Below are positions 1 to 40,375 of a DNA stretch of 40,375 nt, piece by piece. The notes beneath the pieces are model-generated. The model had not been told where the DNA came from. It was given only the letters and a program-made list of their open reading frames with translations, and ran no database searches. Where the stretch lies: positions 1 to 40,375 of the forward strand of contig JAJZDM010000023.1 in NCBI GenBank assembly GCA_021806005.1, written 5' to 3'. Numbering within the stretch: position 1 is the first letter of the stretch; the number at the start of each line of letters is the position of its first letter. Made by a program: the position numbers and the translations under genes. This stretch comes from Acidobacteriota bacterium (GTDB taxonomy: Bacteria; Acidobacteriota; Terriglobia; Terriglobales; Acidobacteriaceae).

Positions 1-691
1 GAACCGGCAGCCATATTAAACGGAGGGTTCGTGGCCGGTTCTGGTCCTTCTGCGGAACGATCCTGCTGGCCTGCGGCTGGAGGCGGGAGAGAGGCTCCAG
101 CCGCGCAAGGGAGGCAGCCTGGAGAGCGGGCGATGCAGGAGGCCGCTGCGGAGGTGATCCATAAGCGAAGCCTTCCCTGCGTGGGGATTAAATGCCGCAA
201 AGATCAGATAACAAGAGATATAAGACTGTGAAGACAAGATGAGGTCTGACCGTCAACTGATGCGGGGATCTTGGAGCCCGGGACAATCGAGGAGACCGCG
301 GCTACCTGCAGAGGCAGGGTCATTCTTAATTGTCGCCGGGCCGGGAGCGCTCTCCCTGGGGTCCAGTCGGGGGTCTTTGCAAACAGGGGGTGGTTCCGCG
401 ACCGAGGAAGCAGCGATCTGAGAGGGTCTAGCGGCCAAAGCCGGCAGATCCGGTGGGATCTCATCGGAAGCAGGAGAGCGAGTTCCCCTGGGAGAGGAAG
501 TCTCCTAGCCAATGTGGAACTGATTTTCCACTTTTCCCGTCAACGTGCATCACTTTCGCATGCTGGAACCGGAATCTTCCGGCGCCAAGTCTGAGAGTCT
601 GGCGAATCAAACCTGGTAGTAATCAGATAATAAAAGACTTATTGGATAGATGGATGTTGCTGATGAAAGAGTGCATGCAATTTTTTGCGTT
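1..691. other. Long non-coding leader upstream of the EPS operon
   Basis: I see no convincing gene here; the short open frames on both strands have no family resemblance or good ribosome binding site. A 10-base inverted repeat lies at 73-82 and 95-104 (GCGGCTGGAG and its complement, 12-base loop). It could end an upstream transcript or be part of a leader structure. The first plausible start codon with a strong Shine-Dalgarno is at 735. The length suggests upstream activator sites for a sigma-54 promoter, but this is inference. Confidence 0.5.
73..104. repeat. Inverted repeat (hairpin), possible terminator of an upstream gene
   Basis: Perfect 10-base arms at 73-82 and 95-104 flank a 12-base purine-rich loop. 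No T-tract follows, so a terminator role is uncertain. Confidence 0.35.
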
Positions 692-707
692 TGGCTATTG
701 CAGTGCA
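692..707 (+). promoter_or_regulatory. Candidate sigma-54 (-24/-12) promoter of the EPS operon
   Basis: The sequence reads TGGC, eight bases, GTGCA. The invariant GG (693-694) and GC (705-706) are exactly 10 bases apart, as in the consensus TGGCAC-N5-TTGC. Transcription would begin near 718, giving a short leader before the Shine-Dalgarno at 723-730 and the start at 735. Two sigma-54 activators are encoded in the same locus, which supports the call. The middle of the element matches the consensus poorly, and GG-N10-GC alone is common in GC-rich DNA. Confidence 0.5.
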
Positions 708-734
708 TGTGGTGATAGCGCCAAAGGAGATTTC

Positions 735-1415
735 ATGAAAGTGGAGCAGCAAAGAGAGAGGTTGTGGCTCGCGTCGTTCCGTCCGGCTCTGGTTTGGGGG
801 ATGGTGTTGGCGCTGATGCTGGCTCCGGTTCCGGGACTGTTGGCCCAGTCGCTGGCGCGGCCGGTGATCACCCCCGCGCAGAAGCCGAGCCAGCCGGTGG
901 CGAGCACCCAGCAGACAGGGGCTGCGGAGGACGCCTCGACCTACCGGATCGGCGCACAGGATCATCTGCAGATCACGGTTTGGCAGGAACCGAGTCTTTC
1001 TGGAACCTTTCCCGTGCGTCCGGATGGGAAGATCTCGCTGGTACTGCTGGGGGATGTGCCCGCCGCGGGAATGACGCCCATGGACCTGGCGCATGAATTG
1101 ACGGTGAAGCTGAAGAAGTACATTCAGGACCCGGTTGTCTCGGTGGTGGTAACGACCGTGGATAGCCAGAGGATTTATCTGGTAGGAGAGGTGCAACACA
1201 CCGGGCCGATTGTGCTGACGCCGGGAATGACGCTGCTGCAAGCCATTGCATCGGCCGGCGGTCTGACACCGTACACCAATGGAAAGCATAGCTATATTCT
1301 GCGCGGTCCACAGGGACATCAGCAGAAGATCCCCTTCAACTACAAAGCAGCCCTTAAGGGCGATAACCAACAGGACGTTCCCCTCATGTCCGGGGATACG
1401 ATCGTGGTCCCATGA
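735..1415 (+). CDS. Polysaccharide export protein, Wza/EpsD-like
   Basis: A 226-residue periplasmic or outer-membrane export protein expected to take part in moving EPS out of the cell. Residues 17-37 form a signal peptide ending LLAQS. A polysaccharide-export domain starts at about residue 69 (YRIGAQDHLQITVW) and runs to about 140, followed by one SLBB/soluble-ligand-binding segment (IYLVGEVQHTGPI, about 147-190). The frame is open upstream to 453, but I chose 735 because AAAGGAGA at 723-730 is an excellent ribosome binding site and the signal peptide follows. It is smaller than Wza and fits the PEP-CTERM-associated export family. There is no clear lipobox. It overlaps the next gene by ATGA and is first in the operon. 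Confidence 0.88.
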   Translation: MKVEQQRERLWLASFRPALVWGMVLALMLAPVPGLLAQSLARPVITPAQKPSQPVASTQQTGAAEDASTYRIGAQDHLQITVWQEPSLSGTFPVRPDGKISLVLLGDVPAAGMTPMDLAHELTVKLKKYIQDPVVSVVVTTVDSQRIYLVGEVQHTGPIVLTPGMTLLQAIASAGGLTPYTNGKHSYILRGPQGHQQKIPFNYKAALKGDNQQDVPLMSGDTIVVP

Positions 1416-2704
1416 GGATATCCATGAAGAACTGCCTTCTGGTTTCCATGCTCTTGCTGATGCAGGGAGTATCGGCGCAGGGACAAAATGAGCCAATCGT
1501 GAACCAGCCGAGCTTTGGATTCTCACTGCCGCGGGTGGAAGGAACCTTGTCCTACGCCATCAGCGGATCGGAGGCGGCCATGACGGGCTTTGGTACGTCT
1601 GGGGTTGCGTATATGACCTCGCTGAGCGGGGATCTGGCCTATCTGTCGTCGAGCGTCAGCGATCCATTCAGCCTGGTGTACTCAGGCGGGTATATGTACT
1701 TTGATGAGCCGGGATATCCGTCGAACACGACCTTTCAAAATCTGGCGGCCTCCCAGGTGGTGACCACCAAGAACTGGATCTTTACGGTTGAAGATGGGTT
1801 CAGCTATTTGCCGGATTCGCCGACGATGGGGCTGTCGGGAATTCCCGGCCTGGGAGACATCAGCGTGACCCCGGTGCAGAATGGGCTTGAGCCGACGCGA
1901 AGCATCTTTTCAAACTACGCGACCCAGGTGGGAAATGGCCTGACCGGCCAGGTGACGCGCACGATCTCCGGGAATCTCTCCATGGTCGGATCCGGATCCT
2001 GGCAGATTCTCGATTTTACAAGTGGAGAAAACATCAACTCGACCGAAGAGATGGGAACGCTGGGACCGCTGTACCGCATCAACGCCAATAGTTCGGTGAG
2101 TGCGGACGTGATCTATACGTACACGACGGATTCCATCCAGGGGCTTGTCCTTCCCTTTACGACCGAGGCGATCTCCGTGCAGTACCAGCGGCAGGTAACG
2201 CCACTGCTTAGCTTCACGGTCGCCGGCGGTCCGCAAAGGACGTATGCAACGGGGCCGGCCGAGGCGCTGTTTCCCGCCCAGATCTCCATGGTGGGCAGCG
2301 CAGGACTGGTCTATCAGCGCAAGATGACCAGCGCCAGCCTCTTCTTTGCGCGTGGCACCAATGCGGGTTCCGGCATGGTATTTGGAGCGATGACGGATTC
2401 GGTGACAGGAACCCTGACCCGGCAGTTCAACCGGGAGTGGCAGGGCGCGTTGACCGGCTCCTGGGCCAAGAGCACGGCGCTGGCGCAGGTGGAAGGATAC
2501 AGCCTGGACTACGACTCGACCGCCGCAGGAGCGCAGATCTCGCGCAGCCTGGGCAAGGACTGGTCTGCGTATTTCAGCTACTCGGCCGTAGACCAGACCT
2601 CAACGGGTCAGGGAGTGGGACAGGCTGCGTTCAGCGGCCTGGAACAGACGTATGCGGTTGGGGTGACTTACTCTCCAGCCGCCCATCACTTTGGGCAGCA
2701 ATAA
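1412..2704 (+). CDS. Predicted outer-membrane beta-barrel protein of the EPS locus
   Basis: A 430-residue protein with a Sec signal peptide (cleavage near VSAQG, residue 24). The rest is rich in Ser, Thr, Gly and aromatic residues in alternating short strands, and the C-terminal segment (AVGVTYSPAAHHFGQQ) resembles the end of a barrel. I do not recognise a named family. Position and composition resemble the uncharacterised outer-membrane proteins found in PEP-CTERM EPS loci, so a role as EPS secretion pore or surface anchor is inference. The start at 1412 overlaps the previous stop (translational coupling); the second Met at 1424 is an alternative. Wzz-like protein follows 10 bases downstream. 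Confidence 0.65.
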   Translation: MRISMKNCLLVSMLLLMQGVSAQGQNEPIVNQPSFGFSLPRVEGTLSYAISGSEAAMTGFGTSGVAYMTSLSGDLAYLSSSVSDPFSLVYSGGYMYFDEPGYPSNTTFQNLAASQVVTTKNWIFTVEDGFSYLPDSPTMGLSGIPGLGDISVTPVQNGLEPTRSIFSNYATQVGNGLTGQVTRTISGNLSMVGSGSWQILDFTSGENINSTEEMGTLGPLYRINANSSVSADVIYTYTTDSIQGLVLPFTTEAISVQYQRQVTPLLSFTVAGGPQRTYATGPAEALFPAQISMVGSAGLVYQRKMTSASLFFARGTNAGSGMVFGAMTDSVTGTLTRQFNREWQGALTGSWAKSTALAQVEGYSLDYDSTAAGAQISRSLGKDWSAYFSYSAVDQTSTGQGVGQAAFSGLEQTYAVGVTYSPAAHHFGQQ

Positions 2705-2714
2705 GGATACGCAC

Positions 2715-4259
2715 ATGCTAGGTCATCGACCCCTGAACCTTGAAGACTACATCGGCATTCTGAAGCGCAGAGGCTGGATCGTCACCATTCCGGCGCTGCT
2801 GATTCCGATCCTCGCGGTGGCGATCAGCTATCGGCTGACTCCGCAGTACACCTCGCAGACGCTGGTGCTGATCCAGCCGCAGACGGTGCCGGACGCGTAT
2901 GTGAAGCCGATCCTTGCCCAGGATCTGGACAGCCAGCTGGCGTCGATGAAGGAGCAGATTCTGAGCCGGTCCAGGCTGGAACCGATCATCCAGCGGTTCA
3001 ACCTTGGCGGCGCGGGGATGGACATGGATGACAGAGTCGCCAGCACCCGCAAGGCGATCGGGATTACACCCATCCACTCGGAGACCACAGGATCGGGTGG
3101 ACTGCCCGGGTTCTTTATATCGTTCACCGCTCCGGACCCACATACGGCGCAGTTGGTATGCCGGGAGATTACCTCTCTGTTTGTGAGTCAGAATCTGCAG
3201 TCCCGCGAGCAGTCTGCGGAAGGAACGACGCAGTTTCTTCAGGGACAACTCGAACAGGCCAAGCAGGACCTGGACTCGCAGGATGCGAAGCTGGCGGAGT
3301 TTCAGCGGGAGCACATGGGCAACCTTCCCGATCAGCAGGATTCGAACATGGATATGCTGAACAGCCTGAACACCGAACTGGAAGCAGCGACGCAGGCTTT
3401 GACGCGGATGGAGCAGGACAAGTCGCTGGAAGAGGCGATGATGGCGCAAGAGGCGCGCCAGGCCGAGGTGGCGCCGGGGCAGAAGTCCAGTCCGGAGCAG
3501 CAGGCGGTTCAGTTGCAGAAGCTGGAGACGCAACTGACGGATCTGCGCACCCGATATACGGCCGATTACCCTGATGTGCTGGCTTTGGAGCGGGAGATCA
3601 GCGATCTGCGCAAGCAGATGGCGGCGGCGCCGCCCACACCAACCACGACAACCACGGCGCCGGTTCCTGTGACGGACTCACCCGCCGCGCTGCGGATGCG
3701 TTTGCAGCTCAAGGCCCTGAGCGATGCGATCCAGCAGAAGAGGCAGCAGCAGGCGGCGATCCAGGCTCAGATTCGTCAGTATCAGAGCCGGATCCAGTCG
3801 ACGCCGCTGATTGCGGCGCAGATGAAGGATCTGACGCGCAATCATCAGACCGCTCAGGACTTCTATGACAGTCTGCTGGCCAAGCTGAATCAATCGCAGA
3901 TGGCAACCGATCTGGAGCGCCGCCAGGAAGGAGAGCAGTTCCGAGTGATGGACGACGCCAATCTGCCTGACGCACCGACCTTCCCGAAACGTCCCATGTT
4001 TGCCATCGGAGGATTTGTGGCCGGACTGGGACTGGGTCTGCTGCTGATCGCTTTCCTGGAGTACAACGACAAATCCCTGCGCTCAGAACGTGACGTATGG
4101 GCATTTACCAAGCTGCCGACGCTGGCCACGATCGGCAAGGTGCAGGAGGCCAAGAGTACGCGCAAGGCAAAGGCGTCTCCCGGCGGTGCGCTGCCGAGCG
4201 ATCGTGTGAAGAAGGATATCCCTGCAACCAACAAATCTCTTGCGAACGCTGGTGGGTAG
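2715..4259 (+). CDS. Wzz-like polysaccharide chain-length determinant / co-polymerase
   Basis: A 514-residue inner-membrane protein of the polysaccharide co-polymerase family, which controls EPS chain length together with the kinase. There is a Wzz domain with transmembrane helix 1 at about 20-38, a long Gln/Glu/Lys-rich coiled coil from about 160 to 400, and a proline-containing segment (NLPDAPTFPKRP) directly before transmembrane helix 2 (about 427-449). The cytoplasmic tail has no Walker motif; the kinase is a separate gene two positions downstream. The frame opens at 2691, but the Met at 2715 has AAGGA at 2703-2707 with proper spacing. It matches the PEP-CTERM-type chain-length family in size and layout. 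Confidence 0.88.
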   Translation: MLGHRPLNLEDYIGILKRRGWIVTIPALLIPILAVAISYRLTPQYTSQTLVLIQPQTVPDAYVKPILAQDLDSQLASMKEQILSRSRLEPIIQRFNLGGAGMDMDDRVASTRKAIGITPIHSETTGSGGLPGFFISFTAPDPHTAQLVCREITSLFVSQNLQSREQSAEGTTQFLQGQLEQAKQDLDSQDAKLAEFQREHMGNLPDQQDSNMDMLNSLNTELEAATQALTRMEQDKSLEEAMMAQEARQAEVAPGQKSSPEQQAVQLQKLETQLTDLRTRYTADYPDVLALEREISDLRKQMAAAPPTPTTTTTAPVPVTDSPAALRMRLQLKALSDAIQQKRQQQAAIQAQIRQYQSRIQSTPLIAAQMKDLTRNHQTAQDFYDSLLAKLNQSQMATDLERRQEGEQFRVMDDANLPDAPTFPKRPMFAIGGFVAGLGLGLLLIAFLEYNDKSLRSERDVWAFTKLPTLATIGKVQEAKSTRKAKASPGGALPSDRVKKDIPATNKSLANAGG

Positions 4260-4262
4260 ACC

Positions 4263-5198
4263 ATGTATACAAAGTTTTTCAATCTTCAGATCTGTCCCTT
4301 TGGCACCAGCCCCGATCCGCGGTTTCTTTACATGATGCCGCACACCCGGGAGGCGCTGGCCGGATTGGAGTATGGAATCGCGGAGCGCAAGGGCTTCACG
4401 GTACTCACCGGAGAGGTGGGAACGGGAAAGACCACGCTGTTGCGTTCGGCCCTGGGGTCGCTTGGACAACAGCGCGTCTCCACGTCGTTTGTCTTCAATC
4501 CTCTCTTGGACCCGCTCGATTTCCTGGAGTTCGTGCTTACGGACTTCGGCCTGACGCCGGACTCGCGAACCAAGTCTGGCATGCTGCTGCAGCTCAATCG
4601 CTGGCTGATCGAACGCTTTCGCAGGCAGGAGACCTGCGTGGTGGTGGTCGATGAAGCCCAGAATCTCTCCTGGGAGCTGCTGGAGGAGATTCGCCTGCTG
4701 ACCAACCTGGAGTCTTCTTCGGGAAAGCTGTTGCAGATTGTGCTCTCCGGCCAGCCGGAACTGGAGGAGAAGCTGCGTCATCCAAGCGTCCGGCAATTGC
4801 GGCAGAGGATCTTCCTGTGGTGCAGAACTCAGCCACTTACGATGGAGCAGACGGGGGAGTATATCGTGGAGCGACTCCGCATCGCGGGCGCCAACCATAC
4901 GATTTTTTCGCCGGAGGCGGCGCAGCTTATCCATCGTTACAGCCGGGGAATTCCACGAACGATCAACCTGATCTGCGAGCACTCGCTGATCCTTGGTTAC
5001 GTGGAGCAGATTCCTCTGATTCCAGGGTCGCTGATCGACCATGTAGCAGAAGATCTTGAGCTGACCATGCAGTCTTATCTGATGGCCCCCGCCGAGGTGG
5101 GAGCCGGAGGTTATAAAGCGCCGCTACATCCGATGGAGATGGGCGCCAACAGAGTGATGAACTCGTTTCATCGCGAGCCGGGGAGAAACGGTCAATGA
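4263..5198 (+). CDS. ExeA/GspA-type AAA ATPase of the PEP-CTERM EPS locus
   Basis: A 311-residue cytoplasmic ATPase. Walker A is GEVGTGKTT (residues 50-58) and Walker B is VVVVDEAQN (126-134). The N-terminus (FFNLQICPFGTSPDP) is typical of the ExeA/secretion-ATPase group found in PEP-CTERM EPS clusters. There is no obvious peptidoglycan-binding domain or transmembrane helix at the C-terminus, unlike full ExeA. Its exact job in EPS export is not established for the family. It lies 3 bases after the Wzz gene and overlaps the kinase gene by ATGA, so it is firmly inside the operon. Confidence 0.85.
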   Translation: MYTKFFNLQICPFGTSPDPRFLYMMPHTREALAGLEYGIAERKGFTVLTGEVGTGKTTLLRSALGSLGQQRVSTSFVFNPLLDPLDFLEFVLTDFGLTPDSRTKSGMLLQLNRWLIERFRRQETCVVVVDEAQNLSWELLEEIRLLTNLESSSGKLLQIVLSGQPELEEKLRHPSVRQLRQRIFLWCRTQPLTMEQTGEYIVERLRIAGANHTIFSPEAAQLIHRYSRGIPRTINLICEHSLILGYVEQIPLIPGSLIDHVAEDLELTMQSYLMAPAEVGAGGYKAPLHPMEMGANRVMNSFHREPGRNGQ

Positions 5199-6142
5199 GC
5201 CATATTTATGAAGCCTTACAACGGGCGGAGGCTGAACGGATTGCCGGGCTGGAGGCACTTGTCACGGCCCCGCTGCCGGAGTATGAACCGGAGCACCCCA
5301 GCCTGGCGAGCTCGCTGGCGGCCCACAGGTTGCAGGGTGCTGAACTGGGCGCTGCGGCGGTTGCAGAGGCAACACCGGAGAAGCTGCTGACGCCCGGGTT
5401 CTTCGACCGAGTGGCGCGCAGGCCATGGAATCCAATGCTGGAGCAGTTGCCGGCGCTGGAGAGGGGCGGGGTATCGGTGGAGCAGTTCCGCAGCTTGCGC
5501 GCGCGGGTTCAGGAGTTGCGCGATCTGAAGCCGCTGAAGTCCGTACTGGTGAGCAGCGGACTGCCCAAGGAGGGCAAGAGCTTCATCTCCGTGAACCTGG
5601 CGATCAACCTGGCCCGGCATAAGAACAGCAAGGTGCTGCTGATCGACGGGGACATGCGCTGTTCGAGTTTGCACCGGTACCTGGGCTGCGAGGTGCATCC
5701 CGGTCTCTCTGAGTATCTGGCGGGCAAGGCAGAGATTCTGGAGGTGATGCAGGCTCCGGAGGAGATGACAGGCCGTGACCCGATGATGGCCTCTGTGCTG
5801 GAGAACATCACCCTGATACCCGGGGGCGACGGTGGGGATACGGTGGCCGATCTGACGACCAGCAAGCGCTTTGAGGAACTGCTGACGGCGGTTAGCCCCT
5901 ACTTCGAGTGGATCGTTATCGACTCGCCTCCGGTGCTGCTGGTCTCTGATGCGGTGAACCTTGCTCGATCCAGCGATGCGGTGCTGCTGGTGGCGCGCAG
6001 TGGCGTGACCACGTTTCCAGTGGCTCAGCGTGCTCAGAATGAGTTGAAGGCCGCCAATGTGATCGGGTTTGTGCTGAATGCGGTGGACAAGCCGCCGATG
6101 AGCGGGAATTACTACTACCGTTATCAAAAGACGGCGGTATGA
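5195..6142 (+). CDS. CpsD/Wzc-type cytoplasmic tyrosine autokinase
   Basis: A 315-residue bacterial tyrosine kinase that acts with the separate Wzz-like membrane protein to control polymerisation and export of EPS. Walker A is SSGLPKEGKS (120-129), Walker A' is LLIDGD (148-153), and a Walker B-like stretch is WIVIDSPPVLL. The C-terminus carries a tyrosine cluster (YYYRYQ; Tyr306-308 and Tyr310), the usual autophosphorylation region. The cluster is short, with four tyrosines. A linker of about 110 residues precedes the kinase core. The start overlaps the previous stop by four bases. Confidence 0.88.
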   Translation: MSHIYEALQRAEAERIAGLEALVTAPLPEYEPEHPSLASSLAAHRLQGAELGAAAVAEATPEKLLTPGFFDRVARRPWNPMLEQLPALERGGVSVEQFRSLRARVQELRDLKPLKSVLVSSGLPKEGKSFISVNLAINLARHKNSKVLLIDGDMRCSSLHRYLGCEVHPGLSEYLAGKAEILEVMQAPEEMTGRDPMMASVLENITLIPGGDGGDTVADLTTSKRFEELLTAVSPYFEWIVIDSPPVLLVSDAVNLARSSDAVLLVARSGVTTFPVAQRAQNELKAANVIGFVLNAVDKPPMSGNYYYRYQKTAV

Positions 6143-6161
6143 GCGGGATTGTGGTGCTGTC

Positions 6162-7538
6162 ATGATCAAACTGCTGAACGTCTACTATCCGACGCGAACG
6201 ATCATCCTGTTGATCTGCGAGGTGCTGATTGTGGGGGGATCGTTCGTCCTGGCATCAGCACTGGTGCTGGGGCCGAGGACCTTCTTCGTCCTTGGGCAGA
6301 GCCACGGCGGCTTGAAGATCACTCTGCTGACGGTAAGCACGATTCTGGGCGCTCACTACTTCGATCTCTACGAGCCGCAACAGGTCTCCGAGCGCTGGCA
6401 GATCTACCTGCGGCTGATGGTGATTATCGGCTGCCTGGCGATTGCGCTGTCTCTGATTGTCTACCTGTTTCCGCAGGCTGCGATTGCCAGGTTTGTCTTT
6501 CTGCTGGGCCTGATCTTTGTGGTGGCATCCTTGATCGCCTGGCGCAAGGCCTTTGAATGGATCAGCGGTCACCCGATCTTCCAGGAGCGGGTCTACGTTC
6601 TGGGAGCGGGCGAGCGCGCCAGCGAGATCATACGGACCATTGAGGCACACCGCGAATCCGGCATGGTGGTGGTCGGCGGCGATGCTCCGGCTACGGACAA
6701 GGCCGAGCGCAAGCGGGCGTTTGCCGAGGCGGTGCAGCAGATGGCCTCCAAAAAGGGAACGATCCACCGGATTGTGATTGCGCTGGATGACCGGCGCGGA
6801 GAGCTTCCCGTGGATGGACTTCTCTCCATGCGGCTCAGTGGTGTAGAGATCCAGGACGCCAGCGACCTGATGGAGAGGTTGAGCGGAAAGATGCAACTGG
6901 ATGGGCTTCGCCCCAGCGATCTGCTCTTCTGCGAGGGCTTCCGCATGCGGCCATCGCAGCAAGTTTTGAGGCGAGTCGCCTCAACGCTGGTCTCTGCGCT
7001 GATTCTTCTCCTCTTTTTGCCGGTATTTCCCCTGGTCGTTCTGCTGGTGCGGATCTCTTCCCCGGGACCGATCTTCTTTCGCCAGGAGCGGGTGGGTTTG
7101 AATGGGAAGGTGTTCAAGCTGAGCAAGTTCCGCACCATGGTGGTGAACGCCGAAGCGGGCGGGGCCCAGTGGGCACAGAAGAATGATCCCCGCGTGACCC
7201 GCATTGGACAGTTCCTACGCAAGACCCGCCTGGATGAGGTGCCGCAGTTGTGGAATGTTCTGCGCGGAGAGATGAGCTTTGTCGGTCCGCGCCCGGAGCG
7301 GCCGCAGTTTGTGAACTGGCTGGCTCAGGAGCTGCCCTTTTACGATCTTCGCCATATGATTCGTCCCGGCCTGACCGGGTGGGCGCAGATCCGATATGGG
7401 TACGGCGCCACACTGGAGGAGAGCCGCGAGAAGCTTGCCTATGACCTCTACTACGTCAAGCATCAGACACTGGGACTGGATCTGCTGATCATGTTTGACA
7501 CGATCAAGACCGTGATCCGACGGCGCGGAGCACAGTAG
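6162..7538 (+). CDS. EPS polyprenyl glycosylphosphotransferase (initiating sugar transferase)
   Basis: A 458-residue membrane enzyme that transfers a sugar-1-phosphate from a UDP-sugar to undecaprenyl phosphate, the first step of EPS repeat-unit assembly. Four to five N-terminal transmembrane helices (about 10-125) are followed by a Rossmann-like domain (VYVLGAGERASE), one more helix (about 275-295) and the catalytic domain with RQERVGLNGK, KFRTM, DEVPQLWNVLRGEMSFVGPR and RPGLTGWAQ motifs. The order matches the WbaP/EpsE class associated with PEP-CTERM systems. It lies 19 bases after the kinase gene. The sugar used cannot be read from the sequence. Confidence 0.9.
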   Translation: MIKLLNVYYPTRTIILLICEVLIVGGSFVLASALVLGPRTFFVLGQSHGGLKITLLTVSTILGAHYFDLYEPQQVSERWQIYLRLMVIIGCLAIALSLIVYLFPQAAIARFVFLLGLIFVVASLIAWRKAFEWISGHPIFQERVYVLGAGERASEIIRTIEAHRESGMVVVGGDAPATDKAERKRAFAEAVQQMASKKGTIHRIVIALDDRRGELPVDGLLSMRLSGVEIQDASDLMERLSGKMQLDGLRPSDLLFCEGFRMRPSQQVLRRVASTLVSALILLLFLPVFPLVVLLVRISSPGPIFFRQERVGLNGKVFKLSKFRTMVVNAEAGGAQWAQKNDPRVTRIGQFLRKTRLDEVPQLWNVLRGEMSFVGPRPERPQFVNWLAQELPFYDLRHMIRPGLTGWAQIRYGYGATLEESREKLAYDLYYVKHQTLGLDLLIMFDTIKTVIRRRGAQ

Positions 7539-7708
7539 CCATGCAGCAAACAACTCCACCTGCAGAGGATGCGAGCGAAGACTTTTGCCTGGTTGCGGCC
7601 AGCAAGGAGTGAGGTTGATCTACTCCCCGTCCAGGTCCTGGCTTATGCTGGACGCTGGAAGTTATTGAACGCATCATCAAGCAACGAAACATGGTAGGAC
7701 AGGGGCAG

Positions 7709-8647
7709 ATGGCACGCTATCTCATCACAGGCATTGCAGGATTTATTGGATCTTCACTGGCGCGCGCGCTGCTCGATCAGGGGCACGAGGTGCGTGGCTT
7801 CGACAACCTCTCCACGGGAAGGATGGAGAATCTGGCGGAGATTCGCTCCTCCATCCAGTTTCAGGAGATGGACCTTCAGGATGAGAAGGGGGTGCGGGAT
7901 GCGTGCGAGGGTGTCGACTTCATTCTTCATCAGGGCGCACTGGCCTCGGTTCCCAGGTCTGTGATGGATCCGCTTCCATCTCATCAGTCCAACATCAATG
8001 GCACCCTGAACCTGCTGCTCGCCGCCAAGGACGCCGGGGTTCGCCGCGTAGTCTACGCTGCATCCTCGTCCGCCTATGGCGATCAACCGACCCAGCCCAA
8101 GCACGAAGAGATGCTTCCCATGCCGCTGTCACCCTACGCGGTGCAGAAGCTTACCTGCGAGTACTACATTCAGGCGTTCTACCGCTGTTATGGATTGCAG
8201 GGCGTCTGCCTTCGCTACTTCAACATCTTCGGACCACGCCAAGCCGCGGACTCACCGTACTCCGGCGTGATTGCAAAGTTCATTTACATGATGATGGACG
8301 GGCAGACGCCGACCATCAACGGTGATGGGAGCACCAGCAGAGACTTTACCTTCATCGACAACGCGGTGAGTGCCAACCTCTTGGCCTGCCTGGCTCCGGA
8401 CGAGGTGGCCACCGGGCGCGTCTTCAATGTGGGGACGGGCAAGAGCCACACCCTGGATGAGGTGTATGCGGGGATCGCGAAGATTCTTGGCTTCACTGCC
8501 AAGCCGATCTATGGTCCAACGCGCGCGGGAGATATTCAGCACTCGCTTGCCAGCATCGAACGTGCCCGGAGAGAGTTGGGATACCAGCCGAAGGCCGATT
8601 TTTACGCGGGCCTGGAGAAGACTGTGGCCTGGTATACCGCGGGGTAG
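7709..8647 (+). CDS. NAD-dependent UDP-sugar 4-epimerase, WbpP/TviC-like
   Basis: A 312-residue short-chain dehydrogenase/reductase of the extended epimerase class. The NAD-binding motif GIAGFIG is at residues 8-14, the catalytic YAVQK at 143-147, and a Ser-rich strand (YAASSSAYGDQP) precedes it. YFNIFGPRQ is also conserved. The overall pattern resembles UDP-GlcNAc or UDP-GlcNAcA 4-epimerases (WbpP, TviC) more than GalE, but this is by eye. The Met at 7691 is an alternative; 7709 follows an AGGGGCAG ribosome binding site and begins at the Rossmann fold. It is the last gene of the operon, 170 bases after the transferase. Confidence 0.82.
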   Translation: MARYLITGIAGFIGSSLARALLDQGHEVRGFDNLSTGRMENLAEIRSSIQFQEMDLQDEKGVRDACEGVDFILHQGALASVPRSVMDPLPSHQSNINGTLNLLLAAKDAGVRRVVYAASSSAYGDQPTQPKHEEMLPMPLSPYAVQKLTCEYYIQAFYRCYGLQGVCLRYFNIFGPRQAADSPYSGVIAKFIYMMMDGQTPTINGDGSTSRDFTFIDNAVSANLLACLAPDEVATGRVFNVGTGKSHTLDEVYAGIAKILGFTAKPIYGPTRAGDIQHSLASIERARRELGYQPKADFYAGLEKTVAWYTAG

Positions 8648-8712
8648 ATGAAAGAGAAGGTGCGGGCGGCCGCTGGTCCCGGTTCCTGCGCGATGGATAA
8701 GCAGCCTGCAAG

Positions 8713-8745
8713 CCCACATCTCCAAGAGCGAGAACGAGATGTGGG
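8713..8745. repeat. Palindrome copy 1 between convergent genes
   Basis: Perfect 10-base arms CCCACATCTC (8713-8722) and GAGATGTGGG (8736-8745) with a 13-base loop. It lies between the end of the epimerase gene and the end of the convergent hypothetical gene. A related palindrome is at 28863-28929, also at a convergent junction. A dispersed REP-like element or a bidirectional terminator would fit both. Confidence 0.7.
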
Positions 8746-8783
8746 GAGCCCACACCCGCTTGCCGTGCTTTGCGGAGAGTGCT

Positions 8784-9263
8784 CTATGCCAGGGATGTCT
8801 TGGCCGCACTGTGGACGCGACGCAGGCTGTTGACCCGGGGGCGCAGGCCCAGGATCTCAAAGCCTGTCAGCCGGCTCTTGGAGACGTAGATCAACCAGTT
8901 ATTTCCGATGGGATCTGCCGGAGCCATGAAGAACCCCGGGCCGACGATGTGGTCCAGAGAGTTGTGGATGATCCCTTCGATGGTCTCGCCGTCATCGAAA
9001 CGAATACGAATCCATAAGCACTCCATGGGCGGCAGCCGGTTGTGGAAGAGCAGGTCGACGTGGCTGGTCTGGCCGGAGAAGTCCTTTACGAAGAAGACAG
9101 CCTTGATATTGGTCAGGGCGACGTCTTCTACCACACCGGAGTTCAGGTGGCGCAGGCGAATGGAGGTCAGCCCTTGAGCGTGGGAACCATCCATCTCCGC
9201 CGGCCATTGCGCGCGGTCAGCGAATCCTTTGAGGGTGTAATCTTCACCGCGAATCACGACCAT
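8784..9263 (-). CDS. Hypothetical protein, possibly of the DUF6982 group
   Basis: A 159-residue soluble protein. Visible features are a beta-rich core with the strands HLNSGVVEDVALTNIKAVFF and RIRFDDGETIEGI, then a loop GPGFFMAPADPIGNN and a C-terminal strand-helix ending in a basic tail. The core looks like a small beta-barrel of the PilZ or Sm kind, and I loosely associate it with the DUF6982 group; this is from memory only. The upstream open frame overlaps the regulator gene, so I chose the Met at 9263, which leaves a 38-base gap. Probably transcribed with the sigma-54 regulator. Function unknown. Confidence 0.6.
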   Translation of the reverse strand: MVVIRGEDYTLKGFADRAQWPAEMDGSHAQGLTSIRLRHLNSGVVEDVALTNIKAVFFVKDFSGQTSHVDLLFHNRLPPMECLWIRIRFDDGETIEGIIHNSLDHIVGPGFFMAPADPIGNNWLIYVSKSRLTGFEILGLRPRVNSLRRVHSAAKTSLA

Positions 9264-9301
9264 GTAGGGATCGTCGGAGCCTTCCTGGGGCGGGAAGTGG
9301 T

Positions 9302-10720
9302 TCAGGCTCTCCGTCTTGGAGCCAGATCGTACTGCTTGATCTTGTACAGCAACGCCTTGTAACTGATCTGCAGTTCGTTTGCCGCTGCCTTCCGGTTCCA
9401 TCCGTTCGCCTCCAGAATCCGTTCGATTGCCGCCGCCTCAGCGTCTCCCTTCAGACTTCGGACCAGTTGCTTCAGACCTGTGCCCTTGATCTGATCGGGA
9501 GAGGAACTGGCCTCAGCATTCAGATGGGAGAAGGGACTCAGGTCGGCAAGGATCGCCATCTCATCGCCGAGGATGAGAAAGCGATTGATGACGTGTTCAA
9601 GTTCGCGGCTGTTCCCCGGCCAGGAGTAGCGGCTCAGCGCATCCAGAAGATTTTTCGAGGGGACCATCGGCTTACCACCATACTTGGTGGCCCCTTTCTG
9701 CACGAAGTGCTGGGCGAGAACTGGAATCTCGTCGCGACGGTCGCGCAGAGGAGGAATGATAAGAGAGAAGCCGTTGAGCCGATAGTAAAGATCTTCGCGA
9801 AAGCTCTTCTGGGCGATGGCCGCCTTCATATTAATGTTGGTGGCGGCGATCACACGCACGTCTACCTTCATCGGCGCCCGGCTGCCGAGCCGGGAGAAGG
9901 TTCCATCCTGCAAGACCTGGAGCAGCTTGGCCTGCAGGATGGCGGGCATCTCGCCGATCTCATCGAGAAAGATCGTTCCACCGCTGCAGATCTCGAACTT
10001 GCCGGGTTTGGCTTTGACGGCGCCGGTGAAGGCTCCCTGCTCATAGCCAAAGAGTTCACTTTCCAGAAGATCCGCAGGCATGGCAGCACAGTTCACCTTA
10101 AGGAACATGCGTTCACTGCGCTGGGACATCTTATGGGTGTACATGGCCAGAATCTCTTTGCCGGTTCCACTTTCACCCATGATAAGAACGGGAATATCGG
10201 ATTTGGCCACCAGGGCTGCCTGGGCCTGTAACTCGCGCATGCGCTTGTTGGACCAGACGAAGGAGTGGCTGTCGTCAAGCCGGATCTCCTGAGGCTCGGC
10301 GGAGGAAGCGCGGTCCACGTAGGCCAGATGCTCCTCGATGGCGGTCTCCAGGTTTCCATCCACAAAGGGCTTGAGGACGACACCCCGTGGCCCGATACGA
10401 GTGACGATCTCCAGCTCTTTGACCTCGGCCGAGCAGGAGAGGATGATCATCGGAACATCCGGGAGAGAAGCGCGCACGTGGGAGAGGGTGGGGAGCGACT
10501 GCTCGATGTTCTCCCATGCGAGCAGCACAAGATGGGGCTCGGGACCGCTGGCGCAGTGGCTGAGCAGCGAACTCTCGTCCGAGAAAAGGCTTAAACTGTA
10601 CTGGCTGCTCAATACCTCACGCAGGTAATCGAGTACCGCAAGATTGGAGTCCAAGGCGAACAGTCGTGGCTTTGGCGTCTGCGCGAGCTTTGGAACGCCA
10701 AATGACATTGTGTTCGACAT
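9302..10720 (-). CDS. Sigma-54-dependent activator with a degenerate receiver domain
   Basis: A 472-residue NtrC-family regulator. A receiver-like domain (about 18-130) is followed by a complete AAA+ domain: Walker A GESGTGKE (182-189), GAFTGA (229-234) for sigma-54 contact, Walker B TIFLDEIGE (249-257). A Fis-type HTH is at the end (NGWNRKAAANELQISYKALL). The receiver keeps the late Lys117 (VLKPF), but the phosphoacceptor position reads LVLLAWEN with no Asp (residues 64-71), and the usual acidic pair is reduced to one Asp (D24). It therefore probably is not controlled by normal phosphorylation. It resembles PrsR-type regulators of PEP-CTERM/EPS loci. Divergent from a second activator. Confidence 0.88.
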   Translation of the reverse strand: MSNTMSFGVPKLAQTPKPRLFALDSNLAVLDYLREVLSSQYSLSLFSDESSLLSHCASGPEPHLVLLAWENIEQSLPTLSHVRASLPDVPMIILSCSAEVKELEIVTRIGPRGVVLKPFVDGNLETAIEEHLAYVDRASSAEPQEIRLDDSHSFVWSNKRMRELQAQAALVAKSDIPVLIMGESGTGKEILAMYTHKMSQRSERMFLKVNCAAMPADLLESELFGYEQGAFTGAVKAKPGKFEICSGGTIFLDEIGEMPAILQAKLLQVLQDGTFSRLGSRAPMKVDVRVIAATNINMKAAIAQKSFREDLYYRLNGFSLIIPPLRDRRDEIPVLAQHFVQKGATKYGGKPMVPSKNLLDALSRYSWPGNSRELEHVINRFLILGDEMAILADLSPFSHLNAEASSSPDQIKGTGLKQLVRSLKGDAEAAAIERILEANGWNRKAAANELQISYKALLYKIKQYDLAPRRRA

Positions 10721-11036
10721 CGCGAGGCTCCTGAATTACCCGTGTCCGGTTCTGGCGACCGAAGTTCGCAGACGTTGGATGTTTACGTTCGATGCGCGGA
10801 AAGACAACATCCAAGCCCTGGATGAAGCAGGCTCCCATCGCCGTCAAGGTGGAATCAGTCTAGACGAACCAAAAGATAAAAGGAAGAACTTTGCAGTCAA
10901 AAAGGAAAAAAAATTCCACCTTGTTTGTATTAATCACTCGGTAAACAAAGGGATTTCCACCACATGCTGGATGCAATTCAGTGCATATGTGTGTTTCCAG
11001 AGGGCAAATTACTCCGGGATTACAGCAGGTGACGTA
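10721..11036. other. Intergenic region between the two divergent sigma-54 activator genes
   Basis: No gene is supported. A markedly A-rich patch at about 10866-10915 contrasts with the GC-rich surroundings and could be a bendable or factor-binding site between the divergent promoters. The + frame 10644-11093 runs antisense into the regulator and has no family resemblance. Confidence 0.5.
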
Positions 11037-11052
11037 TGGCCTCCAACGTGCA
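11037..11052 (+). promoter_or_regulatory. Candidate sigma-54 promoter of the second activator gene
   Basis: TGGC, eight bases, GTGCA, with GG at 11038-11039 and GC at 11050-11051 exactly 10 bases apart. The outer bases are identical to those of the element at 692-707. The start codon is 51 bases downstream of the element. Autoactivation or cross-activation by one of the two neighbouring activators would fit. Confidence 0.5.
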
Positions 11053-11102
11053 CTGCTTCCGGGCAGGTTAGCAAAATCACAGATCGCTGGTAGGACATCC
11101 CT

Positions 11103-12194
11103 TTGGACCACTTCGTAAATTCGGCAGCATTTCTGGATCTCCCGCCATTGGATATCGTCTTTGGGCGCACCGCATCCATGCAGGCTGTTCGCCAGAAGAT
11201 TGAGCGGGTGGCGACCACGGATGTACCCGTGCTGCTGCAGGGGGAGACCGGCACGGGCAAAGAGATCTGTGCGCGGCTGGTGCATGCCTTCTCCCGGCGC
11301 TCGAAAGACTCACTGGTGAAGGTGAACTGCCCTTCGATTCCGCAGACGCTGCTGGAGACCGAACTCTTTGGTTATGAGAAGGGGGCCTTTACGGGCGCCC
11401 ATACGACCAAACGCGGACGTGTTGAGCAGGCCCACCTGGGCACGCTGTTTCTGGATGAGGTCGGCAGCCTGGATCTGATGGTACAGTCCAAGCTGCTGCA
11501 GGTACTGCAGGACGGAACCTTTGTGCGGGTGGGCGGACACTCTACGCAGTCGATCGAGACACGGCTGGTGTCTGCGGCGAACCGGGATCTTCGCAGCCAG
11601 GTGGAGGATGGTTCCTTCCGTCTGGACTTCCTGTACCGCATCAACGCGGTGACCATCAACCTTCCCCCTCTGCGGTCGCGGCGGGAAGACGTTCCACAAC
11701 TGGTGGATTACTTTCTGGAGCAGCACGCGCGCACCTTCAGCCTCTCGCCCCGGCCGCTCTCCCGCAATGCACTGGAACTGATGCAGCGCTATGACTGGCC
11801 CGGGAACATTCGCCAACTGGAGAATATCGTCCGCAGCTATGTGCTGATCGGCAATGAAGAGATTCTGGCCGACGAACTGATGCCGCAGCAGGAAGTGAGC
11901 GACAGGGTGATGGCGGATATTGATCTGAGTGAGCCTGTCTCACTACGACACATCACCAAAAAGGCGACGCTCGATCTGGAGCGCCACATCATTCTCAAGG
12001 CGCTCCAGGCCAATAGCTGGAACCGCCAGAAGACCGCAAAGTGGCTTCATATCAGCTATCGCTCTCTGCTGTACAAGCTGAGCGAGGAGAGTGCCCCTGT
12101 TCTTCTGATGCCTTCCGCCCAGAAGCATGGTCCGGCGAAGGCTGCAGTCGATGATCCGTTGCGACGCAAGCTGAGCGTTCCGACACATCGCTGA
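11103..12194 (+). CDS. Sigma-54-dependent activator without receiver domain
   Basis: A 363-residue enhancer-binding protein made of an AAA+ domain and a Fis-type HTH only. Walker A is GETGTGKE (47-54), the sigma-54 contact loop GAFTGA is at 94-99, Walker B TLFLDEVGS starts at 114, and the HTH is near 295-325 (NSWNRQKTAKWLHISYRSLL). The start is a TTG codon with AGGA at 11092-11095; an in-frame stop at 11091 rules out anything longer, and the next Met (11176) would cut into the conserved N-terminus. With no sensory domain, activity may be set by abundance or by a partner, as with PspF-like activators. The PEP-CTERM gene follows 73 bases later. Confidence 0.87.
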   Translation: MDHFVNSAAFLDLPPLDIVFGRTASMQAVRQKIERVATTDVPVLLQGETGTGKEICARLVHAFSRRSKDSLVKVNCPSIPQTLLETELFGYEKGAFTGAHTTKRGRVEQAHLGTLFLDEVGSLDLMVQSKLLQVLQDGTFVRVGGHSTQSIETRLVSAANRDLRSQVEDGSFRLDFLYRINAVTINLPPLRSRREDVPQLVDYFLEQHARTFSLSPRPLSRNALELMQRYDWPGNIRQLENIVRSYVLIGNEEILADELMPQQEVSDRVMADIDLSEPVSLRHITKKATLDLERHIILKALQANSWNRQKTAKWLHISYRSLLYKLSEESAPVLLMPSAQKHGPAKAAVDDPLRRKLSVPTHR

Positions 12195-12267
12195 CGAGTG
12201 GAACGACGACAAAGGTATTGGACGCAGGCTTCAGAGTTGACTTGAGAGCATTGCACGAGGATCTCCG

Positions 12268-12861
12268 ATGAGAATGAGATTTCGATTACCGCTATTCATC
12301 TTGTTGATGATCGCCAGTGTCGGTATCGGTACGATGGGGGTACACGCGTCCACGGACTGCCAGAATCTGTTTCTTGCCTATAAGAACCAGGTTGCAAAGC
12401 GTCTGCGTCACCGGGTGAGCGCGGCGACGCTGGCACGGTGGGCAGCCTGGAACAAAGCCCATCCCCACTACCACCCCACCAGGCAGGAGTCGCTGGACAA
12501 GATCAACTTCGTCTGTGGCGTTCCCACGATCCCTTCTGGAATGGATACAGCCGTCCCGCCGATAGCGCTGCCTCCGTTGCTTACCTCGATGACCAACACG
12601 TTTACCGCTCCCAGCCTACCCGGGGTTACGGTGGCGAACCTGGCGCCCCCGGATACTCCGGGAGTGCCTCCGAGCGGAGATCCGGTGTACCCTACGGTGC
12701 TCTCCCCTGGTCCTCCGGGGAGTTATAGCCCACCCTTGTCGGCGACGCCTGAGCCGGCAAGCCTGGTCTTCATGACCACGGGGGTTGTGACGATCTCCGG
12801 GATGGCGCTGTGGAGACGGCGGCCCAGGATGGTCCCCCAGTCTCCGGCGGAGGTCTCCTGA
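12268..12861 (+). CDS. PEP-CTERM sorting-domain protein
   Basis: A 197-residue exported protein. It has a signal peptide (residues 1-28, ending VHAS), a short Cys-containing domain with a basic, aromatic helix (about 30-85), a Pro-rich linker (about 87-157), and a classical PEP-CTERM tail: PEP at 161-163, hydrophobic helix 166-182, Arg cluster RRR at 183-185. Ten further residues follow the RRRPR, slightly more than usual. PEP-CTERM proteins are cut and sorted by an exosortase; none is in this window. GAGGA at 12257-12261 supports the start. Beside two sigma-54 activators it fits the known link between EPS, PEP-CTERM and sigma-54 control. Confidence 0.85.
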   Translation: MRMRFRLPLFILLMIASVGIGTMGVHASTDCQNLFLAYKNQVAKRLRHRVSAATLARWAAWNKAHPHYHPTRQESLDKINFVCGVPTIPSGMDTAVPPIALPPLLTSMTNTFTAPSLPGVTVANLAPPDTPGVPPSGDPVYPTVLSPGPPGSYSPPLSATPEPASLVFMTTGVVTISGMALWRRRPRMVPQSPAEVS

Positions 12862-12968
12862 TGGTACGCGGAGAGCTCTGCCGGCGATCTGAAGTTCATT
12901 CCAGCGGGGAGGAACACTCTATCCGAGGTCAAAGGCAGAGTCCCGGTTTGACAGCAGAAGCCTGGCTT

Positions 12969-14870
12969 CTATGGATCTGACGGCGGAGAATTGGAGACCA
13001 GCATCTCCTGAGACTCCTGCATTGCTGGCTGGTGCTGGGGCAGGGAGTGGTTCATTTCGGGCTGAGGAAATGGTTGAGCGGGAAGGGGCAGGCCGACGCG
13101 CTGCATAACATGGTGGAGGCGAGGCTGATTGCGAACCGGGGCGAGGCTGGGGTCGACCATGAGGGTGATCAACCACCAGGAGTGTTCCCGAAGAGCACGG
13201 TCGAGAGCGGCGTAGGCCTGATCGGGTTGGCCGACGGCGAAGTAGAGTTGTGCCTGTTGGAAGTTGGTGGGGGAGTGGCGGGCGCGGAGCAGGGTGTGGA
13301 GTTCGGCGCGAGCCTGAGGGAGCCTGCCTGCGCGGGCATCGATGTGGATGCGCAGGACCTGCTGGCTGGTGGGGTCAGCGGTGAGGCGAGTGTAGATGCC
13401 GGCTTCTTTCTGAGCATTGGCGAAGTCATCCAGATCCATGTAGGCAGTTGCCAGGTAGTTATGCCCCGGAACGAAGCCGGGATAGAGTGCCAGGATGCGG
13501 TGAAGCTCGGTGATGGCCTCTGGGGCGCGGCCGGCGTAGCAGTAGCCGACGGCCAGGTCGCTACCGGCGATGGCGGAGAGAGGATCAAGATCGCGGGACT
13601 TGCGGAGTTCGGCGATGCTCTGGTCGAATCGGCGCATGTCGCCTAGAAACTCGCCGTACCACTGGTGAGCCGTGGCGTAGCTGGGACTGAGTTGGATGGC
13701 CTTGCGGAAGTAGGCTTCAGCCAGGGGAAAGTTCCACTCATAGCGGTAGGTCTCAAAGGCAAGCGCCGTGTAGGCCTGGGCAGAGACCGGATCCAGAGAG
13801 AGCGCGGTCTGGGCGGCGGCGCGGGCCTTGGGGAAGGCTTCTCTGGAGGAAAGGCTGCCCCAGACGGTAAGAAGATTGTAGCCGTCGGCGAGACCAGCGT
13901 AGGCGGGAGCGTACCGCGGGTCCCTCGCGATGGCCTGCTGGAAGGAGTCGATCGCTTTATGAAGATTGGACTCGTCGCGCTGACTTAGATAGTAGAGGCC
14001 GGTGAGGTAGGCGATGCGGACGCTGGGATCGCTGAGGTCGCTGGAGTCGCGCTCGGCGAGGGTGGGGGGAGCAGACCTGCCGGTAAGGCGCTGGCTGACG
14101 GCGGCGGTGATGTCGGTGGCGACCTCGTCTTGCAGCGCGAGGGCGTCACTGAACGGACGCGTGTAGCTTCCGGCCCAAACCAGACGGTCATGAGCGGGGT
14201 CGATGAGCCGCGCGGTGATGCGAGCCTTACCGTCCTGGTGTGCGATGGCGCCTTCAAGGATGAGCGAAGCGTGAAGTTGCCGAGCGATGGAGGCGATGGA
14301 GGCGTGGGTGGATCGGAAGGGAAGGACGGAGTGGCGGGAGATGACCTGCAGGTTGGGAGTTGTGCCGAGGCCGGTGATGAGGTCGTCCGTGAAGGCGTCG
14401 ACCCAGAGATTGTGGTTGTCCTGAGCGGAGAGATCTTCAAAGGGGAGGACGGCGAGGGTCTGGTTGGGTGGGAGCACGGCCAGTTCGCGGAGGTGGGGGA
14501 GATGCCAGGCCAGTGCGGCGAGCGCAGCGACCAGAAGGGGCGCGGCAGAGGCGAAGAGGACGAGGCGCGAGGTCTGGCGGCGCGGATGGGGTAGAGGGGG
14601 TGCGGCCGCTGCGGGTAGGTTCAAGGGGCGATCCTGGCGGCGGTTGTGCAGCCAGGCGTCCAGTTCGGAGGGGAAGGCGTAGACGCTCGATCGGGAGTTG
14701 TGCTCGTGACGGTGGATGGGGAGAGCTTCGCTCTTCTCCCAGAGCTGAACGGTGCGGATGTCGCGATCGAAGTAGGCAGCGATCTCTTTCCAGGAGTTCA
14801 GACGAGTGTCCGCGGATGGATGGACCGTGTCGCTCTGGGAGGAGAGGGGACGGCTTGCAGGAAGGGACAT
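12969..14870 (-). CDS. HTH-transmembrane-TPR regulatory protein
   Basis: A 633-residue one-component membrane regulator of a type frequent in Acidobacteria. The N-terminus is a MerR-like/excisionase-type HTH (about 25-75: NSWKEIAAYFDRDIRTVQLW, then SSVYAFPSELDAWL). A transmembrane helix lies at about 103-123. The outer part begins with a TolB/FlgO-like segment (LAVLPFEDLS at 139-148, with FTDDLITGLG and ISRHSVLPF after it), followed by about seven TPR-like repeats (about 270-560). It resembles CadC-like adenylate-cyclase-type regulators in plan. It is divergent from the Ig-domain lipoprotein 203 bases away, which it may control; that is inference. Confidence 0.82.
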   Translation of the reverse strand: MSLPASRPLSSQSDTVHPSADTRLNSWKEIAAYFDRDIRTVQLWEKSEALPIHRHEHNSRSSVYAFPSELDAWLHNRRQDRPLNLPAAAAPPLPHPRRQTSRLVLFASAAPLLVAALAALAWHLPHLRELAVLPPNQTLAVLPFEDLSAQDNHNLWVDAFTDDLITGLGTTPNLQVISRHSVLPFRSTHASIASIARQLHASLILEGAIAHQDGKARITARLIDPAHDRLVWAGSYTRPFSDALALQDEVATDITAAVSQRLTGRSAPPTLAERDSSDLSDPSVRIAYLTGLYYLSQRDESNLHKAIDSFQQAIARDPRYAPAYAGLADGYNLLTVWGSLSSREAFPKARAAAQTALSLDPVSAQAYTALAFETYRYEWNFPLAEAYFRKAIQLSPSYATAHQWYGEFLGDMRRFDQSIAELRKSRDLDPLSAIAGSDLAVGYCYAGRAPEAITELHRILALYPGFVPGHNYLATAYMDLDDFANAQKEAGIYTRLTADPTSQQVLRIHIDARAGRLPQARAELHTLLRARHSPTNFQQAQLYFAVGQPDQAYAALDRALREHSWWLITLMVDPSLAPVRNQPRLHHVMQRVGLPLPAQPFPQPEMNHSLPQHQPAMQESQEMLVSNSPPSDP

Positions 14871-15073
14871 TCGAGCTACCCCCTATTCAACCGGCAGAGA
14901 GCTGCGCTTTGAGAACACCATGGCAGAGACGTGTGCCGAAGGATACCACAAAGACGAAATCAGACGAAAGAGGTGCAAAAGGGCTTGATTTCGCTTGTGC
15001 GGGCATCGAGGTGTCGATGACGCTGGGGCACGCTCCAACGAGTTCCGTTGGTGGATGTTCTTCAGGAGAGGTC

Positions 15074-18000
15074 ATGAGAAAGTCAGAGATCCGGTCGGGT
15101 TGGATAGGGACAGTGGTGGCGATGGTTGGCCTGGGGATCGCAGCGAGCTTGACCGGGTGCGGAGGAAGCTCAGGACCGTCGGCGGTGACGATCTCTGGAG
15201 CGTCGAGTGTCGATCCGGGGGACGCGGTGACGTTTTCCGCGACGGTCAAGAATGATTCCAACAACGCAGGGGTGAGTTGGACGCTCTCGGGGACGGGCTG
15301 CACGGGGTCGGCGTGCGGGGCTCTTTCGGGGACGACGACAAGCAGCGCGACTTACACGGCGCCGACGCCGGTGACGACGGCATTTACGGTGACGATTACG
15401 GCTACGAGCGTGGCCAAGACGGGCGTGACCGGGAGTGCGACGGTGAGTGTGCCGGTGAATCCTGCGGTGACGACGCCGGCTGGAGCGCTGGTCGGAGGAG
15501 CGGTGGGTACGGCCTACTCAGTTACGTTGGTGGGGGTGGGCGGGATCTCGCCGTATACGTGGACGGTGGTGTCAGGATCGCTGCCAGGGGGGCTGAGCCT
15601 TTCAAGCGCGGGCGTGCTTGCAGGGACGCCTGCGGCGGTGGGCAGCTTCAATGTGACAGTGAAGATGACGGACGCCGGGTCGCCGGCGCTGACGGCTACC
15701 GCGGCGTTTACGATTGCAATTGCAGCGGCGCCTGCGGTTGTGTTCTCGACGACGACTCTGCCAGGCGGGACGGTGGGAACGGTATACTCTGCCAGCGTGG
15801 TTGCGAGCGGCGGAGCGGGAACACTGAGCTACGCGCTTGCCAGCGGTTCGCTGCCGGCCGGCCTGAGTCTATCGAGCGCAGGTGCGCTCTCCGGCAAGCC
15901 AACGGCGGGTGGAACGAGCAGTTTCACGGTGAAGGCAGCCGACGCCTATGGAGACACCGGAACCAGCGGAATACTGGCGATTGCAGTGGCGTATCCGGCG
16001 CTGACGGTGACGACGACGAGTGTACCCAATGGTGTGGCGGGCGATGCGTACTCGGAGACGCTGGCAGCGGCCGGTGGTACTGGAACAGGGTATGTGTGGA
16101 CGGTAACATCGGGTGGAAGCAGCCTGACGGGAGTGGGATTGAGTGTGTCGAGCGCCGGCGTGCTCTCCGGCGCGTCGCCGACGGCGGGAACGGCCAGCTT
16201 TACGGTGAAGGTGACGGACTCTGCGAGCGATACGGCCACGGCCAATCTGACGGTGACGATTGGGGCCGGGCTGACGGTGACGACGACCAGCCTGCCAAAC
16301 GGAACGGTGGGGACCAGCTACTCCGATACTCTGGCGGCGAGCGGCGGTTCGGGTGCGGGATATGCGTGGACGGTGACCGCGGGAACGGGGTTGAGCGCGG
16401 AGGGGTTGTCCCTGAGCAGTGCAGGCGTGATCACCGGAACGCCGAGCACGACGGAGACGGCCGCGAGCTTTACGGTGAAGGTGACCGACTCCGCAGGAAA
16501 CACAGCGACGGCGACGCTGGCGCTGACGGTGAACTATGGAGCGTTGAGCATCACCACATCCAGCATTCCCGGGGCGACGGTGGGTACCAGCTACAGCGAG
16601 CAGTTTGTTGCGTCGGGAGGCAGCGGCAACTACTCCTGGGCGGTGACGACGAACCTGAGTGGGCTGACGGGCGAGTCGTTGACGTTTACCACCGGCGGGT
16701 TGCTCTCTGGAACGCCGACGGCGGTGGGAAGTGTCGCATTCACCGTGACGGTGACTGATACGACCACGAAGAATACGATGAACGGCTCTTACACCCTGGT
16801 GGTGAGTTCGGCGACGGCGGCGTTGTGCAGCCACGACGGCAGTGGGAACTCGCTGCTGAATGGAAACTATGCGTTCCTGCTGGGAGGGTTTGATCCGAAC
16901 GGAAACCACTACTACCAGATTGGAGAGTTTGCTGCCGATGGCAAGGGAGACATCACGAGTGGCAACGGAGATGTGAACAGCAGCGGGTTCGCGACGCAAG
17001 GCGAGCAGGAGTACACCTTCACCGGCACGTACTCGATTGGGAGCACGGATGATCGCGGGATCATGACGGTGACCAACGCGAACACCACGGCAACCGGGTT
17101 GCCGTCGACCGGAGAGTACTGTTTTGCTGCAGATACGGTCCAGAGCAACGTGGCTCAAAGCGGGCACATCCTTGAAGCCGATGGATCGGGCTTCGTGGTG
17201 AGTGGGTTCTTTGAAATCCAGGACACGGCTGATTTTACAAACTCGGCGCTGAGCACAGGGTACGCGTTCGAACTCCAGGGCGTGAACACGGCGACGGTCA
17301 ATGGAAGCGCGACGACGGCACCTGCGGGAATCATCGGACAGCTAGTCTTCAACGGTGCGGGAGGCATCAGCAGCGGACAGGTAGACAAGGCGCAATACGA
17401 CCCGAGCACGGAGAGTACAACGTATCAGGCAGCACAGAGTATCGCATCCGGCAGCACCTATTCGATTACGTCCAGCGGGCGGGGTACGCTGATCGCAGCG
17501 TCCAGCACAAATTCGACGCCGTTTGTGATCTACCTGATGGGCAACGGCAATCGGTTTGTGATCCTCTCGGCGGACAACGTGAGTACAACAACGCTGCTGG
17601 AAGGGCAGGCGGACCAACAGACGGTGACCAGCTTTACGACCGCGAACGTACAGGCGACGGTTGCGTTCCGCGGACTTGGAGCGAGCAACGTATCCAGCAC
17701 GTCGACGCCAGAGTATGTGGATGAGGCGTCAGTGGGCGAGATGAGTCTGAATGGGTCAGGCGGCGTGAGCGTGGTGGTGGATGACAGCGTCGGTGGAACG
17801 ATCAACGCGACCGAAGACCTGACCGGGGGCACGTACACCGTGAGTTCGCTGGGCTACCTGCAACTCTCGGGAGTTGGGAAGCACAACCCGAACTTCTACC
17901 TGTATGCGCCGGGCGCCGGATTTGGAATGTCTCCCGCCTCCAGTCTGCAGATGCTGTACCTGCGGCCGCAGACGGTTCCGACGGGAGGGTTTACGACGGC

Positions 18001-18370
18001 GAGCATCAGCGGGGCCTATGGGCTGGGGACGATTCCGCCGATGGCGTACAGCGTCAACGGCACGGGTACAGCCAGCGGACAGGGATTTCCGTCTGTGTCC
18101 ACGGGGAACATTGTGACCTCTGTGGGCACCCTGACGATCACGAATGATAACAATAGCGCGCCGGGACTGCCGGCGGACATCACCGTGGACCAGACAACCA
18201 GCAATACCTGGAGTCTGGACCCGACATATGGAGCCAATGATGGACGGTTCACAGTCAGCGATGCCAATGGTACGCAGGTGGTCGGATATATCCTGTCACC
18301 CGCGGAGGTCTTTGCGATGAGCTACCAGAGCGGGATGGATCCGTCCGTGTATGAGGTAAATCATCAGTGA
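15074..18370 (+). CDS. Large Ig-domain (He_PIG-type) lipoprotein
   Basis: A 1098-residue surface protein. A lipoprotein signal ends in the lipobox LTGC (Cys29). A first Ig-like domain (about 37-130) is followed by about five putative-Ig repeats of about 85-90 residues with recurring GLSLSSAGVLSGTP and ASFTVKVTDSA-type motifs (to about 580). From about 585 a different region starts with a LLNGNYAFLLGGFD motif that recurs in acidobacterial surface proteins; it is rich in Ser, Thr and Gly. Probable roles are adhesion or cell-surface structure; no enzyme motif is seen. The frame is open far upstream, but the ATG at 15074 with AGGAGAG at 15064-15070 begins the signal peptide. Confidence 0.85.
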   Translation: MRKSEIRSGWIGTVVAMVGLGIAASLTGCGGSSGPSAVTISGASSVDPGDAVTFSATVKNDSNNAGVSWTLSGTGCTGSACGALSGTTTSSATYTAPTPVTTAFTVTITATSVAKTGVTGSATVSVPVNPAVTTPAGALVGGAVGTAYSVTLVGVGGISPYTWTVVSGSLPGGLSLSSAGVLAGTPAAVGSFNVTVKMTDAGSPALTATAAFTIAIAAAPAVVFSTTTLPGGTVGTVYSASVVASGGAGTLSYALASGSLPAGLSLSSAGALSGKPTAGGTSSFTVKAADAYGDTGTSGILAIAVAYPALTVTTTSVPNGVAGDAYSETLAAAGGTGTGYVWTVTSGGSSLTGVGLSVSSAGVLSGASPTAGTASFTVKVTDSASDTATANLTVTIGAGLTVTTTSLPNGTVGTSYSDTLAASGGSGAGYAWTVTAGTGLSAEGLSLSSAGVITGTPSTTETAASFTVKVTDSAGNTATATLALTVNYGALSITTSSIPGATVGTSYSEQFVASGGSGNYSWAVTTNLSGLTGESLTFTTGGLLSGTPTAVGSVAFTVTVTDTTTKNTMNGSYTLVVSSATAALCSHDGSGNSLLNGNYAFLLGGFDPNGNHYYQIGEFAADGKGDITSGNGDVNSSGFATQGEQEYTFTGTYSIGSTDDRGIMTVTNANTTATGLPSTGEYCFAADTVQSNVAQSGHILEADGSGFVVSGFFEIQDTADFTNSALSTGYAFELQGVNTATVNGSATTAPAGIIGQLVFNGAGGISSGQVDKAQYDPSTESTTYQAAQSIASGSTYSITSSGRGTLIAASSTNSTPFVIYLMGNGNRFVILSADNVSTTTLLEGQADQQTVTSFTTANVQATVAFRGLGASNVSSTSTPEYVDEASVGEMSLNGSGGVSVVVDDSVGGTINATEDLTGGTYTVSSLGYLQLSGVGKHNPNFYLYAPGAGFGMSPASSLQMLYLRPQTVPTGGFTTASISGAYGLGTIPPMAYSVNGTGTASGQGFPSVSTGNIVTSVGTLTITNDNNSAPGLPADITVDQTTSNTWSLDPTYGANDGRFTVSDANGTQVVGYILSPAEVFAMSYQSGMDPSVYEVNHQ

Positions 18371-18407
18371 CCGGATCCACAGACCGTTACATCCATAGAC
18401 GTTCCCA

Positions 18408-18441
18408 GCCCGGAGGCGATTGATGGCGAACGCCTCCGGGC
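18408..18441. terminator. Probable terminator hairpin after the Ig lipoprotein
   Basis: Perfect 11-base arms GCCCGGAGGCG (18408-18418) and its complement (18431-18441) around a 12-base loop, 37 bases after the stop codon. The tail has only a short T run, so it may be a weak intrinsic or a bidirectional terminator; the next gene is convergent. Confidence 0.55.
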
Positions 18442-18520
18442 CCTTTGGCGCCGAGCTGATGTATCGGATTGGATGACGCGCCGGGTGCGAAGGAACTGTG
18501 GATCGATCGGGGCAGCGGAG

Positions 18521-18739
18521 TCAATGGCAGCAGCTACCCTTCTGTTGAATCGGAGGGCATTTGACGGAGCCGTAGGAGCAGAAGACACAGCAGTCCCCCG
18601 GCAGCGGCCGCAGCACGGCGTGGCACTGCGCGCACTCATGGAAGAAGCGGCAGGAGTCGGTGGGCATCACCTCCACGGAGGTGTGTCCGCAGTGTGGACA
18701 GGTGAGGGTTGATTCGAGGAGAACAGAGGTCTGGTTCAT
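18521..18739 (-). CDS. GDCCVxC domain-containing small Cys-rich protein
   Basis: A 72-residue protein. An N-terminal zinc-ribbon-like pair (CPHCGH at about 14-19, CAQCH at about 36-40) is followed by the signature GDCCVFC and KCPPIQ, and the protein ends CCH. This matches the GDCCVxC family, which includes Cys and selenocysteine versions; here the motif is Cys-only. The family is linked to metal or mercury handling in some genomes, but the role is not proven. It lies 104 bases downstream of the dehydrogenase gene on the same strand, so it may be cotranscribed with it. Confidence 0.8.
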   Translation of the reverse strand: MNQTSVLLESTLTCPHCGHTSVEVMPTDSCRFFHECAQCHAVLRPLPGDCCVFCSYGSVKCPPIQQKGSCCH

Positions 18740-18843
18740 GATTTGGTCCGGTCTCGAGGTGCGGCTGTCTGCGGACGACGGTTGAACCGCGGAGGTTCTT
18801 GCGTGCGCAGAATCACGCTTTGCGGTGCGGATGAAAGTTGTCT

Positions 18844-20211
18844 CTAACAGCGGACGATCTTGTCGGAGACGATCCCCCTGGTTGCATTACGAGAGTCCAC
18901 AACGAGTTGCGAGGAGCGAACGATCTCGTGGAAGTCATACTCCGAGTGATCGGTAACGATCAGGACACAGTCATACTGCTCCAGCTTCTCCAGCGGGGTG
19001 CAGGTCATGTTCAGGTTGTAATGGCGACCCCGGCCCACGGTGGGGAAGAACGGATCGTTGTAGAGAACCTCAGCGCCTTCTTTGCGGAGGAGTTCGATGA
19101 TCGTCAGGGAGGGAGACTCGCGCAGATCGTCGATGTCCTTCTTGTAGGCCATGCCCAGCATCAGAATCCGGGATCCGTTCATTGCCTTCTTGTGCCGGTT
19201 CAGTGCCTGGCTGACGGTCTGGACCACGTACTCCGGCATCGCCCCGTTTACCTCTCCAGCCAGTTCAATGAAGCGGGTATGGAAGTCGTACTCCTTGGCC
19301 TTCCAGCTCAGATAGAAGGGATCGATGGGAATACAGTGTCCGCCGAGGCCCGGTCCGGGGTAGAACGGCTGAAAGCCGAAGGGTTTGGTGGCGGCTGCAT
19401 CGATGACCTCCCAGATGTCTACCCCCATGCGCAGGGAGAGCACTTTGAGCTCATTCACCAGAGCGATGTTGACACAGCGATAGATGTTCTCCAGCAGCTT
19501 GGTCATCTCCGCCACGCGGGTGGAAGAGACACGGACGGACTTGACAAAGATCGCCTCATAGAGTGTAGCGGCCAGCTCGGTGGCGATCGGATCGTGTCCG
19601 CCGACAACCTTGGGGACATCTTTGCGCGCCACCGTCATATTGCCCGGATCCTCGCGCTCGGGCGAGAAGGCGACGTAGAAGACACCCTGATCGAAGACGG
19701 GTCCCTTCGCCTGTACCTCAAGACCAGATGGATTTTCATCCTCCAGGATCGGAATCAGCAACTCTTCGGTGGTGCCGGGGTAGGTGCTGCTCTCCAACAC
19801 AACCAACTGTCCTTCGCGGAGCCACGGGGCGGTGGACCTGGCCGTCTTCTCAATAAAGCTGACGTCCGGCTCCTGATGCTCCGTGAGCGGAGTGGGAACG
19901 CACAGGATGATCGCGTCCTGCTCAGAGAGGTGGGAGAAGTCAGCCGTGGCCTGAAAACCCCGTTCGCGGGCCTGTTTGATCTCATCGCTGCCGATACGGA
20001 AGATGTAGGAGCGGCCAGCCTGCAGATCCGCGATCTTCTTCTCATCGATGTCGAAGCCGGTTACCTGGAAGCCTGCGCCGCAAAGAAGCAGTGTCAGCGG
20101 CAGCCCTACATAACCAAGGCCGATCACCCCAATTTTGGCGGTATGAGCTTGTAGGCGCTCGAATCGTTCCAGAGCGATGTCCGGCAGGGTGAGGTTTGCG
20201 TTGGTCGTCAT
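18844..20211 (-). CDS. UDP-N-acetylglucosamine 6-dehydrogenase-like (WbpA/TviB family)
   Basis: A 455-residue UDP-sugar dehydrogenase that oxidises C6 of a UDP-N-acetylhexosamine to the uronic acid with two NAD+. The NAD-binding motif GLGYVGLPL begins at residue 31, the catalytic Cys293 lies in GGHCIPIDPFYLSWKAKEYD, and FIELAGEVN and NIYRCVNIALVNEL are conserved. The active-site stretch is closest in pattern to WbpA-type UDP-GlcNAc dehydrogenases rather than to UDP-glucose dehydrogenase. The frame opens at 20301, but the extra 30 residues look non-conserved, so I chose the Met at 20211; no strong Shine-Dalgarno decides this. It may feed the EPS locus through the epimerase at 7709-8647. Confidence 0.87.
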   Translation of the reverse strand: MTTNANLTLPDIALERFERLQAHTAKIGVIGLGYVGLPLTLLLCGAGFQVTGFDIDEKKIADLQAGRSYIFRIGSDEIKQARERGFQATADFSHLSEQDAIILCVPTPLTEHQEPDVSFIEKTARSTAPWLREGQLVVLESSTYPGTTEELLIPILEDENPSGLEVQAKGPVFDQGVFYVAFSPEREDPGNMTVARKDVPKVVGGHDPIATELAATLYEAIFVKSVRVSSTRVAEMTKLLENIYRCVNIALVNELKVLSLRMGVDIWEVIDAAATKPFGFQPFYPGPGLGGHCIPIDPFYLSWKAKEYDFHTRFIELAGEVNGAMPEYVVQTVSQALNRHKKAMNGSRILMLGMAYKKDIDDLRESPSLTIIELLRKEGAEVLYNDPFFPTVGRGRHYNLNMTCTPLEKLEQYDCVLIVTDHSEYDFHEIVRSSQLVVDSRNATRGIVSDKIVRC

Positions 20212-21040
20212 AGAGAGAATTATTGCACCTTGAAGCAGGGTGTCATGGCGAGATTTGTCCCACCGTTGAAGGGCTCCTTGAACTGCCAGGGTGAGATCCA
20301 TCCGTTACGAGCAGAGTCTTCGGAGGGTTCGAGGAGCAGAGACCTCGTCCGAGAGCCCGGAAGATGTCTCTGGATGGCCCCGTGTCGCCCCGGCCAGCGC
20401 GACGCAGGCTGACGGTCGGAAGGGGCGCCATCCGTGGAAGACGGGAGCTTGCCGGAACCCGGTCGCGGTTCTGAGACGGTCGGTTTGACAGCCTCTCTCC
20501 AGGCTGTCTACCCTTGGGAAGGCTACCCTGCAGGTGACAAATCGGACTGTAAGTTTCGCCAAGTGTAAACGGATACATCCGCGCTGGAAGAGTGCCTTGG
20601 TGAGGGTGGTGTATGGAACAAATCGAGCAGGAGGGCGCTGGCGGTGAAGATGGTGGCCGCTGATTCCGCCAAAGGGAGTGCTTGCGGGGATGTTCTCCGT
20701 ATCGATCGAGGCCGTGTTACACAACGGACGCTACCCGAGCCGTACAGCAGGAATGCGGGTAGGGAATGACGGGAACCGAATGTTTGCGGGCAACCGGGGG
20801 AGTCTGGCGCCGCTGTGCAGAGATTGAGAAGGGCGCTCCGGGTCCCGAGTTGCGCCCGGCGAAGGCGGCTGAGGGAAGAGTCCCCGGGCTTCCGTTTGGA
20901 ACCGGTTCGGCACGGGCTGCGGTGAGGCCGGGGCTCTTCGGTTTGAGGGTGACTGCCAGCAGCATGCCGCATCTGGCAAACTATGCATCAGCACGTCGTC
21001 TGCCCGGCAGGCAAGCCTGCCTCTTTCTACAGGAGTTTTG
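20212..21040. other. Long intergenic region between divergent dehydrogenase and FucP genes
   Basis: I see no convincing gene in 829 bases. A perfect 8-base inverted repeat (GACAGCCT, 6-base loop, AGGCTGTC) lies at 20487-20508. A palindrome sits just before the transporter start (see 21006-21021). The rest could hold two divergent promoters and leader sequence; I cannot place -35/-10 boxes with confidence. Confidence 0.45.
21006..21021. promoter_or_regulatory. Palindrome upstream of the fucP-like gene, possible operator
   Basis: GGCAGGC-AA-GCCTGCC is a perfect 7-base dyad with a 2-base centre, 19 bases before the start codon and 9 bases before the AGGAG at 21031-21035. The centre is too tight for an RNA hairpin without fraying, and a repressor site is possible. 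No factor is identified. Confidence 0.3.
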
Positions 21041-22357
21041 ATGGCAATTTCAGTTGCAACTTCACGCGCCGAGAGTGTATACGACGGCACCTCGTACCCC
21101 GGAGCTTTGGTTGTCGTATCCTCCCTGTTCTTCATGTGGGGGTTCTGCACGGTTCTGAATGATGCGTTGATCCCTCATCTTCAGGCGATCTTTGCGCTGA
21201 ACTATCTGCAGGCCTCGTTGGTGCAACTGGCGTTCTTCGGATCGTATTTTCTCTTCGCACAGCCAGCCAGCAGGATCATCGAATGGATCGGTTACCAGCG
21301 CACCATGGTTGTGGGTCTGTTCACCATGGCCGCGGGAGCGTTGCTCTTTCTTCCGGCTGCTTCGACAGCGAAGTATGCGCTCTTTCTTTCGGCTCAGGTG
21401 GTGCTGGCGGCGGGAGTGACGATTCTGCAGGTAGCCGCCAATCCCTATGTGACGATTCTCGGCTCCCCCGAGACTGCCTCCAGCCGCCTGAATCTGACCC
21501 AAGCCTTCAACACTTTGGGCGACGCGGTGGCTCCTTACATTGGAAGCGTCTTGATTCTGGGTAGAGCAACGGCGGGAGATGCAACGTCTCAACGAGTCTC
21601 CGCGGCAGCGCACCGCATTCGGGAAGCCGCCTCAGTGAAGCTGCCGTACATCGGCATCGCCGTTATCCTTCTTGTGCTGGCGGCAACGATCGCACTCTAT
21701 AAGTTTCCTCGCCTGGCGGTGACCCAGGACTTCCGTCCCGGAGCTGCGATGTCAGATTCCACGGATAGCATCTGGAACCATCCGCACGTCTGGCTTGGAG
21801 CGTTGGCGATCTTTATTTACGTCGGCGCAGAGGTTTCCATTGGCAGTTTTCTGGCGAAGTTCATCTCTGGGCCGACGATCGGGGCCATGAGGCTGGAGGC
21901 TGCCGCGAAGCTGGTGACGGTCTACTGGGGCGGCATGATGGTTGGCCGATTCGCCGGTTCGGCCATCATGCAAAGAGTGGCTCCCAACCGGCTGCTGACC
22001 CTGATGGGTGTGGGCGCGGCCGCTATGGTTTTTCTGGCCCTGTGCACGAATGGCCATGTGGCGATGTGGTCGATTCTTGCCGTTGGCCTGTTCAATTCCA
22101 TCATGTTTCCCACTATCTTTACGCTGGGCGTCTCCGAGATGGGGGAGATGACGGGACAGGCCTCCGGCTTGCTGGTTCAGGCGATCGTGGGCGGCGCGGC
22201 GTTTCCTGTGCTGATGGGCCATCTGGCCGACAGCTATGGAATTCACAGGGCGCTGGTGCTGCCGCTTCTTTGCTACTTCTTTGTGATTTATTACGGTATG
22301 GCCGGGTTCCGAATCTATCCCACCGAGAACCAAAGTCACGTTGAGCCGGCGAGGTAG
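21041..22357 (+). CDS. fucP: FucP-type MFS sugar:proton symporter
   Basis: A 438-residue major facilitator protein with about 12 transmembrane helices, of the fucose/glucose/galactose permease group. The N-terminal pattern (SSLFFMWGFCTVLNDALIPH) and QVAANPYVTILGSPETASSR are characteristic of the FucP/GluP family. Homologues import L-fucose or hexoses with protons; the substrate here is not decidable from sequence, and no catabolic gene is adjacent. AGGAG at 21031-21035 supports the ATG at 21041 (an in-frame TTG precedes it). Length is normal. The symbol denotes family, not proven substrate. Confidence 0.85.
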   Translation: MAISVATSRAESVYDGTSYPGALVVVSSLFFMWGFCTVLNDALIPHLQAIFALNYLQASLVQLAFFGSYFLFAQPASRIIEWIGYQRTMVVGLFTMAAGALLFLPAASTAKYALFLSAQVVLAAGVTILQVAANPYVTILGSPETASSRLNLTQAFNTLGDAVAPYIGSVLILGRATAGDATSQRVSAAAHRIREAASVKLPYIGIAVILLVLAATIALYKFPRLAVTQDFRPGAAMSDSTDSIWNHPHVWLGALAIFIYVGAEVSIGSFLAKFISGPTIGAMRLEAAAKLVTVYWGGMMVGRFAGSAIMQRVAPNRLLTLMGVGAAAMVFLALCTNGHVAMWSILAVGLFNSIMFPTIFTLGVSEMGEMTGQASGLLVQAIVGGAAFPVLMGHLADSYGIHRALVLPLLCYFFVIYYGMAGFRIYPTENQSHVEPAR

Positions 22358-22527
22358 TTCGCTCTGCGATGACGCAGGCTGTCTCTGCGCCGTGTGTGTG
22401 CGCGATCTTTGAGCGGGTGCGGGCACGGCGATTCGGCCTTCCTTTTGGGCTCTGCGGGCCAGGGATCCGCTGGCTGAAGTTGGTGGAGCACGCCTGTGCC
22501 TGTTGCCGAGTCGATATGGATGCTCCT

Positions 22528-22581
22528 GGATCGAACCGCCGACGGGGGCCTTTTCAGGGCCGCGTGCGAACCACGGAGCTA
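22528..22581 (-). pseudogene. Decayed 3'-half copy of tRNA-Phe
   Basis: A gapless match to the true tRNA-Phe, 114 bases further on, covers the T arm, variable loop and anticodon arm including the GAA anticodon loop (first 37-38 bases with two mismatches). The match breaks down at the 5' side of the anticodon stem; the D arm is only faintly visible and the acceptor stem is absent. It cannot fold as a tRNA. Confidence 0.75.
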
Positions 22582-22626
22582 CGCTCAGTGCGGAGCGCGG
22601 CTTGAGATGTGTGGGGGGAGGAGAGG

Positions 22627-22701
22627 TGGTGGCCAGAGACGGGATCGAACCGCCGACGCCGGCCTTTTCAGGGCCGCGCTCTACCACTGAGCTATCTGGC
22701 C
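22627..22701 (-). tRNA. tRNA-Phe (GAA)
   Basis: 75 bases including encoded CCA. The 7-bp acceptor stem (GGCCAGA paired with TCTGGCC), D arm (AGCTCAGTGGTAGAGC), anticodon stem CGGCC/GGCCG with loop CTGAAAA (anticodon GAA) and T arm with GGTTCGATCCC are all intact. Discriminator A. Confidence 0.96.
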
Positions 22702-23180
22702 TTGGCACTCCGATGCACGAATCAGCCCTACAGGCAGCCAAGTTCGCCTGCCGGGCTCTTGCGTCTCAACTTCGCCTGCCTGTGGGGAAGGGAATTGCGG
22801 TTCTGCCGGTCGGCGGAGCCCATCGAGAACGTCGTGACCTAGTATAGCAACCCGTCCTGCGAAGCTCCAAACTCAGCGAAGTGAAGTTCCAACCCCAGCA
22901 GACTCGGAAGCCCGTGAAGCGGCAGACCAGGCCCCATGCTCGAGCCCGGCCCAACTCCAAACTGGGTCCCATACTTCCAGACGAGTGCGGCGCGAAGGCA
23001 AGTCCTGGGCTAAAGAAGCCGTGAGCCTCGAAGTATGGGGAAGCTCCGTGTTCCGGTCGATGGTGGCTCTGGCCTCGGCTTTGCCGTGAGCCGAGGCCAA
23101 AGGGTTCGTACTGGCGCCTCTCCAGCAGGGAGATCATGCGGTATTCTTCAAGAACTTCAGGCAGGGAAAGGTATTGCAGC
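22702..23180. other. Structured intergenic stretch between tRNA-Phe and the adenosine deaminase gene
   Basis: No gene is supported. The part from about 22850 to 23100 is rich in inverted repeats: 10-base arms CCCATACTTC (22968-22977) and GAAGTATGGG (23030-23039), then a strong hairpin with perfect 10-base arms GGCCTCGGCT (23071-23080) and AGCCGAGGCC (23089-23098) and an 8-base loop. A TCCAAACT motif also recurs. It could be a structured RNA, a leader of the downstream gene or a decayed palindromic element. Confidence 0.45.
23071..23098. repeat. Strong hairpin upstream of the adenosine deaminase gene
   Basis: Perfect 10-base GC-rich arms with an 8-base loop (TTGCCGTG), 82 bases before the start codon. 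No T-tract follows directly. Attenuator, terminator or part of a structured RNA are all possible. Confidence 0.6.
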
Positions 23181-24902
23181 ATGAAACGTGCCGGCTTCGC
23201 TCTCCAGCATTTCATCCTGTGGCGCGGTCTTGTACTGTGCGGTCTCGCTTGTGGCGCCACCATCCAGAGCCGGCCAGCCGAGGCAGCCTCGACTGCTTCC
23301 CCCGGAGTTGTGGCGGCGCGAACGGCGAGGATGACCCCTGGTGAGATCCGCGCCACGCGTGCGCTCGAGCAGGCCAGGGCCATGGGGCCAGCGGAGCTGT
23401 ATGCCTTGCTCAAACCCTTTCCCAAGGGCGCCGATCTGCACATGCACCTCTCAGGCTCGGTTTACGCGGAGACCCTGATTGCGGAGGCGGCTCGCAAGGG
23501 TCTCTGCGTTGCCTCCGTGGTCCGTGGCACCCCGGCGACGCCCGCAGGACGGGATGCGGTCCGGCTGGTGGCTCCGGCGCAGGGCGATGGCAGGGATTGC
23601 GCCCCGGGTGCGGTGGCGGCCAGTTCGGCTCTGCAGGATCAGCCGCTGTATGACGATCTGGTCGATAGCTTCTCCATGCGCTCCTTTGTGCCCAGCCAGG
23701 GAGTCAGCGGCCACGATCAGTTCTTCGCAACGTTTGCCCGCTTCGGCGCAGTGAAGGGTGAGGCCGGAGCGTGGCTGGATGAGGTGGTGACCCGCGCTGC
23801 CGCGCAGAACGAGCAGTACCTGGAGATCATGCAGACGCCGCAGTTCTCCCACGCCGCTGCGCTGGGTTACAAGCTCGGCTGGCCAGCCGATGCGGCGCGC
23901 GACGTTCCCGCTGCCGAGTTGGCGCAGTTGCGCCGGCAACTCCTCTCGGCCGGTCTCGACGATGAGGTGACCGTGGACAGAGGAGAGTTCGCTGCCGCCG
24001 AACAGCAGCGCAACGCTCTGGAGCACTGCGCAAGCGGTGGGCAGGCTCCCGGTGCGAGCCAGGCGGCCGCGGCCTGCGCGGTTAAGGTGCATTGGCTCTA
24101 CCAGGTGCTGCGCGGCTTTCCTCCGCAGCAGGTGTTCGCGCAGACGCTGCTGGGCTTTGAGGTGGTCTCGGCTGCGATGAAGGCTGATCCGGATTCTCCG
24201 GACGTCGTCGGCATCAACTTTGTGATGCCGGAAGACGGGTACCTCTCCATGCGCGACTACCACCTGCAGATGCAGATGCTGGATTATCTCCACAGCGTCT
24301 ATCCGGCGGTGAAGATTACGCTGCACGCCGGAGAGTTGGCGCCGGGGATGGTTCCTCCCGCGGGGCTCAGCTTCCATATTCGCGAGGCCGTGGAACTGGG
24401 TCAGGCGGAACGTATCGGACATGGCGTGGATGTTTTTTATGAAGACCATCCCCAGGCTCTGCTGAAGGAGATGGCCGCCCGGCACATTATGGTGGAGATC
24501 AACCTGACCTCCAATGCCGTGATCCTGGGGATCAAGGGCAGGGCGCATCCGCTGCACGCCTACCAGGCAGCAGATGTTCCATGGGCGCTCTCCACCGATG
24601 ATGAAGGCGTCTCTCGCATTGACCTGACGCATGAGTATGTGCGTGGCGTGGAGGAGCAGGGACTGACCTACCTGGATCTGAAGCGTTCGGCGAGAACATC
24701 CCTGGAACACGCGTTTCTGCACGGCCGGAGCCTATGGGCCGTCCCGGATGACTTCAGCCGGCGGCGGGCGGAGTGCGCCGCCCCGATCACGGCTTTCAGC
24801 CAACCGTCGTCGGCCTGCAGGGTGCTGCTCCACAGCAGCGAAAAGGCCGCTGCGCAGTGGGAGTTGGAGCGCCGGCTGGCCGCCTTTGAGGTAGCCCCAT
24901 AG
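23181..24902 (+). CDS. Exported adenosine deaminase-family protein
   Basis: A 573-residue amidohydrolase of the adenosine/AMP deaminase family, deaminating adenosine or a related nucleoside to inosine. Metal and catalytic residues are present: HMH (His87, His89) in ADLHMHLSGS, HAGE (His382, Glu385), GHGVD (His414) and STDDE (Asp473-Asp474). It is longer than cytoplasmic ADA (about 330-350) and begins with a hydrophobic signal segment (about 8-35), so it is probably periplasmic or secreted, like ADGF/CECR1-type enzymes; a large insertion follows the first motif (about 100-300). The Met at 23181 starts the signal; 23136 is an alternative. Nucleoside salvage is likely. Confidence 0.82.
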   Translation: MKRAGFALQHFILWRGLVLCGLACGATIQSRPAEAASTASPGVVAARTARMTPGEIRATRALEQARAMGPAELYALLKPFPKGADLHMHLSGSVYAETLIAEAARKGLCVASVVRGTPATPAGRDAVRLVAPAQGDGRDCAPGAVAASSALQDQPLYDDLVDSFSMRSFVPSQGVSGHDQFFATFARFGAVKGEAGAWLDEVVTRAAAQNEQYLEIMQTPQFSHAAALGYKLGWPADAARDVPAAELAQLRRQLLSAGLDDEVTVDRGEFAAAEQQRNALEHCASGGQAPGASQAAAACAVKVHWLYQVLRGFPPQQVFAQTLLGFEVVSAAMKADPDSPDVVGINFVMPEDGYLSMRDYHLQMQMLDYLHSVYPAVKITLHAGELAPGMVPPAGLSFHIREAVELGQAERIGHGVDVFYEDHPQALLKEMAARHIMVEINLTSNAVILGIKGRAHPLHAYQAADVPWALSTDDEGVSRIDLTHEYVRGVEEQGLTYLDLKRSARTSLEHAFLHGRSLWAVPDDFSRRRAECAAPITAFSQPSSACRVLLHSSEKAAAQWELERRLAAFEVAP

Positions 24903-25029
24903 TACGGCGCTGCCTGCCGGGCGTCAGCGGTCCATGCAGACGCACTTTCAGGGTCAGCGTCACAGGAGAGCGGCAGATCAGCATGCTGGCGCCTGCCGGC
25001 GAAGTGTAGAGTAAAGAAAGGAAACCACG

Positions 25030-25320
25030 ATGAAGTATGCTCTTTCGATCATCCTGCAGTTCATCCTGTACCTGCTGGTCTTTGCCATCGGGTCGTTCCT
25101 TCCTGTGTTCCACATTCTGCCCTCGCTCAGCTTCGGCATTGGTGCTGGCCGGGTATTCGTCTATGACGGGCTGCTGCTGATGGTGGCCGTGTATGCGCTG
25201 ATTTTGCTGATCGGCGCGGTACGCAGGAGAGTCCACGTCGTGTTTCTGAACGCCACGGTGGCCTGGGTGCTGGCTCTGGTGGTGGGACTGTTCCTGAAGC
25301 TCGGCTTCAAGAGCAATTGA
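25030..25320 (+). CDS. Small inner-membrane protein, unknown function
   Basis: A 96-residue protein with three predicted transmembrane helices (about 4-24, 46-63, 70-90) and a basic turn (RRRVH) between the last two. AAAGGAAA lies at about 25016-25023, before the ATG. I do not recognise a family. It follows the adenosine deaminase gene by 127 bases on the same strand. Confidence 0.65.
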   Translation: MKYALSIILQFILYLLVFAIGSFLPVFHILPSLSFGIGAGRVFVYDGLLLMVAVYALILLIGAVRRRVHVVFLNATVAWVLALVVGLFLKLGFKSN

Positions 25321-25724
25321 TCAGAATCTGCTCAGGATGAGCGTTCTGCGGGTGCAGGGTGGGGTGCGCGGATGTTGCGACAGAAGAAGTCGCGCCCTTG
25401 TCGCGAAGGAATCAGATGGTTCCAGCACAGAGTCACGCGCGGAGATGCACTTGAAGTGCGCTTGATTTGCGCCGGTTTTGCGCATGGATTTGCGCAAAGC
25501 AGATTCGCTCTCCCAGGCAATTTTTCTGATTCGAACCTTGATAGACTAGAAGGCCACAGAAGATTCTATCGGTGGCGTAGAAGGGCAAGCTCTGATTGGA
25601 GCCGGACACCTGCCGATACATCTTCTGTTCGCGTTTTATAGTGTCTGGGGCGGATCGATTCCCCCATTGGTAAAGAACGCCAGCGCCGGGCGTGGAGCCT
25701 GGCCTGGAGAAGGATTTTTCTTTC
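25321..25724. other. Intergenic region upstream of the phosphorylase gene
   Basis: No gene is supported in 404 bases. The stretch at about 25445-25505 repeats TTGCGC/GCGC-like words several times and is locally less GC-rich than the neighbouring genes, so a promoter for the downstream gene is likely here, but I cannot name the boxes. Confidence 0.4.
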
Positions 25725-27578
25725 ATGAGCCTCAAGTCGCCAGTATCGGCCCTTACCCAAAATGCACCCCTGAACATTCCGGGTCGCAAGATCGCGTACT
25801 TTTCCATGGAGATTGCTCTCTCCAAGACGCTGCCGACGTACTCTGGCGGCCTGGGCATGCTGGCGGGCGATACGCTGCGCTCGGCGGCAGATACGGGCGC
25901 TCCCATGGTTGCGATCTCCCTGGTACACCGGCGCGGCTACTTTGAGCAGCACCTGGATGGCTCTGGCCAGCAGACGGAGAGCGACGTGAAGTGGTCGCCG
26001 GAGACCACCCTGCCGGTCGCCGGCCAGACGGTGACGATCACCATGCAAGGCCGTGAGATTACGCTCTGCGCCTGGCGGTTTGATGTGGTGGGCGTCAACG
26101 GGCACATCATCCCGGTCTATCTGCTGGACAGCGACGTGGAGGGCAACGACCCGTGGGACCGCCGTCTCACCGATCATCTGTACGGCGGGGATACGTACTA
26201 CCGTCTCTGCCAGGAGGCCATCCTGGGTCTGGGCGGGATCCATCTGCTGCTGGCCCTGGGTTGCAGACCTGAGGTGTGCCACATGAACGAGGGGCACGCC
26301 GCCCTGCTTGCGATTGGACTGCTGGAGGCGCGGGTTGCTCCCGCACCCCTGAGCAGTGCTACCGAGGAGGATGCCGAGGCGGTGAAGCAGCAGTGCGTTT
26401 TTACCACGCATACTCCGGTACCCGCAGGACATGACAAGTTTGGGCTGGATCAGATGATGCAGGTGCTGGGAGCGGACCGCTCAGCCGCCATCGAGCGCTT
26501 TGGCGCTCTGCACAACGACCTGCTGAATATGACCTACATCGCCCTGCGCTTCTCGCGCTACGTCAACGGCGTCGCCATGCTGCATGGCAAGGTCTCGCAA
26601 CAGATGTTCCCGGAGTACACGGTGCACGCCATCACCAACGGCGTGCACGCCGCCACCTGGCTCTCCAGGCCCTTTCAGGATCTGCTGGACGAGGAGATTC
26701 CCGCGTGGCGCCAGGATAACAACTACTTCCGCTCGGTGTATGGCATTGAGCCCGGAGTGATTGAAGCTACGCACCAGGAGAGCAAAAAGCGCCTGCTGGA
26801 GACCGTGCAGCAGCGCACTGGTGTGGCGCTGGATCCCAAGGTGCTAACCCTTGGCTTTGCCCGCCGCGTGGCCACCTACAAGCGCGCCAGCCTGGTGCTG
26901 CACTCGCCCGAGCGCCTGATCGAGATCGCAGACCGCATCGGCGGCTTGCAGATTCTGATGGCCGGCAAGTCGCACCCGGCCGATAATGCCGGCAAGAGCC
27001 TGATCCGCGATATCTTTGCCGTGGCCTCCCGGCTGAAGCACAGCATGCTGCGCATCGTGTACCTGGAGAACTATGACTGGGAGCTGGGAGAGCAGCTCAC
27101 CAACGGTGTGGACGTGTGGCTGAATACGCCGCTGCGTCCGTACGAGGCCTCCGGGACCAGCGGCATGAAGGCTGCGCTCAACGGGGTTCCCAGCCTGAGC
27201 GTGCTGGACGGCTGGTGGGTGGAGGGCTGTGCGGAGAACATCACCGGCTGGGCCATTGAGAACTGCGAGGATGAGGCGATCGAGGCGGAGCGGATCTACG
27301 AGAAGCTGGAGAACAGCGTTGCGCCCATGTTCGCCGACAAGCCCCGCTGGGCAAGGCTGCGCCGCCACTGCATGGCTATCAACGGCGCCTTCTTCAACAC
27401 CCACCGCATGCTGGGGCAGTACTTTGCCAACGCCTACTTTCCGCCCTCGGACAGCAACGCCGCATCGAAGCAACGGATGGTGGATGACGAGGCGGAGGAG
27501 AGTGGTGGTCCGGATATCCCGGGTATCGCGAGCATTCAGAGTGGCCGGAGCGACCCGGGTATCATGGCCCAGGCCTGA
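25725..27578 (+). CDS. glgP: Alpha-glucan (glycogen) phosphorylase, short GlgP type
   Basis: A 617-residue enzyme that releases glucose-1-phosphate from alpha-1,4-glucan, using pyridoxal phosphate. The PLP lysine is Lys482 in EASGTSGMKAALNG, followed by LSVLDGWWVEG. The N-terminus begins directly with AYFSMEIALSKTLPTYSGGL and lacks the regulatory N-terminal part of the long muscle/E. coli form, matching the short alpha-glucan phosphorylase family. MNEGHAALL and THTPVPAGHDKF are conserved. The frame opens with a GTG at 25692; I chose the ATG at 25725 because GGAGAAGGA lies just upstream. No other glycogen gene is adjacent. Confidence 0.92.
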   Translation: MSLKSPVSALTQNAPLNIPGRKIAYFSMEIALSKTLPTYSGGLGMLAGDTLRSAADTGAPMVAISLVHRRGYFEQHLDGSGQQTESDVKWSPETTLPVAGQTVTITMQGREITLCAWRFDVVGVNGHIIPVYLLDSDVEGNDPWDRRLTDHLYGGDTYYRLCQEAILGLGGIHLLLALGCRPEVCHMNEGHAALLAIGLLEARVAPAPLSSATEEDAEAVKQQCVFTTHTPVPAGHDKFGLDQMMQVLGADRSAAIERFGALHNDLLNMTYIALRFSRYVNGVAMLHGKVSQQMFPEYTVHAITNGVHAATWLSRPFQDLLDEEIPAWRQDNNYFRSVYGIEPGVIEATHQESKKRLLETVQQRTGVALDPKVLTLGFARRVATYKRASLVLHSPERLIEIADRIGGLQILMAGKSHPADNAGKSLIRDIFAVASRLKHSMLRIVYLENYDWELGEQLTNGVDVWLNTPLRPYEASGTSGMKAALNGVPSLSVLDGWWVEGCAENITGWAIENCEDEAIEAERIYEKLENSVAPMFADKPRWARLRRHCMAINGAFFNTHRMLGQYFANAYFPPSDSNAASKQRMVDDEAEESGGPDIPGIASIQSGRSDPGIMAQA

Positions 27579-27633
27579 CCGGGGCTGACTGTCGTCTGTG
27601 CTGTACCATCTTCCGCGCCCTGGAGATCTGTTT

Positions 27634-28098
27634 ATGCAAGTTGGCGATATTGTCGAAGACTTCAGCCTGCCCGATCAGGACGGTAATACGCTCCGCCTCT
27701 CCGACTTTGGGGGCAAAACGGTGGTGCTGTTCTTCTACCCGAGGGCCAATACCCCTGGGTGCACCGTGGAGGCCTGCGAATTTCAGTCCGAACTGGCCCG
27801 GTTCAAGAAGCTGCAGGGTACCGGCGTGGTGGTGCTGGGCATCTCCCGGGATACGGTGAAGGCGCAGAAGAAGTTTGCCGAGAAGTACGAACTGAAGTAC
27901 CCCCTGCTGGCGGATGCCGATCAGACCATCTGCAACCGCTTCGGGGTGATTAAAGAAAAGAACATGTACGGCAAGAAGGTGACCGGGATCGAGCGGACCA
28001 CCTATGTGATTGGCCCGGACCGCCGGCTGGCGCACATCTTTGCGAAGGTCAAGCCGGAGGGCCACGCCGAAGAGGTTCTTGCACTCCTGAAGAAGTAA
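27634..28098 (+). CDS. bcp: Thioredoxin-dependent peroxiredoxin, Bcp/PrxQ
   Basis: A 154-residue thiol peroxidase reducing hydrogen peroxide and organic hydroperoxides with electrons from thioredoxin. The active site NTPGCTVEAC holds the peroxidatic Cys43 and the resolving Cys48 five residues later, the classical PrxQ arrangement. Length and fold (PDQDGNTLRLSDF at the start) are normal. The Met at 27634 with GGAG at 27622-27625 is preferred over the frame opening at 27598. It lies 55 bases after glgP and 2 bases before the deacetylase gene, so the latter pair is surely cotranscribed. Confidence 0.93.
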   Translation: MQVGDIVEDFSLPDQDGNTLRLSDFGGKTVVLFFYPRANTPGCTVEACEFQSELARFKKLQGTGVVVLGISRDTVKAQKKFAEKYELKYPLLADADQTICNRFGVIKEKNMYGKKVTGIERTTYVIGPDRRLAHIFAKVKPEGHAEEVLALLKK

Positions 28099-28100
28099 TC

Positions 28101-28853
28101 ATGTCCAGCCTGATGATTCCGGCCATGGTCGATGAGCTCCCGATTGCGGCAGCCTCCGCAGCTGCGTCTGTCTGTGCTGGACTCACCCTGACCTACGCCG
28201 CGCTCAGCCCGACCTCTCAGTTTTTTGGCAGCACGATCCTGGCCGGCGATGACCCGGCTGAAGCGGCTCTTACCTACGACGACGGCCCCAACGACGTGGC
28301 CACCGATGCGCTTCTGGACGTCCTGGCACGTTACCACGTTCGGGCCACGTTTTTCATGATCGGCCGGTTCGTTCGGGAGCGCCCGGAGATCGTGCGCCGC
28401 GTGCACGCTGCCGGGCACCTGATCGGCAACCATACGCAGACGCATCCCTGGCTGAGCTTTCAGTCCTCCCGGGTGATACGCCAGCAACTGCGCGATTGCA
28501 ATCGCGCGCTGGAGGACACCCTCGGAGCTCCGGTACGTTACTTCCGCCCACCGCATGGGGCGCGCCGTCCGATGGTCTTCCAGGCCGCGCGAGAGTTGGG
28601 ATTGAAGCTGGTGCAGTGGAACGCCATGGGCTATGACTGGCAGCCCATCCCCGGCGACCAGATTGTGACGCATGTCGATCGCGGGCTGAAGCGGGCTCGA
28701 CAACAGCGCAAGGGGGCCAACATCCTGCTGCATGACGGGCATCAGCAGGGGATCGGAGCAGACCGCCGCGCGACGGTGCAGGCTACCGAGGAACTCCTGC
28801 GGCGGTTTCACCGGGAGGGCGTGAGGACGGTGACGGTGGATGCCTGGGGGTAG
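28101..28853 (+). CDS. Polysaccharide deacetylase (NodB domain)
   Basis: A 250-residue carbohydrate esterase 4-type enzyme expected to remove N- or O-acetyl groups from a cell-wall or exported polysaccharide. The NodB motifs are present: TYDDGPN (Asp60-Asp61), metal ligands His111 and His115 in HTQTHP, RPPHG (149-153) and LLHDGH near the end. The N-terminus has a hydrophobic segment (about 14-38), so it may be membrane-anchored or exported. It starts 2 bases after bcp. A link to EPS modification is possible but not shown by location. Confidence 0.87.
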   Translation: MSSLMIPAMVDELPIAAASAAASVCAGLTLTYAALSPTSQFFGSTILAGDDPAEAALTYDDGPNDVATDALLDVLARYHVRATFFMIGRFVRERPEIVRRVHAAGHLIGNHTQTHPWLSFQSSRVIRQQLRDCNRALEDTLGAPVRYFRPPHGARRPMVFQAARELGLKLVQWNAMGYDWQPIPGDQIVTHVDRGLKRARQQRKGANILLHDGHQQGIGADRRATVQATEELLRRFHREGVRTVTVDAWG

Positions 28854-28862
28854 GGGTGATTT

Positions 28863-28929
28863 GTGCCGGAGGCATCCTGCGGGCCCACACCTCGAAAGGC
28901 GAAAGAACGAGATGTGGGGCACCCGGCAC
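28863..28929. repeat. Palindrome copy 2 between convergent genes
   Basis: The inner arms CCCACACCTCG (28884-28894) and CGAGATGTGGG (28908-28918) pair with one mismatch. Outer 7-base arms GTGCCGG (28863-28869) and CCGGCAC (28923-28929) are perfect. The inner part shares GAGATGTGGGG and the loop style with the palindrome at 8713-8745. It sits between the convergent deacetylase and membrane-protein genes. Confidence 0.7.
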
Positions 28930-29027
28930 CCTGCGTCAGACCAGGAGACTGGATGGTCTTATGGACACCCTCGATGCGGATGGATGCAGGATCAGCAGCA
29001 ACGGCATCGCGGACGAGAAGAAAAGCT

Positions 29028-30929
29028 TCATCTCCTCACCGTCTGACAGGGCGCATCCGGAAGGTTCTGCGTGGCCAGGCTGAACGAGTATGTCTGACGC
29101 CATTGCCAGGCTGCGCTGGGCTTCAGCGCCATCGCCAAAACCGCTGAGGTGGAGCCTCGGTTTGCATATAGCCTGGAGAAGTCCACTGGCTTTTCAACCA
29201 GTGGCGATAACATGAACCAACTGCTTCCCATCCCGGGAATATAGCGGAAGCTGCGCTGCTCACCCGAGGCCATGGTGAGGTTGATCACCACCCTCCCAGG
29301 TTTGTAAAGAAGGCCCCAGATCCGGCCAAGAAAGGTTGGCGTCAACGTCACGCGTGCGTAGATGGGCTCTCCGGCTCTCGGGACGGTGAGGTTGGAGTTG
29401 AACGTCCCCCGGCCTTGTGCCACCTCTTCCAATAGCGGCGTGTGGGGAGCGTCGGGGCAGCGTTGCAGAAGCAGGTAGCCGGTTGGAAGTCCGATAGGCG
29501 CGTAGTCCGCCAGGAAGACGGGCCAGCTCAAGCCGTCTGCCAGGCTGGGGAGTTGATGATCCGTCGGTTCAATATTCAAAAGAATGTACTGTGGCGCTCC
29601 CGTCTGAAGCAGGTGTCGTTGATTCAACTCTGCCAGCCAGGGAGTGTAGACCGAGTAGCTCTGAAAGACCGGCCGAGGGTTCCAGTGATCTCCGGATGCG
29701 ATCAGATCGGATTGATTGAAGGAATAGATATCCACGCTGCCATCCAGTTGTGGAAGTGAGTGCTGGCGGGCCATCTCCTGCAAGTGATCGCGGTAGGCAA
29801 TGGTGTAAGTCTCAGGGTGCTGGATCTGCGTTGAGATGCCGTGGAACAAGCCTTTATAGGTTGTTTCAACCTGAATGATCAGGGCGCTGCTGGTCGAATT
29901 CGCGTGATTGCTGTTGATATGAACAAAGGCAAACATGGTAATCAACAATGGCCAACCCGCGCCTCTGGACAAGACGCCGGCGTAGAGCAAGGCGGCCAGC
30001 ATGATGGACTGCGCGAAGATCGTCAGGTGCTCATCTTCCCTGACAAACCCTTCTTTGAAGGCTAAAAAATAAAATACAAAAAATATCGCGAGTAAAGCCC
30101 ATCGCGACTCCCTGAACCTTGAGGGCAAGAAGGCGATTCCAAGAAGCACGCTGACTGAGGCAAGCACCCCGAACAAAGCATCCGTATGACTGTCCGTATA
30201 TAAGGACATCGCGCCTGAATAGCCGAGAATGATCGGCACACTGCGTGCAAAGAATAAGGGAAGCCAAGCTATGGGCTGCCTGGCAAATGTCCACCAGGCA
30301 AAGGTGGACAGCGTGGGGACGATGAGGGCAAGCGGCGCAAGCGGGCGCGCCACCATCCTGAGCCGGAGAAAGGAGAGGATGATGGCAACGGTGCAACTGA
30401 TGAGCAACGTCGTCTTGATGAGCGGCAGCAAGCCCAAAGGCGCGAAGATGGTTGCCAGCAGTGCGATCATCTTCGGATCCTGTTTCTGGATGCGACCGGT
30501 GTGAGCCAGCACCTCAAGGGCGAGCACAGCCAACAGCGGAATTCCAAACAAGGTTGCGTCTGTCGGGGGCGTTAGTGCAAGAAACGCTGCATAGGCAACG
30601 AACCAGCCGGTTCTTCGCCAAAATACGACCGTAAGCATTGCCAGCGTCGTCAGTACCAGGAAGATAGAACCGGCGAGCATGAGCCCATAGGTGTGAGGTG
30701 TGTAGATGCGCGTGGCAATCGAGGCGTAGGGTCCATAGGTAAACAGGATGTCTCGCCCGATGACCATCCTTTGCTCAATCGCCTGGCACATGGCGAAGGC
30801 CCAGGAGCAATCCAGCCCTCTGCAGGGAAGGTAAGGCGTAGCGGGAACATAGACAGCCACAAGGGTTACTGCCGCGAAGGCCCAGGTTAAGGACCGGTAC
30901 AGCGTCCGCCAACTCATCCATTTCATCAT
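29028..30929 (-). CDS. Large polytopic membrane protein, unknown function
   Basis: A 633-residue protein. The first half (about 10-345) has some nine to eleven hydrophobic helices with an early extracytoplasmic loop carrying CRGLDC; the second half is a soluble domain with about one late hydrophobic patch. The general plan is that of GT-C-type glycosyltransferases or O-antigen-ligase-like proteins, but I see no decisive motif and would not assign an activity. Base composition is lower in GC than the neighbours, with an A/T-rich patch at about 30061-30085, which may signal transfer from another source. It is convergent with the deacetylase gene; no operon partner. Confidence 0.75.
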   Translation of the reverse strand: MMKWMSWRTLYRSLTWAFAAVTLVAVYVPATPYLPCRGLDCSWAFAMCQAIEQRMVIGRDILFTYGPYASIATRIYTPHTYGLMLAGSIFLVLTTLAMLTVVFWRRTGWFVAYAAFLALTPPTDATLFGIPLLAVLALEVLAHTGRIQKQDPKMIALLATIFAPLGLLPLIKTTLLISCTVAIILSFLRLRMVARPLAPLALIVPTLSTFAWWTFARQPIAWLPLFFARSVPIILGYSGAMSLYTDSHTDALFGVLASVSVLLGIAFLPSRFRESRWALLAIFFVFYFLAFKEGFVREDEHLTIFAQSIMLAALLYAGVLSRGAGWPLLITMFAFVHINSNHANSTSSALIIQVETTYKGLFHGISTQIQHPETYTIAYRDHLQEMARQHSLPQLDGSVDIYSFNQSDLIASGDHWNPRPVFQSYSVYTPWLAELNQRHLLQTGAPQYILLNIEPTDHQLPSLADGLSWPVFLADYAPIGLPTGYLLLQRCPDAPHTPLLEEVAQGRGTFNSNLTVPRAGEPIYARVTLTPTFLGRIWGLLYKPGRVVINLTMASGEQRSFRYIPGMGSSWFMLSPLVEKPVDFSRLYANRGSTSAVLAMALKPSAAWQWRQTYSFSLATQNLPDAPCQTVRR

Positions 30930-31476
30930 TTGCGGCCTCTTTGCATCACAAAAAGATGAAGATCTGCCTGACAGGCAAATCCAAAGGTGCTATTTCAGGT
31001 CGCTAAAGATGACCGGCGGGAGTTGTTACCCCTGGAGGCGCTCATTTCAACCGAGGCGCCTGCTTCAAGGATCTGGATGCGTGGGACAAACCAGCCGGTT
31101 TCGTCGCCCACGGGACGGGGAGATGGGGAAGTTGATCGGAGACCAGCGGTTGCCCGGTGAGACAATCGCCAGACTCCTCCGTCAGTCAAACGCCAGATGC
31201 TGCCTGGGAGGCCTCCAAGAGGCACAGCCAGTTGATGCTGAACTCATCGCTCTGCGGTCAGTGGGAAGAATTCTATGCCTGTCGGAAGAAGAATGCCAGA
31301 TGCGAGGAGGGTATACCAGCGGATAGCAACGAGCGAGGGTGAGCCTATTGGGGGGAAGCTTGGGCGGGTGATGGAAGGCCGTTCAGTTGGTCAGTGTGCT
31401 CTTTTGCTCCGGCCTGCGGCAGCGAGGAAGGGACTGCGGCCAGATTGTTTATGGTCGGGCTGGGGAGTGGCCATGG
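30930..31476. other. Intergenic region upstream of the membrane-protein gene
   Basis: No gene is supported. A - frame at 30995-31225 ends with protein-like composition but has no recognisable family, ribosome binding site or start; it could be a decayed gene end. The right part leads into the tRNA-Arg fragment array. Confidence 0.4.
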
Positions 31477-31514
31477 AGATTCGAACTTCTGACTTACAGC
31501 TTCGGAGGCTGCCG
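31477..31514 (-). pseudogene. tRNA-Arg fragment, copy 1 (T and anticodon arms only)
   Basis: Matches the functional tRNA-Arg from the anticodon stem to the T arm with one base change (T for C at the variable loop). The acceptor 3' strand and CCA are missing, being replaced by unrelated sequence. Not foldable as tRNA. Confidence 0.75.
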
Positions 31515-31568
31515 GGCCAGAGCGCCGGGGGGGGGGGCAGCCGGGAAGATGGGGTGGAGAGGGAAGGA

Positions 31569-31620
31569 TGGTGCGCCCGAGAAGATTCGAACTTCTGACT
31601 TACAGCTTCGGAGGCTGCCG
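31569..31620 (-). pseudogene. tRNA-Arg fragment, copy 2 (complete 3' half with CCA)
   Basis: Identical to bases 31673-31724 of the functional tRNA region except for one C/T change. It keeps CCA, the acceptor 3' strand, T arm, variable loop and anticodon arm. It stops exactly at the 5' edge of the anticodon stem, where unrelated GC-rich sequence begins. Confidence 0.8.
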
Positions 31621-31672
31621 GGCCAGAGCGCCGGGTGGCGGCAGCCGGGAAGATGGGGTGGAGAGGGAAGGA

Positions 31673-31749
31673 TGGTGCGCCCGAGAAGATTCGAACTTCT
31701 GACCTACAGCTTCGGAGGCTGCCGCTCTATCCAGCTGAGCTACGGGCGC
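31673..31749 (-). tRNA. tRNA-Arg (CCG)
   Basis: 77 bases including encoded CCA. Acceptor stem GCGCCCG/CGGGCGC, D arm AGCTCAGCTGGATAGAGC, anticodon stem GCAGC/GCTGT with loop CTCCGAA (anticodon CCG) and T arm AGAAGTTCGAATCTTCT are intact. Discriminator A. Confidence 0.96.
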
Positions 31750-31828
31750 ATGCTTCTAGCCTAGCAGAAACCCGTCCGGGAGCGGCAACCCGTGTTCTGA
31801 ATCAACGCTTCAGGAGTAACATTACGCC

Positions 31829-32431
31829 ATGAAAAACCTTTCCCGCTTCGCTACGCTTAGCCTCACTCTCGCCTTTGCCGCCAGCCTCAGCGCCACTGCC
31901 CAAATGAGTGGCCAGATGAGTGGCCAGATGGGCGACCAGATGGGAGCACCCAGCGCGGCGCACCATGAGAAGCCGCTCAGCCCCCCTGCGATGACCTCCG
32001 TCGCACTCGACGGAGCCCAGATCAGCGTCCACTACAGCTCACCCGCCATGCGCGGCCGCGCCATCATGGGCGGACTGGTGCCCTATGGTCAAGTCTGGCG
32101 GACCGGAGCCAACAAGGCGACCAGCTTTGTGACCAGCGGAGACCTGAAGGTGGGTACACTGAGCGTTCCCGCCGGCAGCTACACGCTGTTTACCCTGCCT
32201 CAGGCGCCCGACACACCCTGGTTGCTGATCCTCAGCAAGAAGACGGGCGAGTGGGGTATTCCTTATCCCGACGGTGACGATCTGGGCCGCACCCCGATGC
32301 ACGGCGCCAAGCTGCCCAAGACACAGCAGTCCATGACCATCAGCTTCGAACACACAGGCAAGCGCTCCACAGAGCTGCATGTCCGCTGGGAGAACACGGA
32401 TGAGTCGGTGCTGATTGAAGCGGTGAAGTAG
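31829..32431 (+). CDS. DUF2911 domain exported protein
   Basis: A 200-residue protein with a Sec signal peptide (cleavage near ATAQ, residue 24-25), then a short Met/Gln/Gly repeat (QMSGQMSGQMGDQMG, 25-39) and a DUF2911 domain (about 50-200: YSSPAMRGRAIMGGLVPYG, VWRTGANKAT, PAGSYTLFTLP). DUF2911 proteins are common in Bacteroidetes and Acidobacteria; function is not known to me. CAGGAG at about 31810 is a good but slightly distant ribosome binding site. The Met-rich repeat could bind copper, which is speculation. Confidence 0.85.
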   Translation: MKNLSRFATLSLTLAFAASLSATAQMSGQMSGQMGDQMGAPSAAHHEKPLSPPAMTSVALDGAQISVHYSSPAMRGRAIMGGLVPYGQVWRTGANKATSFVTSGDLKVGTLSVPAGSYTLFTLPQAPDTPWLLILSKKTGEWGIPYPDGDDLGRTPMHGAKLPKTQQSMTISFEHTGKRSTELHVRWENTDESVLIEAVK

Positions 32432-32458
32432 AAAGACGGGATGGTCGACCGGCCCGGT

Positions 32459-32803
32459 TCAGCGTTCCCGCTGGGCGCGTCTCTCTTCAGCCTCGGCGTT
32501 GAGCTGGCCCAGCGCCGAGGCCACCAGCTCCTTGGCACCGCCGATGCCCGCCATGATCGCCTGCAGGTCCATCTTCGGCAGCGACGGGTTGCGCTCGCTG
32601 GCGCAGTAGACGCCATGCTGGCCGACCAGCACCATTGCGTCGGTGAGTACGTCCAGTGCTACACTCAACCGTCCCCGGGCCTCGCCGCGCATGAACTCCT
32701 CGCGGGCGAGTTCCTCGGCGCGAGCGTAAAAGACGTCGCCATGCCGGTAGAAGGGGGAGTGCCGGGGCTGATCCGGCTCGGGATTTCGGTTTTCCTCGAC
32801 CAC
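32459..32803 (-). CDS. Hypothetical protein downstream of gcvPB
   Basis: A 114-residue soluble protein, acidic and Pro-rich at the start, then mostly alpha-helical (ARAEELAREEFMRG, then a helix around DVLTDAMVLVG, then a C-terminal helix with AEAEERRAQRER). I do not recognise a family. The frame is open up to 33025, overlapping gcvPB, but a GTG at 32803 has AAAGGAGA just upstream on the - strand with about 4-6 bases spacing, so I prefer it. It lies 163 bases after gcvPB and is probably the last gene of the gcv operon. Confidence 0.55.
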   Translation of the reverse strand: MVEENRNPEPDQPRHSPFYRHGDVFYARAEELAREEFMRGEARGRLSVALDVLTDAMVLVGQHGVYCASERNPSLPKMDLQAIMAGIGGAKELVASALGQLNAEAEERRAQRER

Positions 32804-32966
32804 GGCGTCTCCTTTGCCCGGCAGGCGGCCTGGCTCAGCAGGCGGCTGGCCGGGCAGGTGATTGGATGGGTGGAAGAATCCGGCCTCAGGGGCCGGATCC
32901 GCTTCCAGGTGAGTGCAGCGGTTCGGCAACGGTGCAGCGAGCGGCTGGACGAGCGACTGGGCTGGG

Positions 32967-34493
32967 TTAACCGGCAGCAGGACCCTTCCAACGCAGCACC
33001 GGCCTGCGCGCTGCGGTGGTCTCATCCAGACGGTTCATCCGCGTGGTATGGGGTGCGGTCCGCACCAGCTCCGGGTTCTCCTCCGCCTCGCGCGCGATCT
33101 GGCGTAGCGCATCGATGAGCAGGTCCAGCTCCTCGCGGCTCTCGCTCTCGGTGGGTTCGATCATCATGGCGCCCGGAACTACCAGGGGAAAGCTTACGGT
33201 GTAGGCGTGGAAGCCATAGTCGATCAGCCGCTTGCCCATGTCGCCGGTCTTGACGCCGGGCTGGCCATCCTTGCGCTGGGACTGCAGGCGGTCGCTGAAG
33301 ACCACCTCATGCAGGGAGGGCGACTTGTAGGGCAGGTCGAAGACCCCCTCCAGTTTGGCCCGAATGTAATTGGCGTTGAGCACGGCATCCTCGGTGGTCT
33401 GGCGCAGGCCGTCCGGTCCGTTGGCCAGGATGTAGGCCAGCGCGCGGACGAACATGCCGAAGTTCCCGTACCAGGCGCGTACCCGGCCGATGCTCTGCGG
33501 CCGGTTGTACTCCAGGCCGAGGGAGCCGTCCGGGTTGGTCCGGATGGTCGGCAGGGGGAGAAACGGCTCCAGGATCTTTTTGCAGGCCACCGGGCCGGAG
33601 CCCGGGCCGCCGCCGCCGTGGGGCGTGGAGAAGGTCTTGTGCAGGTTCAGGTGCATGACGTCCACACCGAAGTCGCCGGGGCGGGTCTTGCCCACCAGCG
33701 CGTTCATATTGGCCCCGTCCATGTAGAGCAGGGCCCCCTTGGCGTGCAGGATGTCCGCAATCTTGTGGATCTCGCTCTCAAAGACCCCGATGGTGGAGGG
33801 GTTGGTCAGCATCATGGCAGCGACGTCCTCGTCGACCATGCGCTCCAACTCTGCCAGGTCCACCATGCCCAGCGGGTTGGACTTCAGGTTCGCCACCTGG
33901 TAGCCGCAGATCGCCGCCGTGGCCGGGTTGGTGCCGTGGGCGGAGTCTGGAATGATGATCTTCTTGCGGGCGTTGCCCCGGGACTCCTGGTAGGCGCGGA
34001 CCAGAAGCAGCCCGGTGAGCTCGCCCTGTGCGCCTGCCGCCGGCTGCAGCGTAATGGTATCCATGCCGGTGATCTCCAGCAGAGAGTCGCTGAGCAGCTT
34101 CATGAGCCCCAGTGCGCCCTGGCTGAGTGCCTCCGGCTGATAGGGGTGCGCCTCGGCGAGGCCTTCCAGTCGGGCTACGGCCTCGTTGATGCGCGGGTTG
34201 TACTTCATGGTGCAGCTTCCCAGCGGATACATCCCCAGATCGATGGCGTAGTTCCAGGTGGAGAGTCGGGTGAAGTGGCGGACGATCTCGATCTCGCTCA
34301 GCTCCGGCATCGCTCCCAGATCGTCGCTGCGCAGCGCCTCTCCCAGCAGCGCGGAGGCGTCCACGGCGGGAACGTCCAACTGCGCCAGGCGATAGGCCTT
34401 CTTGCCGGGTGAGGAGAGTTCAAAGATCAGATTCTCGTTCTGATTGACGTGGGTTGTGGCCTTCTTCGGAGTTCCAACAAACTTTTCTGCCAT
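32967..34493 (-). CDS. gcvPB: Glycine decarboxylase P-protein, beta subunit
   Basis: A 508-residue subunit of the two-part (split) P-protein, which decarboxylates glycine with PLP and passes the aminomethyl group to lipoyl-GcvH. The PLP lysine is Lys286 in HLNLHKTFSTPHGGGGPGSG; SAHGTNPATAA and SCTMKYNPR are conserved. The subunit carries the cofactor; GcvPA is encoded upstream. The start at 34493 (MAEKFVGTPKK) is the normal position. It is separated from gcvPA by the small gene 34588-34950. Confidence 0.95.
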   Translation of the reverse strand: MAEKFVGTPKKATTHVNQNENLIFELSSPGKKAYRLAQLDVPAVDASALLGEALRSDDLGAMPELSEIEIVRHFTRLSTWNYAIDLGMYPLGSCTMKYNPRINEAVARLEGLAEAHPYQPEALSQGALGLMKLLSDSLLEITGMDTITLQPAAGAQGELTGLLLVRAYQESRGNARKKIIIPDSAHGTNPATAAICGYQVANLKSNPLGMVDLAELERMVDEDVAAMMLTNPSTIGVFESEIHKIADILHAKGALLYMDGANMNALVGKTRPGDFGVDVMHLNLHKTFSTPHGGGGPGSGPVACKKILEPFLPLPTIRTNPDGSLGLEYNRPQSIGRVRAWYGNFGMFVRALAYILANGPDGLRQTTEDAVLNANYIRAKLEGVFDLPYKSPSLHEVVFSDRLQSQRKDGQPGVKTGDMGKRLIDYGFHAYTVSFPLVVPGAMMIEPTESESREELDLLIDALRQIAREAEENPELVRTAPHTTRMNRLDETTAARRPVLRWKGPAAG

Positions 34494-34587
34494 TCCTGCC
34501 TCTCTTCAATTTCTGCTGCCCGCCCATGCTGGTGCTGGTGGCGAGGGTCTTGTTGCGGCGCTGCCAGGGAGCTGCCTGCCGCCGGTG

Positions 34588-34950
34588 CTAAAACTCCTGT
34601 TCATCCATGCCGCTACCGTCGGCGGAGTAACTGCCCGCCTCTGGACCGTCCATATCCTCTTCGCGCAGGCTGAGGGCAATCACGGTGCCGGACTCGAACT
34701 CGATGGTTACGGCCTCCATCTCCTCCAGCATGGCCTTGGCGACGGTCTCACCGATCTGCGCGCAGAGCGCATTGCGGTACTGTGGCTCACCGTAGGCGAT
34801 GGAAAAGTCCGAGAGCAGGATGTGGGGCCAGGCGTAGAGGGTGAGCATGGGGCCGGGCGAGCCGGGTACATCGCCGAAGCGCAGCCGGAGGTAGTCGCCG
34901 ACAAACTCGACGGCGGTGAGCTCCTGTCCTTCGATGGCGCTGATCTCCAT
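34588..34950 (-). CDS. Unknown small protein inserted between gcvPA and gcvPB
   Basis: A 120-residue soluble, acidic protein with alternating strands and helices: EFVGDYLRLRFGD, YGEPQYRNALCAQIGETV, VTIEFESGTVIALSLREED, then an acidic tail ending GPEAGSYSADGSGMDEQEF. I do not recognise a named family; short proteins with the DYLxLxF ... LCxxIG ... SLxxED pattern occur widely and lack a known function. The start is 2 bases after the gcvPA stop, with AGGAGCGA upstream; translation is probably coupled to gcvPA. A regulatory or assembly role in glycine cleavage is only suggested by position. Confidence 0.7.
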   Translation of the reverse strand: MEISAIEGQELTAVEFVGDYLRLRFGDVPGSPGPMLTLYAWPHILLSDFSIAYGEPQYRNALCAQIGETVAKAMLEEMEAVTIEFESGTVIALSLREEDMDGPEAGSYSADGSGMDEQEF

Positions 34951-34952
34951 GG

Positions 34953-36395
34953 CTATCTCGCTCCTGTGAGGGTCTGCTGAGGCTCCGGCAGGGCCGCGCC
35001 GGCCGGAGCGGGCACGTAGAGCAGAGCGGCGGCGGCGTCCATCTGGGCGCGGGTGGTCAGCTCTGTGGCGCACCACAGGGTGGTGTTTGCGCCCAACTCC
35101 GGGTACCACCGGTCCAGCGCGAGGCCGCCGACGATCTGCTGCTCCAGCAGGCGGGCGTTCAGCTCCGCGGCCGGCTCCCTGGTGGCCAGCGCGAACTCAT
35201 GGAAGTGCGGGGCGGAGAAGAGCGGCCTGCCGCCTGCGGAGTGAAGCGCGGACTCCAGGTAGGCTGCCTTGGCCAGGTTCTGCTCGGAGAGTTCGCGCAG
35301 CCCCTGTTTGCCGTAGACGGTGAGGAAGATGGTAGCCATCAACGCCACCAGAGCCTGGTTGGTGCAGATGTTGCTGGTCGCCTTCTCGCGCCGGATGTGC
35401 TGCTCTCGGGTGCTGAGGGTGAGCACATAGCCGCGTCGTCCGTCCGCATCCTTCGTCTCACCCACCAGGCGACCGGGCATCTGGCGCAGAAACTGCTCTT
35501 TGCAGGCTATGACGCCGCAGTAGGGCCCGCCAAAGCCGACGGGGACGCCGAAGCTCTGGGCCTCCAGGGAGACGATATCTGCCTCCACCGGGGCGCGAAG
35601 GATGCCCAGGCTGACGGCCTCGGCGATGGAGACGATCAGCAGGGCTCCCTTGCGGTGGGCGATCGCTGCGACGGCGGCCACATCCTCGATGACGCCGAAG
35701 AAGTTGGGTGACTGGAGGAGTACGCAGGCCGTCTGGTCGGTGATGGCGGCGTCCAGCGCAGCGAGGTCGATCCGCCCCGACTGATCCGCGCCGGGAGCGG
35801 TGTAGCCGACCTCGGTGATGGGAATTCCCTGGTGCCGGGTGAGGGTGGCGAGCACCTCGCGATACTCCGGGTGCACGGTTCGAGCGACCACCGCACCCTG
35901 CCTTCCGGTGACGCGGCAGGCCATCAGGATGCTCTCTGCGGCTCCGGTAGAGCCGTCATACATGCTGGCGTTGGCGATCTCCATGCCGGTGAGTTCGCAG
36001 ATCATGGTCTGGAACTCGAACATCGCCTGCAGCGTGCCCTGCGCGATCTCCGGCTGGTAGGGAGTATAGCTGGTGAGGAACTCGCCGCGCTGCACCAGCG
36101 AATCGATGATCGCCGGACGATAGTGCCGGTAGGCTCCCGCGCCCAGAAAGCTGGCAAAGAGCCGGCTCGAGGCGGGGCGGGCTGCGAGATCTTCGGCATC
36201 GCCACCGGCCAGGTTCCCGGCAAAGGCGCGAAAGCGGTCCAGAATCTCAGACTCAGAGTGCTGTCGCGGGATGTTGAGGTCTCCGGCCAGACGGTACTCC
36301 GCCGGGATGGTCTCAAACAGAGACCCGATGGAGGGAACGCCGATTTCGTCGAGCATGGCCTGGCGGTCGGCCGAAGACTTGGGTAGATAGCGCAT
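34953..36395 (-). CDS. gcvPA: Glycine decarboxylase P-protein, alpha subunit
   Basis: A 480-residue first half of the split glycine decarboxylase. [38 protein letters not shown] and [22 protein letters not shown] are family motifs; it has no PLP lysine, which is in GcvPB. The frame opens at 36575, but the Met at 36395 with GAGGAAA upstream begins the conserved N-terminus. A 369-base gap separates it from gcvH, more than is usual inside an operon, so a second promoter may lie there. Confidence 0.94.
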
Positions 36396-36764
36396 CTGTT
36401 GTATTTCCTCTCTCTCTTCGCCCCTCTGCTTTGAGCATCCTGCCAATGGGTGCCCATCGTCCCCGGTAGTCGTGACGGCCGGCACCCATTGGCGCCAGAC
36501 ATGGAACCCAGATCCGGGCTCCGGTTGGAGTGGCCAAATGCCGGGATTCGCCGCAACGAATCGGGACGAGGGCATCGCCGGGGAGCAGGGGTCTGCGGCA
36601 GAACTCCGGTAGCCAGCCTCTCCGCTTTGTGGCTCAGCGCCGGGGCGGTTTCACGGCGGCGTTGACGCCTGGACGCCCGCGCGCGCCGGGAGGCTGGATG
36701 GGAAGTCTGGACAGGGGCGAGGCCGGCCCCCGGTTGGCTCCCAGTCGGCTCCCGGTTGCTGGTT
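36396..36764. other. Non-coding gap inside the gcv gene set, with a large inverted repeat
   Basis: No gene is supported. A perfect 13-base inverted repeat lies at 36442-36454 (GCCAATGGGTGCC) and 36481-36493, separated by 26 bases, about 50 bases upstream of the gcvPA start. It could be a regulatory RNA hairpin or a two-half operator. I do not see the glycine riboswitch core here. Confidence 0.5.
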
Positions 36765-37151
36765 CTAGTGGCCTGACTCTTCTGCGACAAACTGCTGGTA
36801 CTCCGCCGCGCTTAGCAGGCCCTCGGCGGGTGCTCCCTTGGCGGTGAGGCGGATGATCCATGTCTGGTTGGCCGCCTGATTGATGGTTTCGGGCGTGTCG
36901 TTCAGGATGGAGTTCACCGCTGTCACAGTTCCTCCTACCGGTGTGTAGAGATCGCTGACGGCCTTGACGGACTCGACGGATCCAAAGGTCGCTCCGGCCT
37001 CGAACTCCTGCCCGACCTTGGGCAGTTCGACGAACACGATGTCACCCAGCGACTCCTGCGCGTAGTGAGTGATGCCGACAGTTGCGGTGTCACCCTCCAG
37101 GAGCAACCACTCGTGCGACTTGGCGTAGCGATAGTTTTCGGGATAGCTCAT
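36765..37151 (-). CDS. gcvH: Glycine cleavage system H protein
   Basis: A 128-residue lipoyl carrier that shuttles the aminomethyl group between P and T proteins. The lipoyl lysine is Lys63 in ESVKAVSDLY; FVELPKVG and the C-terminal GLLSAAEYQQF are conserved. The Met at 37151 with AGAGGA upstream is the normal start; the frame opens at 37322 but the extra part is not conserved. Length is normal. Confidence 0.95.
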   Translation of the reverse strand: MSYPENYRYAKSHEWLLLEGDTATVGITHYAQESLGDIVFVELPKVGQEFEAGATFGSVESVKAVSDLYTPVGGTVTAVNSILNDTPETINQAANQTWIIRLTAKGAPAEGLLSAAEYQQFVAEESGH

Positions 37152-37369
37152 GATTCCTCTCGGTTCCAGTGTATGGCTCTGCTTCAATTCTAGGCAGCCC
37201 GGCGGTGAAAAGCGAACGTGGAGGTTCCACGGACGGAAGCGGTCTGCCTGCGCGGCGGAGGGGAGCAGCGTTCTGCCCGCCGGCCCGGGGCCTGCATGGA
37301 GAAGATGTGACTGCCGGCGCATCGGGGAGAAGAAGTTGCCGTTCGCCCCAGGGGCGCTGCCTCCACAAC

Positions 37370-38539
37370 TTACAGCAGCGGAGCGGAGGCGGGTGCGATC
37401 TTCGGTCGTTTATAGAACGGGGTAGGAACGACCACCGCCTTGACGCTCTGGCCCCGGATCTCCACGGCGACCTGGGTGCCGGGTTCCACATAGGCCATGG
37501 GGACGTAGGCCAGGGCGATGTTTTTCTTGAGGAATGGCGCGGGAGAGCCGCTGGTGATGATTCCGATGGTCTCGCCCTGGAGGTTGAGCACCGGGTAGCC
37601 GTCGCGCCCGATGCCGCGCTCGACCATCTCCAGCCCGACCAGGCGCTTGTTGGGGCCGCCTGACTCGTGTATCTGGCGGAGCGCCTCCATGCCGACAAAG
37701 TCCACGCCCTTGTCCAGCTTGCAGTAACGCCCCAGGTTGGCCTCCCAGACGTTGAGCGAGTCGGAGATCTCGTGACCATAGAGGGCCATGGCCGACTCCA
37801 GACGCAAGGTGTTGCGGGCTCCCAGGCCGCAGGGAAGGATGCCGAACTCGTTGCCGGCGGAGAGCACCTCAGCCCAAACCCGGGCGCTGGTCGCCTCGTC
37901 GGAGGGGACGTAGATCTCGAAGCCATCTTCGCCGGTGTAGCCGGTGCGGGCGATCAGCACGTTATGCAGGCCGCAGACCTGGCCCCAGGTAAACCAGTAG
38001 TTCTTGATTGGCGCCAGGTCCACGGGGGTGAGCTTCTGCAGCGTGGACATGGCCTTTGGCCCCTGGATAGCGATCTGGGTGTAGTAGTCGCTGACGTCGG
38101 TGATGTGCAACCCGCCCATGCCGCTGAGGGTCTGGCGTACCCACTGGATATCCTTCTGGCGGGTGCCGGCGTTGATCACGATCAGGTAGTCGTTCTCGCT
38201 GAGCTTATGCAGAATCACATCGTCGACGAAGGTGCCGTTGGGGTAGAGCATGGCGGAGTAGTGCGCCTGACCGGTTTGCAGCCGGGAGGCGTCGTTCATC
38301 AGCAGCCTCTGCACCGCGGCGAGCGAGTTGGGCCCGCGCAGTTGGATGTCGCCCATGTGCGAGACATCGAAGATGCCTACGCTGTTGCGAACGGCCATGT
38401 GTTCTTCGATGAGCCCGCTGTACTGCACGGGCATCTCCCAGCCGCCAAAGTCCACCATGCGCGCCTTGTGGGCCAGGTGGGTGTTGTAAAGCGCTGTGCG
38501 GCGCAGCGTGGCCGCTGCGGTGGATGGGGTATTGCTCAT
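37370..38539 (-). CDS. gcvT: Glycine cleavage system T protein (aminomethyltransferase)
   Basis: A 389-residue tetrahydrofolate-dependent aminomethyltransferase that releases ammonia and makes 5,10-methylene-tetrahydrofolate from the aminomethyl group on GcvH. MVDFGGWEMPVQY, VGIFDVSHMGDI, the VDDVI segment with the catalytic-type Asp, RTGYTGEDGFEI and ITSGSPAPFL are conserved. The Met at 38539 begins the conserved protein; the frame opens at 38647. First gene of the operon; gcvH follows 218 bases later. Confidence 0.95.
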   Translation of the reverse strand: MSNTPSTAAATLRRTALYNTHLAHKARMVDFGGWEMPVQYSGLIEEHMAVRNSVGIFDVSHMGDIQLRGPNSLAAVQRLLMNDASRLQTGQAHYSAMLYPNGTFVDDVILHKLSENDYLIVINAGTRQKDIQWVRQTLSGMGGLHITDVSDYYTQIAIQGPKAMSTLQKLTPVDLAPIKNYWFTWGQVCGLHNVLIARTGYTGEDGFEIYVPSDEATSARVWAEVLSAGNEFGILPCGLGARNTLRLESAMALYGHEISDSLNVWEANLGRYCKLDKGVDFVGMEALRQIHESGGPNKRLVGLEMVERGIGRDGYPVLNLQGETIGIITSGSPAPFLKKNIALAYVPMAYVEPGTQVAVEIRGQSVKAVVVPTPFYKRPKIAPASAPLL

Positions 38540-38624
38540 AAGATGCCTGCCTCTGGTCGGGTTGCGGAGGGTGAGACGCGGCGCGCGTCTGGTTCGTGCG
38601 TCCGGATCGCGCGTCCGGATACAG

Positions 38625-38641
38625 TCAAACGATATCAAACG
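38625..38641. promoter_or_regulatory. Direct repeat upstream of gcvT, possible regulator site
   Basis: TCAAACG occurs at 38625-38631 and 38635-38641, 10 bases apart (one helix turn), about 86-102 bases before gcvT. A nearby TCCGGAT repeat lies at 38601-38607 and 38614-38620. The - strand could also carry a promoter here. Confidence 0.25.
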
Positions 38642-38689
38642 TCGCACTCAGGGGCGAACCGTGTCCTCGACGCTGTCTTCCGCCTCCGG

Positions 38690-40375
38690 CTATTTGACGG
38701 CCAGCGTGAGGACCGTGGAGTGCGTAAGAGAGCCGCTGGTGAGGGTTACGGTGATGTTGTAGGCTTGGGGACCGATGGGGACGGATACGTTGGCGCCGCA
38801 GCCGCTGAGGGTTGTGCTGAGGACGGCTCCGGCGGTAAGGAGGAGCAGCAGGGTGATCCTCTGCGCGAACCGCCTGCCGGAGCGGCGAAGCCTGAGAGCC
38901 AGGGGCAGGAGAAGGATCGCCCAGAGGGCGGGAGATCTGTGGCTGGAGCGTGTGCGGGAATGCAGAGTTCCGGGATGCAGCCGCGAGGTCTCGATGAGGT
39001 CCTGGAGCGGAACGGTGAAGGTGAAGGAGAGCGTGTCGAACCTGGTGTTGGCTGGAACCTGCCACGAGGTTGCGCTCAGTGGAACCCACGGCTGGGTGTT
39101 GAGCGTAACCGTGCCGCCCGGGGCCAGGCCGGAGACGGAGAGCACCGACGAAGCGGGAAGGCTGTCTCCGATGTTGGGTATCACTGCTACCTGGAAGGTT
39201 GCCGCAACCTTGGGCATCACGGTCTGCGAGGCTCCGGCGCTGCCGGTGGGCTGAAGGGTGAAGTCGAGTACATTCTCTGTGACGGGAGCGCTGCTCAGGC
39301 CCACGTAGTCCGTCGACCCGCTGTAGACGGCGGTGATGGAATCGGCCCCATCGGGCAGTGCGGAGCTGGTGAAGTTGGCCACGCCGCCGGTCAGGGCAGC
39401 CGTGCCCACGGCGGTGGTTCCGGCCATCAGGGTGACGGTACCGGTGGGCGTACCGCTGGCGGCGGCTACGGTGACGTTGAAGAAGACGGGCGAGAGCGCC
39501 AGCGTGGCGTTGGGCGAGCCGGTGAGGGTGATGGCTGGAGTCGCCGGCCGGATGATCAGCGTACCGGCTGTAGAGCCCGTGTAGTTTGAGTTGGAGACCG
39601 TGGCCGTGACAGGGTAAGATCCCGGCGCAGTCGGTGGATTCGGAGAGCTTCCAGAGTAGGTGAGGCTGACGCCTGCCGCGGTGGGGTTGGCGGAGACGGT
39701 CGCCGAGAGTGGTGAGCCGGTGTAGGTCTGGAGGAGGTTGCCGAGGGTCACGGTCGCGGTGGCCTTGTTGACGGTGAGGGTGGTGGAAGCAGTGGCGGGG
39801 TTGAAGTCTGTGGTGTCGGCGGGGGTAAAGCTGACGTTGAGTGTCTGCTGGCCGGTGGAGAGCACGGCTCCCGCAGCCGGGGAGTAGAGGAAGGTTCCGG
39901 CGACGGCAGTGTTGTTGAAGCTGGCCGAGGCGCCAAGCTGGGTGCCGGTCAAAGCGGTGCCGTAGGTGACGGGAGACGGAGTGGTCCAGAGGATCGCAGG
40001 GGTCGCCTTGGCGATGGTCATCACGCCGGTGGCTGTGCCGCTGTAGTTGGTGCTGTTCACCGTCGCGGTGACGGCGTAGGTTCCGGCGTTGGTGGGCGGA
40101 GTCGTCGATGCGGGATACGCCGTGCCGGTGTAGGTGAGGGTGACGGGCAGGCTGCCGGGGTTGGAGGCCGCCGTGGCCGAGAGCGGCGAGCCGGTGTAGG
40201 TCTGCGAGAGGTTGCCCAGGGTTATGGTCGCGGTGGCCTTGTTGACGGTGAGGGTGGTGGAAGCAGTGGCGGGGTTGAAGTCTGTGGTGTTGGCGGGGGT
40301 AAAGCTGACGTTGAGTGTCTGCTGGCCGGTGGAGAGCACGGCTCCCGCAGCCGGGGAGTAGAGGAAGGTTCCGGC
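38690..40375 (-). CDS. MBG/Ig-repeat surface protein, 3' part (start outside window)
   Basis: The C-terminal 561 residues of a large exported protein; the reading frame is open to the window edge, so the Met near 40339 is internal. MBG-type repeats (TLTVNKATATITLG, QTYTGSPLSAT, GTYAVTATVN) alternate with Ig-like units, followed by a Big_3_5-like Ig domain (GTPTGTVTLMAGTTAVGTA). The C-terminus is odd: a hydrophobic stretch and Arg cluster (LLLPLALRLRRSGRR), a second hydrophobic stretch ending in a lipobox-like LSGCG (Cys codon about 38798-38800), then about 40 residues. Two units about 474 bases apart are nearly identical at the DNA level. Likely adhesin or surface fibre. Confidence 0.8.
   Translation of the reverse strand, partial: AGTFLYSPAAGAVLSTGQQTLNVSFTPANTTDFNPATASTTLTVNKATATITLGNLSQTYTGSPLSATAASNPGSLPVTLTYTGTAYPASTTPPTNAGTYAVTATVNSTNYSGTATGVMTIAKATPAILWTTPSPVTYGTALTGTQLGASASFNNTAVAGTFLYSPAAGAVLSTGQQTLNVSFTPADTTDFNPATASTTLTVNKATATVTLGNLLQTYTGSPLSATVSANPTAAGVSLTYSGSSPNPPTAPGSYPVTATVSNSNYTGSTAGTLIIRPATPAITLTGSPNATLALSPVFFNVTVAAASGTPTGTVTLMAGTTAVGTAALTGGVANFTSSALPDGADSITAVYSGSTDYVGLSSAPVTENVLDFTLQPTGSAGASQTVMPKVAATFQVAVIPNIGDSLPASSVLSVSGLAPGGTVTLNTQPWVPLSATSWQVPANTRFDTLSFTFTVPLQDLIETSRLHPGTLHSRTRSSHRSPALWAILLLPLALRLRRSGRRFAQRITLLLLLTAGAVLSTTLSGCGANVSVPIGPQAYNITVTLTSGSLTHSTVLTLAVK
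39752..40375 (-). repeat. Near-identical in-gene repeat (period about 474 bases)
   Basis: 39752-39901 and 40226-40375 align without gaps with about one mismatch over 150 bases; flanking sequence is only loosely similar. The period corresponds to 158 codons, so the frame is kept. Recent duplication or gene conversion is likely, and more copies may lie beyond the edge. Confidence 0.85.

Follow-up and report, generated by a model that had tools for sequence, protein, structure and literature searches.

How did two pieces of a tRNA gene come to lie in tandem behind the functional gene? The question is raised by the window (the whole stretch of 40,375 nucleotides analysed here), which belongs to a 212-contig genome of the Acidobacteriaceae (G000) and in which the tRNA-Arg(CCG) gene is followed, downstream and on the same minus strand, by two broken copies of itself at steps of 104 (proximal copy) and 106 (distal copy) bases (Table 1). 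The array is real: the letters and the alignment agree on both copies and both steps, as stated in the first-pass annotation, which was made from the letters of the window and had proposed that the copies may be attachment scars of mobile elements, with tandem duplication or a processed small RNA as alternatives. That annotation took both copies for 3' halves, which is correct for the proximal one; the distal copy is not a full 3' half, because it is also cut on the 3' side, at position 63 of the tRNA. The chance origin of its 38-nt match is negligible, and the two copies have in common one base that the functional gene lacks. The common spacer behind the broken copies was likewise borne out, the two spacers of G000 matching except around a run of C.

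Table 1 Features of the tRNA-Arg(CCG) array, of its surroundings and of the tRNA-Phe locus (positions in the window unless another locus is named).
Feature	Position	Strand	Basis or remark
Functional tRNA-Arg(CCG)	31673..31749	-	ARAGORN; Rfam RF00005, 70.3 bits
Spacer 1 (trailer; part weakly like the dispersed repeat, p = 0.03; site of the lost tRNA 5' half)	31621..31672	-	52 nt
Proximal copy, tRNA-Arg(CCG) positions 26-77	31569..31620	-	Alignment, 51/52 identical
Spacer 2, as spacer 1 except around the run of C	31515..31568	-	54 nt
Distal copy, tRNA-Arg(CCG) positions 26-63, both ends cut	31477..31514	-	1 difference in 38, score 35.5
Dispersed repeat beyond the array	31403..31439	-	Part matches the G016 and G017 spacers
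633-aa protein, no Pfam match	29028..30929	-	In the genus 2/28 genomes (G000, G017), both at the tRNA-Arg(CCG) locus
Hairpin segment, after the copy in G016, 2.5 kb from the array in G000	28868..28923	-	Comparison
Polysaccharide deacetylase, usual downstream neighbour of tRNA-Arg(CCG) in the genus	28101..28853	+	Annotation, genus comparison
Functional tRNA-Phe(GAA)	22627..22701	-	ARAGORN; Rfam
Decayed copy of tRNA-Phe positions 8-60, at a step of about 113 bases	22528..22581	-	Alignment
Fragments of tRNA-Phe displaced from the gene, integrase match in the interval	L221; G004:C7; G024:C64		Three congeners

The proximal copy together with its spacer scores 30.4 bits (threshold 29) with the Rfam tRNA model, in an end-to-end match that lacks most of the D arm, and is absent from the default Rfam tRNA scan of the window; the Rfam search of the array returned nothing beyond tRNA matches. 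Partial downstream copies are rare in this genome: among its 44 distinct tRNA genes, a search of the 0.8-1 kb downstream found them for two, Arg(CCG) (score 49.5) and Phe(GAA) (score 35.0), and for none of the other 42 (next best score 12).

The tRNA-Arg(CCG) locus was recovered from G000 and 26 of its 27 congeners (G025 gave no close match to it), and a copy is present in five of these 27 loci, the window included (G000, G015, G016, G017 and G018). Together with G014, where no tRNA-Arg(CCG) copy is recognisable, the five genomes form one six-species clade with a support of 1.000, in a single FastTree run on neighbouring proteins that covered 26 of the 28 genomes (all but G019 and G025), some of the data being incomplete (531 residues for G017). 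Copy number within the clade ranges from 0 to 2; an array that is identical in every relative, which the first-pass annotation had named as evidence against attachment scars, is not what the genus carries. G016 has one copy identical at 52/52 positions, at the same step as in G000 and followed by a hairpin segment, and a second copy, truncated as judged by eye, before the deacetylase gene; G015 has one copy 3' of a similar hairpin segment, with a different spacer and at a contig end; the G018 copy is identical at 48/52 positions, and the G017 copy has an altered CCA. The tandem pattern in its exact letters was found in three of the 398 family genomes (G000, G016, G017) and in two records of the named collection, both of them MAGs; that collection may not include the record of the window itself.

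Of the 21 loci that do not belong to the clade, 16 have the deacetylase gene at most about 170 bases from the tRNA start; it lies 2-5 kb away in G001, G022 and G023 and was not found in G019 and G024. The 633-aa gene of G000 is located between the array and the hairpin segment, and its protein has matches in nine of the 398 family genomes, G000 and G017 among them. In G017 (locus L038) a transposase-like gene, apparently broken, was seen by eye between the copy and the 633-aa gene. No integrase gene lies between tRNA-Arg(CCG) and the copies, the 52- and 54-nt spacers being gene-free, and none was found beyond the array, where the three ORFs tested up to the deacetylase gene were without Pfam match; inspection by eye of the ORFs of five relatives in which the neighbours are displaced or altered also brought no integrase to notice.

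Whether a whole gene or a half was copied can be read from the bases that precede each copy. The 40 bases before the copy were aligned, anchored at their end, to the 5' part of the tRNA and compared with shuffles for 11 flanks. What looks like a decayed 5' half of tRNA-Arg was found in G018 (p = 0.0005) and G017 (p = 0.001), so that the copies of these two species appear to be the remains of a whole gene; taken alone, it is unrecognisable before the two G000 copies (p = 0.18 and 0.11) and before those of G016 (0.24) and G015 (0.66). The remaining flanks gave p = 0.014 (the family genome G215) and 0.19-0.54 (four viral flanks). G000, G016, G017 and G018 taken together gave p = 0.0004, a value that is too optimistic because the species are related and the shuffling preserved nothing but base composition. 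When the 44 tRNAs are ranked by their 5' halves, Arg(CCG) comes first, tied with Arg(ACG), whose 5' half is identical. The ancestral copy probably had both the D loop and the 3' side of the D stem, because bases of the former are retained in G018 and the latter in G017. The sharp break at the anticodon stem on which the first-pass annotation relied is present in G000 and G016 and is preceded in G017 and G018 by the apparent remains of a 5' half, and we read it as a late state of some lineages rather than as the original breakpoint.

In part, the spacers repeat local sequence. A dispersed GC-rich repeat with the core CTTCCTCGCTGCCGCAGGC occurs at six places in G000 (up to 2 mismatches), including the one after the array, and stretches similar to it were seen in several congeners. 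Part of this repeat matches the spacer of G016 (p = 0.0002) and of G017 (p = 0.0004, 17/18 bases), and more weakly those of G000 (p = 0.03) and G018 (p = 0.07). In G017 (p = 0.0005) and G016 (p = 0.0015), not in G018 (p = 0.17), the first 40 bases behind the copy are similar to the first 40 behind the tRNA; in G000 the last copy, the distal one, is cut. A tandemly duplicated unit made of the tRNA, its trailer and part of the repeat directly explains both the spacer match and the repeated trailer. The repeated trailer was also considered as an argument against attachment scars and dropped, since three of the four islands tested repeat their trailers as well (at the displaced fragments of G215, G004 and G024, not of G010).

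The 3' half has changed less than the spacer. In four of the five pairs compared (out of the six possible among G000, G016, G017 and G018) the spacer carries significantly more differences: 13/54 vs 1/52 between G000 and G016 (p = 0.0009), 18/56 vs 4/52 between G000 and G017 (p = 0.002), 25/59 vs 5/52 between G000 and G018 (p = 0.0001) and 24/60 vs 4/52 between G016 and G018 (p = 0.0001); the fifth pair, G016 and G017, gave 9/53 vs 3/52, which is not significant (p = 0.12). Gene conversion from the functional tRNA would be the simplest cause of this conservation.

We favour, with a probability of roughly 55%, the reading that the copies are relics of a tandem duplication of tRNA-Arg(CCG) and its trailer that lost their 5' half and were amplified again in the genome of the window. 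The shared ancestry of the copies, the decayed 5' half (two lineages), the repeated trailer (two lineages) and the uneven conservation are supported by the tests above, and the order of events that we infer would be the following. In the ancestor of the six-species clade, tRNA-Arg(CCG), its trailer and part of the dispersed repeat would have been duplicated in tandem as a unit of about 104 bp; small changes that differed between lineages would then have removed the 5' half of the spare copy, its 3' half being kept near that of the functional gene, perhaps by gene conversion from this neighbour 104 bp away or by constraint; in G000 the decayed unit would have been duplicated once more, and an insertion or deletion beside the 633-aa gene would have truncated the distal end. 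Tandem duplication accounts for the remains of a 5' half, for the repeat sequence inside the spacer and for the missing integrase, and it also explains why the steps are nearly equal at two tRNAs (104 and about 113 bases). Against it stand the flanks of G000, G015 and G016, in which no 5' half is recognisable alone, the negative trailer and repeat results of G018, and the island-like boundary at position 26. Further, the other spacer of the G015 copy requires a second event; duplication and drift alone leave the likeness of the 3' halves unexplained, so that conversion has to be assumed, and the base common to the two G000 copies is one that the tRNA lacks; and the displaced fragments of G215 and G011, described below, also keep 5' parts, just as islands also repeat trailers.

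The second tRNA with a copy lies 9 kb from the array. The tRNA-Phe copy is present in G015 too, with traces of a 5' half in both genomes (p = 0.015 in G000, 0.0125 in G015) and, in G015, a trailer that is repeated (p = 0.012), and a process similar to that at tRNA-Arg probably affected tRNA-Phe. The copy is absent from G014, where the tRNA-Phe trailer agrees with the sequence after the G015 copy in 36 of 40 columns (score 32), as would be left by loss of the copy through recombination between repeats. An AACTTAG-like motif after tRNA-Phe was seen by eye in many congeners.

The attachment scars of the first-pass annotation are a possible, clearly less probable account, in which elements with a tyrosine integrase would have entered the anticodon arm of tRNA-Arg(CCG) repeatedly and left displaced 3' halves, tandem amplification following; the spacer, and perhaps the 633-aa gene that sits between array and hairpin segment, would be the remnant of a shrunken element. 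A displaced tRNA fragment in the same orientation, by which integrative elements are recognised, does lie downstream of tRNA-Arg(CCG), the distal copy being without its 3' end, and elements at this tRNA exist in relatives. Searching IMG/VR with the pattern of the 3' half gave seven stretches on six contigs (L064 and L065 being one contig): three contain full tRNA genes (L065, L067, L068), two viral contigs match tRNA-Arg(CCG) itself exactly over positions 29-77 (L063, L069), and L066 carries a variant, with a Phage_integrase gene near the tRNA piece in each of L063, L066 and L069. The L069 integrase has matches (E up to 1e-30) in 37 of the 398 family genomes; one of the 30 such loci fetched, that of G215, adjoins a tRNA-Arg(CCG) fragment, and a scan of the named genomes for its relatives gave 18 stretches, none of them confirmed. 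G215 holds, behind gcvPB like the tRNA of the window, an 18.3-kb element between tRNA-Arg(CCG) and a copy of positions 22-77 (L108, 1013-19418), with a terminase, a C5 methylase and a tyrosine integrase whose ORF ends about 130 bp ahead of that copy. Next to the distal fragment there is another, decayed piece covering positions 2-40, a match that none of 5000 shuffles equalled (first 20 positions alone, p = 0.04). Judging from the sequences of L063, L069 and G215, tRNA-Arg(CCG) is an attachment site in relatives.

The tRNA-Phe gene has a comparable record within the genus: among the integrase matches listed, G004, G010 and G024 show tRNA, PF00589 match and displaced fragment in this order, with fragments starting at positions 25 (G004, where the integrase match contains a stop), 27 (G010) and 23 (G024). 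Other tRNA-Phe fragments start at 25 (G012) and 13 (G011), the latter with a partly decayed 5' half (p = 0.0005). G000 itself has six integrase matches, four of them among the matches listed. Sequence evidence thus points to insertion of family elements at the anticodon arms of tRNA-Arg(CCG) and tRNA-Phe; the boundary of the array (position 26) resembles those of the islands, and both tRNAs that bear copies in the window (2 of 44) appear to be targeted in relatives. Attachment scars would account for the intact 3' half and for the boundary at once, and it is because of this resemblance and of the two shared targets that we keep them as a tentative second choice.

They were moved from first choice because the copies of sister species show a decayed 5' half and the spacer matches the dispersed repeat. 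The lack of a Pfam match in the three ORFs beyond the array and the local sequence repeated in the spacers also count against them, and the copy's own 5' junction, used as a pattern, was found in 0 viral contigs (a 16-base match to the spacer occurs in 19). Displaced tRNA-Arg fragments in exact letters were found in three of the 398 family genomes (G016, G017, G215), with an integrase in G215, in a search that excludes copies with a G at one position and so misses those of the window, G015 and G018. What survives of the scar proposal is thus a tRNA targeted in relatives and an island-like boundary, set against the missing integrase, the decayed 5' half of two sister species and the local sequence in the spacers; the tandem duplication with a shared trailer that the first-pass annotation had offered beside it fits better.

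Retention of the copies for a function, as tRNA-like RNAs without D arm or as a small RNA processed from the tRNA transcript, seems improbable. The better conservation of the 3' half speaks for it, as do the 28.9-33.7 bits that the copies of five genomes score against the Rfam tRNA model. We infer a lack of function mainly because copy number runs from none to two within the clade and the copies decay: G014 has none recognisable, G018 has changed at 4 of 52 positions, the CCA of G017 is altered, the second G016 copy looks truncated and the distal copy of G000 is without acceptor strand. Folding of the proximal copy gave no stability beyond that of shuffles (z = -0.8), a comparison that says little because the functional tRNA itself reaches only -1.4, and promoter and terminator scans, from which almost nothing is expected, found nothing. 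It would be a long shot that selection acts on the 3' half of the spare copies as tRNA-Arg(CCG) minigenes without D arm or as decoy landing sites for integrases; if the decoys were real, spare landing sites would draw integrases off the functional tRNA. An artefact of assembling a short-read metagenome bin, which the suspicious run of C in spacer 2 and the MAG origin of the two named-collection records might suggest, is very improbable, given that the 104-base unit was also assembled in G016 and a near-equal one in G017, each with differences of its own, and that the two copies of G000 differ in spacer and length.

The value of the locus lies mainly in a warning, and it offers a small test case: short repeats of a tRNA 3' half look like attachment scars, but at this locus the comparison of sister species points to duplicated, half-decayed tRNA genes. 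Tandem tRNA duplication with pseudogene formation yields a same-strand unit with its trailer, limited to a clade, varying in copy number and decaying. The array is like this in each of these respects and unlike it in that decay begins with the 5' half, and the 3' half is still nearly identical in three of the four lineages compared. The distal repeats of E. coli tyrT, source of the rtT RNA, resemble the array in being repeated in tandem behind a tRNA gene and in each including a part of the tRNA 3' end; their units are longer and their tRNA part shorter, and the Rfam matches of the array are to tRNA only. Literature searches on tyrT/rtT and tRNA pseudogene arrays gave nothing on point, and a search of open-access text found no paper joining Acidobacteria, prophage, tRNA-Arg and integration site. 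Class A of Islander (PMC4383910) comprises genomic islands in tRNA genes with an anticodon-centred attachment site, candidates below 2 kb being rejected. The array differs from these in having no integrase found and a step of about 104 bp, which is under 2 kb, and further in the decayed 5' half of sister species and the part of the dispersed repeat in its spacer; it shares with these islands, of which relatives of the window's genome have examples (G215, and at tRNA-Phe G004, G010 and G024), a displaced 3' tRNA fragment in the same orientation downstream of the intact gene, with a boundary near the anticodon stem.
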